Of a stretch of 64,000 bases of DNA, positions 1 to 64,000 are shown in pieces. This DNA is from Candidatus Poribacteria bacterium (lineage in GTDB: Bacteria > Poribacteria > WGA-4E > WGA-3G): assembly GCA_026706025.1 (NCBI GenBank), contig JAPOZO010000052.1, positions 236,337 through 300,336 on the forward strand. Direction: 5' to 3'. Under the pieces are notes generated by a model that saw only the letters and a program-made list of their open reading frames with translations, was not told the origin of the DNA and did no database searches. Position numbers and translations under genes: made by a program. Position 1 is the stretch's first letter. Every line of letters starts with the position of its first letter.

Positions 1-389
1 GAGTCTGACCAAGCGACAGCACTCGTTGCAAGCGGAAGGAAAGTTCCCGCTTCAAAACTAACATCGTCAAAAAGCCGTACAATGCGTCCATCCGATGCGT
101 TAGGCTCAGCGACAACATATTGCGCGTGCGGTGCGACGACCATGACGCGTTGTCCAATCCGATAATCTGTTACCTCTGCACCAACGGCATCCACAACGCC
201 TGTAAGAGAGTAACCCATAATTGACGGAGGGACTGCGTCTTCCATGATATAGCGTCGAAATAGTTCGGAGCCACGGCTAATTAACGTCGTATCTGTCTCC
301 ACTCGAATCTGTCGAGCATTTATCTCCGGCATCGGCACCTCTTCGAGTTGGATATTGCCGAAACCTTCTGGTTTGGTTACCTGAAGCAT
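1..389 (-). CDS. Medium-chain dehydrogenase/reductase, N-terminal part (cut by window edge)
   Basis: The reverse strand stays open from an ATG at 389 to the window edge (129 codons plus two bases), so the C-terminal part is missing. A strong ribosome site, GGAGGTAAAAC, precedes the ATG. The visible part has the GroES-like fold signature of zinc-type alcohol dehydrogenases: an early substrate-side strand, SRGSELF, MGYSLTGVVDAVG and IGQRVMVVAPHAQYV. These match the layout of the intact MDR protein at 19830-20855 (ISSGTELANY, GYANVGVVREVG, PGDRVFTYGRHAST), so the two are probably distant paralogs. The Rossmann domain is outside the window, so cofactor and substrate cannot be assigned. It reads away from nothing on its left inside the window and lies 42 bp downstream of the PD40 lipoprotein gene on the same strand. 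Confidence 0.85.
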   Translation of the reverse strand, partial: MLQVTKPEGFGNIQLEEVPMPEINARQIRVETDTTLISRGSELFRRYIMEDAVPPSIMGYSLTGVVDAVGAEVTDYRIGQRVMVVAPHAQYVVAEPNASDGRIVRLFDDVSFEAGTFLPLATSAVAWSD

Positions 390-408
390 GTCTGTTTTAC
401 CTCCAAGC

Positions 409-435
409 GTAAGGGCGAGGTAGCCTCGCCCCTAC
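409..435. repeat. Palindromic GTAGG-type hairpin
   Basis: The arms GGGCGAGG and CCTCGCCC flank a TAG loop, bounded by GTA and CTAC. The hairpin overlaps the stop codon of the PD40 gene and resembles about ten other GTAGG...CCTAC hairpins in the window. It could act as a terminator, but no T-run follows. Confidence 0.7.
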
Positions 436-1796
436 TGCAAACGTTGAACTAAATCCTCACGCGTAACAGGTTCGTCAAAAGCCATCAGATAGATATGGAA
501 AGTATCGCTTCTGTCGGAAACAAACACGAGGTGTCGCCCATCAGGTGAGAAAGCCGGTTGGATGGATCTACCGATGTCGTTGGTGATTCGCCGTTCATTT
601 TTGCCGTCTGCATCAATGAGGTAAATTTCCCAGTCGCCATCTCTCGCAGAGACATACGCAATCGTTTTTCCATCAGGCGATACAGTCGGGTTGTAACAAT
701 CGTAGCGATTCGGGTTGAAATGTGTCTCATTTTGTCCATCAATATCTATCGTATAGAGTTGATTCACCTCATTGCGTGAGGAGACAAACAAGATGCGTTT
801 GCCATCCGGGAAAAATGTGGGACTGCCATCGTCGGTTTCGTTGAAAGTGATACGTTTGTGTTTGATACTTTCTGGGGTCAGTTGTGCCAGATTGACACCT
901 TCTAAATCAAGGCGGTATAATTCCAGGTTGCCGTCTGCGTTGGATTCATAGACAACCTGATCGCTTGCAGGCGACGTGCGTGGCACACGCGCACCGAAAC
1001 TCACCGGTAGGACGGCACGCGTAATTTTGCTGTGGATGTGCGTCAGGTTGAACCCGGCGTAGATCGGTGTTGAACCACTACTTTGGATAACGACTTTAAC
1101 TTCGCGGGAGGATTTTGGTTCACTACTATAAAAAAGGTAATTCGGAGTCGTAAGAAATGTGGGTGAACTGTCATTGAAATCGGTTGTGAAAGTTACGCGG
1201 CGTCGGATCCGTCCATTGAGATCCATTAAATAGATTTCACCGTTGTCAGTTCGGAAAGACGCAAAGGCGATCTGTATGCCATCTGGTGAAAAGGTCGGTG
1301 AATAGTTATCCGAATCGCCGGCCGTGAGTTGCTTCGTCTGGTAGCTATCTCCGACAAGTCCAATGATTTTGCGGAGTGTTTCGGGGTCCGAAGTACTCCG
1401 TTGAACGAGTTTGAGCACACGAAACGCTGAAGTTCTGTCCCCGAATTTAAGATAGGTACGTGCCAATTCCAGACGCGCTGCGATGCGTTCTTCAGGTTGC
1501 GCTGCATAGAGTTGTGAGGCTTTTCGTAACTGCTCGACTGCGTCGTTATGCCGTCCTAATTCGTTGTAGACTTTCCCCAGTAAGAGGCGTGCCTTCGGTT
1601 CCTCCGGTGCCGTTTCAATAAAAGCCTCTAACCCCTCAACTGCCGCTTGCGGGGTCCCAGCCTCCAAGTGTTTTTCGCTCTCTTTCAAGATAGCCTTGTT
1701 ATCTTGACATCCGATCACCAAAGCAATGAGGAGCGTACTACAGAGCAGAAATCTGAGAACTTTTAACGAAGTCGCCAAACTTAAATTTACTATCAT
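432..1796 (-). CDS. Lipoprotein with TPR domain and TolB-like PD40 beta-propeller
   Basis: 454 aa. The N-terminus is a lipoprotein signal with a hydrophobic core ending in ALVIGC (Cys30), so the mature protein is predicted to be lipid-anchored on the periplasmic side of a membrane. Residues about 35-140 form TPR-like helices (EKHLEAGTPQAAVEGLEAFI, KVYNELGRHNDAVEQLRKA). Residues about 150-440 hold at least five PD40/WD40-like blades with the repeated pattern S-PTFSPDG-IAFAS-R-G-EIYLMD, as in the TolB propeller. The family usually scaffolds protein contacts; here the partner is unknown. The gene is longer than TolB and lacks the TolB N-terminal domain, so it is not called tolB. The start ATG has only a weak ACAGG upstream. 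Confidence 0.85.
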   Translation of the reverse strand: MIVNLSLATSLKVLRFLLCSTLLIALVIGCQDNKAILKESEKHLEAGTPQAAVEGLEAFIETAPEEPKARLLLGKVYNELGRHNDAVEQLRKASQLYAAQPEERIAARLELARTYLKFGDRTSAFRVLKLVQRSTSDPETLRKIIGLVGDSYQTKQLTAGDSDNYSPTFSPDGIQIAFASFRTDNGEIYLMDLNGRIRRRVTFTTDFNDSSPTFLTTPNYLFYSSEPKSSREVKVVIQSSGSTPIYAGFNLTHIHSKITRAVLPVSFGARVPRTSPASDQVVYESNADGNLELYRLDLEGVNLAQLTPESIKHKRITFNETDDGSPTFFPDGKRILFVSSRNEVNQLYTIDIDGQNETHFNPNRYDCYNPTVSPDGKTIAYVSARDGDWEIYLIDADGKNERRITNDIGRSIQPAFSPDGRHLVFVSDRSDTFHIYLMAFDEPVTREDLVQRLQ

Positions 1797-1808
1797 AAAA
1801 ACCTGTCA

Positions 1809-2267
1809 TTAACGTTGGTGCCTTCTACGTCTGCCGCGCCAACCATCGCCAATCGCATAGAGCCAACATAAAATTCCTTGGATTGAACCGCTGATCTTCA
1901 GTTTCCAAGACGGTCGGTACATCAACTTCTCTCCATCGTCAAATGTCCAGATATGAATAGCGTATCCGGGGGACTTTTCTGAGTCTTCTGTATTGTCCGT
2001 TGCGGTTTCCGTTTTCGGGATAGGTTTAAACCGAACTAAATCGCGCCATTCATTTACTGGCATGGAATTGAGATAGAAAATACCGACTGCTGAAGCAAAT
2101 ATTAAGAAGATAATAAATCCCTTCAGGAATTGTCCCAAGTATAACTGACCGAGCCCCGGCAGAATAACGGACAGTATCATCGCAACATAAGAACGGTTAG
2201 GAGGAGGCTCACCTTGAGGGTTCCTGAGATGACTGGATTCAGTATAAGCAGTTGTCGGTTCTGCCAT
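1809..2267 (-). CDS. Small membrane protein with a TM2/DUF5683-like segment
   Basis: 152 aa. After a polar, proline-rich N-terminus there is a hydrophobic pair, AMILSVILPGLGQLYLGQF and GFIIFLIFASAVGIFYL (residues about 30-68), with the P-GLGQ-Y-G motif seen in TM2 and DUF5683-type proteins. A soluble stretch follows (about 70-130), then a tail rich in arginine. The function is unknown. It lies 3 bp downstream of the SMR-like gene on the same strand and is probably cotranscribed with it from the promoter at 2647-2675. Confidence 0.65.
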   Translation of the reverse strand: MAEPTTAYTESSHLRNPQGEPPPNRSYVAMILSVILPGLGQLYLGQFLKGFIIFLIFASAVGIFYLNSMPVNEWRDLVRFKPIPKTETATDNTEDSEKSPGYAIHIWTFDDGEKLMYRPSWKLKISGSIQGILCWLYAIGDGWRGRRRRHQR

Positions 2268-2270
2268 GAA

Positions 2271-2639
2271 TTAAGACTCCCCTTGTGCGACAAGGTAGAC
2301 ACCGATACAGATAATCAGAGCACCAATTATCCGAACCTTAGGGATAGATTCTTTGAACAGCAGCCAGGAGAACAGGATGGACAGCACATAGCCAGAGCTT
2401 AACATCGGGTACGCAATGCTCAGTTTAATGCGCGACAGGATGATCAACCAGACGAGCGTCGTAAAGCCGTATATCGCTATCCCGCTGAGGACGTAAGGAT
2501 TCAGAAATGCTTGTGGCAGTTTGCTCAGCGCGTCCCGAACACTGTTGATACGACCCACTATATTCATACCGTGTTTGAACAGGATTTGTCCTATTACCGT
2601 CAATAGCACATTGAAAAATAGCAGTATAAAATCTTTCAT
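2271..2639 (-). CDS. SMR/EamA-type small multidrug-resistance-like transporter
   Basis: 122 aa with four predicted membrane helices (about residues 3-22, 45-68, 73-93 and 99-117), the size and layout of small multidrug resistance or ArnE/ArnF-like half-EamA proteins. Supporting motifs are GQILFKHGMN in helix 1, AYPMLSSGYVLSILFSWLLF in helix 3, and GALIICIGVYLVA at the end. Such proteins act as dimers and move cations or lipid-linked sugars; the substrate cannot be read here. The ATG lies exactly 7 nt after a TATAAT box, so the mRNA is probably leaderless. Confidence 0.75.
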   Translation of the reverse strand: MKDFILLFFNVLLTVIGQILFKHGMNIVGRINSVRDALSKLPQAFLNPYVLSGIAIYGFTTLVWLIILSRIKLSIAYPMLSSGYVLSILFSWLLFKESIPKVRIIGALIICIGVYLVAQGES

Positions 2640-2646
2640 GCCTTTT

Positions 2647-2675
2647 ATTATATCACCTCACTGTTCTTTTTACAA
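2647..2675 (-). promoter_or_regulatory. Sigma-70-type promoter, leaderless spacing
   Basis: On the minus strand TTGTAA, 17 bp, TATAAT, then 7 nt (AAAAGGC) and the ATG at 2639. The expected start of transcription falls on or next to the A of the start codon. Confidence 0.6.
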
Positions 2676-2844
2676 TTTTTATTTTATTTGTGTGATTGGA
2701 ATATTGAAATCTCTGGTTGTTAATGGTATACTTAACATAGTCCTATCTAATTTCTGTTCCAATCTGGGTGGGAAATGCAGAATATTTATTAGGAATATAT
2801 TCAAAAGTTTCAGAGTATTCAGATGAGAGTTTACGGAAGTATCA

Positions 2845-3108
2845 GTGGTTGAGGAGCAGGCACCAGCGAATTTGTCGGCACCACAGCTTGTGGCTGTTCT
2901 GGAGCGATTGACGCTTGCGTTGGATGCGCCTGAACAACTTGCCCTTAGCGGTGACACGGATGCGATTGTCTCGGTTTTGGAGCAGTTGACACTTGCGCTG
3001 AAGACTTCTGGTCAGAAGGCACTTGGTGAAGGACACGAGACATCTGTACAGGATGTGGAGGTTGTTTCTATGGAAAATGGTGTAAACGGTAGTGGCAGAA
3101 AAAATTAA
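2845..3108 (+). other. Doubtful 87-codon ORF with an internal repeat
   Basis: A GTG-started frame contains two similar blocks of about 33 residues (LERLTLALDAPEQLAL and LEQLTLALKTSGQKAL). No ribosome site is visible and the composition is simple. It may be a remnant of a longer repeat protein or a chance frame. The rest of the gap (2640-3298) holds only the SMR promoter and AT-rich DNA. Confidence 0.2.
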
Positions 3109-3298
3109 CGCAATAAATAGATACGGGCTTGATTAAATTTAGTTTCACAACATATTGATGGTTATCAACATCAATTGTAAAACATGTTCCGGTATCTTTG
3201 CCAATTTTTATATAAAAAGTGCGTTGGTAAATGTTGTTTGTAGGTAGCATTAGTATTATATCCTCTCGGTTGAGGTGCCGTCGGCTGAATAGCACGAG

Positions 3299-3877
3299 TT
3301 ATTCGTCAACGGGGGGTCGGTAAATGTCGGTCCCGTGGTTTCTCCACCATATTTTCCATTTGCCGTAGTTTCGGCTTTCAAACGGGATTTTATCCCAGAC
3401 TTCGGGTTGAGGTGTCTCGGTGCCATAAACATCTTGGTGTATGATGAACTCAAGAAATCTGTAAGCCCGCGCGGCAACTTCTGGATCCGGCTGTGCGAGC
3501 TGCTCAATAAGTTTTGGGATCCAGAGGTAATATGTGGTTTCATCAAATCTTTGCTCGCTGTATGTCGCAACATCCGGCGGGAAATACTCTGGATATAGTG
3601 ATTTGAAGTGAAGCCGACATACAACACCCTCGGTAGAATCAAAATAATACCAATCTGTGCCTTCTATGATATGAGGCGCGCCGAAGTGTTTTCGGATCTG
3701 CGCATAATTCTTGCCGATGATCGACGGTTTTCGATCGATGGGTGAATACATTTCATGGGTGCTGCATCCAGAGAGTAAAAGCAGAGAAATGAGTATGAGT
3801 TGCGTTGTATTCATTCTACCATAGGCTCTGCCGAGCGTGTAGTGTCCATCTTTGATGGCGGTCGTTGTTTCGGTCAT
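3299..3877 (-). CDS. Putative lipoprotein, coupled to the nuclease-like gene
   Basis: 192 aa from the chosen ATG at 3877. That ATG overlaps the upstream stop by ATGA and has GAAAGGCAG before it. A second candidate is the ATG at 3814, which would begin directly at MNTTQLILISLLLLSGCS. Either way a type II signal peptide is present (LLLSGC, Cys38 from the first start). The mature part is short, acidic-aromatic, and has a HEAT-like helix pair (LIEQLAQPDPEVAARAYRFL) before a tryptophan-rich tail (WKIWWRNHG). The family is not recognised. Translational coupling suggests a shared role with the gene upstream. Confidence 0.65.
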   Translation of the reverse strand: MTETTTAIKDGHYTLGRAYGRMNTTQLILISLLLLSGCSTHEMYSPIDRKPSIIGKNYAQIRKHFGAPHIIEGTDWYYFDSTEGVVCRLHFKSLYPEYFPPDVATYSEQRFDETTYYLWIPKLIEQLAQPDPEVAARAYRFLEFIIHQDVYGTETPQPEVWDKIPFESRNYGKWKIWWRNHGTDIYRPPVDE

Positions 3878-4734
3878 GATCTGCCTTTCATCAGCGAATA
3901 ACGCTTTGAGCGTCGGAGTGCTAAAACAATGCCGTCTTGCCCCCTGCGCTCGTAAGTTACCCATTCCGTGTGAATTACTTTGTTTTCAAGAGGCCACTCT
4001 TTGAGTCTAACAAATGGGATAGAGGGGAGATACTGAATAGGAAACTTACGCATAGGGGCTGGATGTAAAAGCCCAACAATCCTCATATCAAATTTACAAA
4101 TAGCACATAATAAAATTGCCGAAATACTCTGGCGGCAGGACTCTATTTCATCCGTGCCCTTCTTAAATCGGAAAAACACAGATTCTTCCAAACTTGTTTC
4201 AAATCCATGAGATGACTTCAGATTGGATGTTGGATTTGGTATTGAGATTTTGGTGTCGCTTGTTAGTAAACGTTCAGCAGCTATTTTATGACTCATCAGA
4301 ATCGTAGCAGCCTGATGGTCTGATGTTATTACAAGAATACGCGGACAATCATATCCTGACATTTGTTTCGTTTTGCTGGATACTTTTGACCGTAACAAGT
4401 GAGTAATCGACTTGTAAGAACTAACTCGACTTTCTATCTCATTTTTCAGACCTGATGCACAGGCTACGTTTTCTGATTCAAGATGGGTAACTTCAGCCAC
4501 AAATTCAGTTTCGTCTATTTTACAGCGGAAATCCACTCCACCTTTTTCAGTGGATTCTTCTAGGCACACATCGTCAACTTTAGTGTCAAAGAATGAAAAT
4601 AAGACAGCTTCTGCCTTTGCACTTGCGTGGCAATTTTTTAGACGATCACCATAGAGTTTTACACGGTCAGGAAAATCGTTATTCAAGGCGTGTTGATAGC
4701 GTTTGATTAAATCGGTCATCGTAAGCCTATTCAT
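3874..4734 (-). CDS. Uncharacterised protein with a PD-(D/E)XK-like motif
   Basis: 286 aa, unknown. Residues about 63-86 read GGVDFRCKIDETEFVAEVTH: an acidic residue, then E-V-T at the end of a strand, the geometry of a restriction-endonuclease-like core (D ... E-x-T/K). A later helix-rich region and RILVITSDHQAA also fit an alpha/beta fold. No signal peptide is seen, so the protein is expected to be cytoplasmic. It has an SD-like AAGGAGAATT before the ATG and overlaps the next gene by 4 bp. A nuclease role is a weak inference from one motif. Confidence 0.6.
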   Translation of the reverse strand: MNRLTMTDLIKRYQHALNNDFPDRVKLYGDRLKNCHASAKAEAVLFSFFDTKVDDVCLEESTEKGGVDFRCKIDETEFVAEVTHLESENVACASGLKNEIESRVSSYKSITHLLRSKVSSKTKQMSGYDCPRILVITSDHQAATILMSHKIAAERLLTSDTKISIPNPTSNLKSSHGFETSLEESVFFRFKKGTDEIESCRQSISAILLCAICKFDMRIVGLLHPAPMRKFPIQYLPSIPFVRLKEWPLENKVIHTEWVTYERRGQDGIVLALRRSKRYSLMKGRS

Positions 4735-4792
4735 TTTTTAAATTCTCCTTATCGTTTTCTGTGCCTGCAACAGCAAGAGAGATACGTGCGAA

Positions 4793-5335
4793 CTAACGCG
4801 GAAGTCTACCTGTGACTTTTTGGAAACCAACTTTGTTATAGGTTTTCACAACACCGTTACCATCTTCACCAGCACCTATGGCAGTTAAGATTTTGCCAGC
4901 GTCATTATAGGTGCGGATACGACCGCCTTCAAGATCGTTGCCAGTAATAGATACGGTTATAGTATCTTCTTCGTTGAACATTGACAATCCACTACCTCCC
5001 CCGCTGCTGGACACCCAAAAAGCACGCTTACCTTCTTTGGTATTTAATACGAACCCCCCAGCACCGTTACGAAAAACTTCCATAGCAACAACCTTTTCAC
5101 CAGCAGCGTTGATGAGACTCACACCGCCACGATCGCTATCCGCCGCTGCATCCATAATCACAAACGGGTTGCCGGCGTCATTGACAACGATGATTTTCCG
5201 CGCAACGATTTCATCTATAACCTCTTTGGTGTTTCGTTGGGCTTGCGTTGTCTGCAAATTGAATGTTCCGATAAAATATCCGACAGACGCGATCAAAGCA
5301 CCAAGTGCCATATAAGCCACTTTTGTTTTCCACAT
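4793..5335 (-). CDS. Membrane-anchored beta-repeat protein
   Basis: 180 aa. One N-terminal membrane segment (about residues 7-25) is followed by TTQAQ, which could be a signal-peptidase site. After a helix with EVIDEIVARKIIVV come repeated short strands of the type V-x-D-A-G-x-P-x-V-x-M-D/A and GG-x-x-x-x-N-x-x-G-K, giving about five turns. This pattern suggests a beta-solenoid or stacked beta-hairpin fold outside the cytoplasm. AAAGGAGAT precedes the ATG. The function is unknown. Confidence 0.7.
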   Translation of the reverse strand: MWKTKVAYMALGALIASVGYFIGTFNLQTTQAQRNTKEVIDEIVARKIIVVNDAGNPFVIMDAAADSDRGGVSLINAAGEKVVAMEVFRNGAGGFVLNTKEGKRAFWVSSSGGGSGLSMFNEEDTITVSITGNDLEGGRIRTYNDAGKILTAIGAGEDGNGVVKTYNKVGFQKVTGRLPR

Positions 5336-5615
5336 ATAAAATCTCCTTTAGTTTCCTTTGTTTTAGTGTCGGGTTTTGTGTCTCCCTGCAGGACGTGAAA
5401 CTTTTTTTGGGCGGATATTTTCAGACTCCTCCACGGGCGAGACTTTAACGTCCTTATCCGACAGATAGGTAGGCACGGGACTGAGCGGAGATGGACAATC
5501 ACCTGCCCACGTGCTTTATGGGTTTATCACCAATTGGTGTGTTGCAGAGTTAGCGCGCATGATAGGAACACAGGCAAGGTTTCTAATCTCGCCTGTGTAA
5601 ATAGACTTACAGCGG

Positions 5616-5711
5616 CTATTCTGCTAATGCAATTATACCACAACCGATACGCGCTCCCACAGCTCCAGAAGATTGCGCGATGAAATCGTCCGCGCCAGCA
5701 AAATCGAGGTG
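5616..5711 (-). pseudogene. Cu/Zn superoxide dismutase C-terminal remnant
   Basis: On the minus strand 31 codons read HLDFAGADDFIAQSSGAVGA followed by RIGCGIIALAE and a TAG. This matches the conserved end of SodC: the DD motif, the SG-x-x-GAR signature with its essential Arg, and the disulfide Cys in CGII. A stop codon lies just upstream in frame, and no copper-ligand HxH region is visible nearby. Only the tail of the gene remains. Confidence 0.6.
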
Positions 5712-5759
5712 TTAACCAATTTGGTGTGATAATACAATAACAGAATAACGTTGCACAAT

Positions 5760-5863
5760 TTAGCCATCATTCTCTTCATCTTCATTTTTATTAGATGGGG
5801 CATCTACCCACTTAAGCCCGAACTCCACACGCAATTTGAAGTCTACAAGATTTTCGCGTAGTA
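5760..5863 (-). pseudogene. Unidentified gene tail next to a palindromic repeat
   Basis: A minus-strand frame ending in TAA at 5760 reads LLRENLVDFKLRVEFGLKWV followed by an acidic tail (NEDEEND). It runs into the palindromic element at 5861-5904, which may have broken the gene. The frame has a natural amino-acid composition but no recognised family. Apart from these two remnants and the repeat, the gap 5336-5992 holds nothing recognisable. Confidence 0.3.
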
Positions 5864-5904
5864 GCCGGTTCGGTTGGGAAACCGAACCTACCGGACCTGG
5901 TACC
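5861..5904. repeat. Palindromic element CCGGT-type
   Basis: The arms CCGGTTCGGTT and AACCGAACCTACCGG surround GGGA, followed by ACCTGG. It is nearly the same element as the core at 15295-15333 (GTGCGGTT / AACCGCACCTACCGGG, then CCTGG), with arm changes that keep base pairing. Confidence 0.75.
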
Positions 5905-5992
5905 GAGATAGTTATTTTTTCTAAAATTGACACCTATGGAGGATCTTTCGGTCGGAACTCCCACCGACTGCTGAGTGCGAAAAACAAATATG

Positions 5993-8227
5993 CTATAGAT
6001 TGTAGAGATACGTTACTTTAACCACAACAACCCGGTTTTCCAGCTGCAACTCACGAGTCAAACCTGTTCCAATAGGCGCGTCCCCCCAGGTCTCGTTATA
6101 GGCAACGAACAGATGGCTTTTCGGGCTATATTCCCATCCGAATAGGAGACTGAGCAGATAGTGCTCATGAATTTGCGCCGATAGTGGACGCTCTCTACCC
6201 GCTTGCGCGAACATCCGCAAAAACGATTCACGGGTGAACAGATAAGTTCCGCGCAACGAACTGACGAAAAATCTGCCGTCAATAGCACCTTCTAAATCAA
6301 GACTCTGCGCGTAGCTGCTATCTAACTCTATCGAGAAATTACTCAGTGGACGTAAGGTAGATTCAAGGGTGAGGCTCCGCTGTTTGCCCGCCTGTTGTCG
6401 TCCAAAGTTAAAATAGTCAGAGAAGTCTATTTCAATACCGATCGCTATCGGATTTGTGGAGTCGGTATCAATCGAAAACCCGTATCCGTCTGCTATAAAT
6501 ATCTCAGTCAGTTCTGCTGCTCGGCTCCGGTAATAGTATGCGGTAATGTCGTCTAAAAGGGTTTCCCTGAAGTCCATTCCGACGTAAGCGTTGACGTGCC
6601 ACCTGAATAGATCCTCGTCAAATTCGGGTGAGAGGGAGAGTCCTGGGTTCCGTTCTCTCCATTCGCTGAAATATTCAGGCGTATAAAGACTTTGCGAGAG
6701 GCGGGTGGTGATGCCAGAGAAAAACTGGCGGTTGCCCCAGTATGGAGAATAAGAGGTACGCATATAGGCACGTTGCCAGCCCCGGTTGCGTTCTTTTCGT
6801 AAAAATCCTGTTTGGTTAATCTCAAAGTGCGGCGCGACGCGTTCAAATCCGATACTACTGCTCCAGAGATAGTTCCGCTGCGCGAAATCAACCGTGTATG
6901 CGAAATTATCTTTATCCTCTCCCGGATGGAAACTACCAGCGTACTGACCTGTGAGATGATACGTTTTGCCAAGCGCGAGATTCATATCAATGCCGCCGAC
7001 TCTGCTGTGTGCCCAATTATCGCCTTCAGGTTGTTCCTTGTTTACAAATAGAATCCCAACATTTGAGCGTTTGAGAATATCGCGTTTAATTCGGATGGCA
7101 GAAAACCATGCCGTTTCTTTTCCGGATGAAGTGTTCTCAGAGAAACCGAATTCACCCGTTTGGTTTCCTAAAACGCCAATGGAATAGTTCCCTACCTTCC
7201 CTGTGAGTTTGCCACCCCAAAGGATATTCCCACGACTCCCGATACGACGGCTGAACATTAAGTCATAAGGCGTTTCAAAAAAACTATTTCCTTCAACGAA
7301 AAACGGTCGTTTTTCTGGAAAACGCGTCGGAAACCTGGTCAAATTAATTTCCAACTGATCTGCCTCAACCTGTGCGAAATCAGGGTTCACAGTAACGTTC
7401 GCCTTCAACGCGCTCGTGAGACTGTATTGGACATCCAAACCTGTGCCGAGTTGACGCTCAATATCCACATTAGCAGCACCAGCGGCACCCCCTAAGGCAT
7501 ACGGCGTGATTTCAAAGTTTTTCCCTGTCTCAATCCCCTGAATCCCTACGATATGCCCTAAATCGGACATCCGCGTAACAACACCCGCTTGCGTTAACTG
7601 TTTCCAAACCGTTACCTCGCTTTTTCGCCGATTTACTCGCTCTACGTCAAAACCCCAGATTTGTGTCGGTTTATCGGTGAATCGGAAGTTAGAAAACGGG
7701 ATTTTAAACTCGGCACTCCATCCGAATTCATCAATACTGCTTTCAACCCACCAAATTCCTTTCCAATTAGAGTCGCGCTGCGTATCCTCATACCGATAAT
7801 TATCGCTCTGAACACCGGCTGGGTTTGTGGCAAATTTATAGCCAGTGCGATGGTCGTGATGTGGGTCGATGAAGAAAGAGATAACATCTGAGGCATAGAC
7901 ATCGCCGCGCCGTGTCATCCGATTGACAATTTTATCGGGTTCGGCATCATAACATCGGAATGCGACATAGATATTATGGGCATCGTAAGCGATACGGAAT
8001 TCTGTGTCATCCGTTGCGGCGGTACCGCGTGTAGGCTCAAGTTGAATGAAACCGCTACGTGGTGATGCTTGCTGCCATACAGCATCATCCAGCACGCCGT
8101 CAATCTGTGGCGGTTCACCTTCGATGCGGTAAGCCTCAACGACGTGTTTACCTGTCCCTTCCGGGTGTGCAAAGAGAAACATTGGATATGAAATGGTTAG
8201 CAGTAGGACAATTATGAGTCTTGGCAT
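5993..8227 (-). CDS. DUF5916/CBM9-like outer-membrane beta-barrel protein
   Basis: 744 aa from the ATG at 8227, which starts a clean signal peptide (MPRLIIVLLLTISYPMFLFA). The next domain (about 25-220) is CBM9-like: IDGVLDDAVWQQA, DTEFRIAYDAHNIYVAFRCY, DVISFFIDPHHDHRTGYKFA, WSAEFKIPFSNFRF. The DUF5916 barrel region follows with its hallmark FPEKRPFFVEGNSFFE and LMFSRRIG, then many alternating aromatic strands to an end in VVVVKVTYLYNL, typical of outer-membrane barrels. In-frame upstream codons back to a TTG at 8263 overlap a perfect promoter, so they are not used. The ligand is unknown; the CBM9-like part suggests carbohydrate or glycoconjugate handling at the cell surface. Confidence 0.85.
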   Translation of the reverse strand: MPRLIIVLLLTISYPMFLFAHPEGTGKHVVEAYRIEGEPPQIDGVLDDAVWQQASPRSGFIQLEPTRGTAATDDTEFRIAYDAHNIYVAFRCYDAEPDKIVNRMTRRGDVYASDVISFFIDPHHDHRTGYKFATNPAGVQSDNYRYEDTQRDSNWKGIWWVESSIDEFGWSAEFKIPFSNFRFTDKPTQIWGFDVERVNRRKSEVTVWKQLTQAGVVTRMSDLGHIVGIQGIETGKNFEITPYALGGAAGAANVDIERQLGTGLDVQYSLTSALKANVTVNPDFAQVEADQLEINLTRFPTRFPEKRPFFVEGNSFFETPYDLMFSRRIGSRGNILWGGKLTGKVGNYSIGVLGNQTGEFGFSENTSSGKETAWFSAIRIKRDILKRSNVGILFVNKEQPEGDNWAHSRVGGIDMNLALGKTYHLTGQYAGSFHPGEDKDNFAYTVDFAQRNYLWSSSIGFERVAPHFEINQTGFLRKERNRGWQRAYMRTSYSPYWGNRQFFSGITTRLSQSLYTPEYFSEWRERNPGLSLSPEFDEDLFRWHVNAYVGMDFRETLLDDITAYYYRSRAAELTEIFIADGYGFSIDTDSTNPIAIGIEIDFSDYFNFGRQQAGKQRSLTLESTLRPLSNFSIELDSSYAQSLDLEGAIDGRFFVSSLRGTYLFTRESFLRMFAQAGRERPLSAQIHEHYLLSLLFGWEYSPKSHLFVAYNETWGDAPIGTGLTRELQLENRVVVVKVTYLYNL

Positions 8228-8234
8228 ACACATA

Positions 8235-8263
8235 ATTATAGAGGAGATATACCGTCTTGTCAA
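8235..8263 (-). promoter_or_regulatory. Perfect sigma-70 consensus promoter, leaderless
   Basis: Minus strand: TTGACA, 17 bp spacer, TATAAT, then 7 nt (TATGTGT) and the ATG at 8227. Both hexamers match the consensus fully, and the predicted +1 coincides with the start codon. No Shine-Dalgarno sequence lies before the ATG. Confidence 0.75.
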
Positions 8264-8436
8264 ATTCTATCATTATATTATGCATCTTTTCTGCTCCAAA
8301 GTTGTCTCTTTAACAGAAAAAGTATGTCCCTGACATCTTCTTAATCAAAAGTTTTTAATTCATTCTCCTTCTTTCTACCTAATACCAATTCTGATTGTGA
8401 TTCCTCTTAAAAGAATTTACTGTCTTTGGTTACGCT

Positions 8437-8570
8437 CGGTTCGGTTAGGAATGCAGGTCGCAACCCCCCTTTATCCCCCTAGAAGAAACACCCCAGCAAA
8501 AACACCCCCCATATCCCCCTTATCAGCGGGGCAGGGGCAGGTGAGTACACCGCAAAACCGCACCTACGGG
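8437..8570. repeat. Palindromic element apparently split by an insert
   Basis: The left half GGTTCGGTTAGGAA and right half AAAACCGCACCTACGGG match the two arms of the CCGGT-type elements at 5861 and 15295, but about 100 bp lie between them. The insert is rich in C-runs (CCCCCTTTATCCCCC, CCCCCTTATCAGCGGGG) and shares GAAACACCC-AGCAAAAACACCCC with 61983-62008. The rest of the gap 8264-8757 is AT-rich and holds no gene. Confidence 0.5.
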
Positions 8571-8627
8571 ACTTATGATTTCTCTAAAATTATGCACCTT
8601 TTTCGCTGATAAATTGTCTCATTAATA

Positions 8628-8641
8628 ACAGGACTTACGCA
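8628..8641. repeat. Single end of an AGGACTTACGC element
   Basis: ACAGGACTTACGCA matches the terminal inverted repeats of the MITE-like elements at 50534 and 63867. No facing partner end was found within the next few hundred bases, so this is a solo or decayed end. Confidence 0.45.
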
Positions 8642-8757
8642 AATCCCTCCCACGTTTTGAAAAACAGACTGACCATAAATTCCAGATTTTTTCGTAAATT
8701 TTTCAAATTATGCGAATTTTCAGCCCAAAGTTTCGTCTTTAATAATAGAGGGTATGA

Positions 8758-9735
8758 ACCGTATCGTCCCGCGGAACGTTAAAAGATAGAGATTTACTCA
8801 TAGATTTTACACACCCGATCGCCCAAGATATTATTGTTGCGCAAGCTATCGCTGTTGCTAAAAGTGGGTTATGGGATGGTATCCTTTTCAGTTACTGGAA
8901 TGAAAAAAGAGTTGTACTTAAAGATTATCGTTTTTATGAGGCAGAACAGAACGCTCGAGAAATCATACTCCAACGTATTCGTGATGCTGTTGAAGACGAT
9001 TTTCTGATAATTGTTGGCAGTACAGGTAAGTTGAGTTTTGGGACACCTTATGTCAACGGTATTATCCTGTACAGCGACCGCCAAGATTTCAGTAACGATC
9101 AATATACACGATTTATTGAACTCGAAAGTAACCTGCTCTGGGCAGAAAAAAATCTACGTCAACCGAAAATCAATTATTTGCAAGCCAAGGGTATTGGAAG
9201 CGAATTGCCATTGAGTCCAACGAACAAGCGAGCAATGCGTTGTTTTACGACCCTTTCTCTGACGCATTCCGATGGATATTTTCTTTATACGATGGGTGTT
9301 GACTGGAGAGAACCGCATCCGCACGATGATTTTTATTGGAATTATCCTCATAAACATACGAATTGGGATTATTGGAACCGGCATACAAATTCACACGATA
9401 CTTTTCTGCACGCGCATGGAGGTGCCCATTATTGGTATGACTTCTGGGATGCCGATCTTGGACATTCCATTGGGAAGCAGGGGCGGTTGTATCTGAACCG
9501 AGAGGGTTTATTCATCCGCGAGTTCACCAAGGGATGGGCAGTTTACAACCGCAGTGGGAAAGTACAGAAGATCCAACTACCAGAATCTGCGACTGGTGTT
9601 GCCAGTGGTATCACTGGTACATCACACACCGTCCCAGATTTAGACGGTGAGATTTATTTGAAGTTGGTTTCATCACCAACCGATGTCAACGGCGATGGTG
9701 TTAGTAATAAATTAAAAAGGATTAACGATGAATAA
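8758..9735 (+). pseudogene. 5'- and 3'-truncated copy of the dockerin-tailed glycosidase-like family
   Basis: The frame is open from 8758, but no ATG, GTG or TTG occurs before 9031, well inside the homologous region. Similarity to the intact copies begins at LLIDFTH (about 8791), equivalent to residue about 160 of the 9728 protein, so the signal peptide and first third are gone. The rest is well preserved: SGLWDGILFSYWNEK, DDFLIIVGSTGK, AKGIGSELP, LTHSDGYFLYTMGV, a histidine-rich loop, FWDADLG, GLFIREFTKGWAVYNRSGK, PDLDGEIYLK. The end stops after one half dockerin repeat (DVNGDGVSN), where the intact genes have two full ones. Its last bases overlap the start of the next gene. Confidence 0.75.
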
Positions 9736-11224
9736 AATAAGGTCTATTTTACTATTTGTGATGCTTGGGTTTTTTGCCCTTTTTTCAACGCCTGCTGAAG
9801 AAGCAAAACTGTCGGTAATAGAACGCCTGAATGCGAGAAATTTCCCCTCACTTTTCGCGGCGTGGGCTGGGTGTCACTATATACCACCGGACGCAAATTG
9901 GACTGAAAGGCGACACGATTTGGTGTGGGGGCACCGTATCCCAGAAGGACGGTTTGAAAAAATTGATGGCAAGATTGTCCTCACTGGGGATGTTGAGGCT
10001 GCAAGAGAAAGGTGGTCAGAACACCGTCGGTATAACCCGAATATGATATTCCTCATGGATATTCCTTTCTCCGTTGCCCCACTCGAGGGTAGCAAAAACA
10101 CATTATTTGGAGAAATTTTTCCAGATGATTGGCCTTTCATGATAATCCACGAAACAGGTGAGGAAGTTTTAGGGTTTACAGGTGATCACGTAAACCCACA
10201 GTCACGACTCATAGATTTCACACATATAGAGGCACAAAAAGTGATTGTCGGGATGGCGAAAGCCGTAGATGATAGTGAATTCTTTGACGGCATCTTTATT
10301 GATTGGTGGGATGAAACAGGTTTGACATTAGATGGTTACAGAACACTTGAGGAAGAATTTGAAGCACGTATACATATCCTGCAATCTATTCGGGATATAG
10401 TGAGCGATGATTTTCTGATTGTTGTCAATGGGAATCATGAAACTGCAAAGCATGCTGCCCCTTATATCAATGGTGTGCTGAGGGAGACGTTTCGTCATGC
10501 AATGCCTGATGACTTTGAACATCTTTCTATGATGTGGTTTGAGGAGGGTTTCCGCTGGGTTGAATCAGAGTGTCGCGTCCCACAGATACCGTGTTTTGAG
10601 GCAGAAGGGATTGGGGTTCAATCTCCGATGAGTCCTGAAAACCTACAGGATATGCGGTGCTTGACAGCATTGTATTTGACGCATTCGGACGGATTTTTTA
10701 CTTACACGATGGGCGTTAATTTACGTGATAGACAGAATCACGTACATGATAGTCATTGGGTTGGTGGGCCTGACCATGATGACCTACACGCAAGAAGCAT
10801 TGTTCATGAGCACCATCACGAGCATTACTGTTACGATTTTTGGTATGCCGATTTGGGTCGTCCGATCGGAGAGAAATTTCAACTTTATGAGGATAGAGAG
10901 GGGCTATTTATCCGTGAGTTCACTAACGGCTGGGCAGTCTATAATCGGAGTGGAGAAGAGCAGATTGTCAAACTTCCCGTCAAATCAAGTGGCGTGGAGA
11001 GTCGGATTACGGCTATCGAACATACAATCCCTGATTTAGATGGCGAGATCTACTTGAAAAGTACTGGCGAGGTTGCTGACCTCAACAGCGATGGGGTTGT
11101 CAACATACTGGATTTGGTATTGGTCGCCAATGCTTTCGGGGAAGCGACACCCGATCTCAACGGCGATGGCGTGGTGAATATCCTTGACCTCGTTATTGTC
11201 GCAAATAATTTCACTGACAATTGA
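9728..11224 (+). CDS. Secreted glycosidase-like (GHL15-like) TIM-barrel protein with dockerin-like repeats
   Basis: 498 aa, intact copy. It has a signal peptide (ILLFVMLGFFALFSTPA) and AAAAGGATTAACG before the ATG. The body (about 30-440) has the layout of hypothetical glycosyl hydrolase family 15: an LFAAWAG start, a strand ending in FDGIFIDWWDE (candidate catalytic acid), DDFLIVVNGNHE, and CFEAEGIG (second candidate acid). Residues about 338-370 form a histidine-rich loop (HEHHHEHYCYDFWYADLG at its end). Two C-terminal calcium-binding dockerin-type repeats follow: DLNSDGVVNILDLVLVANAF and DLNGDGVVNILDLVIVANNF. No cohesin gene is visible in the window. The enzyme assignment rests on fold-level resemblance; the substrate is unknown. 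Confidence 0.75.
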   Translation: MNKIRSILLFVMLGFFALFSTPAEEAKLSVIERLNARNFPSLFAAWAGCHYIPPDANWTERRHDLVWGHRIPEGRFEKIDGKIVLTGDVEAARERWSEHRRYNPNMIFLMDIPFSVAPLEGSKNTLFGEIFPDDWPFMIIHETGEEVLGFTGDHVNPQSRLIDFTHIEAQKVIVGMAKAVDDSEFFDGIFIDWWDETGLTLDGYRTLEEEFEARIHILQSIRDIVSDDFLIVVNGNHETAKHAAPYINGVLRETFRHAMPDDFEHLSMMWFEEGFRWVESECRVPQIPCFEAEGIGVQSPMSPENLQDMRCLTALYLTHSDGFFTYTMGVNLRDRQNHVHDSHWVGGPDHDDLHARSIVHEHHHEHYCYDFWYADLGRPIGEKFQLYEDREGLFIREFTNGWAVYNRSGEEQIVKLPVKSSGVESRITAIEHTIPDLDGEIYLKSTGEVADLNSDGVVNILDLVLVANAFGEATPDLNGDGVVNILDLVIVANNFTDN

Positions 11225-11336
11225 TTCTGATGATATGTAGGACGCAGAGAAGCAACCCGGAATGGACGACTCCCTGAAATGGTGCGCTGATTTTGAAACG
11301 GGATTTATTGAAGATCGTATGGAAAGGAGAGTTTTG

Positions 11337-12380
11337 ATGAGAAGATTACTTTTCCTTTTGTTGATCGCTTGTTCTTCTGTTGTTGGGTGTAGCGACAACG
11401 TTGACATCGGACTCGTTGTGGAGCAACTTCAGGCTCAAACGGAGCAGTCCACTGTTCAAACAACACTGCCACCAGAGGTACTTGAAGCGATGAAGTTCCA
11501 AGCGGATAAGATGGATAAACAGCTAAAAAACATACTGACCATAGCTGATCGCCACATAGAAAATCCCGAGATAGTGGAGCACTGGAAACAGAAGAAGCAA
11601 CAGGTTCTTAAAAAAGGGTTACCAGATATAGATTTCCACGCACTCCAAAAGGCGTTCTATACCAAGTATATTGATGCCGGTGGCATTGCGATTGTGTCAC
11701 CTGATAAGGTCAAAGATGTGTTTTTACTTGCTGCCAGAGACGCTATTCTCGTCATGACCTCCAAGTTTCCTGAACTTCGGGAGCGACTGCTCGCCAAACA
11801 CGGCAGGTTTTATATGATACTTGTTAAGGACCCTAAAGATTTGCGGGACATACCTGAGATGCAGTTGAATAACTCAGTTATCAATGATACAGAATATCGT
11901 TACTCTGGTGCATGCAGTAAAAATACCGGATTTGAAGTGGAGGGTGAAATCGCCGATTATGTAAGAGGCTACTGTTTTGCGCATGTCCATGAAAGATCCG
12001 CCTGCCCGCCGCTAAACATATTTATACATGAGTTTGCGCATGCATTAGAGTGGGAGATGGAGTATTTAAAGCCTGGTATTCGGGATCGAATCAAAGAGGC
12101 TTATGATCAGATGATAGCAGAGTTCGGAGAGGAAGCAAAATCAAAATACCACATGGCAGTAGCACCGCATGAATACTTTGCGGTAGGGGTTGAGTGGTGG
12201 TTTCGGAATTTATCGTGGTCTGAGAAACTTATTGAAGAACATCCGATGCTGGCGGAACTTCTTGCAGAATGGTTTCCGAGGGTCGAGTGCTCTATGGATT
12301 GGGATTTAATAATTACAGAGTCCGGAATCACAGAAGCCGTTTATGACTCCATTTCTTGGAAATTGGTCGATGATGAATAA
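11337..12380 (+). CDS. Zincin-like metallopeptidase lipoprotein
   Basis: 347 aa from the ATG at 11337, chosen because GGAAAGGAG lies just upstream and it begins a lipoprotein signal (MRRLLFLLLIACSSVVGC, Cys18). The C-terminal half holds a zincin motif HEFAHALEWE (H231, E232, H235) and, about 43 residues on, PHEYFAVGVEWWF (E279), which could supply the third zinc ligand as in gluzincins. This arrangement resembles the anthrax-lethal-factor-like zincins. A cysteine-rich patch (ACSKN, GYCFAH, SACPP) precedes the motif. It sits between copies of the dockerin-tailed family and may be cotranscribed with them. Its substrate is unknown. Confidence 0.7.
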   Translation: MRRLLFLLLIACSSVVGCSDNVDIGLVVEQLQAQTEQSTVQTTLPPEVLEAMKFQADKMDKQLKNILTIADRHIENPEIVEHWKQKKQQVLKKGLPDIDFHALQKAFYTKYIDAGGIAIVSPDKVKDVFLLAARDAILVMTSKFPELRERLLAKHGRFYMILVKDPKDLRDIPEMQLNNSVINDTEYRYSGACSKNTGFEVEGEIADYVRGYCFAHVHERSACPPLNIFIHEFAHALEWEMEYLKPGIRDRIKEAYDQMIAEFGEEAKSKYHMAVAPHEYFAVGVEWWFRNLSWSEKLIEEHPMLAELLAEWFPRVECSMDWDLIITESGITEAVYDSISWKLVDDE

Positions 12381-12396
12381 TTGAAAGGAAACAAAA

Positions 12397-14082
12397 ATGC
12401 CACATAGAAGGGTGCTGCCTACTATACTTATGATGTCCATGCAGCAGCGATTACAATGCTTTGGCGTATCCGTGAGGGGGTTGATGAAGTCAGGGATGAT
12501 TTTCGTTAACTCAAATCGCACCAAGATACCGCGTTCGGCATCCTACGTCAATGGGATGTACATGGAAACTATAAATTCTCCTTCACATGGTTATACCCAC
12601 CAAAACCTTATTGAGATTGAAAAACACTCCTCTGGGGCAAGCAACATCTTTAAATACTTTTTCAGTTTGATAGTACTTTTTGTAGTGATTTCACCTGTAT
12701 TAGGTGAGTTTTCGGTTAGAGAAAAACTTGATAATCGAAGTATGCCCTCTATTTTTATTCCGTGGGGTGGGGTTTTTGTGGATCGCCCTGAACTTACTGA
12801 TGCACAGATGATAGCATATCACGATCTATTTTGGTCACCCGAATTTGAGCTCTATTTCGAGATAATAGATGGGAAGGTTGAACTTCTTGGAGATTTTCAA
12901 GAAGCGAGCAGACAACAGGATGAACTTCTCCGAATAAATCCGAATATGGTTTTCATTTTACAAATTAATATGAGAGGCGCGGATCCATACTCATGGCACC
13001 TAAAGGGGCTTTATACAGAAGGCTTTCCGTGGATCACAACCGGTGATGGGAGTCAAGTGTTAGATTCACCGCCGGAGCATTATGTTGACTTTCTCATAGA
13101 TTTTACACATCCAAAAGCACAAGAAATTATTATTGGTCAGGTCATCGCTGTTGCTGAAAGCGGGTTATGGAACGGTGTTTTTTTCGATTTCTGGAATGAG
13201 AAAGGGATCGTCCTTGAAGGATACCGCACTTATGAGGCTGAACAACAGGCACGTACTGATATTTTACAGGGCATCCGTGAAACCGTGTCAGATGATTTTT
13301 TGATAATCGTCAATAATACCGGTAAACTCAAACGCGCCACGCCTTATGTAAATGGTATCTTCATGGAAACCTTCCGTGAAGATCTAAAAAACTACACACA
13401 CGACGGACTTAAGTATCTTGAAAATATTTTACTTTGGGCGGAGGATAACCTTCGGGAACCACAAATAATTTGTTTGGAAGCGGAAGGTATTGGTGCTGAA
13501 CTGCCCACAAGTCTGAATAATCGACGCGAGTTGAGAAAAATGACAACCCTAAGCTTAACGCATTCCGAAGGCTATATGACCTACACGCTTGGAGTACAGT
13601 GGGGTGAACCTCATCCACATATAGAAAACTATTGGGAGATTCACAGTGAATCACATGACACTTTGCTGCATATTCATCACCATGAAAGCTATTGGAATGA
13701 TTTCTGGAGTGCTGATCTCGGTCAACCTATCGGTGAAAGGGGGCAACTCTACGAAGGGATTGATGGACTTTTTATTCGAGAGTTCACTAACGGCTGGGTG
13801 GTCTATAACCGTAGTGGGAAAGCACAAGATATCCAACTACCCATGCAAGGTACCGGCGTAGAAAGCGGTATCACAAGCATAACACATACTCTTCCCGATT
13901 TGGATGGCGAGATCTATCTGAAACAGGAAACCGAACCATCTACGGATGTCAATGGCGATGGTGTTGTGAATATACAAGATTTAGTGATAGTCGCGAATGC
14001 CCTTGGTAAAGCGGAGCCGGATCTGAATGGTGATGGCGTTGTGAATATACAAGATTTAGTGATTGTTGCAGATAATTTTTGA
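12397..14082 (+). CDS. GHL15-like dockerin-tailed protein fused to a remnant of a further copy
   Basis: 561 codons. The ATG with GAAAGGAAACAAAA is a good start, but residues about 33-77 (FVNSNRTKIPRSASYVNGMY, METINSPSHGYTHQNLIEIE) match the middle of its own family (compare IVNNTGKLKRATPYVNGIFM). They are therefore the relic of another copy. The true signal peptide lies inside the ORF (KYFFSLIVLFVVISPVLGEF, about 86-105), with only a TTG at 12667 as a nearby start. The intact body then has FNGVFFDFWNEK-like, DDFLIIVNNTGK, CLEAEGIGAELP, a histidine-rich loop (HIHHHESYWNDFWSADLG) and two dockerin-like repeats (DVNGDGVVNIQDLVIVANAL, DLNGDGVVNIQDLVIVADNF). Translation from 12397 would bury the signal peptide and probably block export. 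Confidence 0.65.
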   Translation: MPHRRVLPTILMMSMQQRLQCFGVSVRGLMKSGMIFVNSNRTKIPRSASYVNGMYMETINSPSHGYTHQNLIEIEKHSSGASNIFKYFFSLIVLFVVISPVLGEFSVREKLDNRSMPSIFIPWGGVFVDRPELTDAQMIAYHDLFWSPEFELYFEIIDGKVELLGDFQEASRQQDELLRINPNMVFILQINMRGADPYSWHLKGLYTEGFPWITTGDGSQVLDSPPEHYVDFLIDFTHPKAQEIIIGQVIAVAESGLWNGVFFDFWNEKGIVLEGYRTYEAEQQARTDILQGIRETVSDDFLIIVNNTGKLKRATPYVNGIFMETFREDLKNYTHDGLKYLENILLWAEDNLREPQIICLEAEGIGAELPTSLNNRRELRKMTTLSLTHSEGYMTYTLGVQWGEPHPHIENYWEIHSESHDTLLHIHHHESYWNDFWSADLGQPIGERGQLYEGIDGLFIREFTNGWVVYNRSGKAQDIQLPMQGTGVESGITSITHTLPDLDGEIYLKQETEPSTDVNGDGVVNIQDLVIVANALGKAEPDLNGDGVVNIQDLVIVADNF

Positions 14083-14389
14083 AGGAAAAGGGTGGACGGA
14101 CACACAACGTACCCCAAATTTTACTACCTCGGTGGTGGTTACGATTACCCAAGGTTCTTTAAGTGTTACTATCATTTCGGAACTTTTCAATCTTATGATA
14201 TTCTTATTTGCCAAAAATTTGTCACTTTTCCTTGAAATAATCGTTAAATTCTCTTAAAATTCTTTAACTCTCGTTTAACTCTCGTTAAAGAGATAACTTT
14301 CAACCTTTTTTTTAGCGTTATATCGCATATATCCCAAAAATTTCCGCCAGCACGCCTCGTGCGACTTCAACGAAGAAGGATACAAGACA

Positions 14390-15187
14390 ATGGTTGAACT
14401 TACACGGAAAGACATCGAATTTTTCAAAACTGAAGGATACTTGGTCAAACGGAACGTCCTTGATCCAGAATTAATGGAACGCGCACGGACAAGACTCTGG
14501 GACGGTGCGCCCGAAGGACGTAAACGTGAGGATCCTGAAACTTGGATAGGTCCCTTCACGCCTGAAGAGGAAAACGTTGACAAAAGCAATAATCGCCGAG
14601 GTTTCCGCTGGAACTTCCGTGAGCCGGGTGGAGAGGGTTGGATGGTTCAACTCCTTGCCACCGATCCAAACGTCTGGGGAATGGCGGAGCAGCTTTTAGG
14701 CGAAGGGAACCTCGTACAACCAGAACGCGTTCGAGGTATTTACTGCACGCTGCCTTATGGAGATGTCCCTAAAAAATCAATCGGGTGTCATGTGGACGCG
14801 CACCCGTTTCATCTCGGAGCGGTCGGTTATATTGACGATGTACCCCCAGAGGGCGGTGGGTTTACTGTCTGGCCCGGGAGCCATCAAGTCTTCTATTACG
14901 ATTACCATTCCCAATACAAGAACGAACCGACACCACAGTATGATGTTGACCGCGAACGTATCAGCAGAGGTCCAGGGATTGAATGCCACGGCAACGCTGG
15001 AGATATCGTTTTCTGGCACCATCGCATCGGACATGCTGCTGGACATAACTATTCACGGCAGATCCGGCAGGCGGTGCTATACGATTTCCGAAAGACAGAA
15101 TTGGAACGGACGCAAGAGGAGCCGCCTAATGAGGACATGTGGCGGGATTGGCCCGGCATCAAGGCGTTAGAAAATGGTTCATCATAG
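14390..15187 (+). CDS. Phytanoyl-CoA dioxygenase (PhyH) family protein
   Basis: 265 aa, the usual length for PhyH-like Fe(II)/2-oxoglutarate dioxygenases. The iron triad is visible: HVDAH (H and D, about residues 133-135) and GHAAGHNYSRQIRQ (distal H and the 2-oxoglutarate-binding Arg). VPPEGGGFTVWPGSHQ and GDIVFWHHR are typical core strands. It probably hydroxylates a small molecule; the family is too broad for a substrate. GAAGAAGGATACAAGACA precedes the ATG. The preceding gap 14083-14389 has a short direct repeat GTTTAACTCTC and no gene. Confidence 0.85.
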   Translation: MVELTRKDIEFFKTEGYLVKRNVLDPELMERARTRLWDGAPEGRKREDPETWIGPFTPEEENVDKSNNRRGFRWNFREPGGEGWMVQLLATDPNVWGMAEQLLGEGNLVQPERVRGIYCTLPYGDVPKKSIGCHVDAHPFHLGAVGYIDDVPPEGGGFTVWPGSHQVFYYDYHSQYKNEPTPQYDVDRERISRGPGIECHGNAGDIVFWHHRIGHAAGHNYSRQIRQAVLYDFRKTELERTQEEPPNEDMWRDWPGIKALENGSS

Positions 15188-15193
15188 CATTAC

Positions 15194-15222
15194 GTAGGTG
15201 TGGTTTGTAGCCACGTTCCTAT
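15194..15222. repeat. Imperfect GTAGG-type hairpin
   Basis: GTAGGTGTGGTT pairs imperfectly with AGCCACGTTCCTA, a weaker member of the palindromic family, just downstream of the PhyH gene. A transcription-termination role is possible. Confidence 0.4.
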
Positions 15223-15241
15223 GCTTCAGTCTAACAGGTTT

Positions 15242-15390
15242 GTAGGCGCGGTTTTATGAAGATTAATTTTTTAATTCGGTAATTCCTTGGTGAAGCCCGG
15301 TGCGGTTAGGAAACCGCACCTACCGGGCCTGGGGGAAATTAGGATTACCGAATTATTTTCTTAAACTTCATTTAACCGCGCCTTCTGTAG
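15242..15390. repeat. Triple-nested palindrome
   Basis: Three inverted repeats lie one inside another. The outer arms are GTAGGCGCGGTTTTATGAAG and its partner around TTCATTTAACCGCGCC. The middle arms are TAATTCGGTAATTCC and GGATTACCGAATTA. The inner arms are CCCGGTGCGGTT and AACCGCACCTACCGGG. It fills the gap between two convergent genes. Confidence 0.8.
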
Positions 15391-16212
15391 TTATCTCAAG
15401 CCCAATTCCTTCAATGTTCCTGCCATCATATCATGCGCGATTTGCGCTTTCTCCATCCGCATGTGCGGAAACGTCTCCACCGAGATATACTTATCGTATC
15501 CCACTTTCCCTAAACTCGCTGCGAAGGTCCGAAAATCCAATTCATCTCCTTCTTCACCGGGAATCAGAAAGGTGCTGTAGGGATACATGCCTGTCACGCC
15601 TTTCACATGACAATGCGCCGTCAGCGGTCCCAATTTTTCGGTAACCTCAGCGATGTCCTCACCGAGATGATAGAAATTCGTGATGTCGTTAAGCGACTTC
15701 AGCGCATCTGATCCGACATGCTCAATCAGAAGCGTTACTTTTGCAGACGCATCAATGGTTGTTGCCTCGTGGTTGTGGATGTTCATTGTGATGCCGAGTT
15801 CTTCCGCGCGACGACAGATCGGTTTCAACACATCGACAAGGAGCCGCCATGCGAATGCGTCGCCGTTATCACCACCGTAGCCAGTGAGAAAGTTAACACC
15901 ACCTGCACCAAGTGCGACTGCTACATCTTGCAGAAGCGCGTAGTGGTCAACTGCTTTCTGTTGATCTTCCGCTGCCAGTTGGTATAGCGCCCCTCCGGTA
16001 AACGGATTGATAACAGAAACCTTTAATCCACTGTCGGCTACCATCGTTTTGACCTCTTTGAGCAAGTCGTCTGTGACTTCTCCAGAAGGAATATGTGCTT
16101 CTGGACCGCACATCATCTCAATCGCATCATAGCCAGCATCGGCGAGAATTGTGATGACTTCGTTTAGCGGAATGTCCTTCATCCCACCCGCATGATAAGA
16201 GATACCAATCAC
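15391..16212 (-). CDS. Sugar phosphate isomerase/epimerase (xylose-isomerase-like TIM barrel)
   Basis: 273 aa, GTG start with AAAGGAG upstream. The AP-endonuclease-2/xylose-isomerase-like fold shows in ISYHAGGMKDIPLNEVITIL, AGYDAIEMMCG (first metal-side Glu), NIHNHEATTID (His and Glu at the metal site), ITNFYHLGED, TAHCHVKGV and KYISVETFPH (final Glu). The family isomerises or epimerises sugars and inositols, or cleaves related compounds; the substrate is not evident. It is 21 bp downstream of the WD40 gene on the same strand, though without an obvious functional link. Confidence 0.85.
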   Translation of the reverse strand: MIGISYHAGGMKDIPLNEVITILADAGYDAIEMMCGPEAHIPSGEVTDDLLKEVKTMVADSGLKVSVINPFTGGALYQLAAEDQQKAVDHYALLQDVAVALGAGGVNFLTGYGGDNGDAFAWRLLVDVLKPICRRAEELGITMNIHNHEATTIDASAKVTLLIEHVGSDALKSLNDITNFYHLGEDIAEVTEKLGPLTAHCHVKGVTGMYPYSTFLIPGEEGDELDFRTFAASLGKVGYDKYISVETFPHMRMEKAQIAHDMMAGTLKELGLR

Positions 16213-16233
16213 TGTTATTTCTCCTTTGCTTGT

Positions 16234-17526
16234 TCACTCTTTCGTTCTTCCTGTTATATCCCATAGGTGTACGGCCCCGTCGTTGTGCGCACTGGCAAGT
16301 GTGATACTATCAGGGGCAAACTGCAACGCTTTTATTTCTCTATTACCAGTCGTGATGATAGAGAGCAAACGATAATTCTCCATGTCCCAGATGAAAATCT
16401 TGTTCCACCAACGCTTACCGACACTGGCAAGCGTATTGCCATCTGGCGAAAAAGTTAACAGATTGACCCATCCCCCCGGGCTATTGAATATATGAAGCAA
16501 CTGTCCGGTGTCAGTATCCCACAGTTGGATTTTCGCAGTAGCAACATCGTATAACCGAACTTCTCTGTCTTGACCGCCACTGGCGAGAATTTTACCGTCT
16601 GGTGAAAATGCCAGGGCACTGACCCGATAGGTATCTGGTATAAGGAAGAATAGAGAACCTTCCTTACCAGTATTCAATCCAATAGCAGGTTCACCTACAA
16701 ATCGGAAGTGAGTAAACCACTGTTCTATCGAAAAGCGGCGATATACCTCTTTTTCCGGGATCCGACGCGGCATGAAACTATTAACTTTCCAAATCCAACG
16801 CGTAATGATTTTATCACTCAATGCGGCAGCATACGCAATCGTTCCAATACTGTTAAGAATCCTGTCGTGCGCGAACAGGCCAAAACTATACAACTCACGG
16901 CGACCAGTGGCACTGTCACATACATCAATAACACCATTTTGACTGGCGATCAGGAGTTTGGCACTATCTGGAGAAAATTCTAACGCAGTAAGCGGTGAAA
17001 TGAACTCTGTAAAAGTCAATCGTGAAGTAACGGTTTTGATATCCCACAACCGAATCGTATAAGGTGCCATCTGATAATGCGCTATCTTCTGTATGGGTAC
17101 GGAAGGATCCCATAAGATCGTTGGATGGGTACTGCTCCGTTCTCTATCCCGACTCACACTCGCCAATGTTTTGCCATCCGGTGAGAACGCTATGGCATGA
17201 ACCGGCCCGGTATGTCCTTTAAAGGTGGACAGATGCTTACCAGTATCAACATTCCACAGATGCGCTTCTTGTGCTATACCGGTCGCGAGCGTTTGTCCAT
17301 CGGGTGAAAAAGCAATTGCATTTACGCCTTGCCATCTTCCATGATTGGACGGCTCTTTGAACGTGGCAAGATGTGTGTAAGTTTGGGCATACGCTTTGGG
17401 TAAATATGGAGCATCTCGTAATAATAGCGGAAATATGACGCTCTCCGCAACAAGGAGTAAAATCACATCAAATACTGCACAGGTGAAGAGTAAAAGAATT
17501 CCGAACGGTTGTGTCTCTCTCATCAA
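16234..17526 (-). CDS. Membrane-anchored WD40 repeat protein
   Basis: 430 aa. One N-terminal membrane segment (ILLLFTCAVFDVILLLVAES, about 9-30) is followed by six to seven WD40 blades with the signature AIAFSPDGQTLATG, LWDI and IFIWDM; some blades are degenerate and one contains a long insertion (about 240-310). It most likely folds as a beta-propeller outside the cytoplasm. The start is TTG at 17526 or the adjacent ATG at 17523. The 5' end abuts the right hairpin of the IsrB element (17544), so the original promoter may have been displaced. It resembles the second WD40 gene at 18921. Confidence 0.8.
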   Translation of the reverse strand: MMRETQPFGILLLFTCAVFDVILLLVAESVIFPLLLRDAPYLPKAYAQTYTHLATFKEPSNHGRWQGVNAIAFSPDGQTLATGIAQEAHLWNVDTGKHLSTFKGHTGPVHAIAFSPDGKTLASVSRDRERSSTHPTILWDPSVPIQKIAHYQMAPYTIRLWDIKTVTSRLTFTEFISPLTALEFSPDSAKLLIASQNGVIDVCDSATGRRELYSFGLFAHDRILNSIGTIAYAAALSDKIITRWIWKVNSFMPRRIPEKEVYRRFSIEQWFTHFRFVGEPAIGLNTGKEGSLFFLIPDTYRVSALAFSPDGKILASGGQDREVRLYDVATAKIQLWDTDTGQLLHIFNSPGGWVNLLTFSPDGNTLASVGKRWWNKIFIWDMENYRLLSIITTGNREIKALQFAPDSITLASAHNDGAVHLWDITGRTKE

Positions 17527-17543
17527 AATATTCGGGCAGGATA

Positions 17544-18783
17544 CCCCTTGCTTTAGCTGGGGGAGAAATGCCCGATCCTATAATTAAAGTTTAGTTTTCT
17601 TAGGACTTTGAAGTCCATTCGTTTTGCACCCGTTGTGAGTCGTTTTCCATCCAAACTGTAGAGAGAAAACAAACCTTTGGCGTTGAGCCCTGCTAACCTT
17701 GTTAATCCGTATTTGATATGCTTAACAAGGGTATTCTTTACTAAACCCTTACACAGCACAGTGCCCCCATATCTTGAACGAATGCCGCCCTTTTTGTATT
17801 GTTCTCTATGCAGATTGCGCCTTGCTATAGGGATCGGTGATATACACATCACTGCTTTGTTGTCTACACTGCTGGTGCCACCGACAGTATAATGTGCCAA
17901 GCACCAACTATCGACACAATGTGCATCAAAGTCTTCAGATGACTTCTTCGATGACTTCTTGAGTCCGAGTTTATCACGAAGCTCTTGCGTTTCGTAGCCC
18001 TGAAGCAGCAGCAACTCCCACCGTTTTTCGATTTCGCTATAGAACCACTGTTTGCCAACTTCAAGTGGACTAAAAGAGGTATTCCACTTCTTGGCATGTG
18101 CTATCGTTCTTGCTTTGATATCCTCAACACAGACATGCGTCACAGGAAACAGTTTTGATAACCAATCAAGGATGCGAAGTTTCCAGTCCCAGCGTGCGCG
18201 GGTGCCAGCAGGTATACGCTGCTTGTTCGCGAGACGGTTGGTTCTCTGCTTGCGGTTCGGACACTTCCGTGAACGTCTACTTCTACGCAACTCGCGACGC
18301 TTTGCGACTTTCTTACCCACTTGATTATGGGCGTCTGCTTGCACATTCAAGTAGGTGTGTGCTGCCGATTTGGTGCTAAAGCCTTCTTTCTTGCTACCGG
18401 GATCAACACCGACAGCAATCTCTTGTGTATTCCTATCAGACGGTTCTTTGTTGAGACGGATACAATATATGCCATTATTTACGTAGGGTGTTGCTTCGCC
18501 ACGCTTGACGAGTTTTCTGGCGCGTGCGGCGTGTAGTGGCATGAGTTGTTGTCCGTCTTTGGTTCTAACAGGCACAAACATAAGTTTGTATTCTCCCTTA
18601 CGGGGTATATGTTTCCCCTTCCAGATCACAGTATCGAAGAAGAATCAGACTTGGGGAGCATCCGAAACGTCGTTCTAACTACCACGCTAAGATACTGCGA
18701 TATGTTACTGTAGTCAACGGTTTACCTTGTGGAGTGGACGTTTGGTATACGCTTCGCACAAGCCCCCGACTTCAGTCGGGGGT
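17544..18783 (-). mobile_element. IS200/IS605-like element carrying IsrB, without tnpA
   Basis: The unit is bounded on the 3' side by a hairpin at 17544-17563 (CCCC ... TTTA ... GGGG), which overlaps the IsrB stop codon, and on the 5' side by a perfect hairpin at 18762-18783 (CCCCCGACT / AGTCGGGGG). These are the subterminal structures expected of IS200/IS605-type elements. No Y1 transposase gene is present, so the element would depend on one elsewhere. It lies between two WD40 genes on the same strand. The exact ends cannot be fixed without an empty site. Confidence 0.65.
17553..18581 (-). CDS. isrB: IsrB-type RNA-guided nickase (IscB relative lacking HNH)
   Basis: 342 aa from the ATG at 18581; an in-frame extension to 18629 overlaps the probable RNA. 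The PLMP domain opens the protein (MFVPVRTKDGQQLMPLHAAR). RuvC-I is IAVGVDPGSK (D60). An arginine-rich bridge helix follows (RRELRRSRRSRKCPNRKQR, about 96-113). RuvC-II is VTHVCVEDIKAR (E153) and RuvC-III is DFDAHCVDSWCLA (H221, D224). Only about 65 residues separate RuvC-II from RuvC-III, with no HNH motif, which is the IsrB architecture rather than IscB. Known IsrB proteins nick DNA strands under guidance of a long omega-RNA. All RuvC acids are present, so it may be active. Confidence 0.85.
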   Translation of the reverse strand: MFVPVRTKDGQQLMPLHAARARKLVKRGEATPYVNNGIYCIRLNKEPSDRNTQEIAVGVDPGSKKEGFSTKSAAHTYLNVQADAHNQVGKKVAKRRELRRSRRSRKCPNRKQRTNRLANKQRIPAGTRARWDWKLRILDWLSKLFPVTHVCVEDIKARTIAHAKKWNTSFSPLEVGKQWFYSEIEKRWELLLLQGYETQELRDKLGLKKSSKKSSEDFDAHCVDSWCLAHYTVGGTSSVDNKAVMCISPIPIARRNLHREQYKKGGIRSRYGGTVLCKGLVKNTLVKHIKYGLTRLAGLNAKGLFSLYSLDGKRLTTGAKRMDFKVLRKLNFNYRIGHFSPS

Positions 18784-18800
18784 TATTGACTTTGATCACT
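18585..18800 (-). ncRNA. Probable omega-RNA of the IsrB element
   Basis: In IscB/IsrB loci the guide RNA scaffold is encoded just 5' of the protein gene. Here the minus-strand region between the IsrB start and the left hairpin is non-coding and highly structured: CCCCCGACTGAAGTCGGGGG (18764-18783), GCTTGTGCGAAGC directly after it, and GGGGAAACATATACCCC (18602-18618). The guide would be the roughly 15-20 nt just outside the first hairpin (about 18784-18803). The ends are approximate. The rest of the gap to 18920 has no gene. Confidence 0.6.
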
Positions 18801-18920
18801 TCAGTTTGGGTAATCTTATCAGCATGGCCACAAACACACTGTAACGACAAACAAATTAGAGATTAGCACTGTTCTGATCTGAAGTGAATGAATGTATCTT
18901 TTATGTTTCGTAGGTCTGTA

Positions 18921-19811
18921 TCATTCCCTTATAAGGAGCGTTCCTTCCTGTGTCACGCATAGAAGTTTTTGGCTATCTGTCGAAAAGATCAACTCACGGA
19001 TAGCACCTTCTGTGATGGGAAACGCGGACATAAGGGCATCAGTGCCGACATTCCATAGTTGAATGTGCCGATCCCTGCCGCCACTTGCAAGCAGTTCGCC
19101 ATCGCGAGAAAATGCGACAGTATCGACCGAGTCAGTATGTCCCCTTAAGATAGATAGCACACGTTCGCTATCCACATCCCACAATCGAACAAGTGTGTCC
19201 GAACCACCACTCGCCAGCACTTTACCTCGTGGCGAAAACGCGAGCGTCAAAACAAGTCCATCATGTGCCGTGAAGGTTGACAAAAACCTACCCGTCTCAA
19301 CTTCCCATAATCGAATCTTACCGTCTCCGCTACCACTTGCAAGCGTTGTGCCATCCGGTGAAAATGCCAAACTCCTAATACGTCCTGGAGCTTCAGTTGC
19401 ACTGGCAAGCAACCGTTCAGTGCGCGGATCCCATCCCGGAAGCGGAACGCCATCCGGCGATGAGGAGGCTAATGCTTGTACTAAATTGGAATCTCCGGCG
19501 AGCGTCAATGTCTCACGAGCAGTCGCGGTATCCCATAGGCGAAGTGTATTGTCTTCACTGCCACTCGCGAGTACGGTATTATCTGGCGCGAATGCCAATG
19601 CGCGCACCCGTTCCGTATAACCTGAGAGCATCGCAAATTGCGCACCACTATCCGTATCATATATCCAGATACGACCATCACCGCCTGCGGCGAGTCGGGT
19701 GCCGTCTGGTGAGAATGCGATGTCCGTCACTTCACCTTTACTCAGCCTCAATTTGAGTCCCGGTGGCAACTCAGATTCAATGCTGTTCTGGAACAAGTCT
19801 ATTTTTTCCAT
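18921..19811 (-). CDS. WD40 repeat protein
   Basis: 296 aa with seven WD40 blades and no signal peptide. Repeats show the classic pattern, for example FSPDGTRLAAGGDGRIWIYD, FAPDNTVLASGSEDNTLRLW, FSPDGTTLASGSGDGKIRLW, FSPRGKVLASGGSDTLVRLW and FSRDGELLASGGRDRHIQLW. The regular blades predict a complete cytoplasmic propeller acting as a binding platform. GAGAGAAACATT precedes the ATG. It lies 18 bp from the MDR dehydrogenase upstream on the same strand. It is shorter than, and lacks the membrane anchor of, the WD40 protein beyond the IsrB element. Confidence 0.85.
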   Translation of the reverse strand: MEKIDLFQNSIESELPPGLKLRLSKGEVTDIAFSPDGTRLAAGGDGRIWIYDTDSGAQFAMLSGYTERVRALAFAPDNTVLASGSEDNTLRLWDTATARETLTLAGDSNLVQALASSSPDGVPLPGWDPRTERLLASATEAPGRIRSLAFSPDGTTLASGSGDGKIRLWEVETGRFLSTFTAHDGLVLTLAFSPRGKVLASGGSDTLVRLWDVDSERVLSILRGHTDSVDTVAFSRDGELLASGGRDRHIQLWNVGTDALMSAFPITEGAIRELIFSTDSQKLLCVTQEGTLLIRE

Positions 19812-19829
19812 AATGTTTCTCTCATCAAA

Positions 19830-20855
19830 TTAGGCAGCAGTCCAATCCAAAACAACCCCAGTATACACATTCGGTTCATTGAGGAGGCCATCATACGCCT
19901 GCTTAATCTGCTCCGGGTTGAGACGATGCGAGATTAAGGGTTCAACGTGCAGCTGCCCGCGCGCCATCCAGTCAAAGATAGTTTGTTGTTTACTCCACTG
20001 AGAAGTTCGGTTGCCGATGTCCGGATACATCGGTACACACCATTCTAATGCCCCACGGATGGTAATCCATCGTAGATGCGTTTCAGACAGCAGATCCGTT
20101 AGATCGCCATGAACTGAGACGCGTGGCGAACCGAGAATGATGAGCTGCCCATGATTAGCGGTGACACGGAGTGCCTGCATGACGACACCACTGTGTCCGA
20201 CTGCATCGACGGTAATGTTGCCGAGTCCGCCGCCGGTAATTTCTTGAACCGCTGCTTGTGCTTCATCCGCACTGCCACCGACGGTGTGTTGAATCCCGCA
20301 CCGCTCCGCGAGTTTCCGTCGCGCTGCTACCGGGTCCACACCGATAACGCGACACCCGTGAATTTGAAACATTTGCGATGCCAGATTCCCGACAAGCCCT
20401 AACCCGAAAACAACAACCCACGGGTTCGTGCCAATTTCTCCGACAACTATCGCCGTCATCGCAACGCCTGCCATTCGGGATGCCGCAACGACAGCCGGAT
20501 CTACCGCTTCTCTGACAGGTGCGACCAGTCGGTCTTCTGAGTAACGAATCGTTGAGGCGTGTCGTCCATAAGTGAAGACTCGGTCACCCGGAGCCGCGCG
20601 GGTCACATCTGAACCGACTTCACGGACAACCCCAACATTCGCATAGCCAGAACGCCACGGATATTCGCACCAAGCACCTTTTTGAAAAACTTTCGGCTCT
20701 TTCGCCGTATAGTTTGCGAGTTCCGTCCCACTACTAATAAAGGTGTATTCTGTGTCTATCAGTAATTCGTTGGCAGCGAGCACCGGCGCATCTATGTCGG
20801 CAGTCTGCAGTTCAACTTGGTTTTGACCAGTTACAACGACTTCTCTTATTCTCAT
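19830..20855 (-). CDS. Zinc-type alcohol dehydrogenase-like (MDR) oxidoreductase
   Basis: 341 aa, complete MDR layout. The GroES-like N-terminal half has TYTEYTFISSGTELANY-like sequence, YANVGVVREVGSDVTRAAPG and DRVFTYGRHAST. The Rossmann half has VVVFGLGLVGNLASQMFQI (GxGxxG-type) and VIGVDPVAARRKLAERCG (Asp after strand 2, which favours NAD). The structural-zinc cysteines are absent and the catalytic Cys is replaced by Ser-Gly, as in many sugar- or quinone-type members. The start codon overlaps the stop of the DUF202 gene (ATGA), so the two are translationally coupled. The substrate is unknown; nearby isomerase and dioxygenase genes suggest catabolism of organic compounds. Confidence 0.85.
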   Translation of the reverse strand: MRIREVVVTGQNQVELQTADIDAPVLAANELLIDTEYTFISSGTELANYTAKEPKVFQKGAWCEYPWRSGYANVGVVREVGSDVTRAAPGDRVFTYGRHASTIRYSEDRLVAPVREAVDPAVVAASRMAGVAMTAIVVGEIGTNPWVVVFGLGLVGNLASQMFQIHGCRVIGVDPVAARRKLAERCGIQHTVGGSADEAQAAVQEITGGGLGNITVDAVGHSGVVMQALRVTANHGQLIILGSPRVSVHGDLTDLLSETHLRWITIRGALEWCVPMYPDIGNRTSQWSKQQTIFDWMARGQLHVEPLISHRLNPEQIKQAYDGLLNEPNVYTGVVLDWTAA

Positions 20856-21202
20856 GACGAATCTTCCTCTCCTAACTCGTTTAATTCTTCTTGTTTAATT
20901 TTTTGAATTAATCTCTGCATCCGTTTGTATCTTACAAGCCCAACAAAAAAGGTAGCAATACCCAATAAAATAAAGATGATGCCGATTACCTCAATGACAT
21001 GTGAGCTAAAGATGGCGACCTGCGAGCTAAAGATGTCTTTGAAGTGCACAAAGGATAAACCTGCGACAAATAGTGTTAGTGCTGTACGAATATAGGCGAG
21101 GAAAGTACGCTCATTGGCAAGAATAGTCCGGTCTGCCGCGAGGTGATCGCGCAAGATAAGTTGGTCTTCTAATCCTGTATAGGGCGTTGGTTTATCTTGC
21201 AT
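20852..21202 (-). CDS. DUF202 (YidH-like) membrane protein
   Basis: 116 aa. The DUF202 signature RDHLAADRTILANERTFLAY is followed by IRTALTLFVAGLSFVHF, and a second membrane segment lies near residues 68-90 (VIEVIGIIFILLGIATFFVG). The tail is charged (RYKRMQRLIQKIKQEELNEL). The family is of unknown function in the inner membrane. Its stop overlaps the start of the MDR gene by 4 bp, and it lies 18 bp from the next gene upstream. Confidence 0.85.
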   Translation of the reverse strand: MQDKPTPYTGLEDQLILRDHLAADRTILANERTFLAYIRTALTLFVAGLSFVHFKDIFSSQVAIFSSHVIEVIGIIFILLGIATFFVGLVRYKRMQRLIQKIKQEELNELGEEDSS

Positions 21203-21220
21203 CTGCTCCTTATCCTTGCT

Positions 21221-21571
21221 TTAAAAGAGATTTAAAATAATGACCCCGGTAAGCCATCCATAAAAAGTCTGCATGCACCGTAACCGCTTTGCTGTGCGCC
21301 GATATTCCACCGTATAACGCGCCGGGTTTTGAAAGTAAAGTGATTGTCGTTGAGGCACAGACAAGTCAATTGTCGGTGTTAAGACACTCAGGACAATAGT
21401 GCTTATGCCGAGCAGGACAATATTGACTGTAGGCACGATACTGAGAATCACTCCGAATAGTGTCCATCGCCATTTTGCAACGCTTCGCGATGCGTCTAAT
21501 CTTGCCGCATGAATCAGCGATACAGAAGGCGTTTGCGTTATAGAAGCCATGCGTGATGTCCGTATTGTCAC
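21221..21571 (-). CDS. Small two-helix membrane protein, unknown
   Basis: 116 aa from a GTG with AAGGG upstream; an ATG at 21550 is an alternative. Two hydrophobic segments are likely: LFGVILSIVPTVNIVLLGIS (about 37-62) and FYGWLTGVIILNLF at the very end. The middle is basic and tyrosine-rich (NPARYTVEYRRTAKRLR). No family was recognised. It sits just upstream of the DUF202 gene and probably shares its transcript. Confidence 0.55.
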   Translation of the reverse strand: MTIRTSRMASITQTPSVSLIHAARLDASRSVAKWRWTLFGVILSIVPTVNIVLLGISTIVLSVLTPTIDLSVPQRQSLYFQNPARYTVEYRRTAKRLRCMQTFYGWLTGVIILNLF

Positions 21572-21614
21572 CGAGCCGCCCTTACCCTAAAACGCATGCT
21601 GACGCTAACACGCA

Positions 21615-22358
21615 TTAACCCTCGTACCTTAGATTCTTGCCGTTGTCGGGCCCGCCTTGTCCCCAAACCCAGACATTACGGAAGTATGCCTGTTTTTCAG
21701 GGGGTAACCCTTCAATAATGTGCTTTGGTACTGACGGCTTGTGAAATTGGCACCCAACGAAATTGTAGCAATTGAAGATAGCGATCCGCGGGCGATCCGG
21801 ATTTTGCCATGCAACTCCCGAATGACAAAGGTTTTCTGTGAAGATAATCACAGAACCTGGCGGACAACTGTAGGTCTCAAAGAGCGGCGAATCTGTCTGC
21901 CGGTGCGTTTCAGGAATTCGGAAATTCGCTTTATGGCTCCCCGGCAAGAATAGCGTCCCACCTTCACCCGCTTTGACTTCGTTCAGTTCAAAGACAACGC
22001 GCGTTAATGCAGCGTATATCTTCCCATCGTGGCACTGGTAGTTGAAGTTCGGATTTACATTTCGTACACCACCGTGTGGTGGCGGTCCACCATCTCCTAC
22101 TGTCCGATAGGTGAACCAACTCGACTCCATCCGGATCTCTCCAAGAATCTCACGAAGAATACCAATCACGACAGGGTGGTCAATTAAAAATGAGGCAGTC
22201 CCACCCGGAAACCGCCGTTCGTGTGCCGGTAAAGATTCCGGGTCAGTACGAATCGTCTCAATCTGCACTTTCAGTGCTGTAATCTCCGAAGTTGTCAAGA
22301 CTTCAGGGATTAGCAGATAACCCTTGAGATCAAAGATAAATTTCTGTTCTTCAGTCAT
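21615..22358 (-). CDS. Phytanoyl-CoA dioxygenase (PhyH) family protein
   Basis: 247 aa from the ATG at 22358, preceded by GAAAGGATTGTTG. A frame extension to a GTG at 22403 is rejected because it runs into the -10 box at 22405. The opening MTEEQKFIFDLKGYLLIPEV is the usual PhyH N-terminus. The iron ligands are YQCHDGKIYA (H-D) and ENLCHSGVAWQNPDRPRIAI (distal H and the 2-oxoglutarate Arg). GGTLFLPGSHKANF and GSVIIFTENLCHSG are core strands. It is a second PhyH in the window, diverged from the one at 14390. The substrate is unknown. Confidence 0.85.
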   Translation of the reverse strand: MTEEQKFIFDLKGYLLIPEVLTTSEITALKVQIETIRTDPESLPAHERRFPGGTASFLIDHPVVIGILREILGEIRMESSWFTYRTVGDGGPPPHGGVRNVNPNFNYQCHDGKIYAALTRVVFELNEVKAGEGGTLFLPGSHKANFRIPETHRQTDSPLFETYSCPPGSVIIFTENLCHSGVAWQNPDRPRIAIFNCYNFVGCQFHKPSVPKHIIEGLPPEKQAYFRNVWVWGQGGPDNGKNLRYEG

Positions 22359-22404
22359 AACAACAATCCTTTCAAGCAAACAACGCTGTTGATCCTCTAA
22401 CACT

Positions 22405-22432
22405 ATTATAGCAAATTTTTCCTTTAATTCAA
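22405..22432 (-). promoter_or_regulatory. Sigma-70-type promoter of the PhyH gene
   Basis: Minus strand TTGAAT, 16 bp, TATAAT, with the ATG about 47 nt downstream and a ribosome site between. This supports the shorter start at 22358. Confidence 0.55.
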
Positions 22433-22497
22433 ACGATTTTTCTTTTTTGTAGGAGCGACACGCACTGACAACTTCTCGAAAAATTGATAACCTTTTC

Positions 22498-22527
22498 TTG
22501 ACACTGATGCCTACTATATGCTATATT
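22498..22527 (+). promoter_or_regulatory. Sigma-70-type promoter of the CADD-like operon
   Basis: TTGACA, 18 bp, TATATT. It lies 90 nt upstream of the ATG at 22618 and would drive the overlapping four-gene run to 24580. Confidence 0.55.
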
Positions 22528-22617
22528 TAAAGACATACCACAAATGGCGTTTTTCAGTTGAAGCAACGCCGCGGAATTGAACTTTATTTATCAAAAAGAA
22601 ACGGAGTAACCAGTTTG

Positions 22618-23208
22618 ATGGATTACAAACAAGCGTTAGACAACAAAATCGCAGATTATAACTTGCTTAACCACCCATTTTACCAAGCGTGGAGTGCTGG
22701 CGAGTTGCCAGTCGATGCATTACGCGCTTATGCGCGTGAATACGGTGCCTTTATCTCTACGGTCCCTAAGGGATGGGAGACACTTGACGATGCCGAAACC
22801 GCAGCGGAGGAGACGGAGCACATTGATATGTGGGCCGATTTTGCCGATGGACTCGACACAGTGGTCTCTGAAGCACAGATCCCACAGGTGAAGGTATTGC
22901 TTGAAACAGCAGATGAACTTTTCTCCGAACCCGCAACCGCACTCGGTGCGCTCTATGCGTTTGAGGCACAGCAACCGGCAACAGCGCAATCAAAACTCGC
23001 CGGTTTGAAGGAATTCTACCAACTCCCTGAAACGGTTGAGCCGTATTTTGAAACGCATTCGCACAATGAGCATGAAGCGGAGAAACTGCTTGAATGCATC
23101 GGCGCGTTACCATCGGAATCTCACACCACTGTCGTGCAGGCATGTGAACAGATGAGTGTCGCCTTGTGGAATGCGCTCACAGGAATTCATGATGCCGAAT
23201 GCGCATGA
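22618..23208 (+). CDS. CADD/PqqC/TenA-superfamily (haem-oxygenase-like fold) protein
   Basis: 196 aa from the ATG at 22618 (ACGGAG upstream), chosen over a TTG at 22558 that lacks a site. The all-helical protein starts MDYKQALDNKIADYNLLNHP and has the superfamily pattern of metal or cofactor ligands: helix 2 YAREYGAFISTVP, EETEHIDMWADF, ALYAFEAQQPATAQSK and ETHSHNEHEAEKLLECI. These spaced Glu and His residues match the di-metal site of CADD-type oxidases (Chlamydia CADD makes p-aminobenzoate from its own Tyr). The reaction here is not proven. It overlaps the next gene by 17 bp and heads a tight operon. Confidence 0.75.
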   Translation: MDYKQALDNKIADYNLLNHPFYQAWSAGELPVDALRAYAREYGAFISTVPKGWETLDDAETAAEETEHIDMWADFADGLDTVVSEAQIPQVKVLLETADELFSEPATALGALYAFEAQQPATAQSKLAGLKEFYQLPETVEPYFETHSHNEHEAEKLLECIGALPSESHTTVVQACEQMSVALWNALTGIHDAECA

Positions 23209-23590
23209 TACAGTGACATCATATTTTGATGCCCTCGTTGCCAGAGATGCTGAAACCCTCATTGAAATGATGCTTCCTGCTACACACTACGTCAAGATCG
23301 GCACCGATGCAGACGAAGTTGTTGAAGGCAGCACAGAAATCGTGGCGTATTATCGAAACCACGTCGCAAGCACTGAGGATTTCAGCATCAAGTTTATTAA
23401 TTTTGACGTACAGGAACGCGACAATGTCGCGTGGTTCTACACACGACAAGTCTGGAAGCTCAAATGGCAAGGCACACCAGAGGAATTCGTGATGCGGATG
23501 ACAGGTGTTTTGGAAAAAGTAGATGACGCGTGGAAGTTCGCGCAGATCCACGCCTCAATCGGGGCATCAACAACGGAGGACGCATTGTGA
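23192..23590 (+). CDS. SnoaL-like (NTF2-fold) protein
   Basis: 132 aa. The opening VTSYFDALVARDAETLIEMM, a mid VVEGSTEIVAYYRNHV, and strands VAWFYTRQVWKLKWQG, EFVMRMTGVLEKVDDAWKFA and QIHASIGAS form the cone-shaped NTF2/SnoaL fold. Members bind or isomerise small molecules. AGGA lies 7 nt before the chosen ATG, inside the 3' end of the CADD-like gene, and its stop overlaps the next start (GTGA). The overlaps imply translation coupling and a shared pathway. Confidence 0.75.
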   Translation: MPNAHDTVTSYFDALVARDAETLIEMMLPATHYVKIGTDADEVVEGSTEIVAYYRNHVASTEDFSIKFINFDVQERDNVAWFYTRQVWKLKWQGTPEEFVMRMTGVLEKVDDAWKFAQIHASIGASTTEDAL

Positions 23591-23868
23591 TAACTCTTTC
23601 TAAAGAAATTCAAAAAGCGATCAAGGACGCTCAGGAGGATCCTGTACGGTTAGTGGATCCAGAAACAAAAGCGGAATATGTTGTGTTACCTGTTGAAACA
23701 TTTGAACGGATGCGAAAAGGTGTATACTACGACGACGGTCCAATAACAGAAGAGGAACAAACTGCCTTACTCGTTGAAATGGGACTCAGTATTGGTTGGG
23801 ATGATCCAGAGATGGACGTTTACAACGACATGGTTCCTCGGAGGGATGATGAAAGTTCAACGCGGTGA
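23587..23868 (+). CDS. Small conserved-type protein, antitoxin-like
   Basis: 93 aa, GTG start with GGAGGACGCATT upstream and a 4-bp overlap with the SnoaL-like stop. It opens with a short amphipathic segment (ITLSKEIQKAIKDAQ), then RLVDPETKAEYVVLPVETFE, which resembles the strand-and-helix of prevent-host-death/YefM-like antitoxins, followed by an acidic tail. No toxin gene follows; instead the HAD gene overlaps its 3' end. Function unknown. Confidence 0.55.
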   Translation: MITLSKEIQKAIKDAQEDPVRLVDPETKAEYVVLPVETFERMRKGVYYDDGPITEEEQTALLVEMGLSIGWDDPEMDVYNDMVPRRDDESSTR

Positions 23869-24580
23869 AATAGAGAAACCCTTGCAAATTTCAACGATCT
23901 CTTTTGACGGTGATATGACCTTATGGGATTTTCGGAAGGTGATGCGGCATTCGCTCAAACAAACATTAGCTGAGCTGCAAAAACAGATACCAACGCTGCG
24001 TGCCTCGAAACTTACCGTTGACGAAATGATTGCAATCCGCGACCAATTGGCTGAAGAGGTAAAAGGCGAAATCTGGAGTCTGTTGGAAATTAGACAGCGC
24101 GCCTTTGAACGGACACTTGAACACATCGGACACCCAGATAAAGACCTCGCTGCGCACCTCAATGCAATATACCGTAAACATCGCTACGGGGATATAGAAC
24201 TGTATCCAGATGTTGTCCCGACCTTTGATACTTTAGCACCACACTTCAAGTTGGGATTGCTCTCGAATGGAAATACTTACCCCGAAAATTGTGGGCTCGA
24301 CGGACGTTTCGCCTTTGTTGTCTTTTCCCAAGATGTACAAGTTGAGAAACCGGATCCAAAAATCTTTCAGATCACAGCAGAAAGAGCAGGTTGCGAACTA
24401 ACACAAATGCTGCATGTAGGGGATTCTCTTAAGAACGATGTTGCGGGAGCAAAAAACGTTGGCGCGCCTTCTGTCTGGCTCAACCGTGAAGGTGTATCCA
24501 ACGACACAGATATTCAACCCGACTACGAAGTAACATCATTGGCTGAAATCCCTGCGATTGTTGGGTTGGATAATCTGTAG
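23849..24580 (+). CDS. HAD-superfamily hydrolase
   Basis: 243 aa. The four HAD motifs are present: ISFDGDMTLWDF (nucleophile D and D+2), LGLLSNGN (motif II), VEKPDPKIF (motif III Lys) and MLHVGDSLKNDVAGA (motif IV). The helical cap between motifs I and II is about 100 residues, subclass I as in phosphoglycolate phosphatase and haloacid dehalogenase. The start is the second of two adjacent ATGs after GGAGGG; it lies inside the preceding gene. It is the last gene of the overlapping operon. The substrate is probably a small phosphorylated metabolite. Confidence 0.85.
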   Translation: MKVQRGEIEKPLQISTISFDGDMTLWDFRKVMRHSLKQTLAELQKQIPTLRASKLTVDEMIAIRDQLAEEVKGEIWSLLEIRQRAFERTLEHIGHPDKDLAAHLNAIYRKHRYGDIELYPDVVPTFDTLAPHFKLGLLSNGNTYPENCGLDGRFAFVVFSQDVQVEKPDPKIFQITAERAGCELTQMLHVGDSLKNDVAGAKNVGAPSVWLNREGVSNDTDIQPDYEVTSLAEIPAIVGLDNL

Positions 24581-24593
24581 CATCCAAAATCCT

Positions 24594-24623
24594 TTGCAAA
24601 AAACTATCTCTTTATGCTACTAT
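24594..24623 (+). promoter_or_regulatory. Promoter-like site with leaderless spacing
   Basis: TTGCAA, 18 bp, TACTAT, then 7 nt (AGTAAAC) and the ATG at 24631. No ribosome site lies before the ATG. The hexamers are weaker than at 8235, but the spacing to the start codon is identical. Confidence 0.45.
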
Positions 24624-24630
24624 AGTAAAC

Positions 24631-25533
24631 ATGGAGCGCACGAACAGCGTTACAACAAAAAACACTCTAAATATAAAAAAGTCAAGCGCGTCTCGACTTG
24701 CACTGGTAGAGAGCAATACACCAGAGGCACTCCGAAAACTCTGCCGTGATTATTGGACTTGGCACTTTGACGAATCGCTATCTGATGCTGTTCAGTTGCT
24801 GTTAAGCACAGAACTCGGTTGGGAAACGATGCCACAGCTCACAACACCACCGGTCGGTGAAGTTATCTCACCACTCGGTTACGCGCTTGCACACGAAGAT
24901 AAAAAAGTCTATGATGCCGCATTACACGTATTAGATGCAACTGTTCACATTCCCGCAGGGACAGCATACATCGGCGAAGAGAATGCCCCGCTTGAGATGG
25001 ATGGGTTTGGGATTGGAGTCTACCCTGTAACCAACGCACAATACCAACGATTTGTTCAGGATACAGGACACACGCCACCGCAGGATTGGACAGACGGCAT
25101 CTATCCAGCAAACAGGGGGGATCACCCGGTCATCTGGGTTACTTGTGAAGATGCTGAGGCATATGCCGGTTATATCGGCGGCAGACTACCGACGTTTTCT
25201 GAGTGGCAATACGCTGCACGCGGAGTTGCCGATGACAGACTTTTCCCGTGGGGATATGAGATTGACAAGCCGCGATGCAACACCGCAGAACTCGGCGCAG
25301 GCACAACGACACCCGTCGTTAGTTTCAGGGACGGCATCAGTCCTTTCGGTTGCTACGATATGGTCGGTAATGTTTGGGAATGGACGGCTACCCCTTATGA
25401 CGATGATGGGGGTTTCCGTGTAGCATGTGGCGGGGCATGGTATTACAATCATGACTATAGTACCTGCACGAGTTACGATTTCTTTAGCAACGGATACGCG
25501 GAATTTGTGATTGGGTTCCGTATTGCGTGTTAG
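24631..25533 (+). CDS. FGE-sulfatase (SUMF1) domain protein lacking the active cysteine pair
   Basis: 300 aa. After a helical N-terminus of about 105 residues, the SUMF1/EgtB-like domain follows: VHIPAGTAYIGEEN, FGIGVYPVTNAQYQRFV, HPVIWVTCEDAEAYAGYIGG, RLPTFSEWQYAARG, FPWGYEIDKPRCNTAE, FGCYDMVGNVWEWTATPY and FVIGFRIAC. In real formylglycine-generating enzymes two cysteines lie in the strand after the GG-x-W/Y motif; here that stretch reads CGGAWYYNHDYSTCTSYD, with only one late Cys. It is therefore unlikely to be the generating enzyme for the sulfatase at 60444. The start has promoter-like sequence 7 nt upstream, suggesting a leaderless mRNA. Confidence 0.75.
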   Translation: MERTNSVTTKNTLNIKKSSASRLALVESNTPEALRKLCRDYWTWHFDESLSDAVQLLLSTELGWETMPQLTTPPVGEVISPLGYALAHEDKKVYDAALHVLDATVHIPAGTAYIGEENAPLEMDGFGIGVYPVTNAQYQRFVQDTGHTPPQDWTDGIYPANRGDHPVIWVTCEDAEAYAGYIGGRLPTFSEWQYAARGVADDRLFPWGYEIDKPRCNTAELGAGTTTPVVSFRDGISPFGCYDMVGNVWEWTATPYDDDGGFRVACGGAWYYNHDYSTCTSYDFFSNGYAEFVIGFRIAC

Positions 25534-25549
25534 GTCATGGAAAAAACAG

Positions 25550-26098
25550 ATGAAAGACAACAAAACCGACGCAGAAAACGCCTTAGTACCTGATGATTCC
25601 GGAGTGTCCTCAAGCCAGGCACAAAAGGAACTTATCCAGCGTGGACAGGTCGATATTCATACGCATCAGACCGCCGCGAAACACTTAAAAGATGGCGCGG
25701 ATGCTTTAAACGCTCGAAATTTTGCGAAAGCGATTGAAGAATTTCAGCAGGTCATTCAGTATAACCGTGAATCGGCGGAGGCGCATTTCCATCTCGGTTT
25801 GGCGCATTTTATGCTCGGTGAATATGAAAAGGCGATAGATGCGTATAAAATGGCGGTCGCTTGTGAACCGAGCGAAGCGACAGCGCACATTAATCTTGCT
25901 GCAACTTATCGCTTGTTGAAACGCTACGACGAGGCGGTTGAGGTTTACACGCGTGCCATCCGTTTTATTCCAAATCACGCTGAGTTGCATTCTGAGCTGG
26001 GGGCAGTCTATACATTTCAAGGCAAGCGGCGTGAGGCAATCAACGCATACAAAGCAGCGATGCGAATTAAATTGAAACTTATTGGAGATACTTCATAA
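25550..26098 (+). CDS. TPR repeat protein
   Basis: 182 aa from the ATG at 25550. After a polar N-terminus, three to four TPR units appear: GADALNARNFAKAIEEFQQV, AEAHFHLGLAHFMLGEYEKA, ATAHINLAATYRLLKRYDEA and AELHSELGAVYTFQGKRREA. It has no signal peptide, so it is probably cytoplasmic and mediates protein contacts. It lies 48 bp upstream of the ECF sigma gene in the same direction, so it may belong to the same regulatory unit. Confidence 0.8.
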   Translation: MKDNKTDAENALVPDDSGVSSSQAQKELIQRGQVDIHTHQTAAKHLKDGADALNARNFAKAIEEFQQVIQYNRESAEAHFHLGLAHFMLGEYEKAIDAYKMAVACEPSEATAHINLAATYRLLKRYDEAVEVYTRAIRFIPNHAELHSELGAVYTFQGKRREAINAYKAAMRIKLKLIGDTS

Positions 26099-26146
26099 GA
26101 CGGACAGACGGCATGCAGTTTACTGAATGCCATCACGGAGAATGTC

Positions 26147-26749
26147 ATGTTTGTTTCCGATGAAGATTTGATGATGAAATGTGGTAAAGGGGATATAGGG
26201 GCGTTCGAGTTGCTCGTGCGACGGTATCAAAACCCGCTGATTAACTATATCCACCGTTCTATTGACGACTATCACCGCTCCGAAGACCTTTCTCAGGAAA
26301 CGTTCCTTCGGGTCCTCAAGAGCGCGAACCGTTATGAACCGACCGCATCGTTCAGAAGCTGGCTCTACACAATCGCCACGAATTTGTGTCGGAACGAGAT
26401 TCGGAACCGTTCACGTCGAAATACCTGTTCCCTTGAGGGTCTGGTTGAAGAAGGCGAGGATGTGCATCACACTGAGATCATGCGGGATACCCGCTATCTG
26501 CCGGATATACTCCTCGAAAAAAAGGAACAGCGACAGATGATCCGCAAAGCGCTTGCACAGTTACCAGAAAATCAACGTGTCGCATTGACGCTCGTTACAT
26601 ATCAAGATTTACGATATGAAGAGGTTGCGGAAATTCTCGGATGCTCGGTAGGGGCTGTTAAAGCGTTGATTCATCGCGCTCGGCAAAAGATGAAAAAACT
26701 TCTTATCAAAGCCGGAATAGGGGAGGAGAGGGTCAATGAAAAAATATAG
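26147..26749 (+). CDS. RNA polymerase ECF sigma factor (SigE/RpoE-like)
   Basis: 200 aa. Region 2 (about 10-85) includes LLVRRYQNPLINYIHRSI, DLSQETFLRVLKSANRY and FRSWLYTIATNLCRNEIR; region 4 (about 130-185) includes ALAQLPENQRVALTLVTYQD and YEEVAEILGCSVGAVKALIH followed by RARQKMKKLL. The domain order and length are those of group IV sigma factors. GGAG precedes the ATG. The stop overlaps the start of the anti-sigma gene by 14 bp, the standard coupling of a sigma and its inhibitor. Target promoters cannot be read from this sequence. Confidence 0.92.
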   Translation: MFVSDEDLMMKCGKGDIGAFELLVRRYQNPLINYIHRSIDDYHRSEDLSQETFLRVLKSANRYEPTASFRSWLYTIATNLCRNEIRNRSRRNTCSLEGLVEEGEDVHHTEIMRDTRYLPDILLEKKEQRQMIRKALAQLPENQRVALTLVTYQDLRYEEVAEILGCSVGAVKALIHRARQKMKKLLIKAGIGEERVNEKI

Positions 26750-27326
26750 ACAGACCGAATCCTCAGACATATACAGCTCGGAATGTGAGGCACTACTTGC
26801 GAGTCCAGACGAACTCTCCGCTTACATCGATAAAGAGTTACCCGTATGGAAACGCCATCTCATCCGACGGCACCTCAAAAAGTGCGAAATTTGTGCTGAT
26901 CGTGTGCAACGTTTACAACAGACCGATAGTTTCCTCCGTCACGCCGGAGAAGTAGAAGTCTCTGATGATTTCTTAAGCGGAGTGATGGCGCGCGCGTCTG
27001 AAGCTGCACTGCATCAGCGACAACACGATTCGCTGCGCTCTCACGTCGCACGGTTCGTTGAAACATCGCTTGGATGGACGCGGCACCTCTCTCCATTGAT
27101 GGGTAGCCTACGTTACAATATCCGGACGCGGAGTCCAGTTTATATCTTCATACTGACTTTTGCCGTTTTTACAATGGTAGGCGTAACGCTTTACCCGCCT
27201 TCTGGTGATAAATTATTAGAGAAATCGCATGAACTTGAACTGAATGCCGAAAAGTTAATTTCCTTTGAGGTTATTCAGCCCGAACCACCTAAGCGTTTAC
27301 TTACAACCTACCTTCAAGGAGAGTAA
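26736..27326 (+). CDS. Anti-sigma factor with zinc-finger domain
   Basis: 196 aa. The N-terminal zf-HC2 (ZAS) module reads LSAYIDKELPVWKRHLIRRH then LKKCEICADRV, giving the H-x3-C-x2-C motif that binds zinc and clamps the sigma factor. A single membrane helix lies near 133-152 (PVYIFILTFAVFTMVGVTLY), placing the C-terminus outside the cytoplasm as a sensor part. The start has GGAGGAGAGGGTC upstream, inside the sigma gene. It probably holds the preceding sigma factor inactive at the inner membrane. Confidence 0.88.
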   Translation: MKKYRQTESSDIYSSECEALLASPDELSAYIDKELPVWKRHLIRRHLKKCEICADRVQRLQQTDSFLRHAGEVEVSDDFLSGVMARASEAALHQRQHDSLRSHVARFVETSLGWTRHLSPLMGSLRYNIRTRSPVYIFILTFAVFTMVGVTLYPPSGDKLLEKSHELELNAEKLISFEVIQPEPPKRLLTTYLQGE

Positions 27327-27401
27327 GTTGCCCCTTCAAGGCATGCGTTCCTATCTGCTTGACGAAGTTTTTCCGTAACAACCTTATATTGGGCTTGAAA
27401 A

Positions 27402-29213
27402 ATGAAATCAGAAATTCGTTTATATAAGACTTGGAAAACAAAATCAGCAACGCGTAAAGCATTATCCGTTTCTCTGGTATTCCATCTGTTTTTTCTCGTC
27501 ACAACCTTTTATGTCGTGGTGCAGAATCAACCGATAGCGCCAGATAAGGCAAATCTCGCAGCGGAACTTATCTCAGTCGAAAATACTGCCCGCCCGAAAC
27601 CTCCAGTGAAAAAGCTCATGCCGCGTCTTCACACGCCTTTACGGGACCTTGCGGATGTTACGACTACGGAATCCCCGCCAACTCTGGTATCTCCTACCGC
27701 CGTGCCGACTGAAAATTCGCGACCCGCCTTAGGACGCAGCTTGCAACCCGATACTGAAACAGAGAAACCCTCGGCAGCACTTGACCTATCGAAAGATAAC
27801 TGGAACGATGTCAGCACCGCTGCCCAGACGCTTCGCGACATTGAAGGGAATTTATCAAAAACAGAAGCAGCGAGTCCCGCAGGGAACACGACCTTTGGGG
27901 CGAAACGCTCAGGCCCCCCAAGAATTCAACGCGCCCCCAAAGTTTCGACCCTCAAAATAGTGGAAGAGGAGATACCAGCCGCACTCGTGCAGGAGATTCG
28001 AGAGAAACGGAAAGTGTTGCCCAAGGCGTCGTTTCCACAGGTTATGAAAAAACTTGCACAGGAAATCGTCGAAACAAGTGAGGGCGGTCCAATTGACGTG
28101 GTTTTCGTCATTGATGCCAGCGGCAGCATGGGGGATAATATCAGAGCTGTCACCGAACATCTCAAAGAGATGGTAGACATCTACAAAGCCTCCAAAGTAG
28201 ATTATGAACTCGGTTTAACAAAATTCTGGGCAGGTAAAAGTGGGAACAAAATTACAGTCGTTCAGTTAACAAAAAGTTTCACAGAATACAAGCGCACGCT
28301 CCAAGAAATCATAACCCATCAGGATGAAAATGCCTTGGATGCTGTCGTGCAAACTGTCAAAGAACTCCGGTTCCGTCCTACATCTAAAAAGCATTTTATC
28401 CTTGTGACCGATGAACCTTTCACAAGCCGAATCGGATTGAGTGTAGCAGCTACCATCGCGCATTGCCGAGAGTTTGGTATCTATGTCAATGTTCTTGGGC
28501 TCCCGCTTGATGAACATCAAATGCTTGCTGCTGAGACGGGCGGTAAATGGCATCTCATTCCTGAAGATCCACGATCGCCAGCGGTACAGAATCTGGCACA
28601 GAGACCGAATATATCGATGAATCCGAGAACAAAAGCTGTATCGCTACGCAACGCACAATGGACCGACGTTTATACAAAAATCGGCAGCGATGTACTCAAA
28701 CATGGCAGTTACGCGTCCGTCGATATTATCCTATTCATTGATAGTAGCGAAAGTATGGACGATAAACTCCCAAATTTTTTACAGCAACTTGAGATACTCG
28801 TTCGGGATTGGGATAACGCTTTAATAGACTATCAGATAGGGGTTGTCCGTTTCCGGTCGCGCGCGTCTGTGAACATGATCAACGTCTACAATCCACCGCA
28901 AACGCTTGAAAAGGTCCGAAAAATCGTTGAATTGCCGTGTCAAGACGATGAAATGTTATTGGACGCCATAGCGGACGGACTCCGACGACTAAAACTCCGA
29001 TCGAATGCAAAACCGTATTTCATTCTCGTTACAGATGAGCTAGCGAAAGGTGAATACTCGCCACTCGCGATTATCCAAATGTTAGAACAAAAACAGGTTC
29101 TCGTCAGCGTCGTCGGCACCTATGACGATTTTCAACAAGCGGTGGCGATCAAAACCCATGGCGTTTGGGTGCCTATCCCAGAGGGACAGCGGACAAACAA
29201 TTCGTACTGGTAG
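27402..29213 (+). CDS. TonB-like anchored protein with two von Willebrand A domains
   Basis: 603 aa. An N-terminal membrane anchor (LSVSLVFHLFFLVTTFYVVV, about 22-42) is followed by a proline-rich linker to about 200. Two vWA domains come next with MIDAS motifs DVVFVIDASGSM (about 237) and DIILFIDSSESM (about 445), and matching later strands (HFILVTDEPFTSR, YFILVTDELAKGE). The second MIDAS has Glu in place of Gly. The domains are similar enough to suggest internal duplication. It follows the sigma and anti-sigma genes by 75 bp and may be part of the stress regulon or its sensor. Such proteins bind ligands through Mg2+; the partner is unknown. Confidence 0.82.
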   Translation: MKSEIRLYKTWKTKSATRKALSVSLVFHLFFLVTTFYVVVQNQPIAPDKANLAAELISVENTARPKPPVKKLMPRLHTPLRDLADVTTTESPPTLVSPTAVPTENSRPALGRSLQPDTETEKPSAALDLSKDNWNDVSTAAQTLRDIEGNLSKTEAASPAGNTTFGAKRSGPPRIQRAPKVSTLKIVEEEIPAALVQEIREKRKVLPKASFPQVMKKLAQEIVETSEGGPIDVVFVIDASGSMGDNIRAVTEHLKEMVDIYKASKVDYELGLTKFWAGKSGNKITVVQLTKSFTEYKRTLQEIITHQDENALDAVVQTVKELRFRPTSKKHFILVTDEPFTSRIGLSVAATIAHCREFGIYVNVLGLPLDEHQMLAAETGGKWHLIPEDPRSPAVQNLAQRPNISMNPRTKAVSLRNAQWTDVYTKIGSDVLKHGSYASVDIILFIDSSESMDDKLPNFLQQLEILVRDWDNALIDYQIGVVRFRSRASVNMINVYNPPQTLEKVRKIVELPCQDDEMLLDAIADGLRRLKLRSNAKPYFILVTDELAKGEYSPLAIIQMLEQKQVLVSVVGTYDDFQQAVAIKTHGVWVPIPEGQRTNNSYW

Positions 29214-29323
29214 AGGCTCAAATCACCTAAAACCTGAAGGGATGAACAGTTATCAGTAACGAACACCCTCGAAATTCATCAAAAACCCTGAAAAATCGGA
29301 GCGGGAACCCAACCATTAAAAAT

Positions 29324-29926
29324 ATGAAAATCGCAGTACTTGTCTCAGGGAGTGGAACGAATCTCCAAACCCTGATTGAGCAGCTACATCAAGACGAAAC
29401 AAGTGGTATTGAGATCGCAGTGGTCATTAGCGACAGACGAAAAGCTTATGCACTCACACGTGCGAAACGTGTAAATATACCGACACACGTTGTTAAAACC
29501 CAAGATTTTAAGAATCGTGTCGATTTTGATACAGAAATTTCAAATCTCATTGAATATTATGCCGTGGAACTCGTTGTCCTCGCGGGATTTATGAAGCTGT
29601 TCCAACCCCCCTTCGTCCGAAAATACCAAAATCGTATTATCAATGTCCATCCCGCACTTTTACCTGCCTTCCCGGGGGCGCATCCTGTTGCTGATACATT
29701 AGCGTATGGCGTGAAAATCGCCGGCGTCACCGTTCACTTCGTTGACGAGGGTATAGATTCCGGTCCCATCATCGCTCAGGCAGCCGTTCCGGTTTTAGAT
29801 ACGGATGACGCGGAGAGTTTACACAACCGGATTCAGGTGGAAGAACACAAACTCTATCCTGAGGTGATTAAGTGGTATGCACAGGGGCGACTGAAAGTTG
29901 AAGGCCGCAAAGTGATTGTGCAATAG
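29324..29926 (+). CDS. purN: Phosphoribosylglycinamide formyltransferase
   Basis: 200 aa. It transfers a formyl group from 10-formyl-THF to GAR in purine synthesis. The catalytic triad is seen as IINVHPALLPAFPG (N107, H109) and VHFVDEGIDSGPIIAQ (D145). The N-terminus MKIAVLVSGSGTNLQTLIEQ carries the phosphate loop. The length matches the family. No ribosome site is clear. No other purine genes are near, so it is a stand-alone gene here. Confidence 0.93.
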   Translation: MKIAVLVSGSGTNLQTLIEQLHQDETSGIEIAVVISDRRKAYALTRAKRVNIPTHVVKTQDFKNRVDFDTEISNLIEYYAVELVVLAGFMKLFQPPFVRKYQNRIINVHPALLPAFPGAHPVADTLAYGVKIAGVTVHFVDEGIDSGPIIAQAAVPVLDTDDAESLHNRIQVEEHKLYPEVIKWYAQGRLKVEGRKVIVQ

Positions 29927-30070
29927 CTGTCAGTCTTTGGTTATCGGTTTTCAGTTACGAGATTTCTGGTAGTGATAACAGAATCAGTAACTGCCCTACA
30001 CTGCTCTTAACTCTCACTGCGAGGCAAACTGACAACCGATAACTGATAACCAATAAAACTGATAACCAAT
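29927..30070. repeat. TTATCAGT-type inverted-arm element
   Basis: The left arm CTGTCAGTCTTTGGTTATCG faces a right arm with AACTGACAACCGATAACTG and two copies of ACTGATAACCAAT. It ends 3 nt before the ATG at 30074. Its internal segment TTAACTCTCACTGCGAGGC recurs inverted at 56995-57015. Confidence 0.65.
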
Positions 30071-30073
30071 ACA

Positions 30074-30997
30074 ATGTTAGCAATTTCAACAATGTGGAAC
30101 GCCTTGAAACAGCAAGACGGTGCCGCCTTATTTGACGAACTCAAAAACCTTGGCTTTGAAGCACTTGAACTCAGCAGACATCTGACACCGGATCAAGTCG
30201 AGCAGCTTAAGCCGTATTTCCGTGAAAATCCGCCCTGCTCTATCCACAATTTTTGCCCTATCCTCCCCGGTACATCTCAGGTAGATGCAGAGAAGGACAA
30301 GATTTTACTTTCAAGCCTCAACGCAGATGAACGGAAGGAGGCAGTTCGGCGCACGCTCCAAACGATGGAGCTTGCCCTTGAATTAGAAGTCCCAACGGTG
30401 GTTCTCCATCTCGGTAAAGTGGATACCTACGACCGATCATACCTAATGACGGATCTTTACACTTATGGCGAGCGCGAGTTTGAAGCCTTCGGTGAAAAAG
30501 TGACGGAAGCCACAGAATGGCGGAAGCGAAAAGAAACTAAGCATCAAGATGCTGTCTTACGGAGCCTTGACGAATTAAACGAAAGTGCCTTACGGATGGA
30601 GCTCTGTATCGCTATTGAAAACCGTCCACATTACTATCAAATCCCGAATTTCGATGAGGTCGGATTGTTCTTTGAGAAGTTTTACGGGAGTCCAATGCGT
30701 TATTGGCATGATGTCGGGCATGCAGCACGACAGGAAAAACTCGGTGTGTGTTGGGCAGATGAATGGCTTGAGCATTATGCCGAGCATCTTGTGGGTGTAA
30801 ACCTACATGATCTCCAAGACCTTGAGGCGTATCACCCACCAGGTACCGGAAACCTTGAATGGGACGAAATCTTCAAGATGCTGCCTGCCGAGATATTAAA
30901 AGTGTTAGAAATTCGTCCTTGCGAAACGGAACTGGTTATAGAGGCGCGGGAATTGTGCGAATCCTTAGCACAATCGCGTGAACAATCCGATGCCTAA
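30074..30997 (+). CDS. Xylose-isomerase-like TIM-barrel protein
   Basis: 307 aa. It opens MLAISTMWNALKQQDGAALF and has the barrel strands FEALELSRHL, TVVLHLGKVDTY, LCIAIENRPHYYQIP (Glu ligand), RYWHDVGHAARQ (Asp and His), LVGVNLHDLQD (His) and ILKVLEIRPCETEL (Glu). The metal-ligand spacing fits the AP-endonuclease-2/sugar isomerase superfamily. No ribosome site is visible; a repeat element ends just before the ATG. It overlaps the next gene by 8 bp. The substrate is unknown. Confidence 0.82.
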   Translation: MLAISTMWNALKQQDGAALFDELKNLGFEALELSRHLTPDQVEQLKPYFRENPPCSIHNFCPILPGTSQVDAEKDKILLSSLNADERKEAVRRTLQTMELALELEVPTVVLHLGKVDTYDRSYLMTDLYTYGEREFEAFGEKVTEATEWRKRKETKHQDAVLRSLDELNESALRMELCIAIENRPHYYQIPNFDEVGLFFEKFYGSPMRYWHDVGHAARQEKLGVCWADEWLEHYAEHLVGVNLHDLQDLEAYHPPGTGNLEWDEIFKMLPAEILKVLEIRPCETELVIEARELCESLAQSREQSDA

Positions 30998-31355
30998 AAC
31001 ACCGCCAAGTGCCACCTACTTTTTCACGCAAGTGGAACACGAAGTTCTCAAGTCCGTATGTGCGTATATGGTGGGAGTCCCGTGCGATGCAGCGTTGGAT
31101 ATACCGGTCATTACTATTGACACGTTCATTAAGCAGCTGCCCAAGGTGTTACGGACGCAACTCCGTTTTGCGCTCCTCCTATTCCAGTGGGGACCGTTAC
31201 TCTTTATCAGGAAACCGTGTCGTTTTACACAGCTTGACCCGAATGATGCGGTGAAATATATAGACGGTTGGGCGAAAAGTCGTCTCGGGGTCAGGCGAAA
31301 ACTTTTTCGGGGTTTACGGGACATCGCGTTTCTCGGCTACTATAGTTCCCGCTAA
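30990..31355 (+). CDS. Orphan small subunit/domain of GMC-type dehydrogenase (tentative)
   Basis: 121 aa from the ATG at 30990, inside the end of the previous gene. The pattern YFFTQVEHEVLKSVCAYMVG near the start and RKLFRGLRDIAFLGYYSS at the end resembles the helical small domain that precedes GMC oxidoreductases (the gluconate-2-dehydrogenase-subunit-3-like family). Normally the large FAD subunit follows; here a LamG gene does. Coupling to the TIM-barrel gene suggests sugar or alcohol oxidation. The identity is moderate to weak. Confidence 0.5.
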   Translation: MPKTPPSATYFFTQVEHEVLKSVCAYMVGVPCDAALDIPVITIDTFIKQLPKVLRTQLRFALLLFQWGPLLFIRKPCRFTQLDPNDAVKYIDGWAKSRLGVRRKLFRGLRDIAFLGYYSSR

Positions 31356-31525
31356 GGAATATAGACGAAAATTGAATCTTTTACGGAAATTGCAGAAAAG
31401 CAGCTTTTAAGTTGACAAAATTTTGGTAATTTGCAACAATTGAAAATTAAAGACAGATTATGTATTTGAAATTTGAGTTTCAGTACCTATGAGATGTAAA
31501 AAGTCGTAAGGAGGTATAAATAGAA

Positions 31526-32362
31526 GTGATTCGACGAATGATTTGCACATGGAGTATTGCCCTGCTACTCTGCGCGTTGTTACCAATCATATCAGTGGAC
31601 GCGCAACGAGATGAAGCGACAGTTGCCGCAAACTGGACTTTTAACGATGGTAGTGCTGATGATACTTCAAAGAAAAAACTTAACGGTAATGTTGTTGGGG
31701 GTGCCAAGGCTGTTGACGGTATCGCTGGAAAAGCGTTGAAGTTCGACGGCAAAGATGACGGCATAAAAATTCCAGATTCAGTGGACATAAACACAGGCGG
31801 TCCCTATACTAACCGAACGGTCGCTGCGCTCTTCAACTGCGATAATGTGAAGATTAATGATCGGAAGCAGGTCATTTATGAAGAAGGCGGAGCGACACGG
31901 GGTTTAGTCATCTATGTACACGACGGCAAGCTTTACGGCGCTGGTTGGAATCGCGCGGAATATAACTGGAACGGGGCTTGGCCCTCTGCCGATGTTAAGT
32001 CAAAACGTTGGTATCACGTCGGCATCGTCATACGAGACGCAGCCGGTAAGGTAGAGAGCAAAAAGTTTGAGATGTGGGTTGATGGCAAACGCATTGCCCA
32101 AGAAAAGGGCGGACAACTCCATGCACATGGCGACGATATCGGCATCGGTCATCTCAACCAGAACACTGTCTACCATGATGGTAGTGGTGGCGGCGCAACC
32201 AATGTTGACTGGTTTGGTGGTTTGATCGACGAAGTCGTCGTCTACGGCTCCGCTTTTGACGAGGGCGATTTCGCAAAACTCGCGCAGCCACTCAGCGTTG
32301 AACCGCAAGGCAAATTCACAACAACCTGGGCAGGTCTGAAAGCCCAACGAACGGAAAAGTAA
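31526..32362 (+). CDS. Secreted LamG-domain protein A with C-terminal TTTW motif
   Basis: 278 aa, GTG start with AAGGAGG upstream. A signal peptide (WSIALLLCALLPIISVDAQ) leads into a concanavalin-like LamG domain (about 30-250): ANWTFNDGSADDTS, AVDGIAGKALKFDGKDDGIK, WYHVGIVIRD, KFEMWVDGKRIA, WFGGLIDEVVVYGSAFDE. After the domain comes a short tail, SVEPQGKFTTTWAGLKAQR. The same tail ends the next gene, and a related one ends the remnant at 52510. LamG domains bind carbohydrates or proteins outside the cell. The 170-bp gap before it shows no gene. Confidence 0.82.
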   Translation: MIRRMICTWSIALLLCALLPIISVDAQRDEATVAANWTFNDGSADDTSKKKLNGNVVGGAKAVDGIAGKALKFDGKDDGIKIPDSVDINTGGPYTNRTVAALFNCDNVKINDRKQVIYEEGGATRGLVIYVHDGKLYGAGWNRAEYNWNGAWPSADVKSKRWYHVGIVIRDAAGKVESKKFEMWVDGKRIAQEKGGQLHAHGDDIGIGHLNQNTVYHDGSGGGATNVDWFGGLIDEVVVYGSAFDEGDFAKLAQPLSVEPQGKFTTTWAGLKAQRTEK

Positions 32363-32419
32363 CCTCAACATCAAAATTGCGTTTTTAACAATGATAATCT
32401 ATAAAGGAGATATGCCAAA

Positions 32420-33256
32420 ATGGCAAAATATCGTTTTATTTTTCTTTTCAGCGTTTTAATCATGTTGGTAGCTCTAACGACTTACGCTGCGAAAGATGAA
32501 GCAACTGTAGAAGGCGTTTGGAACTTTGACAATGGCGATGCTGCTGACACCTCTGGGAAAGGTTTGGATGGAAATATCGTCGGAGACCCAGAAGTTGTTG
32601 ATGGCATTGTTGGCAAAGCACTACTTTTTGATGGTGTGGATGATGGCGTTAAACTCCCTGATTCTGTCGGTATTAATACGCTCGCACAACCCAATTTCTA
32701 CACAGATCGGACTATCGCTGCTTATTTTAACTGCACAGATGTCGATATCACCGAGCAAAAGCAGACGATTTTTGAAGAAGGTGGACGCACCCGAGGTCTT
32801 GTCCTTAATGTCTTTGATGGTCAGGTTTATGTCGCTGGATGGAACCGTGCCGAATACCAATGGGCTGGTGCGTGGCCTTCTGCGCCTGTAGAGTCCGGAA
32901 AATGGTATCACGTTGCTTTGGTTATTCGGGATGCTACAAACGCAGTTGAACCGAATAAATTCGAGATGTGGCTGAATGGTGAACTCATCGCAAGTGAAGA
33001 TGGCGGTGCACTTTTCGGGCACGGCGATGATATCGGTGTCGCGCATGTTAATTCAAACGCCGTTTTTCATGATGAAGATGGCGCGGGGAACAATATTCAC
33101 TATTTCGGTGGTATCATTGACGAAGTCATCGTCTACGGTTCCGCTTTTGATGCAGCCGATTTTGCCGCTTATGCAGCACCCGTCGTAAGCGTTGAACCGC
33201 AGGACAAATTTACCACGACGTGGGCAAGCATCAAAGCACAACGAACACGTCAATAG
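32420..33256 (+). CDS. Secreted LamG-domain protein B with C-terminal TTTW motif
   Basis: 278 aa, same length as its neighbour and clearly its paralog: FDNGDAADTSGKGLDGNIVG, IVGKALLFDGVDDGVKLPDS, GAWPSAPVESGKWYHVALVI, HYFGGIIDEVIVYGSAFDAA. More than half the aligned residues are identical by eye. A signal peptide (FIFLFSVLIMLVALTTYAA) is present and AAAGGAGATATGCC precedes the ATG. The tail SVEPQDKFTTTWASIKAQR matches that of protein A. The tandem pair is probably cotranscribed and may form a surface or periplasmic binding pair. Confidence 0.82.
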   Translation: MAKYRFIFLFSVLIMLVALTTYAAKDEATVEGVWNFDNGDAADTSGKGLDGNIVGDPEVVDGIVGKALLFDGVDDGVKLPDSVGINTLAQPNFYTDRTIAAYFNCTDVDITEQKQTIFEEGGRTRGLVLNVFDGQVYVAGWNRAEYQWAGAWPSAPVESGKWYHVALVIRDATNAVEPNKFEMWLNGELIASEDGGALFGHGDDIGVAHVNSNAVFHDEDGAGNNIHYFGGIIDEVIVYGSAFDAADFAAYAAPVVSVEPQDKFTTTWASIKAQRTRQ

Positions 33257-33282
33257 AACTTATTTCTATTTATGTTTGTATG

Positions 33283-33313
33283 GTAGGGCGAGGTTCCCGT
33301 ACCTCAGCCCTAC
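33283..33313. repeat. GTAGGG...CCCTAC hairpin
   Basis: GTAGGGCGAGGT and ACCTCAGCCCTAC form an imperfect stem with a short loop between the LamG and ADP-ribosylglycohydrolase genes. It belongs to the same family as the hairpin at 38761. Confidence 0.65.
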
Positions 33314-33334
33314 ACTGCTTTAAAGGACGACAAC

Positions 33335-34135
33335 ATGTTGGGTGCAATTATCGGCGATATTGTCGGTTCGATCTACGAACCCAAAGATCACCGTATCAAA
33401 ACCAAAGATTTCCCTTTCTTTGGTGAAAACTGCCGTTTCACGGATGATTCGGTCTGCACAACCGCTGTCGCGGATGCTCTCCTGCATGAGCTCTCACCGG
33501 CGGAGACAATGCGCAAGTGGGGAAAACGATACCCCAACTGCGGCTTCAGCCAGATATTTAAAACATGGATTTATGCTGAATCTGAGGAAGACGCACCTAA
33601 CTGTACGTTTCGTAACGGCGCAGCGATGCGCGTCTCACCGGCAGCGTTCCTGAATCGCCATGATCTTGACGCAGCTCTTCTCGCAGCCGACAAAGTGACC
33701 GTTATCAGCCACGATCATCCAGAAGGCATAAAAGGTGCACGCGCAACTACACACGCTATCTGGCTCGCTTATCAAGGTGAAAATGCGCCAGCGATCCGTG
33801 AGGCTATCGCCACTGAATACGGCTATGACTTGACGCAGACGGTTGACGACATCCGTCCGGACTACGCTTTCGATATGACGTGTCAAGGTGCCGTGCCACA
33901 GGCGGTCACGTGTGCTTTGGAATCCGAAAATTATGAGGATGCTGTGCGTAATGCTATCTCTCTCGGAGGTGATTCTGACACGCTCGGTGCAATTGCCGGT
34001 GCTATCGCTGAAGCACTACACGAAATCCCGCCAGATATTAAAGAACAAGCAAAGGTCCGTTACCTCGCTAAAGCACCCGACATCCTTGAAATGATCACGA
34101 AGATGTATAACAGGGTCAGCGATCAAATTCAGTGA
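33335..34135 (+). CDS. ADP-ribosylglycohydrolase family protein
   Basis: 266 aa, AAAGGA before the ATG. The DraG-type start MLGAIIGDIVGSIYEP is followed by the metal sites CRFTDDSVCTTAVADAL and ISLGGDSDTLGAIAGAIAEA, plus VSHDHPEGIKGARATTHAIW. These acids bind two Mg2+ ions that cleave ADP-ribose from Arg or related sites. The length suits the family. It could reverse ADP-ribosylation of proteins or process ADP-ribosylated metabolites; no partner transferase is present here. Confidence 0.9.
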   Translation: MLGAIIGDIVGSIYEPKDHRIKTKDFPFFGENCRFTDDSVCTTAVADALLHELSPAETMRKWGKRYPNCGFSQIFKTWIYAESEEDAPNCTFRNGAAMRVSPAAFLNRHDLDAALLAADKVTVISHDHPEGIKGARATTHAIWLAYQGENAPAIREAIATEYGYDLTQTVDDIRPDYAFDMTCQGAVPQAVTCALESENYEDAVRNAISLGGDSDTLGAIAGAIAEALHEIPPDIKEQAKVRYLAKAPDILEMITKMYNRVSDQIQ

Positions 34136-34147
34136 AACGCAGACATT

Positions 34148-35887
34148 ATGGATGCACTCGCGTCTAACACCCTTTCAAAGCGAGACAGTTCTTATAGTTG
34201 CTTTTATTGTACTTTTAAATCCGATTGGCTGGTTTTAATTACCGCAATTTCTGCCCTACTTCTTACGCTGATACCACTTCCCGCACTATCAATAGAATCT
34301 CCTATCCATTTCACAGATGTTACCGATGTTGCTGGTATCCACTTTAAACACACAGACGGTGCAGCTGGCGAATTTCATCTTCCTGAGACGCTCGGCGCAG
34401 GCGGTGCATTCCTTGATTATGACAACGATGGCGACCTTGATCTCTATCTCGTCAATAGTGCTGCACCAAGTATGCTTTACCGAAATAACGGCAATGGCAC
34501 TTTCACCGATATCACACCGTCTGCTGGTGTCAGCAATCAAGGAAGTTATGGACACGGGGTTGCCTGCGGAGATTACGACAATGACAGTTACGTGGATATT
34601 TACGTAACTAATTTCGGTGCGAACCGACTCTATCATAACAACGGCGACGGTACGTTCACCGATGTCACAACGAAATCAGGTACAGGCGACACGCGCTGGA
34701 GCAGTAGCGCGACCTTTTTTGATTACAACTCGGATGGCTACCTGGATCTCTATGTTGTTAACTACCTGAATTATAAGTTAGATGCCTCCTATCCTCCGTG
34801 TTTCGAGACTCCCGCGTTCGGCGCAACCGAGAGGGTACGCGGTTACTGCCATCCGAAACACTTTGAAGGCGCGCCTGACAGGCTCTATCGAAACAACGGT
34901 GACGGCACCTTTACCGATGTAACGGAGGCTGCCAACATTCGAGATCCGGGTGGCATGTTTCTCGGCAAAGGATTAGGCGTTGTTGCCGCGGACTTTGATG
35001 CCGATGGTAATCCTGATCTCTACGTTGCCAACGACGACACACCAAACTATCTCTTCTATAACAACGGCGATGGCACTTTTGCCGAGATAGCCATCCTCAC
35101 AGGTTGTGCATACAGTGCTGATGGCATCGCTCAAGCCGGTATGGGGGTTGATGCCGGTGATTACAACGGCGACGGCTTTCTTGATCTCTTTGTCACCAAT
35201 TTTTCTTATGAGACGAATACCCTCTATCGGAATAACGGGGACGGCACTTTCACTGATGTGAGTTATAAAGCACAACTCGGTGAGGAGAGTTATCTCTCTT
35301 TGGGGTTCGGCACCGGATTTTTCGATGCCGATAACGATGGGCATCTCGATATTTTCGTCGCTAATGGACATATCTTTCCGACCGTTGAGCGAACCACAGA
35401 TGTACTTTCGTATAAGCAATCGAATCAACTCTTCTGGAATCAAGGCGATGGCACTTTTGCTGAGGTCGGGTTTGAGGATCGTCCTGCTGTCAGCCGCAGC
35501 ACCTTCTTCGGAGATTACGATAACGACGGTGACACAGACTTACTTGTCACACAGTTGAACGGCGCGGTGACCCTTCTCCGAAATGAGAGTCAAACCGCCA
35601 ACAACTGGCTCCGACTCAAACTCATCGGCACCCGCAGCAATCGCGACGGCATCGGGACACGCGTAACATTGACCATCGGTTCTGAATCTCAGACGCGCGA
35701 AGTACGTATGGGGTCAAGTTATCTCAGTAGCAACGATCCGAGGGTGCTTTTTGGAATAGAGGCGGGCGATGTTGTTGATAAACTTAAAATCCGCTGGCAA
35801 AGCGGTGCTGTACAGATATTGGAGAACCTCACAGTCAATCAAGAACTCGTTGTAACCGAACCTCTTTCAGAAGTACAAGTAAGATAA
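34148..35887 (+). CDS. CRTAC1-like FG-GAP/VCBS and ASPIC/UnbV protein
   Basis: 579 aa. A signal-like segment (LVLITAISALLLTLIPLPAL, about 28-48) precedes seven FG-GAP type blades with calcium-binding loops, for example LDYDNDGDLDLYLVN, CGDYDNDSYVDIYVTN, FDYNSDGYLDLYVVN, AADFDADGNPDLYVAN and GDYDNDGDTDLLVTQ, alternating with YRNNGDGTFTDVT. The C-terminus holds an ASPIC/UnbV domain (NWLRLKLIGTRSNRDGIGTR, VLFGIEAGDVVDKLKIRWQS). This is a secreted beta-propeller of unknown ligand. It starts 12 bp after the ADP-ribosylglycohydrolase stop, without a clear ribosome site. Confidence 0.85.
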   Translation: MDALASNTLSKRDSSYSCFYCTFKSDWLVLITAISALLLTLIPLPALSIESPIHFTDVTDVAGIHFKHTDGAAGEFHLPETLGAGGAFLDYDNDGDLDLYLVNSAAPSMLYRNNGNGTFTDITPSAGVSNQGSYGHGVACGDYDNDSYVDIYVTNFGANRLYHNNGDGTFTDVTTKSGTGDTRWSSSATFFDYNSDGYLDLYVVNYLNYKLDASYPPCFETPAFGATERVRGYCHPKHFEGAPDRLYRNNGDGTFTDVTEAANIRDPGGMFLGKGLGVVAADFDADGNPDLYVANDDTPNYLFYNNGDGTFAEIAILTGCAYSADGIAQAGMGVDAGDYNGDGFLDLFVTNFSYETNTLYRNNGDGTFTDVSYKAQLGEESYLSLGFGTGFFDADNDGHLDIFVANGHIFPTVERTTDVLSYKQSNQLFWNQGDGTFAEVGFEDRPAVSRSTFFGDYDNDGDTDLLVTQLNGAVTLLRNESQTANNWLRLKLIGTRSNRDGIGTRVTLTIGSESQTREVRMGSSYLSSNDPRVLFGIEAGDVVDKLKIRWQSGAVQILENLTVNQELVVTEPLSEVQVR

Positions 35888-36163
35888 CCGTGTAAATCCT
35901 CAAACCTGGTCAAGAATTAACCAGAAACCTGACCGAAACGAAGTGGAGGGAAGACCAAGGACGATAAATAAAAAAGTGATAAATTGTCCTGATTGATCTG
36001 TTTTTCCTGCCAGATTAGCAAGTTGGATGCCAAAGTGGCACAGGCTTTGGTGTGCAATGACCCGTTTTCGACCGCCAAGGAGAAAAAGAAAATGGCATGA
36101 ATCTTGCTCCAATATAAATATCGTTGTAATTTATATGAAATACGAACGACGAGGAGGTTCATC

Positions 36164-38746
36164 ATGAGATTTGATAGATTAACAATTAAAACACAAGAAG
36201 CACTCGAAACAGCACAAAATTTAGCAACAGATGCGCAAAACCCTGAACTTAGCGTTGAACATTTAATGTTGGCACTTATCAAACAAAGTGACGGGATTGT
36301 CACACCGATTTTTCAGAAATTAGGTGTCGATATTGCCGGCGTTACGTCAGCAATCGAGGCTGCCGTTGAAAAAGCACCTAAAGTGCAGGGCGCAGCTTCT
36401 GAAATGCGCATCAGCCAGGCCCTACAATCCGTTCTGGATACCGGATTCAAAGAGGCGACAGCACTTAAGGACGCGTACGTCAGTACAGAACATCTTTTGA
36501 TAGCGTGCACCGAAGCGAAGCAGACGGAAGTGGGTAAAATCCTTCGGGAAGCCGGTGTAACGAAAGACAAAATCCTCAAGGCACTCGTTGATATCCGTGG
36601 CAACCAACGCATCACTGATCAAAATCCAGAGGACAAATACCAAGCACTGACCCGATTCGGTCGGGAACTCACACAGGAAGCAATTTCAGGCAAACTCGAC
36701 CCGGTTATCGGGCGTGATGATGAAATCCGACGCGTGATGCAGGTACTCTCCCGAAGACGGAAAAATAATCCGGTGCTAATCGGTGAACCCGGTGTCGGAA
36801 AAACAGCGATTGTGGAAGGGTTGGCACAACGGATCGCTGACGGTGATGTGCCAGAGAGTCTTCGTGAGAAGCGGCTCATCGCTCTCGATTTAGGCGCGCT
36901 CATCGCAGGCAGTAAATACCGCGGTGAATTTGAAGATCGGTTGAAAGCCGTCCTTGCCGATGTGGAGCAAGCAGAGGGACAAGTCGTTCTCTTTATTGAC
37001 GAACTCCATACCATCGTCGGCGCAGGGGCTGCTGAAGGTGCTGTCGATGCATCCAACATGCTCAAACCGGCATTGGCACGCGGCGAATTGCGGTGTATCG
37101 GTGCGACGACGCTTGACGAGTATCGCAAACACATTGAGAAGGACGCTGCCTTGGAACGCCGGTTCCAACCCGTCCAAGTTGAAGAGCCTTCGGTTGAAGA
37201 CACGATCGCGATTCTACGTGGCTTGAAGGAGCGTTATGAAACGCATCACGGCGTGCAAATTCAGGACAACGCTATTGTCGCTGCTGCTACACTCTCAAAA
37301 CGTTATATCTCGGAACGGTTCCTACCCGATAAAGCCGTGGATTTGGTGGACGAAGCCGCGTCGCGCCTACGGATTGAGATTGACAGTGTGCCTGAGGAGA
37401 TTGACGAGGTGGAACGTCGCATCATCCAACTCCAGATAGAGCAGCAGGCATTGGAGAAAGAGGAGGACAGCGCATCACAACAACGGCTTGAAAAACTGAT
37501 CGCAGAACTTGCGGAACTCAAAGCGCAAGCGGACGCACTCAAAGCCGCATGGCAGAACGAAAAAGCAAGTTTGACGCAGATTGGCGAGTTGATGGAGCAG
37601 ATTGAGGCACTCCGCATTGAATCCGAGCAAGCCAAACGTTCTGGAAACCTCGCCAGAGCCTCGGAACTGGAATACGGTAGGATACCGGAATTAGAATCGC
37701 AACTCAAAAATGTTCAAGAGGCTATAGAAACGAACACACAAGGTACACAGATGCTCAAAGAGCAGGTCGGTGCAGAGGACATTGCCGAAATTGTTGCGAA
37801 GTGGACCGGTATCCCTGTTTATCGGCTCATGGAGGGCGAGACCCAGAAACTGATCCACATGGAAGCGCGTTTGCGTGAACAGGTGATCGGACAGGATGAA
37901 GCAGTAAGTGCTGTCTCGAATGCAATTCGTCGTGCCCGCGTCGGTCTCGGTGATCCGGATCGCCCCCTCGGTTCTTTCCTCTTTATGGGGCCCACGGGTG
38001 TCGGTAAAACGCATCTCGCCAAATCGCTCGCTGAGTTCTTGTTTGACGATGCGAACGCTATGGCGCGTATTGATATGAGCGAGTACATGGAAAAGCACAC
38101 CGTCTCCCGCTTAATCGGCGCACCACCCGGATACGTCGGCTACGATGAAGGTGGGCAGCTAACCGAAGCTGTCAGACGGCACCCGTATTGCGTCATCCTG
38201 CTCGACGAAGTAGAGAAGGCACATCCAGAGGTGTTCAACGTTTTGCTCCAGATGCTTGACGATGGTCGAATGACGGACGGGCAAGGACGTACGGTTGATT
38301 TCAAGAATACGGTTGTCATCATGACCTCCAATATTGGTAGCCAGTGGATTAGCGATGCACTTTTGGATGGAAAAGAAATTCGACGAAAGGTGATGGAAGC
38401 GGTACAAGCGCATTTCCCACCCGAATTCCTGAACCGTATTGACGACTTGATTATCTTTGACCGGCTCGGTATTGAAGAACTGAAACAGATTGTCGCACTG
38501 GAACTTACGCAGTTGAGCCATCGCTTCGCTGAGAAGGAGATGACCTTGACCCTCTCTGAACCCGCAAACGAGGCATTGGTGGAACGCGGATTTGATATGG
38601 TGTACGGTGCGCGTCCGCTTCGCCGAACGATCCAACGGGATATTCTTAATCCCTTGGCAATCCAAATTCTGGAAGGCACTTTCCACAACGGTGACGCAAT
38701 TGCTGTTGATTTTGAGAATGAGGCATTTGTTTTTAAGCGGGCGTAA
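36164..38746 (+). CDS. clpB: ATP-dependent chaperone ClpB
   Basis: 860 aa from the ATG at 36164 with GAGGAGGTTCATC upstream, which matches usual ClpB length; a frame extension to 36104 has no site. The Clp N domain (about 1-150) is followed by NBD1 with GEPGVGKT and [14 protein letters not shown], the coiled-coil M domain (about 400-530), NBD2 with [22 protein letters not shown] and [13 protein letters not shown], and the C-terminal domain. It disaggregates proteins with DnaK. The gap 35888-36163 shows no CIRCE element and no clear heat-shock promoter, only weak inverted repeats. Confidence 0.96.
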
Positions 38747-38760
38747 TTTAATGAATGACT

Positions 38761-38790
38761 GTAGGGCGAGGTCTTGGCACCTCGTCCACC
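38761..38790. repeat. GTAGGG hairpin after clpB
   Basis: GGGCGAGGT pairs with ACCTCGTCC around CTTGGC. It is 15 bp after the clpB stop and could end its transcript, although the U-run is short (TTTTG). Confidence 0.6.
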
Positions 38791-38845
38791 CTTTTGTCAA
38801 AGACAGTCTTGACACAAACGCTTTCTTGGTAAAATGCGTGAAAAT

Positions 38846-38874
38846 TTGACATCCGTGTGATTCTATGTTATATT
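38846..38874 (+). promoter_or_regulatory. Sigma-70-type promoter of the MazEF-like pair
   Basis: TTGACA, 17 bp, TATATT, 38 nt before the GTG at 38913, with AAGGAG in between. Confidence 0.6.
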
Positions 38875-38912
38875 ACAACGCATAGATCCGCGAAAATACA
38901 AGGAGTTATCTC

Positions 38913-39164
38913 GTGAAAAAACCAAATTGTGCACCAGCGAAAATTCCAGCCAAAGTGCCAAAATCCGGCTTGCGGAAAGGTGATGTTGAAATTGTGAACA
39001 CGGACATTCCACCTAAGAAAGAGCGACAGGAACCCGTACCGCCCCCGAACTATACCCTGGAGGAACTCTTAGCTAAAGTGCCAGAACCCACAACCAGAGG
39101 ACCAGAACCCAATTTTTCGGGTGAAGTTGACACGGGGCCACCAGTGGGCAAAGAAGTATGGTGA
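38913..39164 (+). CDS. MazE-like antitoxin without a clear AbrB domain
   Basis: 83 aa, GTG start with AAGGAGTTATCTC. The C-terminal part, NYTLEELLAKVPEP and GPPVGKEVW, matches the toxin-binding tail of MazE antitoxins. The N-terminal half is lysine- and proline-rich (KIPAKVPKSGLRKGDVEIVN, then PVPPP) and only faintly resembles the AbrB DNA-binding fold. It lies 9 bp upstream of the toxin frame. It may have lost DNA binding or use a different fold for autoregulation. Confidence 0.65.
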   Translation: MKKPNCAPAKIPAKVPKSGLRKGDVEIVNTDIPPKKERQEPVPPPNYTLEELLAKVPEPTTRGPEPNFSGEVDTGPPVGKEVW

Positions 39165-39173
39165 GATTAGCTT

Positions 39174-39548
39174 ATGTATGTTCCAAGACACGGTGATATA
39201 GTGTGGATCGACTTCAATCCACAAATAGGTCACGAACAGGCAAAAGAACGTCCAGCCCTTGTTCTATCCGAAGAACTCTACAATCGCAGACTGTGATTAG
39301 CAATTATGTGTCCAATTACGACAAGTCGAAAACCTTATCGCGTAGACCTTGATGTGCCTATTTCTGTTGGGGTAACGATCCGCAATAGGAATAATACTGA
39401 GGTTTTTGAACTCACCGGAGTTATACAGGCCGATCACATTAAGAGCCTGGACTGGTGGGAAAGACGTGCCAGATACGCAGGTGATATGCCAGATGCAACG
39501 GTCATTCAAGTTTTGCAAATACTTGGGAAGCTCGTGAAAATCTGGTAA
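39174..39548 (+). pseudogene. MazF-like mRNA interferase with an in-frame stop
   Basis: 124 codons of one continuous frame interrupted by a TGA at 39294 (codon 41). Before it: MYVPRHGDIVWIDFNPQIGH and ERPALVLSEELYNRRL. After it: LAIMCPITTSRKPYR, FELTGVIQADHIKSLDWWER and a full C-terminus. Family members read N-R-x-T-G-L-A at this place, so the TGA replaces the conserved Gly (GGA to TGA is one change). Many other genes in the window end in TGA, so recoding is unlikely. The toxin is probably inactive, unless an alternative start at 39306 yields a fragment. The antitoxin remains intact. Confidence 0.75.
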
Positions 39549-39552
39549 GGAA

Positions 39553-40131
39553 TTATGAGATGACTTCTGGGACGCGTCTGTAGATATCCTGCAATGGTAG
39601 TTCGCATCCAATAGAAGCGAGGCTTAACACACCTTCAAGGGCGTGCAGCTCGGTCTGAACCCACTGTGTCTTAGCAAGGCGATAGTGTTCAACGCGAACC
39701 CTGTCTTGTGAAACGAGGATGTATTCCTGCAAAGAGGCGAGTTCTTGATAGTGCCTAAATTTTTCGCCTTTGTCATACACTTCAGTTGAAGGTGAAAGTA
39801 CTTCTATCACAAGAGTAGGGTTGAGGAGTGTGTCAAACACATTATCCTCAAATTCGGGTTCGCCGCAGAAAATGACGACATCAGGATAAAAATAGGCACC
39901 TTTTGGTCCCGTTCTCACACGCATATTGCTTATACAGACATCCCAATCCTGCCCACGCAATTGGATGTTAAGTTCAGTTCCTATATCCACCGTGATAAGA
40001 TTATGAGCGAAATTCGCCCTGGGCATTACGCGTATTTCTCCGTTGAGATATTCACTTTTGACCGTAGCCTTACGTTCCAAAGCGAGATACTCCTCTGGCG
40101 TGATGTAGGTTTCTGCTGCGAGAGATGACAT
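39553..40131 (-). CDS. Uma2-family endonuclease
   Basis: 192 aa from the ATG at 40131 (GGAAACGGAC upstream); ATG 40143 is possible. The Uma2 pattern is complete: YITPEEYLALERKATVKSEY, LNGEIRVMPRANFAHNLI, then the PD-(D/E)XK core YFYPDVVIFCGEPEF and PTLVIEVLSPSTEVYDKGEK. The Asp, Glu and following Lys are present. These proteins are common in multicopy in some bacterial phyla, with an unsettled role. It converges on the mazF remnant with 4 bp between stops. Confidence 0.9.
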   Translation of the reverse strand: MSSLAAETYITPEEYLALERKATVKSEYLNGEIRVMPRANFAHNLITVDIGTELNIQLRGQDWDVCISNMRVRTGPKGAYFYPDVVIFCGEPEFEDNVFDTLLNPTLVIEVLSPSTEVYDKGEKFRHYQELASLQEYILVSQDRVRVEHYRLAKTQWVQTELHALEGVLSLASIGCELPLQDIYRRVPEVIS

Positions 40132-40346
40132 GTCCGTTTCCATGAATATGATGAATCTTAAGCATTCTGTAGTTGAATTATAGCATATCATGAGAAGGAT
40201 TGCAACGGTCTTCAATTAGTTTTTCCGTATTTTGAATCTGCCTTTCAAGTACTCTTGGCTTTAGTACCTACTTCCAGTCGCGATGTTTACCTAAAACAGA
40301 TGGAAACCTAAAAACTGCATGATTATATTTCTCTAACAAACCCTCC

Positions 40347-40375
40347 TTGACAATTCGATGTGTGCAGGGTATAAT
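40347..40375 (+). promoter_or_regulatory. Perfect sigma-70 consensus promoter of trpA
   Basis: TTGACA, 17 bp, TATAAT, both hexamers exact. The ATG at 40415 lies 39 nt downstream, giving a leader of about 32 nt with no ribosome site close to the start. Confidence 0.75.
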
Positions 40376-40414
40376 TAAAAAAACGCAACAGGAAGCTGAG
40401 ACTCACGTATACCC

Positions 40415-41215
40415 ATGAATCGAATTGACGCAAAATTTCAAGAACTCCGAGACCGAGGGGCGAGCGCATTTATGCCCTACGTCTGCGCGGGAGATCCGAA
40501 CCCCGAACTTACCCCCAAACTCTTTCTCACGCTTGAGGAAGCGGGTGCAGACCTTATTGAACTCGGTGTCCCTTTTTCCGATCCAATCGCAGACGGACCG
40601 ACCATCCAGCGCGCAAGCGAGCGTGCACTCGCACATAACATCTCACTCCAAGAGATTCTGGAGATCGTGGCATCCCTCCGTAAAGAGACAGACCTCCCGA
40701 TTGCTCTCATGAGTTACTATAACCCGATCTTTCGGATGGGAGAGAAGGCATTTTGCGAAGCAGCACAAGAAGCAGGCGTTGACGGTCTTATCGTGCCAGA
40801 CCTGCCACCAGAACAGGGACAGCCACTGCTTGAAGTTGCCCCACAATATAACCTCGCCACGATTTTCCTGGTCGCGCCGACAAGCCCACCAGAACGGATG
40901 AAATTAATTGCATCCGTCAGCACAGGATTTATCTATTGTGTTTCAGTAACGGGTGTAACAGGTGCGCGGACAAAGTTATCAGACGAAGTCGCGCCGATGA
41001 TCACAGAACTCCGTAAACACACAGATAAACCGATTAGTGTCGGCTTTGGTATATCAACGCCCGAGCAGGCAAAACAAGTCACTGAACTCGCTGATGGGGC
41101 GATTGTGGCAAGTGCTATTATCAATGTTTACGAAAAGCATATCAACGACGAAGCGAAATTACTCACCGCAGTGAAGCAATTCGCGTCGGATTTAGCAGCA
41201 GGGGTAAAGCCGTAG
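40415..41215 (+). CDS. trpA: Tryptophan synthase alpha chain
   Basis: 266 aa, the standard length. It cleaves indole-3-glycerol phosphate to indole. The catalytic residues fall at their canonical numbers: E49 in LIELGVPFSD and D60 in PIADGPTIQ. Other family blocks are VDGLIVPDLPPEQG, FIYCVSVTGVTGAR and VGFGISTPEQAKQV (phosphate loop). No trpB or other trp gene is adjacent, so it is separated from its usual operon. It has its own perfect promoter. Confidence 0.96.
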   Translation: MNRIDAKFQELRDRGASAFMPYVCAGDPNPELTPKLFLTLEEAGADLIELGVPFSDPIADGPTIQRASERALAHNISLQEILEIVASLRKETDLPIALMSYYNPIFRMGEKAFCEAAQEAGVDGLIVPDLPPEQGQPLLEVAPQYNLATIFLVAPTSPPERMKLIASVSTGFIYCVSVTGVTGARTKLSDEVAPMITELRKHTDKPISVGFGISTPEQAKQVTELADGAIVASAIINVYEKHINDEAKLLTAVKQFASDLAAGVKP

Positions 41216-41230
41216 AGTTGACCGTAAACA

Positions 41231-41446
41231 TTATTCAGAACAACGCGCGGTTTGCCTGGTATATTCTTCCTTGCAAAGTTCGGTAACCGCACGTTGGATG
41301 TCTGCACATACCTCCGCTTCACTTGTTCCTCTATTTTTTCTCTGAACACTTTCCATGACGCGTCGGAGTTCATTCCAAGCCGCTGCCTTCTTTTGTTTGG
41401 AATGGAGTTTACAGATTTTCTTGTCGGAAAGATTTGGCGCATTCAC
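41231..41446 (-). CDS. Small helical protein, unknown
   Basis: 71 aa, GTG start with AAGGAGAGTCAATT. The sequence is polar and alpha-helical (KKAAAWNELRRVMESVQRKN, EAEVCADIQRAVTELCKEEY), with Cys residues at scattered positions. Size and charge would suit an antitoxin or a small DNA-binding protein, but no motif is diagnostic and no toxin lies next to it. The strong ribosome site and intact frame support it being real. Confidence 0.55.
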   Translation of the reverse strand: MNAPNLSDKKICKLHSKQKKAAAWNELRRVMESVQRKNRGTSEAEVCADIQRAVTELCKEEYTRQTARCSE

Positions 41447-41471
41447 AATTGACTCTCCTTAAATTTTGCAC

Positions 41472-42374
41472 TTACATCCCGCGCTTGATGCCGAATTCCG
41501 CTTCAAATGCCTCCCAAATATCTTCTGAGATCTCAGCCGTTGCCGCTTCATATCCGTCTTCCACTTGCGCTGTGTCAGCCGGACCAAACATAACAACACC
41601 TTCTATCGGGGCAGCGAGACAAAACTGCATCGCCAAGTGTCGGATATTGACATCACGTTCCTGACACCACCTCCACATCGCATAAGCCTTCGGTTCCGCA
41701 TCAGGATTCCGGCGACGTTCGTCTTCAACCTTGGGTTCCGCCCCTGTCAAACTCCCCATGCCCAATGGACTCGCGAGGATAATGCCGACATCGTGTTCGC
41801 GTGCCAACGGCAAGGTTGTCTCTGCCACAGATTGCGATAACAGCGTATAGTCTAAGAAGGTCAGGATAATGTCAATATGCCCCGTTTCGATCAGTTCCTT
41901 GTGGAATTCATGAGAACGCACGCCAGCACCGATGTGTCGAATAGCACCCTCCACCTTCATCTCTAACAACGTATCTAACGCGCAACCCGGTGCCAATACG
42001 CTCTCCATATCAATCGGATCGTGAATAAGTACGGCATCGAGGTAATCTGTGCGGAGGTCTTTGAGACTGTTGGTGACACTCCAACGAGTGCCATCTGCGG
42101 AGAAATCTTTCCGCCGTTCTGGGTGCGTGCCTACTTTGGCTTGTAGGTAGACCTTTTCTCGCAATCCATCGGAGAGGGCTTCTCCCCAGAGGTGTTCCGC
42201 GTGCCCGGGATAAGTGTCGATGTAATTAATACCGAGTTCGATACCGCGCCGGATCGCGCCGATGACTTCAGCATCCGGTTTCTGCCAGATCCACGCTGCA
42301 CCGAGTGCCAGAGATCTCGGGTGCATCTCCGTACGCCCCATCCGTCGTGTCTCTAATTTTGTGGTGGTTTCCAT
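41472..42374 (-). CDS. Aldo/keto reductase
   Basis: 300 aa. The AKR barrel shows in LETRRMGRTEMHPRSLALGA, NYIDTYPGHAEHLWGEAL (catalytic Asp and Tyr), VYLQAKVGTHPE (Lys), YLDAVLIHDPIDME (His) and GIILASPLGMGSL. The four catalytic residues D, Y, K and H are all present in order. It reduces carbonyls with NADPH; the substrate is unknown. AGGAC precedes the ATG. It is separated from the TPP enzyme gene upstream by the 40-bp tandem palindromic repeat. Confidence 0.88.
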   Translation of the reverse strand: METTTKLETRRMGRTEMHPRSLALGAAWIWQKPDAEVIGAIRRGIELGINYIDTYPGHAEHLWGEALSDGLREKVYLQAKVGTHPERRKDFSADGTRWSVTNSLKDLRTDYLDAVLIHDPIDMESVLAPGCALDTLLEMKVEGAIRHIGAGVRSHEFHKELIETGHIDIILTFLDYTLLSQSVAETTLPLAREHDVGIILASPLGMGSLTGAEPKVEDERRRNPDAEPKAYAMWRWCQERDVNIRHLAMQFCLAAPIEGVVMFGPADTAQVEDGYEAATAEISEDIWEAFEAEFGIKRGM

Positions 42375-42386
42375 AATTGTCCTATA

Positions 42387-42466
42387 GGTTACGGCACGAC
42401 GGCGCGTGCCTACTACCTTGCGAGTGGATTACGGCACGACGGCGCGTGCCTACTACCTTGCGAGTG
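42387..42466. repeat. Two tandem 40-bp palindromic units
   Basis: The unit, holding TTACGGCACGACGGCGCGTG then CCTACTACCTTGCGAGT, occurs twice in direct order with a single-base difference near the start. The second copy includes the last codons and stop of the TPP enzyme gene, so the first arose by local duplication. Each copy contains a hairpin GGCACG/CGTGCC of the GTAGG family. Confidence 0.8.
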
Positions 42467-43052
42467 CTTGTCTGAGTTTATGTGTAGATTCCGCGAGCGA
42501 CTCTTGTAGATATGGATAAGGAAAACCGCCCCACCGATCCGGGGGTGGTTCGTATGCTTGCGCGATCTTCAGACTCACGAAAGTGGGTCCGGTTTCATTC
42601 CAGATTTTCGGCAGGTCGGCTGCAAGCGTGTCCGAATCATCAAATTCATAAACCCGTTCAAAACCGGTACCTTTTGCAATCATAGACCAACTGAACCCAG
42701 CATTACCATCAGGCACAGGTTGATTACCCGTTACCTCATAGGTGCCGTTGTCACAGACAAAAAGTAGATAGTTCGGTGGTGGCGTGTTCAAGGCGGTAAT
42801 TGTTGCTAATGTACCTAAACACATCAACATGCTACCATCGCCGTTGAGCACAACTACCTTTTTGTCCGGTTTTGCGAGTGCGATGCCAAGGGCGAAATCG
42901 GCGGCATGTCCCATCGCGCTTCCGACGGAGGCGTAGTCTAACGGATGTGTCGATATTTTGCCCCACGGCACTGTAGTTCCCATCGTCGTGACAACGATTT
43001 CATCCGTCCGTTGATTTGCGATTAATTGTAGACATTCTTCCTTGATGAGCAT
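42453..43052 (-). CDS. TPP-dependent decarboxylase-like subunit (TPP-binding half)
   Basis: 199 aa from the ATG at 43052 (GGAGAAAATC). The protein is the C-terminal, pyrophosphate-binding half of a thiamine-diphosphate enzyme: GSAMGHAADFALGIALA, VVVLNGDGSMLMCLGTL (GDG motif, about 71-73) and CDNGTYEVTGNQP (Asn closing the motif). Its length and sequence resemble the beta subunit of sulfopyruvate decarboxylase or a phosphonopyruvate decarboxylase domain. The partner Pyr-binding subunit is not next to it. The reaction is probably decarboxylation of a 2-oxo acid. Confidence 0.78.
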   Translation of the reverse strand: MLIKEECLQLIANQRTDEIVVTTMGTTVPWGKISTHPLDYASVGSAMGHAADFALGIALAKPDKKVVVLNGDGSMLMCLGTLATITALNTPPPNYLLFVCDNGTYEVTGNQPVPDGNAGFSWSMIAKGTGFERVYEFDDSDTLAADLPKIWNETGPTFVSLKIAQAYEPPPDRWGGFPYPYLQESLAESTHKLRQALAR

Positions 43053-43074
43053 GATTTTCTCCAACAACTTGAGA

Positions 43075-44577
43075 TTATTTCTCTTCTTCTGGTGGTAAGA
43101 ACGTAATGCGTGGCGGAATTTTCAGTGCTGTTGCCGTATCTTGAACATGCTGCGCGAATTCCGTTTCCGTCTCAATACCGTCGATACCACCACCCCAGAT
43201 GGCGAACGTCCGATAGTTGAGTCTACCATCCGCATCAGGTGTTAAAACAACTGGCAAAAGGTCGGCTTTCTCAGATATGTTTGTGCTATACGTGTCGCGA
43301 CGGGCGGAGGTAATGAGGGCTATGCCGAGCGTGTCTATGCCACTTAGATCTGTTCCCCAACTCCATATCCAACCTTGTTCTCTGTCCTCTTTATAACCAC
43401 CTTTCAGATCCGGAATACCTGTGGCGATAGCGTAATCTGCTGGTAAGCCTCCATCAATATGGATGTGATGCTCAATCCACGGGTTTTCTCCATAGATGAA
43501 GGTAGTTGATGTGAATCGACGGATCTCACCCTTAACATTCCACTCGGGGATAATCCTTTGAACAACAGAGCGAATCGAACCATCGGCGAGAATCCGGACG
43601 TAGTCGCCTTCAGCAGGTAGTGGAACCATCTCCGCTTTTTCTTTATCCCATAGTGTGATCCCGCCGCAGCCTATTAAACCTTCACGCGGGGTTAGTGCTA
43701 TCATTTCAGTGGTTTCAAGATCGAGAAGCGCGTTCAGCGATAAACCGATTGATTCAACAACATTCAACTGTCCTGCTGTTGGAGTTTCCTGACCGAGATC
43801 AGAAATATCGCTGTCGTAGGATTTGCGGATAAAGTAGGTCTCTTGGTTCTCAAGGTCTCGTAACAGCCATTGTTGTTCCGGTTTCTGCGTCTCTATCTGA
43901 ACTTGTTGGGAGAGGGTTATACCATTCGTCTCAAAGTGCTGTATGAGTTCGGGTGAAAGCGGTCTTCTGTCTAATTCAGCTTGGTCTAATTCAGTTTGGA
44001 ACATCGCATCCATACTGAAGCGTGCCACCCGTTTTTTGCCGTAGGCGATAAATGCCCCATTCGGTTTCAGTAGATACGCGATTAAATTTGATTCCATTGC
44101 TGCCACTACGTTCAGTTCAGGAAAGATCGCTGCTCGCGTCTGTTTATTGATATCGAGTGTTAATGTCGCTTTGACAGTCGGATCGTAAAGGATTGAGACT
44201 TCTTTTGTCTCTTCGGCTCCTAAGTTTAGCAGGAAGCAGAGTTGATCGCGTTCTCCATCGTAATCCAAGTCATCTGCTTGTGCTGGGACCATCACTTCCC
44301 GTGGGGCTTTTCCAGTAACGACCGAATAGGCTTTAAAAGAGAAGTCAGAGTTCACCTTTCGGAGTTGAGCCCCAGTTAACACAATCGGAACGTTTTTTCG
44401 GGGGATGGGTAACGTATTTTGAATGGAGAGACGGATCTTGCTAATCTTCTGATTGCCACCCGGCATTGTACAAGCACTGAGCATCAGCAGGGATCCGAGA
44501 ATAAGTGATAGGCAGATCGTTAAGACATGCCTTGCTATATACGTCTGAATGTTATCTTGTGAATGTATGGTTTCCAA
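43075..44577 (-). CDS. Large lipoprotein, DUF4861-like (tentative)
   Basis: 500 aa from a TTG with AAGGGA upstream. The signal peptide ends in LLMLSAC (Cys36). The mature part is beta-rich with IRLSIQNTLPIPRKNVPIVL, DDLDYDGERDQLCFLLNL, GGITLWDKEKAEMVPLPAEG, WIEHHIHIDGGLPADYAIAT and GWIWSWGTDLSGIDTLGIAL. The general plan (an Ig-like N-terminal strand set followed by a galactose-mutarotase-like sandwich) resembles DUF4861 proteins of polysaccharide-using bacteria. The resemblance was judged by eye and is uncertain. It is 22 bp upstream of the TPP subunit gene on the same strand. Confidence 0.6.
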   Translation of the reverse strand: METIHSQDNIQTYIARHVLTICLSLILGSLLMLSACTMPGGNQKISKIRLSIQNTLPIPRKNVPIVLTGAQLRKVNSDFSFKAYSVVTGKAPREVMVPAQADDLDYDGERDQLCFLLNLGAEETKEVSILYDPTVKATLTLDINKQTRAAIFPELNVVAAMESNLIAYLLKPNGAFIAYGKKRVARFSMDAMFQTELDQAELDRRPLSPELIQHFETNGITLSQQVQIETQKPEQQWLLRDLENQETYFIRKSYDSDISDLGQETPTAGQLNVVESIGLSLNALLDLETTEMIALTPREGLIGCGGITLWDKEKAEMVPLPAEGDYVRILADGSIRSVVQRIIPEWNVKGEIRRFTSTTFIYGENPWIEHHIHIDGGLPADYAIATGIPDLKGGYKEDREQGWIWSWGTDLSGIDTLGIALITSARRDTYSTNISEKADLLPVVLTPDADGRLNYRTFAIWGGGIDGIETETEFAQHVQDTATALKIPPRITFLPPEEEK

Positions 44578-44619
44578 TTTTTTTCCCTTATTTTAGATGC
44601 TTGAGTACTTTTCTATGCG

Positions 44620-45771
44620 TTAAACCTCCGGCAGCACTTCAAGCAGATATTCAATTTCGGATGCTGTGTTATAAAAATGGGGTGAAATTCTGACACCGCT
44701 CCCACGCTCTGCTGCAATTATGTTTTCAGTGTAAAGCATTTCGTAGATTTCAGCAGGCGTGTGCCTTTCACTTTCAAAGATGACAATCCCTGCTCGATCT
44801 GTGTCTGTTTTTGGAGTGATGACACGATAGCCTTTCGCCCCCAATCCTGCTATTAAGCGTGCCGTGAGTTCCAAAACCCGTGCTTTAATTGCCGGGATAC
44901 CAATATCATGCAGTAAGTCGATTGCGGCTTTGAGTCCGTATAATCCGACGCTGTTGTAAGAGCCTTCTTCAAAGCGAGTTGCGTCCGGTTTCTGGGTTAA
45001 GTCGTAGTTGAGAAAATCGCGCGGATTTACGACACTCGCCCAACCGACATTGGTGTTAATCAATTGTTCCCGTTTTTCATCGGCACAATAAAATATCGCT
45101 GCGCCCTCCGGTGCTAATAACCACTTATGTCCATCAGCGGCGAGGATATCAATGTTACAGGATTTCACATCCACTTCAACGACCCCGAGACTCTGAATAG
45201 CGTCCACGACCAACCAAATATCGCGTTCTCGGCACAGGTCGCCGAGTGCTTTAATGTCGTTTCGGAAACCGGAGGCGAATTCCACATGGCTGATCGTTAA
45301 AACACGCGTCCGTTCATCAATCGCAGCAGCAATATCTTCAATATAGATACGACCATCTCGTTCCGGTACCATGCGTGTGCTAACACCGTAACGTTCCTTC
45401 AAACACCACCACGGATAGACATTCGCTGGGAACTCTACTGCTGTTGTGACGACATTGTCGCCCGTCTGCCAATTGATACCGTTCGCAGCGATGAGAATTC
45501 CTTGCGTTGTGTTCTTCATAAATGCGATTTCGGTAGCATCGGCGTTGATGAGTCGTGCCGCTGTCACACGGCATGCCTCTGCTGCTTCTGCCCAACCGTC
45601 AGCATGCACTGCACCATAAAGCGTGGCATCTTCTATGAACCCTGCCATTGCGTCTTGTACCCGACGCGATAGCGGCGCAACACCGGCGTGGTTCATATAA
45701 ATGTAAGTTTCGGTTACCGGGAATTCATTGCGCCAATTTTGCCAGATTTCGCGCTTAGGAAGGCTATTCAC
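44620..45771 (-). CDS. Class V aminotransferase / cysteine desulfurase-like PLP enzyme
   Basis: 383 aa from a GTG at 45771 with GAAGGGATCTGTA; ATG 45795 is an alternative without a site. PLP-fold landmarks are YMNHAGVAPLSRRVQDAM, EIAFMKNTTQGI, VVTTAVEFPANVYPW, VLTISHVEFASGFRND, VDAIQSLGVVEVD (Asp and Gln) and DILAADGHKWLLAPEG (Schiff-base Lys). EEGSYNSVGLYGLKAAI and SGVRISPHFYNTASEI are typical of the isopenicillin-N epimerase/kynureninase-like branch. The reaction is not certain. It overlaps the glycosyltransferase stop by 8 bp. Confidence 0.85.
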   Translation of the reverse strand: MNSLPKREIWQNWRNEFPVTETYIYMNHAGVAPLSRRVQDAMAGFIEDATLYGAVHADGWAEAAEACRVTAARLINADATEIAFMKNTTQGILIAANGINWQTGDNVVTTAVEFPANVYPWWCLKERYGVSTRMVPERDGRIYIEDIAAAIDERTRVLTISHVEFASGFRNDIKALGDLCRERDIWLVVDAIQSLGVVEVDVKSCNIDILAADGHKWLLAPEGAAIFYCADEKREQLINTNVGWASVVNPRDFLNYDLTQKPDATRFEEGSYNSVGLYGLKAAIDLLHDIGIPAIKARVLELTARLIAGLGAKGYRVITPKTDTDRAGIVIFESERHTPAEIYEMLYTENIIAAERGSGVRISPHFYNTASEIEYLLEVLPEV

Positions 45772-47014
45772 TACAGATCCCTTCGTTGTTAGCATTCAAA
45801 AATGTTTCGACGGTGTAGTCTTTTACCCGTTTCGCATTCGCAAACGCGATGAGTTCACCGAAGAGTCCAAAGCAGAACACCAAAATTCCGGTTGTGATAG
45901 AAATAGAACTCAGGTTTAGTGCGGCAATCTTCAACACTTTCGACGACAGTGAACCCGCCTGCGGAATTAGTAGAATTCCACCGAGTATCAGCAACATCAC
46001 ACTGGTTGGACCAAAAAGCCGAACGGGTCTCCGCTTACATGTAAAAATGAAAAAGCGAGCGAGTTTCCCCAACTCAGGTAATTTCTGTTTAGCCTGTTGA
46101 ATTTGGTGCTCCGTCAGCCACCCAAGTCCGAGTAAGGCGACTGCTAAACTGAAGCAGCTGATCACTACTATGTTGGCACTACCAAACAAAATGCGTCCTG
46201 AAATGAAAAAAGGGAGACTTAGAATCGCAGCAACACGAAATGCTCTCTGCTTCGGGTTAAAAAGGACATCGGATAGTCGTTGCCACAGTCTTTTCAGTTT
46301 TTGCGATTTCGGGCGCGATGTGAAGACGGAAATTATGAACTTGAAAGCAATAATATCTAACATAACGCGCCAGACTCTTCCGAGTCCGTACTTGCTTTTT
46401 CCAAAACGTCGCGGGTGATGTGACACAACAATCTCGGCGATACGCGCGCCCACCACTGTAGCCATTGCAGGAATAAATCGGTGCATCTCGCCATAGAGCG
46501 GCACCTGTTTAATAACCGACGCCCGATACGCTTTAAGCGAGCATCCGTTGTCATGGATCGGGACACCTGTCACTTGAGCGATGATCCAATTGGCAACGAT
46601 AGAAGGGACGCGGCGTGTCAAAAATTTATCCTGCCGCTCTTTTCGCCACCCGCATACCAAGTCGTAGCCTGCGTCGAGCTTTTCAAGCAGCTGGGGAATA
46701 TCGCTCGGATCATTTTGCAGATCCCCGTCCATACTGATAATCCGTTGTCCTTGGGCGAATTCAAAGCCAGCCGCCATCGCTGCTGTCTGTCCGGCATTCT
46801 TTTGGAATCGGATGACTGCCAATTGGGGTTCTTGTTTACTTAGTTCTGAAAGTACGGTGAAAGTTTTGTCCTTGCTGCCGTCGTCCACGAATAACACTTC
46901 GTAAGTATCGCCGATTGCCTTGCATACCGTTTTAATCTTTTCAAACAGTGGACGGACGTTGTCTTCTTCGTTGTAAACCGGGACCACGATGGATAGAATC
47001 GGTTTTTCGTCCAT
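45764..47014 (-). CDS. Family 2 glycosyltransferase with C-terminal membrane helices
   Basis: 416 aa from the ATG at 47014; a TTG at 47044 is possible. The GT2 domain (about 5-230) has ILSIVVPVYNEEDNVRPLFE, VLFVDDGSKDKTFTVLSEL, FQKNAGQTAAMAAGFEFA, IISMDGDLQNDPSDIPQLLE and GCSLKAYRASVIKQ, as in dolichol-phosphate mannosyltransferase-type enzymes. Two membrane helices appear near 235-255 and 285-325, and another pair near 350-400. It likely adds sugars to undecaprenyl-phosphate for cell-envelope glycans. Its neighbour at 47170 makes the activated sugar. Confidence 0.88.
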   Translation of the reverse strand: MDEKPILSIVVPVYNEEDNVRPLFEKIKTVCKAIGDTYEVLFVDDGSKDKTFTVLSELSKQEPQLAVIRFQKNAGQTAAMAAGFEFAQGQRIISMDGDLQNDPSDIPQLLEKLDAGYDLVCGWRKERQDKFLTRRVPSIVANWIIAQVTGVPIHDNGCSLKAYRASVIKQVPLYGEMHRFIPAMATVVGARIAEIVVSHHPRRFGKSKYGLGRVWRVMLDIIAFKFIISVFTSRPKSQKLKRLWQRLSDVLFNPKQRAFRVAAILSLPFFISGRILFGSANIVVISCFSLAVALLGLGWLTEHQIQQAKQKLPELGKLARFFIFTCKRRPVRLFGPTSVMLLILGGILLIPQAGSLSSKVLKIAALNLSSISITTGILVFCFGLFGELIAFANAKRVKDYTVETFLNANNEGICSE

Positions 47015-47055
47015 TTTAATAGTTGTCGGTACGATTTTTTTCAAAAAAATCTTTC

Positions 47056-47161
47056 GGTTATCGGTTGTCAGTTAAAGAGGGTTTTGTTAAAAGAAAACCT
47101 CTATCCCGTGATAAGGGAATCAAGAGAAGTCCCTGAAAAGGAGTTACTGCAAACTGATAAC
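47056..47161. repeat. TTATCAGT-type element
   Basis: GGTTATCGGTTGTCAGTT at the left faces AAACTGATAACC at the right. It lies between the glycosyltransferase start and the thymidylyltransferase stop. Confidence 0.55.
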
Positions 47162-47169
47162 CCCTCTTA

Positions 47170-47895
47170 CTACCAATCTGGGGAATTCAACAAAATCTGG
47201 TGTGCTTCAGTGAGCGAGTCAAAGGTAGTTCCCGCATCAACCCACTTTCCGCGCACGAAACTATACTCGAGATCTCCACGATACATATAGGCGTTGTTGA
47301 CATCAGTTATCTCATATTCCCCGCGGGCTGAAGGTTCAACGGTGCGAATGATGTCAAATACAGACGCGTCGTAAAAATAGACCCCTACTACCGCGTAATT
47401 ACTTTTCGGGTGCCTCGGCTTTTCCTCGATCGCGACAATACGATTTCCGTCCAGAGTCGCGACACCGTAATGCTCTGGGTTCTCCACCTCCTTGAGCATC
47501 ACGCGCGCACCGGCTTGTTGCGCATGGAAATCGGAAACGGCGTGATGGATAGGTGCTTCAAAGATATTATCGCCGAGCAAGACGACGATTTTACCACCGG
47601 CGGCAAACCCTTCCGCCAACGCAAGCGCATGCGCGATCCCTTTTGCTTCTTGCTGAACGCGATATGTGAATTCACACCCGAAGTCTTTACCGCTCCCAAG
47701 TGTGTTCGCGAAATCTCCAACATATTGTGGATTCGTTACGATAAGAATATCTGTAATTCCTGCCATCGCGAGTTGTTTAACACTATGAAAAATCATCGGT
47801 TCGTTGCCGACTGGCAGGAGATGCTTACTGGTAACTTTGGTGAGTGGATGCAAACGGGTTCCGAGTCCGCCTGCAAGGATTACACCTCTGAACAT
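47170..47895 (-). CDS. Glucose-1-phosphate thymidylyltransferase-type sugar nucleotidyltransferase
   Basis: 241 aa. The nucleotide loop GVILAGGLGTRLHPLTK, PVGNEPMIFHSVKQL, VVLLGDNIFEAP (metal Asp), HYGVATLDGNRIVAIEEKP and GEYEITDVNNAYM are all RfbA-type blocks. The shorter length, about 240 aa, is that of the class lacking the extra C-terminal helices of E. coli RmlA. It makes dTDP- or UDP-glucose for glycan synthesis and reads with the GT2 gene. The rest of a rhamnose pathway is not in the window. Confidence 0.88.
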   Translation of the reverse strand: MFRGVILAGGLGTRLHPLTKVTSKHLLPVGNEPMIFHSVKQLAMAGITDILIVTNPQYVGDFANTLGSGKDFGCEFTYRVQQEAKGIAHALALAEGFAAGGKIVVLLGDNIFEAPIHHAVSDFHAQQAGARVMLKEVENPEHYGVATLDGNRIVAIEEKPRHPKSNYAVVGVYFYDASVFDIIRTVEPSARGEYEITDVNNAYMYRGDLEYSFVRGKWVDAGTTFDSLTEAHQILLNSPDW

Positions 47896-47988
47896 GGTTT
47901 TTTAGCTATGAACCTCCGCTCTGCTCTCCATTGCATTTCAAGCAGGTTTCTGATTAATTCGGGACTCTAATTCAGGACTTGTCCCTTT

Positions 47989-48891
47989 TTAATTTTTTGT
48001 ACCTCGTCCGGGGAAAGTAAGTTCAGCAACACCGGACTTATCCAAATCACCCAATCCGAGTTCAATCATACGATCATACTGCGCCTTCGTTGCTTGGGCG
48101 AGTGGTAGAGAAATACCCTCGGCATCCGCCAAGTCGAGCGCAATACCTGAATCTTTAGACGCATGTGCTGACGAAAAATAGCACTCATGGTCCCGCGCTT
48201 CCATGTCCTCTCCATCGGTTTCCAAGACTCGCGAATTCGCTCCAGTTTGTGCAAAGACCTCTTGCAACATCGCAAGGTCTAATCCGAGTGCGGCACCCAA
48301 GCCGAGTCCTTCGGCAAGTCCTGCAGTATTGATGTTCATCACCATGTTGACGAGTGCTTTGACTTGTGCTGCTTGTCCAGCTTCGCCGATGTAACGGAGT
48401 GAGACACTCATTGATTCCAGGATTGGAAGTGCTTTATCGAATGTCGCTTTTTTGCCGCCGCACATGAGGTATAACGTGCCTTCTCTCGCTTGTGTAATAC
48501 TACTCGCCATGCACCCTTCGAGGCTACCCGCGCCGTGCTTTGCCGCGAGTTGTTCAATGTCTACATGGACTTGTGGACTAATCGTTGCACAATTAATAAA
48601 AACTTTGCCTGATGCGCCTTGAATCAGGCTATCATCTGCATCTTCGGCGAAGATTTGTCGCATCGCCGCGTCGTCTGTAACTACGGTAATGATATAATCA
48701 GCGAGTGCTGTGACCTTTGAGAGTTCTTCCGCCGCTGTTGCCCCAATTTCTGTTGCAAGTTCTTGCGCGCGTTCGCTTGCGACATCGTACACAACAGTCA
48801 CTTCAAACCCTTCGTCATTGAGATGTCGGGCGATATTCGCCCCCATTCTACCTACTCCTACAACACCAATTTTGTAATCAGAATTCGGCAT
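47989..48891 (-). CDS. 3-hydroxyisobutyrate dehydrogenase-family NAD(P) oxidoreductase
   Basis: 300 aa from the ATG at 48891 with an excellent site ACGGAGGTAAAC; frame codons back to 48921 are not needed. The Rossmann loop is KIGVVGVGRMGANIARHLND and the substrate loop SLEGCMASSITQAREGTLYL corresponds to the D-A-P-V-S-G-G region of the family with changes. The catalytic Lys lies in AAQVKALVNMVMNINTAGLA. It oxidises a beta-hydroxyacid or reduces a semialdehyde. The pathway cannot be told from the neighbours. Confidence 0.88.
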   Translation of the reverse strand: MPNSDYKIGVVGVGRMGANIARHLNDEGFEVTVVYDVASERAQELATEIGATAAEELSKVTALADYIITVVTDDAAMRQIFAEDADDSLIQGASGKVFINCATISPQVHVDIEQLAAKHGAGSLEGCMASSITQAREGTLYLMCGGKKATFDKALPILESMSVSLRYIGEAGQAAQVKALVNMVMNINTAGLAEGLGLGAALGLDLAMLQEVFAQTGANSRVLETDGEDMEARDHECYFSSAHASKDSGIALDLADAEGISLPLAQATKAQYDRMIELGLGDLDKSGVAELTFPGRGTKN

Positions 48892-49033
48892 GTTTACCTC
48901 CGTGCTATTATCAACCTTCACGCTGCAAATCTATATTAAATAAATCATCCTGCGATTATGATGCCAATCGCTTTAGATAGATTCAATTTTTACATATTTA
49001 TAGATGTTTGTCAAGTTTTTCGTTTCCTTTTCT

Positions 49034-49056
49034 CTTGACAACTGGCGACTGATAAC
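49034..49056. repeat. Solo arm of a TTATCAGT-type element
   Basis: TTGACAACTGGCGACTGATA matches the right arm of the element at 54471 (CTGGCAACTGACGACTGATA). No left arm was seen. Confidence 0.45.
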
Positions 49057-49099
49057 TGCTCTGTTGAAAACTGAATACCTCTGTAAAAATAAAAAAATG

Positions 49100-49127
49100 T
49101 TAACATTTTTTCTGAATTTAGTATAAT
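49100..49127 (+). promoter_or_regulatory. Promoter of TPR lipoprotein copy 1
   Basis: TTAACA, 16 bp, TATAAT. The spacer TTTTTTCTGAATTTAG is nearly the same as at the second copy (50680), so the promoter was duplicated with the gene. Confidence 0.6.
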
Positions 49128-49216
49128 GTCACGGACAATGAACGGAACACCTGCCAGTTAGGTTTCTCTGACTGAAATATATCGGCATGCTTCTATTTCC
49201 CTGAGGAGGACTCACC

Positions 49217-50518
49217 ATGAACCGTTTCATATACGCCTTCGGTCTCCGAATAGATCAAGCCCATTTTCTCGTCCTTGTGCTCGCGTTTCTTGCAGTGGGG
49301 ATTATTGGGTGCACACCGGGTAGTATTATTCTGCTCGATGCGAAACTTCAGAATGCTGATACCGCGTTTGACAAAGCAGAAACTACCGAAGTGCGTGCCG
49401 ATAACGCTAAAGAAATGGAGAAGAATCGCCAGAAGCAGCAGGAACTTTACGATAAAGCGATAGCATTCTATTTGGAGGTTATTGAACGCGATACAGAAGG
49501 GAAATATACACAGCGTGCGCATTATCAGGTCGCCAAAATCTATAAACGCCAGTATAACTGGGATAAGGCAATCGAGCATTACCAAGCAATTGTCGCTTTA
49601 GATCCTACCGGATATTACGCGAAAGAAGCAAAAGCGGGTACCGCGAATATTCGGAAGAACCGCGAAGTTATTAAAACGAAGCGGGTTGAATACCAAAACT
49701 ATAAAACTATTTATGATAGTACCCCGACAGATGAGACCTTTAATATGGCTGCTAAAGCACTCTATGAAGTCGCGCGTGCTTGTGAAAGTTTAGAGAATTA
49801 CACCGAAGCTATCCGTAATTACGAGCGACTGGTCGAAGAATTCCCTGAACACTCGAAAGCAGCGCAGGCACAATTCCAAGTTGGCAACGTCTATTTTTAC
49901 ACGCTTTACGACTATCAAGGCGGTTGGTCCGCATATGTTGGTGTCACTGAGAAGTTTCCTGATTCTTATGAAGCATCCCAAGTTGGAACACTCCTGAAGC
50001 AGACAGCAGACACTCTGACAGAAATTAACTTCTTGAAGGATGAAATTGATAAGTTTCGGAATAAGAAAGCGGTCGAAGAGAAAAAAAAAGGTCGGAAGAT
50101 TGCGCCTGCTGATATGTGGGTAGAGGAGTATAGCGACCAAGTCGTTCAGAATTTTCAACAGATTGCGAGCAACTGGCAGAAACTTCGCAACTACCCGCGT
50201 GCTATTAATGCCTACAAAACGTTGGCAAGAGACCTATCACATAAGAAATTCGCCGCCGCGGACGCATTGTACCGAACTGGAGAACTCTTTCAGCAGAATG
50301 GTGACTACGAACGTGCAATTGAGGCGTATGACAATCTGTTTGAATTCGCACCTGAGTCTGTATGGCGAAACGAAGCCATTTACCAACAGGCGGTCTGCTA
50401 TCGCGCTATCGGTGAATTGGAAGCCGCTTCTGAAGGATTTAAACTCTATACGAGCATTACAAAAGGCGATGCCCCCTGGGCGTATCAAAAAATGGAGGAG
50501 ATGCTCCCTGAAAACTGA
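49217..50518 (+). CDS. TPR lipoprotein (YfiO/CpoB-like layout), copy 1
   Basis: 433 aa with GAGGAGGACTCACC before the ATG. The signal LVLAFLAVGIIGC ends at the lipid Cys32. The mature part consists of about eight TPR-type units, such as AHYQVAKIYKRQYNWDKAIE, LYEVARACESLENYTEAIRN, AQFQVGNVYFYTLYDYQGGW, ALYRTGELFQQNGDYERAIE and AIYQQAVCYRAIGELEAASE. The layout recalls TPR lipoproteins of the outer-membrane assembly or cell-division machinery, but the match is general. It is nearly identical to the next gene except at the C-terminus. Confidence 0.85.
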   Translation: MNRFIYAFGLRIDQAHFLVLVLAFLAVGIIGCTPGSIILLDAKLQNADTAFDKAETTEVRADNAKEMEKNRQKQQELYDKAIAFYLEVIERDTEGKYTQRAHYQVAKIYKRQYNWDKAIEHYQAIVALDPTGYYAKEAKAGTANIRKNREVIKTKRVEYQNYKTIYDSTPTDETFNMAAKALYEVARACESLENYTEAIRNYERLVEEFPEHSKAAQAQFQVGNVYFYTLYDYQGGWSAYVGVTEKFPDSYEASQVGTLLKQTADTLTEINFLKDEIDKFRNKKAVEEKKKGRKIAPADMWVEEYSDQVVQNFQQIASNWQKLRNYPRAINAYKTLARDLSHKKFAAADALYRTGELFQQNGDYERAIEAYDNLFEFAPESVWRNEAIYQQAVCYRAIGELEAASEGFKLYTSITKGDAPWAYQKMEEMLPEN

Positions 50519-50533
50519 GTGTTTCTATTTTTA

Positions 50534-50658
50534 TTAGGACATACGCAAATTGAGTAAATGTAGGACATTTGGACGTAAAAAGCAGTAATTTCGATGTATT
50601 TAACCCCCTAAATCCCCCTTATCAGGGGGACTTTAAAAAAGAAATGCGTAAGTCCTAT
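50534..50658. mobile_element. MITE-like element with AGGAC..TACGC ends
   Basis: The 14-bp terminal inverted repeats TTAGGACATACGCA and TGCGTAAGTCCTAT match apart from one or two bases. The inside carries AACCCCCTAAATCCCCC and a GGGGG partner, and no gene. It sits between the two TPR lipoprotein copies. Confidence 0.65.
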
Positions 50659-50679
50659 TTATAAAAAAATAATAAAGCG

Positions 50680-50707
50680 TTGACATTTTTTGTGAATTTA
50701 GTATAAT
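50680..50707 (+). promoter_or_regulatory. Promoter of TPR lipoprotein copy 2
   Basis: TTGACA, 16 bp, TATAAT, both hexamers exact. It lies 91 nt before the ATG at 50798, as at copy 1. Confidence 0.7.
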
Positions 50708-50797
50708 GTTGGGAACGATGAACGGAATGCCGGCCGGTTAGGTTTCTCTGGCTAAAAATACACCGGCATATTTCTATTTACCTAAGGAGGACTCACC

Positions 50798-52198
50798 ATG
50801 AACCGTTTTACATACGCCTTCGGTCTCCGAATAGACCGAGCCTATCTTCTCGTCGTTGCTTTCGCTTTTCTTGCAGTGACGATTGTTGGGTGCACACCAG
50901 GTGGTATTAGTATTATTCCGCTCGGTGCCAAACTTCAGAATGCTGATACTGCGTTTGACGCGGCAGAAACGACCGAAGTGCGCGACGATGACCCGGAAAA
51001 GATGGAGAAGAATCGCCAGAAGCAGCAGGAACATTACGATAAAGCGATGGCACTCTATTTAGAGGTTATTGAACGCGATACGAAGGGGAAGTACGCACAA
51101 CGCGCACATTACCAGATCGCCAGAATCTATAAGCGCCGCTACGATTGGGATAAAGCGACTGAGCATTACCAAGAAATTGTCGCCCTGGATCCCACCGGCT
51201 ACTACGCTAATGAAGCAAAAGCTGGCACGGCGAATATTCGCAAAAATCGCGAAGTCATCAAGACGAAGCGTGCTGAATACCAAAACTATAAGGCTATTTA
51301 CGATAATGAACCAACGGACGAGACCTTTAATATCGCTGCAGAAGCACTCTACGAGGTCGCACGTGCCTATGAAAGTTTAGAGAATTACACCGAATCCATC
51401 CGCAATTACGAGCGTCTGGTCGAAGAATTCCCTGAACACTCGAAAGCAGCGCAGGCGCAATTCCAGGTTGGTAACGTCTATTTTTATACGCTTTACGACT
51501 ATCAAGGCGGTTGGCCCGCGTACGTTGGTGTTACTGAGAAATTCCCTGATTCTTACGAAGCATCGCAAGCCGGGACGCTCCTAAAGCAGACAGCAGAGAT
51601 TCTGACAGAAATTAACTTCTTGAAGGATGAGATTGATAAGTTTCGGAATAAAAAAGCCGTTGAATACCGAAAAACTGGACGGAAAATTACACCTGCTGAT
51701 ATGTGGGTAATGGGATATAGCGACCAAGTCGTTCAGAATTTTCAACAGATTGCGAGCAACTGGCAGAAACTTCGCAACTACCCGCGTGCTATTAATGCCT
51801 ATAAAACGTTGGCACGTGACCTTTCACATAAGAAATTTGCCGCCGCGGACGCCCTGTTCCGGACCGGAGAGCTCTTTCAGCAGAATGGTGACTACGAACG
51901 CGCAATTGAGGCGTATGAAGCACTGTTTGAAAACGCCCCTGAGTCTGTATGGCGAAACGAAGCTGTCTACCAGCAGGCGGTCTGCTATCGTTCCATCCGT
52001 GAATTCGGAGCTGCTTACCAAGGTTTCAAAGCCTATATGAGCATTACGAAGGGAGATACACCGTACCTTCGCGAAGCCGAACAAATTGTCCGCCAGTATG
52101 AACTTGACCAAGATCAGGATGGATACAAGTTCTACGAAGAACAGGAAGCTGGAACCTCCGACCAAGACGCAAATTCCCATCCGGGTATGGGCAGCTAA
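50798..52198 (+). CDS. TPR lipoprotein, copy 2
   Basis: 466 aa. The same signal (VAFAFLAVTIVGC, Cys32) and the same TPR run as copy 1; long stretches such as KTKRAEYQNYKAIYD and VVQNFQQIASNWQKLRNYPR are shared, and the DNA is also closely similar. It differs by small substitutions (EKMEKNRQKQQEHYDKAMAL) and by a 33-residue longer C-terminus (YELDQDQDGYKFYEEQEAGT) with an acidic, EF-hand-like DQDQDG stretch. This indicates a recent tandem duplication with divergence at the tail, giving possibly two related outer-membrane lipoproteins. Confidence 0.86.
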   Translation: MNRFTYAFGLRIDRAYLLVVAFAFLAVTIVGCTPGGISIIPLGAKLQNADTAFDAAETTEVRDDDPEKMEKNRQKQQEHYDKAMALYLEVIERDTKGKYAQRAHYQIARIYKRRYDWDKATEHYQEIVALDPTGYYANEAKAGTANIRKNREVIKTKRAEYQNYKAIYDNEPTDETFNIAAEALYEVARAYESLENYTESIRNYERLVEEFPEHSKAAQAQFQVGNVYFYTLYDYQGGWPAYVGVTEKFPDSYEASQAGTLLKQTAEILTEINFLKDEIDKFRNKKAVEYRKTGRKITPADMWVMGYSDQVVQNFQQIASNWQKLRNYPRAINAYKTLARDLSHKKFAAADALFRTGELFQQNGDYERAIEAYEALFENAPESVWRNEAVYQQAVCYRSIREFGAAYQGFKAYMSITKGDTPYLREAEQIVRQYELDQDQDGYKFYEEQEAGTSDQDANSHPGMGS

Positions 52199-52276
52199 TT
52201 TGAAATTCAGGGAAACCACATCTCTATCTCTCGGTTTCTCTGCGTCGTTTTAGCAGAACAACGGTGGTCGTGTACT

Positions 52277-52340
52277 GTAGGGCGAGGTCTCCGGACTTTG
52301 CTGTCGTTCATAGATGAGCGGTATACGGACTCGTCCCTAC
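52277..52340. repeat. Long GTAGGG...CCCTAC element
   Basis: GTAGGGCGAGGTCTCCGG and GGACTCGTCCCTAC form the ends of a 64-bp inverted repeat with an inserted loop. It is a longer version of the hairpin at 38761. Confidence 0.55.
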
Positions 52341-52441
52341 AAACACAACCTTATCCTATATCGCGTCTTTTCTTTAAGGACTTGTTTGAAACCTACCTTA
52401 AAGGTGAGAAGGTAACTATGTTTACTGAAATGTTTGAGCCC

Positions 52442-52477
52442 AAGACTCCATCCGATTGTTGTATGGGATGGAGTCTT
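52442..52477 (+). terminator. Hairpin resembling a factor-independent terminator
   Basis: AAGACTCCATCC and GGATGGAGTCTT form a perfect 12-bp stem around a 12-nt loop, followed by CTTTGTATATTCTTG. The stem is strong but the T-run is poor. Confidence 0.45.
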
Positions 52478-52509
52478 CTTTGTATATTCTTGTCGATTTG
52501 TCTCGTTAG

Positions 52510-52581
52510 ACGCAAGGACTCACCGTTGATGCTGTAAATAAACTAACAACGACCTGGGGCAAAATCAAGCGTTCTCGTTAA
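52510..52581 (+). pseudogene. C-terminal remnant with the TTTW-x-x-IK motif
   Basis: After a TAG at 52507, 23 codons read TQGLTVDAVNKLTTTWGKIK followed by RSR and TAA. The end LTTTWGKIKRSR matches FTTTWAGLKAQR and FTTTWASIKAQR, the tails of the two LamG proteins at 31526 and 32420. Nothing upstream continues the frame, so only the tail of a lost secreted protein remains. Confidence 0.6.
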
Positions 52582-52601
52582 ACAACGTAATAGGTAGAAG
52601 C

Positions 52602-53627
52602 ATGCAAAACATATTGGAAGGCACGGGTGACGCTGTTACTATGCCGCAACGGCCCCCCAGGCTTGTGTCAAAGATATTCAGAGATTATCGAAATAACCGC
52701 GGTCTGTTTTGGAAAGTGATGGTACCCGTAATTATCATCAACTTCTTGTTCTATCTGGGGACATTTCCATTTGCGAAGTTAATGTCTCCGGAAGGACAAT
52801 GGACGATAAGTACAGATAGCGGACTTACTGCTTACACATCCTCTTCTGAATCCGTACAACCCGTAGGTGTCGTATGGGGAACGCATCTTGGCGTTTCATC
52901 TACCCACATCAGTTTCCTTTGGTTAGCGATGTGTCCTCTTATCTTTGTCATAGTGCAACGCCGTAACGGCATAGATACAACTTTCAAAGGAGTTTGGCAA
53001 CAGACATTCCGTAAGACAGTTCCGATTTTAGGTGCCGCTTTTTTCATCGGGATGCTTTTCTTTGGCGTTCCGATAATCTTCGGTTTCCTTATTTTTGAAT
53101 TCTTTTTTCAAGAGCTCGTTCAGTCTAATGCGCCCACCTTAGTTTTTGTGTTTGCGTGTATTTTTGCTGCTTGGTTCGTTCTCTCTGCATATTTCATTGT
53201 GAAATGGAGTCTTTACAACCAAGGGATTATGATTGAGAACCTGTCGGCAATTGCTGCGCTTCGGCGAAGCAGTGAATTGGTACGCCGTAGCACTTGGTGG
53301 AAGTTTCTCGGAATATATCTGCTGTTGACTTTGGCATTTACGGCGTTGACATCCTTACTGCTCGGTTTAACGATGGCACTTCTCTCTTTTGCTGCTCCCG
53401 AATTTATCCCGATGCGTGAAGCCTTGCTGCCCGGAAGGTTTATCAGTCTCCTTTTCTTTGGCTATGCAAAAATAACTTTAGAGAATGCTCCTCCTTTCTG
53501 GACAGTTGGGGTGATCTTTGGTGTGTACACGCTGATATGCGCTGCACTCGCGCCTGTTTGGGCAAGTCTGACAACGCAGCTTTATATGGAACGAGCAGAC
53601 GAACATGCGCAGCAAGTCTCAGCATAG
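52602..53627 (+). CDS. Multi-pass membrane protein (YciC/GDPD-membrane-domain-like)
   Basis: 341 aa with about six helices: near 38-55, 105-120, 140-165, 175-200, 235-265 and 295-325. The sequence MIENLSAIAALRRSSELVRR followed by STWWKFLGIYLLL is typical of the membrane domain linked with glycerophosphodiester phosphodiesterases and of YciC-type proteins, where a charged RSSELVRR helix lies before a membrane segment. There is no catalytic domain. The function is unknown. Confidence 0.7.
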   Translation: MQNILEGTGDAVTMPQRPPRLVSKIFRDYRNNRGLFWKVMVPVIIINFLFYLGTFPFAKLMSPEGQWTISTDSGLTAYTSSSESVQPVGVVWGTHLGVSSTHISFLWLAMCPLIFVIVQRRNGIDTTFKGVWQQTFRKTVPILGAAFFIGMLFFGVPIIFGFLIFEFFFQELVQSNAPTLVFVFACIFAAWFVLSAYFIVKWSLYNQGIMIENLSAIAALRRSSELVRRSTWWKFLGIYLLLTLAFTALTSLLLGLTMALLSFAAPEFIPMREALLPGRFISLLFFGYAKITLENAPPFWTVGVIFGVYTLICAALAPVWASLTTQLYMERADEHAQQVSA

Positions 53628-53641
53628 TCTGATGCTTGGGA

Positions 53642-54463
53642 TTAGAGAAACAACTGAACGCGGGAACGCTCTTCTGGTGGTAAATAGTTATAAATTCTTT
53701 GACGGATCAGTTCTGGCGTATAGCGACGGGAGAAATGAGTTAGAACGATATGTTCGCTCTCAATATCGGCTAACATCGAAGGTAACATCTCAAGGTGTAA
53801 ATGCATCGTCTTCTTGGCACGGGTCCGATGTTCCGGTAGGATGAACGTGCATTCACAAATTAGCACTTTGCACTGCTTCAGCAACGGATGCGCATCAATC
53901 GGGATACTCCGTGTATCTCCAAGATACGCGACTAACGGCAATTGCACCTCCGTCGTGACCTCGACACCGGATCGTTTCAATTCCACGATGTCCGGTCCTG
54001 ACAAATGTTGAAATTCCGGCTTCAACTTTTTCCGAACCTCACAAATCAGATAAGAGACAGCGGGGACACTATGGTTGCCGGGCAAGATGTGTGCCACTAA
54101 ATTCTGCCGAAATGGGATTGCTTCACCTATCCGAACCGGCGTGATTTGATACGCCCAACCTCTGCCTGTATCCAAAGCGGAGATCCTATCGAGGATGTGC
54201 ATCAGTTGTTTAGAACCTTTCCACGGAACATAGATATTCCCCGGCGGTATACCAGAAAGCCAACGTTGACTTATATAGATAGGCAATCCAAAATAGTGAT
54301 CCAGATGGAAGTGCGAAATGAAGACGTTGCCGATCCCGATGAAATTCATCGGGCATCTGCCTAAATCGAAGACGAGGTCTAGCTCCTTTACGCGAACGTA
54401 AGTAGCAACGGCGGAACTCGATTTTCCTTCAAGTGTTAAATTACCACAGTGCAACAATGCCAT
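53642..54463 (-). CDS. Ribonuclease Z-like metallo-beta-lactamase-fold protein
   Basis: 273 aa. The MBL metal motif HFHLDHYFGLPIYIS (HxHxDH) is intact, followed by GNHSVPAVSYLICE (H), AYLGDTRSIP (D), LICECTFIL and LTHFSRRYTPEL (final H). The order is that of the RNase Z/ElaC group, which trims tRNA 3' ends, although the protein is shorter and its start SSSAVATYVRV differs from typical ElaC. A repeat element begins 7 bp upstream of the ATG. Confidence 0.78.
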   Translation of the reverse strand: MALLHCGNLTLEGKSSSAVATYVRVKELDLVFDLGRCPMNFIGIGNVFISHFHLDHYFGLPIYISQRWLSGIPPGNIYVPWKGSKQLMHILDRISALDTGRGWAYQITPVRIGEAIPFRQNLVAHILPGNHSVPAVSYLICEVRKKLKPEFQHLSGPDIVELKRSGVEVTTEVQLPLVAYLGDTRSIPIDAHPLLKQCKVLICECTFILPEHRTRAKKTMHLHLEMLPSMLADIESEHIVLTHFSRRYTPELIRQRIYNYLPPEERSRVQLFL

Positions 54464-54470
54464 ATTGAAT

Positions 54471-54622
54471 AGTTGTCAGTCGTCAGTTATCAGTTGTCAG
54501 AAGAATAGACATTAGTCATTAGTTATCGATTTTCAGTGACTTAGCGAAGAACAGATATCGATTCATCAGTTCCTCTGTTCTTGCCAAGCACTGGCAACTG
54601 ACGACTGATAACCGATAACTAA
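54471..54622. repeat. TTATCAGT-type element in a divergent gap
   Basis: The left arm AGTTGTCAGTCGTCAGTTAT and right arm CTGGCAACTGACGACTGATA are complementary over about 25 bases. The element fills nearly the entire gap between RNase Z-like (start 54463) and MTA phosphorylase (start 54651). Confidence 0.75.
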
Positions 54623-54650
54623 CTGTTCATGTCTTGTGAAAGGACAAAAA

Positions 54651-55508
54651 ATGCGTATCGGAATTATTGGCGGCAGCGGTTTTTATCAGATGGAAGGCTT
54701 AACGGATATCGAAGAAATCGAGGTCGAAACCCCGTTCGGTAAACCCAGCGATGCTCTGATTCTGGGCAACCTTGATGGTAAGCCCGTTGTTTTCCTACCG
54801 CGGCACGGTGTTGGGCACCGATTACTGCCCTCTGATATTAATGTCCGTGCCAATATCTATGCTCTAAAAACGTTAGGTGTTGAGTGGCTTATTTCCGTCA
54901 GTGCAGTCGGGAGTCTACGACAAGATATTGAACCTCGCCATTTTGTTGTACCCGATCAACTCTACGACCACACCAAGGACCGAAAGTCTACCTTTTTCGG
55001 TGACGGTATCGCTGCACATGTCAGTCTTGCCCATCCTTTTTGCCCACAACTGAGTGCCCTTCTGTCTACAGCAGCTACAGAAGTCGGTACCATTGTTCAT
55101 AACGGTGGCACTTACATTTGTATGGAAGGACCAGCGTTTTCAACACAGGCGGAGTCTGAACTTTATCGGCACTTCGGATTTGACATCATTGGTATGACCG
55201 CCGCGCCTGAAGCCAAACTCGCTCGCGAGGCTGAAATCTGTTACGCTGTCCTCGCATGTTCTACCGATTACGATTGTTGGCACCCCGAGCACGATAACGT
55301 GACAACCGAGATGATCCTTGATAATGTCCGTTTCAACGTTGAAACTTCCAAAAAAATCGTCCGAGCCGCTGTCGCCAAAATCCCAGAGGAAGAAGGGACC
55401 TGTGCCTATTCAAACGCACTCCAATACGCGCTCGCGACGCATCCAGATAAAATATCGGCTGCGAAGCGACACCAGTTAAAATTCCTCTTGGATAAGTACT
55501 TGGCGTAG
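54651..55508 (+). CDS. mtnP: S-methyl-5'-thioadenosine phosphorylase
   Basis: 285 aa from the ATG at 54651 with AAAGGAC upstream. The N-terminus MRIGIIGGSGFYQMEGLTDI, PVVFLPRHGVGHRLLPSDIN, VSAVGSLRQDIEPRHFVVPD, YICMEGPAFSTQAESELYR and GMTAAPEAKLAREAEICYA are the phosphate- and ribose-site blocks of MTAP. It splits methylthioadenosine, a by-product of polyamine synthesis, to adenine and methylthioribose-1-phosphate. The 3' end overlaps the convergent aminotransferase gene by 33 bp. Confidence 0.93.
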   Translation: MRIGIIGGSGFYQMEGLTDIEEIEVETPFGKPSDALILGNLDGKPVVFLPRHGVGHRLLPSDINVRANIYALKTLGVEWLISVSAVGSLRQDIEPRHFVVPDQLYDHTKDRKSTFFGDGIAAHVSLAHPFCPQLSALLSTAATEVGTIVHNGGTYICMEGPAFSTQAESELYRHFGFDIIGMTAAPEAKLAREAEICYAVLACSTDYDCWHPEHDNVTTEMILDNVRFNVETSKKIVRAAVAKIPEEEGTCAYSNALQYALATHPDKISAAKRHQLKFLLDKYLA

Positions 55509-56828
55509 TGTCTTGAAGATCCTATCTGCCTCGACCTCAGTTAGAATAAGCGGCGGTGCAATATAAATAATATTTTCCGGTTCTTCGACAGCGTGACCGA
55601 TTTTTCCAACGATAACGCCTTTTTCACGGAGTTGTCCGACAATCAGGTTTGTCTTCGCTGTTGCGAGATGTGAACCGTCGGTTTCGATGAGTTCCACACC
55701 GATCATCAATCCTTTACCCCGCACATGACCAACAATAGGCAATTCGCACAATGTCTCTAACTTTGAGAGCAGATGGGTACCGACTTTTTCCGCATTTTCC
55801 CAGAGGCGTTCTTCTTGGAGAATCTTCAGGTTCGCGATCCCTGCAGCACACGCGACCGGATGTCCGCCATAAGTACAGACTTGCGCAAATTCCCGATTCT
55901 CATCGGTATCTCCGAGGAACGCGTTGAAAACTTTTGTTGAAGCCACACAGGCTCCGAGTGGTAAATACCCACTTGTCAACCCTTTTGCTAACGTGATGAG
56001 ATCGGGTTGTACGTCCCAATGCTCGCACGCGAACATCTTGCCAGTTCGTCCGAATCCGGTGATCACTTCATCAAGTATGAGGAGTAAACCGTAATCGTCA
56101 CAGATTTGTCGGAGTTTTGGGAGGTACTCGTCAGGGGGCACAATCGCACCGCCGCCACCGATGATTGGCTCGGCGATGATTGCAATCACCGTTTCGGGAC
56201 CTTCCCCTTGAATGATCCGTTCAATGTCATCGGCGCAGGCAATACCACAGGTGGAAGCGTCTAAACCGATTGGACATCGGTAGCAGTAGGGCGGATGCGC
56301 GTGCGGAAACCCCGGAACAAGCGGTTCAAAAGCTTTTCGTCTTCGGGCTTGTCCTGTTGCCGACATCGCTCCATACGTAAACCCATGGTATCCACGATAC
56401 CGACTGATAATTTTGTAGCGATTCTCACCCGGATAGGTCTGTCTGCCATATTGCCGCGCAATTTTAATCGCGGTTTCGTTCGCCTCCGAACCACTGTTAC
56501 AAAAGTAGACGTGATTCAAATCACCCGGAAGGCAAGCAGCAAGCTGCTCCGCTAAAATCGTTGCGGGGACATTAATCTGTGAGTGTGGATAGTAAGGTAA
56601 CTTCTGTATCTGTTCATAGACTGCATCTGCGATCTCCTGCCTGCCATAACCGACATTGACATTCCAGAGTGCTGAGTAAGCGTCTAAGTACTCACGTCCT
56701 TCTACGTCCACAACCGTTGTCCCATGTGCTGATTCAAGAACGGCTAACGCTGTTTCTTCAAGGCGTTGATGTTGAAACAACGGATGCCATACGTGTGCCT
56801 TATCGACTTGTCTATAATCTTTTGCCAT
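55476..56828 (-). CDS. Class III aminotransferase (omega-amino acid:pyruvate type)
   Basis: 450 aa. Landmarks: AHVWHPLFQHQRLEETALAV, LDAYSALWNVNVGYGRQEIA, VYFCNSGSEANETAIKIARQ, YRGYHGFTYGAMSATGQ, LLILDEVITGFGRTGKMF and LITLAKGLTSGYLPLGA with the PLP Lys. The class transfers amino groups from omega-amines (beta-alanine, GABA, putrescine or taurine-like). The neighbouring MTA phosphorylase would fit polyamine metabolism, though this is only suggestive. Confidence 0.88.
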   Translation of the reverse strand: MAKDYRQVDKAHVWHPLFQHQRLEETALAVLESAHGTTVVDVEGREYLDAYSALWNVNVGYGRQEIADAVYEQIQKLPYYPHSQINVPATILAEQLAACLPGDLNHVYFCNSGSEANETAIKIARQYGRQTYPGENRYKIISRYRGYHGFTYGAMSATGQARRRKAFEPLVPGFPHAHPPYCYRCPIGLDASTCGIACADDIERIIQGEGPETVIAIIAEPIIGGGGAIVPPDEYLPKLRQICDDYGLLLILDEVITGFGRTGKMFACEHWDVQPDLITLAKGLTSGYLPLGACVASTKVFNAFLGDTDENREFAQVCTYGGHPVACAAGIANLKILQEERLWENAEKVGTHLLSKLETLCELPIVGHVRGKGLMIGVELIETDGSHLATAKTNLIVGQLREKGVIVGKIGHAVEEPENIIYIAPPLILTEVEADRIFKTLRQVLIQEEF

Positions 56829-56843
56829 ATTTTTTCCTGTAGT

Positions 56844-57017
56844 AGTTATCAGTGTAATTAGTTGTCAGTTATCGGTTATCAGTTGTCAGTTTAAAGAGGA
56901 CTCTGAGAAAACCAATATCTCTTAGGACTGACAACTGAAAGGATTTTTTCTAAGGAAAAAATCCGAACTGACTGCTGACGACGACTTTACCCGTTATCGG
57001 TTTGCCTCGCTGTGAGA
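56844..57017. repeat. TTATCAGT-type element
   Basis: Left part AGTTATCAGT, GTTGTCAGTTATCGGTTATC; middle partner CTGACAACTG; right part GTTATCGGTTTGCCTCGCTG. The right end is the inverse of an internal segment of the element at 29927. It separates the aminotransferase start from the argS stop. Confidence 0.65.
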
Positions 57018-57018
57018 G

Positions 57019-58728
57019 TTACATAGAGGTAGGTGCGGAAATGCCTAAAAGCGTCAGTCCATTTTTCAACACCGTTTGTACGCTCTGTATCAAGATAAGC
57101 CGTGCGTGCGTTTTTTCCATGTCTGCTGAATCCAGGACCCGATGTTGATTGTAGTAGGGATGAAAAATTCCCGACAGTTCATGTAGATAATGCGGGATGC
57201 GATGTGCCTCGCGCGCCTCCGCACTCAGCAGCACAATTGATGGGAATTCTGCTAATTTACGGATCAGTTCATGTTCCATCGGTTCACTCAGCCGTTTTAG
57301 GGAGACTTCTTCAATAGGTTTCGATGTAATTCCGTGTTCAACTCCTTGTTCAAAAATGCTACAGCATCGGGCATGGGCGTATTGGATATAGAAAACAGGG
57401 TTTTCGCTGGCGTGTGTGATTGCCAATTCCATATTGAAATCGAGGTGGCTGCTGTTGGCGCGCATGAGAAAAAAGTAGCGGGCGACATCCACTGCGAATT
57501 GCTCACCGACCGTCTCTGCCAGTTCGTCAATGAGTGTATCAAGTGTATAAAACTGTCCGCGCCGTTTTGACATATCTAACCGGTTGCCTTCTGCATTGAC
57601 GAGATTGACTTGCTGAATGATGAAGATTTCGAGCCAGTCATCGGGCATACCGAGTCCCTTGACGAAATTTTTGAGGTGTGTAATATGTCCTTGATGGTCG
57701 GGTCCAAGCAGATCAATAACTGTCGTAAATCCCCTGTCAAATTTATCGCGGTGATAGGCAGCGTCGGGTACAAAATAAGTGTATTCACCGTCGCTCTTAA
57801 TAACAACGCAATCCTTGTCGTCCCCAAAATCTGTCATCCGAAACCATGTTGCCCCTTCTGCTTCGTAAAGGTATCCGTTTTCGCGAAACACTTGAATAAT
57901 TTCTTCTGGCTTCCTGCTGTCTCGGATCGCTTTCTCGCTTGACCAGACATCAAAATTGACCCCGAAACGTTCTAAAGAAGTCCTTTGTTGTCCTAAGATG
58001 TGTGCAATCCCTTTATCTCGAAAGAGTGCCACGCGTTCGTCTGTTTCAAGTTGAAGGCACGCATTCCCCTCGGTTTCAACAATAGTTTGCGCGAACGCTT
58101 GTAGGTATTCCCCTTGATACCCACCTTCTGGAATTTCTAACCCTTCTTCACCGAGTGCCTGCCGGTAGCGGACATCAATGGATTCACCGAGTCGTTGGAC
58201 CTGACCCCCCGCATCGTTGACATAAAATTCACGGATTGCGTTATAACCTATTGCATTCAGGAGATTAACAAGCGTGTCGCCAACCGCTGCGGCGCGTCCG
58301 CTGACAATGTTAAGGGGACCCGTCGGGTTGGCACTAACGAACTCTATTTGGACTTGCTTTCCGGCACCTTTCTCGCAAGTGCCGTATGCCGACTGCCTTG
58401 CTGCGATTGTGTGAAGTGTGTCGTAGAGCCAATTGTCGGAGAGGTGGATATTGATGAAGCCTGCACCAGCGATGTCGATTTGGCGGATGATCGGATGTGC
58501 ATCAGGATCTATGTGTGAAACAATTATCTCGGCTATGTTGCGCGGTGCCATCCGCGCCTGTTTTGCGAGTCCTAATGCAATCGGGGTGGCGATATCGCCG
58601 TGTTCAGGCGTTTTGGTGGGTGAAAACGGAATAGTGGGTGCTTCGGATATAGCGAGTTCGCCAGCATCGACTGCGGCGTGGATTGCCCCTTCTATAATAT
58701 TGTAGACTTCTGTTTTAATTGTATCCAT
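57019..58728 (-). CDS. argS: Arginyl-tRNA synthetase
   Basis: 569 aa. The N-terminal Add1 domain is followed by VQIEFVSANPTGPLNIVSGR, where the HIGH-type site reads N-I-V-S, and later NRLDMSKRRGQFYTLDTLID carries the KMSK-like MSKRRG. FYVNDAGGQVQRLGES, the ATP-site block VIDLLGPDHQGHITHLK and the C-terminal DALR anticodon-binding helices (about 450-569) complete the enzyme. It charges tRNA-Arg. The HIGH variant is unusual but not necessarily inactive; some ArgRS groups carry such changes. Confidence 0.93.
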   Translation of the reverse strand: MDTIKTEVYNIIEGAIHAAVDAGELAISEAPTIPFSPTKTPEHGDIATPIALGLAKQARMAPRNIAEIIVSHIDPDAHPIIRQIDIAGAGFINIHLSDNWLYDTLHTIAARQSAYGTCEKGAGKQVQIEFVSANPTGPLNIVSGRAAAVGDTLVNLLNAIGYNAIREFYVNDAGGQVQRLGESIDVRYRQALGEEGLEIPEGGYQGEYLQAFAQTIVETEGNACLQLETDERVALFRDKGIAHILGQQRTSLERFGVNFDVWSSEKAIRDSRKPEEIIQVFRENGYLYEAEGATWFRMTDFGDDKDCVVIKSDGEYTYFVPDAAYHRDKFDRGFTTVIDLLGPDHQGHITHLKNFVKGLGMPDDWLEIFIIQQVNLVNAEGNRLDMSKRRGQFYTLDTLIDELAETVGEQFAVDVARYFFLMRANSSHLDFNMELAITHASENPVFYIQYAHARCCSIFEQGVEHGITSKPIEEVSLKRLSEPMEHELIRKLAEFPSIVLLSAEAREAHRIPHYLHELSGIFHPYYNQHRVLDSADMEKTHARLILIQSVQTVLKNGLTLLGISAPTSM

Positions 58729-58961
58729 ATCAGCAAATTAAGATGTATATCAGATAGTGTTTCGTATGAGGTTCAACATTTTTAACAATCAAAATTATAT
58801 CACAATAAGGAGAACATGTCAAAATTCATTTTTCGGAGGAGAGGTTTTCGGTATACTTAAAGACGCGTATGCTATGTGTAAGGGCAAGCCTAATTTTCCA
58901 CTTGTATTTTAAGGACTACACCTCTATACTGATGGAAAAGCGAACAGAAAGGAATAAAACA

Positions 58962-59777
58962 GTGCGAGTACTCATCATGTCGGATATGGAAGGTGTCAGC
59001 GGTATCGTCGTGTGGGATCAGGTGAGCGGTGGCGCGGCGATGTTTGAAGAAGGTCGGCACCTTTACACGGAAGAGATCAACGCAGCAGTGCGGGGCGCGA
59101 AAGCCGCTGGCGCGACGGAAGTTGTCGTTGTGGATTGCCACGGGGCGGGGAAAGGTTGGACCTTTAATTCGCTTATCCCTGACAAGATTCATCCAGATTG
59201 TGAATGGGTGGCACATCATGGATGGGGACGCTACGAGGATATGTGGAAAGACGGTTGTGATGCGTGCTTACTCATCGGTATGCATGCCCGTAACGGCACG
59301 CCTGATGGTGTGCTCTGCCATACCATCTCCAGTGTGCAATACCGGAACCTCTGGTTCAACGACGATTTGGTGGGTGAAACGGGGGTGAACGCTGCGCTCA
59401 ACGGTGCCTATGGTGTTCCGATCGCGCTTGTTACAGGCGATGCGGCAGTCTGCCGAGAAGCGAAAGAACTCCTCGGCGATGATCTGCCCACGGTCGCTGT
59501 TAAACAAGGGTTAAGTCGATTTAGCGCACGACAACTTCCACCCGTCCGTGCCCGTCAATTGATTGAGAACGCAGCGAGAGATGCCCTCACAGATTTAACG
59601 CGGGTTAAGCCTTACGTCCCTGATGCCCCAACGACAATCAAAATCGAACTCGGAAGCGTAGATAAACTCGCAGAATTCAAGGGACGGTCAGGCGTTGAAA
59701 TAACGGGACCTGTCAGCGTTGAAAGCCGAGCAAAAGATTGGTTGACGGCGTGGAACCAATTCTGGCCCTACGTCTAA
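58962..59777 (+). CDS. M55-family D-aminopeptidase (DppA-like)
   Basis: 271 aa from a GTG at 58962, chosen because AAAGGAATAAAACA lies directly upstream; a longer frame starts at 58869. The zinc site begins at MSDMEGVSGIV (D8, E10) and continues with VVDCHGAGKGWTFNSL, EWVAHHGWGRYEDM and IGMHARNGTPDGVLCHT, which are the metal and catalytic blocks of DppA. The family releases D-amino acids from peptides, often from cell-wall turnover. No dpp transport genes are nearby. Confidence 0.88.
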   Translation: MRVLIMSDMEGVSGIVVWDQVSGGAAMFEEGRHLYTEEINAAVRGAKAAGATEVVVVDCHGAGKGWTFNSLIPDKIHPDCEWVAHHGWGRYEDMWKDGCDACLLIGMHARNGTPDGVLCHTISSVQYRNLWFNDDLVGETGVNAALNGAYGVPIALVTGDAAVCREAKELLGDDLPTVAVKQGLSRFSARQLPPVRARQLIENAARDALTDLTRVKPYVPDAPTTIKIELGSVDKLAEFKGRSGVEITGPVSVESRAKDWLTAWNQFWPYV

Positions 59778-59783
59778 CCGGTT

Positions 59784-59818
59784 TTGTTGGGTTTATCTTC
59801 GTTCAACCCAACCTACAA
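59784..59818. repeat. TTGTTGGGTT...AACCCAACCTACAA hairpin
   Basis: The arms are TTGTTGGGTT and AACCCAACCTACAA. It lies between convergent genes and may end both transcripts. Confidence 0.55.
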
Positions 59819-59826
59819 GTTACAAT

Positions 59827-60249
59827 TTAAGATTCGTCAAGGACATCAAGCGGATCGCCGGAAGCGTCTGCCCGTTCCAGAATTTCGACTTCGTAGCCAT
59901 CCGGATCGGTGATGAACGCCATTTTCATGCCGCCGGATGTGAATTGCTCGCGCCATTCATCGGGCCAAATTTCCAATCCCGCTTTCTCTAACCCGTCACA
60001 AAATTCGACAATATCAGGGACACCGATAGCAAAGTGCATCAAGTCTTCTTGGACCTGAAGTTCAAAATCCGGTGAATAGGTTAGTTCCAATGTGTGTGCA
60101 TTTCCCGGAAGTTCAAGATGTACGATCTGGTTGCCTGCCGGAGATTTATCGCTCCGACTGAGGACTTTAAATCCTAAGTGATCACAGTACCAGTCGATAG
60201 AACCGTCAAGATCGCTGACGCGAACCCGTGTATGTAAAAAAATTGCCAT
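59827..60249 (-). CDS. Glyoxalase/lactoylglutathione lyase-family protein
   Basis: 140 aa from the ATG at 60249 with AAAAAGGAGCCTGAC, the typical length of glyoxalase I. The two beta-alpha-beta-beta-beta units show HTRVRVSDLDGSIDWYCDHL with VHLELPGNAHTLELTYSP, and MHFAIGVPDIVEFCDGLEKA with AFITDPDGYEVEILERAD. The four metal-ligand positions (His, Glu, His, Glu) are present. It probably detoxifies methylglyoxal or acts on a related substrate. Confidence 0.88.
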   Translation of the reverse strand: MAIFLHTRVRVSDLDGSIDWYCDHLGFKVLSRSDKSPAGNQIVHLELPGNAHTLELTYSPDFELQVQEDLMHFAIGVPDIVEFCDGLEKAGLEIWPDEWREQFTSGGMKMAFITDPDGYEVEILERADASGDPLDVLDES

Positions 60250-60341
60250 GTCAGGCTCCTTTTTGAGAATTATGGACACATAATAACATACTCGGTAGGT
60301 TTTGGCAAGAAATTTGCGCGTGTGTCCGTGCGATTTTTTAG

Positions 60342-60370
60342 TTGAAAATGAGAGGATTACCGTCTATAAT
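60342..60370 (+). promoter_or_regulatory. Sigma-70-type promoter of the sulfatase
   Basis: TTGAAA, 17 bp, TATAAT, about 73 nt before the ATG at 60444. Confidence 0.6.
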
Positions 60371-60443
60371 GATGCTAAATTAAAAGGCAAGAAATCTCAT
60401 ACAACATGCCAACAAAGCGTTCCTATAAGTAAGGTACTCATAA

Positions 60444-61820
60444 ATGACTCGAAAAACCGATAGACCTAATGTTCTCTTTATCATGTCGGACCAACACCGA
60501 TATGATTATCTCGAAACTGCTGAAGATGCCCCTGCTGCCCTCAATACCCCGAACTTGCGAAGGTTAGCGGAAGCGGGAGTGAGTTTTCCGAATTGCACAG
60601 TGAACGCCCCCGTCTGTGCGCCATCACGCATTGCGCTCGCCTCCGGACTGCAACCGTCTCGACTCGGAGCGGTGGACAATGGAAGTTTTCTGCCCGCCAC
60701 CGTGCCGACCTATTACCAACAGCTCCGCGACCACGGCTATCGTGTCGGATGTGTCGGCAAACTTGATCTTGCCAAACCCGACGGCTATAACGGACGCTAC
60801 GGTGACCGTCCGCGCACCTACAGTTGGGGATTCACACATCCAGAGGAATGTGAAGGCAAGATGCACGCTGGTAGTTCGCCAACACCTATCGGTCCCTATA
60901 CCCATTACCTTGAAGAGAAAGGGATGCTTAAGGCATTCCACGAAGACTATCGGAAACGCAGTAGCGGCGGTTGGATCAAAAACGGTTCCCACGATTCTGT
61001 CCTCTCTACGGAAGATTTTGCTGATACCTACATCGGCAGACGCGCAACCGAATTTATTGAGACCATTCCCGACGATTTCCCGTGGCACATGTTCGTCAGC
61101 TTCGTTGGACCGCATGATCCATTCGACCCGCCTACAGAATACGGTGATAAGTATCGGAATGAGGAGATGCCGCCTGCTATCGTTGATAATATGGACGGAA
61201 AGCCTGAATGGGTGAAACAACGCGTCGTTAATGTCAGTCCAGAAGATATTACTGTGACACGCCAACAGTACTGCGCCGCGACGGAACTCATTGATGACCA
61301 GATCGGCGAAATGCTGCGCGCGCTTGAACAGCGCGGGATGCTTGACAATACCTATATCATTTATTCAAGCGACCACGGTGAAATGCTCGGTGACCACGGG
61401 CTTTACACCAAAAGTGTCGCTTATGAAGCGTCGTTGCGCGTACCACTTCTTGTTGCTGGACCTGGTATTCCAAAAAATCAGATTTCAGACAGTTTGGTTG
61501 AGTTGATTGATCTGAACCCTACGATATGCGACTTCGCGGGTGTACCGGTGCTGCCTCGGATTGACGCACGCTCTATTGCCCCTCTGCTTCGGGGTGAAAC
61601 GGAAACGCACCGCTCCGAAATGGTGAGTGCGCTCCGAAACTTTCGATGTATCCGAACGGCGACCCATAAACTTATCGAAAACTATAACGATGTGACCGAA
61701 TTATACGATCTGGAAAACGATCCCGTAGAGTTACACAACATCGCACAATCAGAACGCAAAATTGCTGGAACACTCAAAGGACGTTTGGGCAGACGGTTCC
61801 GGTCTGAGTTAGTTTTTTAA
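60444..61820 (+). CDS. Type I sulfatase (alkaline-phosphatase superfamily)
   Basis: 458 aa. The formylglycine motif is VNAPVCAPSRIALASGLQPS with C58-x-P-x-R, so the cysteine must be oxidised by a generating enzyme. The metal site starts at NVLFIMSDQHRYD, and IYSSDHGEMLGDHGLYTKSV is the second metal block. No signal peptide is seen, suggesting a cytoplasmic enzyme. It hydrolyses sulfate esters, possibly of host glycans; the substrate cannot be read. The only FGE-like gene in the window (24631) lacks the needed cysteines, so the activator lies elsewhere. Confidence 0.9.
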   Translation: MTRKTDRPNVLFIMSDQHRYDYLETAEDAPAALNTPNLRRLAEAGVSFPNCTVNAPVCAPSRIALASGLQPSRLGAVDNGSFLPATVPTYYQQLRDHGYRVGCVGKLDLAKPDGYNGRYGDRPRTYSWGFTHPEECEGKMHAGSSPTPIGPYTHYLEEKGMLKAFHEDYRKRSSGGWIKNGSHDSVLSTEDFADTYIGRRATEFIETIPDDFPWHMFVSFVGPHDPFDPPTEYGDKYRNEEMPPAIVDNMDGKPEWVKQRVVNVSPEDITVTRQQYCAATELIDDQIGEMLRALEQRGMLDNTYIIYSSDHGEMLGDHGLYTKSVAYEASLRVPLLVAGPGIPKNQISDSLVELIDLNPTICDFAGVPVLPRIDARSIAPLLRGETETHRSEMVSALRNFRCIRTATHKLIENYNDVTELYDLENDPVELHNIAQSERKIAGTLKGRLGRRFRSELVF

Positions 61821-61907
61821 TTTACCTTGCGGAGTAACTCAGCAGGATTATTAATCAAGTGCCTGTCTTATAGTAAAATCGGAAAATATGTTTACACTTT
61901 TCCCCTT

Positions 61908-61936
61908 CGTAGGGGCTGGGTGACCCAGCCCCTACG
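61908..61936. repeat. Perfect GTAGGGG palindrome
   Basis: CGTAGGGGCTGGGT and ACCCAGCCCCTACG are exact complements around one G. It is the tightest member of the GTAGG family here. Confidence 0.8.
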
Positions 61937-62063
61937 AGTTACCGTGTGTGCAAATAATTATGGGATTTACTATAAATCTGAAGAAACACCCAAGCAAAAA
62001 CACCCCTCTATTTCATTACGGGCTAAGTTTTCGCGGCAACCTAAAAATAGAAGAAGTTCCCCT

Positions 62064-63227
62064 ATGCATACAAGCCACACTTATGATGCAAAACTTGCAT
62101 ATTACCACATCACACAACTCGCTTTTCCGAGATTGGTGGACAGCGTCGGTGAGGCAGAGGCACAAGACTATATCGTCGAGCAATTCACGGCGTTAGGACT
62201 CGATGTTTCATGGGAACCGTTCTCGTTTACAAAATTCCCCGCCGAGGTATTGCCGCGTATTCTCTCGATTCTCTTCGTGCCGGTCGTTTTATTTGTACCG
62301 TGGTTCGGTGAACGATTTCCAGTACTTCTATGCCTCGCTTGCTTACTGAGCCTTGCTATCGCGTTGTTTTTTACCCAATGGCAAAAGCGGCTTGAGGGGT
62401 TGTATAATGTCGGTAAGAGGTGTCGTACGGAGAACATCATCGCAAAAAATGGAGTGGAACAAGACGCTAATACCCCTGCTTTTTTGTTCGTCGCGCACTA
62501 CGACTCCAAATCACAGGTATTGCCGATTGCTATGCGCGCAATATCTTATGGTATCGCGATTACCGGGCTTCTCGTATTGACAACTTTAATGCTCATTAAG
62601 CTCTTTGCCGCCGTTTGGTTGCCTAATTACATCGTCTGGGGGGTTGCGGGAATTACGAGTTTTTGCCTGTTGCTTTTGCAAATTAATGTGACACAGAACC
62701 GCTCTCCTGGCGGGTTTGATAACGCTTCGGGTGTTGGTGTTATGCTTGAGGTGGCACGCGTAGTGATGGCGCGCGCAACAAAAATACCCATAACGTTCCT
62801 CGCTACTGGCGCAGAAGAGTACGGCATGTGCGGCGCACTGCGCTATATCCAAACGCATGCCGATGAATATGACCGAGAAAATACTTACGTTATCAATTTA
62901 GACGGACTCGGCGTTGGAGACGGTGTTAATCTCGTTACGCGCTACGGAATTCCACCAACTCGCACGACGCGGTCACTATCAGACCTGTTTCGTACATCAG
63001 GTGAAGCACTCGGTATACAGGTTTCGGATCGTTATTTACCTATTGGTGTCGGATTGGATAGCATTCCGATTGCGAGCCGTGGATTTGAAACGGTTACATT
63101 AACGGCAAGAGGTGTGGGCAGTGTCGCTTTAAAGGTACACTCAAAACGGGATCGGAGCGAACTGCTCAATACGGAAAGTCTGCAACAGGTAGGTGAGTTA
63201 ATTGTCGATGTCATTGAACGTACTTAA
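62064..63227 (+). CDS. Membrane-embedded M28-family zinc peptidase
   Basis: 387 aa from the ATG at 62064; an open frame back to 61827 passes through repeats and is rejected. The metal ligands are FVAHYDSKSQ (H145, D147 region), GFDNASGVGVMLEVARV (D219), ATGAEEYGMCGALRYI (E251, E252) and YVINLDGLGVG (D280). Two pairs of membrane helices are inserted (about 64-104 and 164-210), which is unusual and places the catalytic part at the membrane. It probably trims amino acids from peptides. Its 3' end overlaps the next gene by 20 bp. Confidence 0.85.
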   Translation: MHTSHTYDAKLAYYHITQLAFPRLVDSVGEAEAQDYIVEQFTALGLDVSWEPFSFTKFPAEVLPRILSILFVPVVLFVPWFGERFPVLLCLACLLSLAIALFFTQWQKRLEGLYNVGKRCRTENIIAKNGVEQDANTPAFLFVAHYDSKSQVLPIAMRAISYGIAITGLLVLTTLMLIKLFAAVWLPNYIVWGVAGITSFCLLLLQINVTQNRSPGGFDNASGVGVMLEVARVVMARATKIPITFLATGAEEYGMCGALRYIQTHADEYDRENTYVINLDGLGVGDGVNLVTRYGIPPTRTTRSLSDLFRTSGEALGIQVSDRYLPIGVGLDSIPIASRGFETVTLTARGVGSVALKVHSKRDRSELLNTESLQQVGELIVDVIERT

Positions 63228-63867
63228 AAAAAGACTTCCAGTCACAGGTGTTATTCTCGCTGGTGGTAAGAGTCGGCGGATGGGACAGAATAAAGCGTTG
63301 ATACAACTCGGCGACAGTCCGCTCATCGAACATGTTATCCACCGCATGCGCCTCATTGTTGACGAACTTCTGCTTATTACCAATACACCTGCTGAATATA
63401 CGCACCTCGGTTTACCGATGCACAGTGATATAATTCCAGACACTGGCGCGTTGGGAGGTATCTATACCGGTTTGACGTACGCTTCGCATGATGTAGGGGT
63501 CTGTGTCGCATGTGATAGCCCGTTTTTACAACCGAAATTGCTCTCCTATCTCATCTCTATTTTAGGTGAATATGATGCTGTGATGCCTTATACGTACAGT
63601 CGTAACAAAGACATCGGGGTTACAAACCGCTCCCACAGCACTGATCAGATGATCCTTCAAACATTGTGTGCGGTATATTCTAAACGTTGCTTGCCTGTTA
63701 TTGAACAGATGCTGAATGAACCCGACTTGCGCGTCTATGCGCTGCAGGAACGCGCGAATATCCTGACCGTTGCACCAGAAATTTGGAAAACCTACGATTC
63801 CAGAGGTCATTCATTTTTCAACGTTAACACACCAGAAGATTTTGAAAAAGCACAAACTCTACTATAA
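63208..63867 (+). CDS. MobA-like nucleotidyltransferase
   Basis: 219 aa from the ATG at 63208 (AGGTGAG upstream; the TTG at 63202 is possible). The start VTGVILAGGKSRRMGQNKAL is the nucleotide loop of MobA/IspD-like transferases, and VGVCVACDSPFLQPKLLSYL holds the Asp that binds the metal. The end, HSFFNVNTPEDFEKAQTLL, is typical of MobA. MobA adds GMP to molybdopterin. No other molybdenum cofactor gene is in the window, so the assignment is to the family rather than the exact reaction. Confidence 0.85.
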   Translation: MSLNVLKKRLPVTGVILAGGKSRRMGQNKALIQLGDSPLIEHVIHRMRLIVDELLLITNTPAEYTHLGLPMHSDIIPDTGALGGIYTGLTYASHDVGVCVACDSPFLQPKLLSYLISILGEYDAVMPYTYSRNKDIGVTNRSHSTDQMILQTLCAVYSKRCLPVIEQMLNEPDLRVYALQERANILTVAPEIWKTYDSRGHSFFNVNTPEDFEKAQTLL

Positions 63868-63997
63868 TAGGACTTACGCAATTTTGATTTTAGCACACAC
63901 TGTTAAGTAGGGTGCTTGGAAAAAACGCAGACGGTCTCTTGGCACAGGAGACTAACGGTTTCCTATGCTACAAAAGAGCAGCATGCCTAAGTCCTAT
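63867..63997. mobile_element. MITE-like element with ATAGGACTTACGC ends
   Basis: The 14-bp ends ATAGGACTTACGCA and TGCCTAAGTCCTAT are inverted with one mismatch. The inside has no gene. It begins at the stop codon of the MobA-like gene and is a member of the same family as 50534. Confidence 0.7.
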
Positions 63998-64000
63998 ATA

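Follow-up and report, generated by a model that had tools for sequence, protein, structure and literature searches.

Nested palindromes in a Candidatus Poribacteria genome suggest that an IS630-type element targets hairpin loops

A triple palindrome between convergent genes

The sequence analysed here (the window) is a stretch of 64,000 nucleotides from the genome of a Candidatus Poribacteria bacterium, a sponge-associated organism. At 15242-15385 of the window three inverted repeats lie one inside the other in a structure of about 142 bp. A preliminary description of the window had placed three nested palindromes at 15242-15390, between convergent genes, and we were able to confirm both points. 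Upstream lies a plus-strand gene (14390-15187) with a Pfam match to PhyH and downstream a minus-strand gene (15391-16212) with a Pfam match to AP_endonuc_2. With 40 nt each, the arms at 15244-15283 and 15344-15383 are the longest in a list of 19 inverted repeats from the window, drawn up for arms separated by 300 bp or less. The DNA fold of 15238-15390 reaches -41.4 kcal/mol, compared with -16 ± 2.93 kcal/mol for 200 dinucleotide shuffles (z -8.67), none of which was equally stable.

The outermost layer is a REP-like, GTAG-tagged hairpin with its left arm, GTAGGCGCGGTT, at 15242-15253 and its right arm, AACCGCGCCT, at 15374-15383; it occurs in uninterrupted form in relatives and may act as a transcription terminator. 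The middle layer, which we term A, runs from ATGAAG to CTTCAT over 115-116 bp (15256-15371, with arms at 15256-15284 and 15343-15371). The inner layer, REP1, reads GTAGGTGCGGTTTCCTAACCGCACCGG on the minus strand (15297-15323). A known structured RNA was considered and rejected, as the sole Rfam match, RsmY, scored 17 bits (E 0.053), far under the gathering score of 57.

The inner layer is a REP

REP1 combines a GTAG tag with a short imperfect palindrome, as REPs do. Its core pattern occurs 129 times in the genome when up to two mismatches are allowed, against none for a reversed control; in the window it occurs twice, where 100 shuffles gave none. The second copy in the window (5865-5891, minus strand) carries a compensated arm change (GGTGCGG/CCGCACC vs GGTTCGG/CCGAACC), in agreement with the recurrence near 5861 noted earlier. 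In the genome collection the exact inner pattern was found in at least 117 stretches, and all 80 loci listed among them are titled Poribacteria. A search of viral contigs with the exact core pattern gave no match, and a link of REP1 to viruses is rejected on this ground.

Five Y1_Tnp genes are present in the genome. One of these (L062) is a RAYT gene (NF047646, 122.3 bits, cut-off 80); REPs of the REP1 kind flank it on either side, and one of these is interrupted by a repeat termed E2. A second (L063), at 53.8 bits under the NF047646 cut-off, has such REPs on one side, and a scan of the flanks of the remaining three (L061, L064 and L065) showed no REPs of this kind. RAYT matches were found in 51 of the 57 genomes searched and were over the cut-off in 36. 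REP1 is therefore a GTAG-tagged REP with a RAYT that is flanked by REPs of the same kind; this RAYT is its putative mobiliser, and a RAYT would have put the REP into A. A REPIN is a pair of REPs that face opposite ways across a spacer, whereas the element at 15256-15371 holds a single REP1 at the centre of a MITE, with no REP pair around a spacer. In its GTAG tag, imperfect palindrome, high copy number and nearby RAYT, the inner layer nevertheless resembles the RAYT-associated REPs and REPINs as they are characterised in the accounts cited (PMC3116915, PMC2817692).

REP1 is also central in two other MITE-like families with unrelated ends, a C type (CAGAGCCATTCAATT..., found in relatives at L087, L093 and L102) and an E type (TAATACCATTTCTAAAAG..., found in relatives at L092, L148 and L181). 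Three loci (L041, L052 and L054) are chimeric, joining the left half of A to the right half of another REP1-centred repeat, and look, from their sequence, as if they had arisen through recombination at the shared REP.

The middle layer shares its ends with an IS630-type element

The arms of A (ATGAAGATTAA...GGTAATT) have 94 matches in the genome, compared with none in a control, and are present in 43 of the 57 genomes. One pair of arms (G000:C63:48128-49368, where G000 is the genome of the window) bounds a stretch of 1,241 bp, ends included, and has the same 29-bp ends as A, placed as terminal inverted repeats around a gene (at 8128 and 9368 of locus L215). The open reading frame within it encodes 384 amino acids from its ATG, has its stop inside the right arm, and matches NF033545, transpos_IS630, at 161.9 bits (cut-off 100) and DDE_3 at 66.1 bits (cut-off 28.6). 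Relatives with 63-77% identity occur in six other genomes; no solved structure resembled the transposase in sequence at E 0.1. As the ends of A also enclose an IS630-family transposase gene, we read A, which is 115-116 bp long, transposase-free and present in many copies, as a MITE of an IS630-type insertion sequence (IS).

Transposases of the Tc1/mariner/IS630 group are known as TA-inserters. Judged by its profile matches, the autonomous copy carries an IS630-family transposase, but it is not a typical IS630 element, since the duplications found are TT, TC, TA or TG rather than TA throughout. The transposase is near full length in 7 of the 57 genomes, although the arms of A occur in 43, and genome G005, listed as a single contig, yielded 97 matches to the arms but none to the transposase.

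We classified the centres of 49 A/IS copies by pattern; the copies come from assemblies that are mostly metagenomic and are not all independent. REP1 lies at the centre of 32, of which three span 362-631 bp and may each be two elements paired by the script, a GTAGTAG-type REP at that of 3, and a third REP at that of 1; 5 span the transposase gene, and the other 8 hold either an interrupted or variant REP or something else. The shortest copy is 104 bp, and a fixed pattern for A without a central insert found none in 2.06 Mb of partly overlapping loci. With REP1 central in 32 of 49 copies, the middle and inner layers appear usually to travel together, and it is most likely that both reached the site as one unit.

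A arrived after the outer hairpin

It had been proposed in the preliminary description that small palindromes were inserted repeatedly into palindromes, and that uninterrupted outer and middle palindromes would reveal the order. For the locus at 15242-15385 (site 1), 75 of 117 genomes were matched; this genome and 29 relatives were taken, and 27 of the loci were readable on both flanks. By eye, 11 of the 27 have the simple outer hairpin without A, including that of the nearest relative, G015 (L184, L185, L187, L188, L189, L193, L199, L200, L201, L210 and L212), 3 have A (L183, which is this genome, L190 and L204), 2 have remnants (L191 and L194), and 11 have other sequence, partly other hairpins. 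Since the outer hairpin stands without A in so many orthologues, the nearest relative among them, A arrived later. Where the empty site of G015 has GTAGGCGCGGTTTTTAACCGCGCCTTC, this genome has GGTT-TT-[A]-TT-TAACC, which looks like a duplication of two loop bases. An empty site GGTTTTTAACC fits the same reading, and the duplication would consist of TT at 15254-15255 and TT at 15371-15372, the latter sharing its first base with the end of A when A is read as 116 bp. Repeated insertion is thus borne out for the outer layer, where uninterrupted forms were found and the triple structure is not common to every copy. It is not supported in the sense of a separate insertion for each layer at 15242-15385, as the middle and inner layers look like one composite, and an uninterrupted middle palindrome was absent from the 2.06 Mb of loci searched.

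At site 1, A is found in G000, G005 and G023, with the orientation in G005 and G023 opposite to that in G000, and the sister of G000 is empty. On the tree at least four changes are needed (when remnant L191 is counted as A and remnant L194 as without A), so the same loop has probably been entered more than once. In G023 the A element has a different REP at its centre, and in G005 an E2 repeat lies in the REP loop of A and a further hairpin lies in E2, making five levels. G005, G010, G021 and G028 are each listed as a single contig, and since the five-level nest is in G005, misassembly is an unlikely source of the nesting.

A second site, C77:17477, has 29 readable orthologues, with A in this genome alone, and a hairpin of the same type without an insert is found in 13 of the 29. 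Nine of these empty hairpins have a stem score of at least 7 and four are imperfect with a score of 5, the nearest relative G015 being among the four. The loop contains A in G000, E2 in G008 and G017 (L302 and L304), and a third insert in G010 (L290), which indicates that unrelated elements entered the same loop. At both sites one orthologous loop carries different inserts in different species.

Most copies of A lie in hairpin loops

We examined the flanks of the A/IS copies with an anchored stem test, in which the stem starts 0-5 nt from the insert and the threshold is a flank stem score of at least 6. This score was reached by 36 of the 49 copies (17 of 21 in this genome and 19 of 28 elsewhere), compared with 2 of 49 copies of a TA-target repeat, the B MITE (Fisher p 2.9e-13), 1.2% of 20,000 random positions and 14.7% of arm swaps. 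An earlier test with free alignment gave a weaker result, with 24 of 43 copies scoring at least 8 against 13% of swaps and 2.4% of random positions. In 28 of the 36 loop copies a gap of exactly 2 nt separates insert and stem on either side. An exact 2-nt duplication (TT, TC, TA or TG) was seen in 15 of these 28, where the two left bases are repeated at the right and an empty loop of 3 nt is implied, and in 18 of the 36 overall, against 19% for swapped flanks. Of the 13 of 49 copies below the threshold, the script wrongly paired two, L375 and L377, with an arm of an enclosing A, and nesting is seen in some of the rest; this accounts for only part of the 13. Seven full or near-full IS copies were found, five of them with both ends, of which four are in hairpins. 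L377 has both ends, but its right flank and the left REP half do not pair; in L376 and L378 the right end is gone and a left half-hairpin alone remains; and in L375 the IS sits in a REP1 that itself sits in an A. For the other repeats, a loop position was found for 0 of 21 G, 0 of 6 H, 2 of 38 C, 0 of 11 E and 13 of 22 E2 copies.

Nests of several levels were observed in which a B MITE contains a hairpin that contains A with REP1 (L103), a hairpin contains A with a REP1 that holds E2 and a further hairpin (L190), and an A lies within a hairpin within another A (L100).

The preference for loops could be one of sequence rather than of shape, if the transposase recognised particular REP-like sequences (GGTT..AACC and a few other repeat families). 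We consider this unlikely, although it is the alternative that survives best: the stem starts with AACC in 16 of the 36 targets, AGTTTG (6) and GGAGTG or GGGGTG (6) recur, and insertion sequences of five families are described as targeting REPs (PMC1525189). However, 20 of the 36 stems start otherwise (18 when two one-base variants of AACC are set aside), and the 36 have 15 different 6-nt starts with mostly the same 2,2 loop geometry. It is a good deal less probable that A inserts anywhere and that selection spares only insertions in intergenic hairpins. The position of site 1 between convergent genes would be consistent with this, but B MITEs of similar size are in loops in only 2 of 49 cases, and survival alone gives no account of the exact 2-nt distance to the stem or of the re-use of a loop across species.

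Growth of a single structured element through duplication or template switching, with no insertion, which had been the other suggestion of the preliminary description and would suit layers that are all palindromic and concentric, has almost nothing left to recommend it, as it is refuted for the outer layer by the empty sites with an intact outer hairpin and as the same A ends recur in unrelated hairpins and around a transposase gene. Equally far-fetched, in our view, is the capture of foreign repeats during repair after a host nuclease that cuts hairpin tips, such as SbcCD, had acted, which would place any insert at the centre of a palindrome and let unrelated inserts share one loop, but fits poorly with constant A ends common to a transposase-coding element, with the frequent 2-nt duplication, and with B, C, E, G and H repeats that are rarely or never in loops.

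Discussion

We hypothesise that an IS630-type element targets hairpin loops by their shape, that its MITEs bring new hairpins with them, and that A with its REP entered an older hairpin at the locus described here; on the evidence of the sequences we regard this as probable. The outer layer is a hairpin located where two convergent genes meet. The non-autonomous MITE A, a putative derivative of an IS630-family IS in which a REP hairpin replaces the transposase gene, would have entered the 3-nt loop of this hairpin with duplication of two loop bases. The IS630-type transposase would pick its targets by hairpin (or cruciform) shape and by no single sequence, and, with a hairpin at the centre of the MITE, each insertion would add a landing site so that nesting could be repeated. 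This theory is based on what can be demonstrated in the assemblies, namely a hairpin older than A, ends that A and the IS have in common, the loop position of most copies and the independent re-use of one loop; from these we infer that the transposase itself reads the hairpin and that insertion takes place while the DNA is extruded.

A possible reason for the choice of loops comes from the mariner Mos1, a distant relation, whose transposase flips target adenines out of the helix (PMC5481204), which makes an already unpaired loop a plausible easy target; with loop bases unpaired from the start, the flipping that Mos1 imposes at TA may be unnecessary. A more far-reaching version, to which we give an even chance, is that the IS630-family transposase selects extruded loops for their shape and makes a relaxed TN duplication instead of a TA one, and that the REP hairpins of its MITEs renew the landing sites and make the supply of targets endless. 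If so, this supply would explain the five-palindrome nest of L190 and the IS in a REP inside a MITE of its own family (L375). The same rule could also explain the palindrome-targeting repeats of Haloquadratum, the mobilisation of which has been called enigmatic.

The nearest likeness is the SMR-A repeat of Haloquadratum walsbyi, which is described as about 110 bp long, with inverted terminal repeats and no transposase gene, and as inserting within palindromes of other mobile elements (PMC3119063). The likeness is by description alone, and SMR-A differs in being archaeal, in having as targets the near-terminal palindromes of PATEs and IS605-type elements, and in the lack of a target duplication in that description (PMC3119063); for A, an IS630-type transposase gene with the same ends exists. 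The GTAG-15 repeats of A. variabilis and GTAG-23 repeats of T. roseum are REPs in longer palindromes, like the inner and middle layers here (PMC3733652). In the account given there the outer palindrome is tied to no transposon, and in A. variabilis it was not found without the REP, whereas here the outer palindrome of the REP is a MITE of an identified IS that targets a further hairpin. Several insertion sequences land in REPs as A does (IS1397, ISKpn1, IS621, ISPsy8 and ISPpu9/10); these belong to families IS3, IS110, IS4, IS256 and IS5, with no mention of IS630 in the text of that paper (PMC1525189), and A differs in using stems with 15 different starts. Finally, ISY100 (PMC2170065) and Mos1 (PMC5481204) resemble A and its IS in transposase family, inverted end repeats and a 2-nt duplication, but are reported to insert at TA, where A has TT, TC, TA or TG duplications in loops.

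Thus REPs in palindromes (PMC3733652), insertion sequences in REPs (PMC1525189) and palindrome-targeting repeats in Haloquadratum (PMC3119063) are, according to these accounts, already in print. In searches of open-licence literature we found no report of hairpin-loop targeting by an IS630-type element or of such recursion; an earlier report is possible, as one of the original papers on IS630 targets lies outside that scope. If a member of the Tc1/mariner/IS630 group does read DNA shape, it would provide a natural example of DDE transposition guided by structure, and it might serve to probe living cells for extruded hairpins. It would also show concretely how REPs and MITEs can assemble mosaic intergenic DNA, and, for palindrome-targeting repeats that move by unexplained means, it would supply a type of transposase that can be put to the test.

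Other repeats in the window

The B MITE of the window (TAGTAAAA...TTTACTA, 61871-61972) has ends TATAGTAAAA and, at its centre (61907-61937), a different GTAG-tagged hairpin. B MITEs duplicate TA and have ordinary flanks, and this copy has TA duplications at its flanks, while G011, G006 and G016 show the exact empty site with a single TA; a second copy (L023) is absent from G005, where one TA is left. Copies 94-99% identical to that at 61871-61972 occur elsewhere in the genome, and together with the three exact empty sites these suggest that the B MITE was probably active recently.

The preliminary description had also reported an element at 8437-8570 that appeared split by another insert, and this proved to be a REP of the REP1 kind (8438-8570, minus strand) with an E2 repeat (TGCGGTGTAC...GCGACCTGCA on the minus strand, 8452-8554) in its loop. 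E2 has a 30-bp minimal form, TGCGGCGTAC...GCGACSTGCA, and its loop copies lie in REPs of several families. Inside the E2 of the window lies a 22-bp G repeat, GAAGAAACACCCAAGCAAAAAC (8482-8503), which is present or absent at orthologous sites (L343-L349) and is very short for a mobile element. At 29937-30069, 54472-54634 and 56879-56938 there are clusters of short AACTGATAACCGATAAC-type repeats in both orientations.
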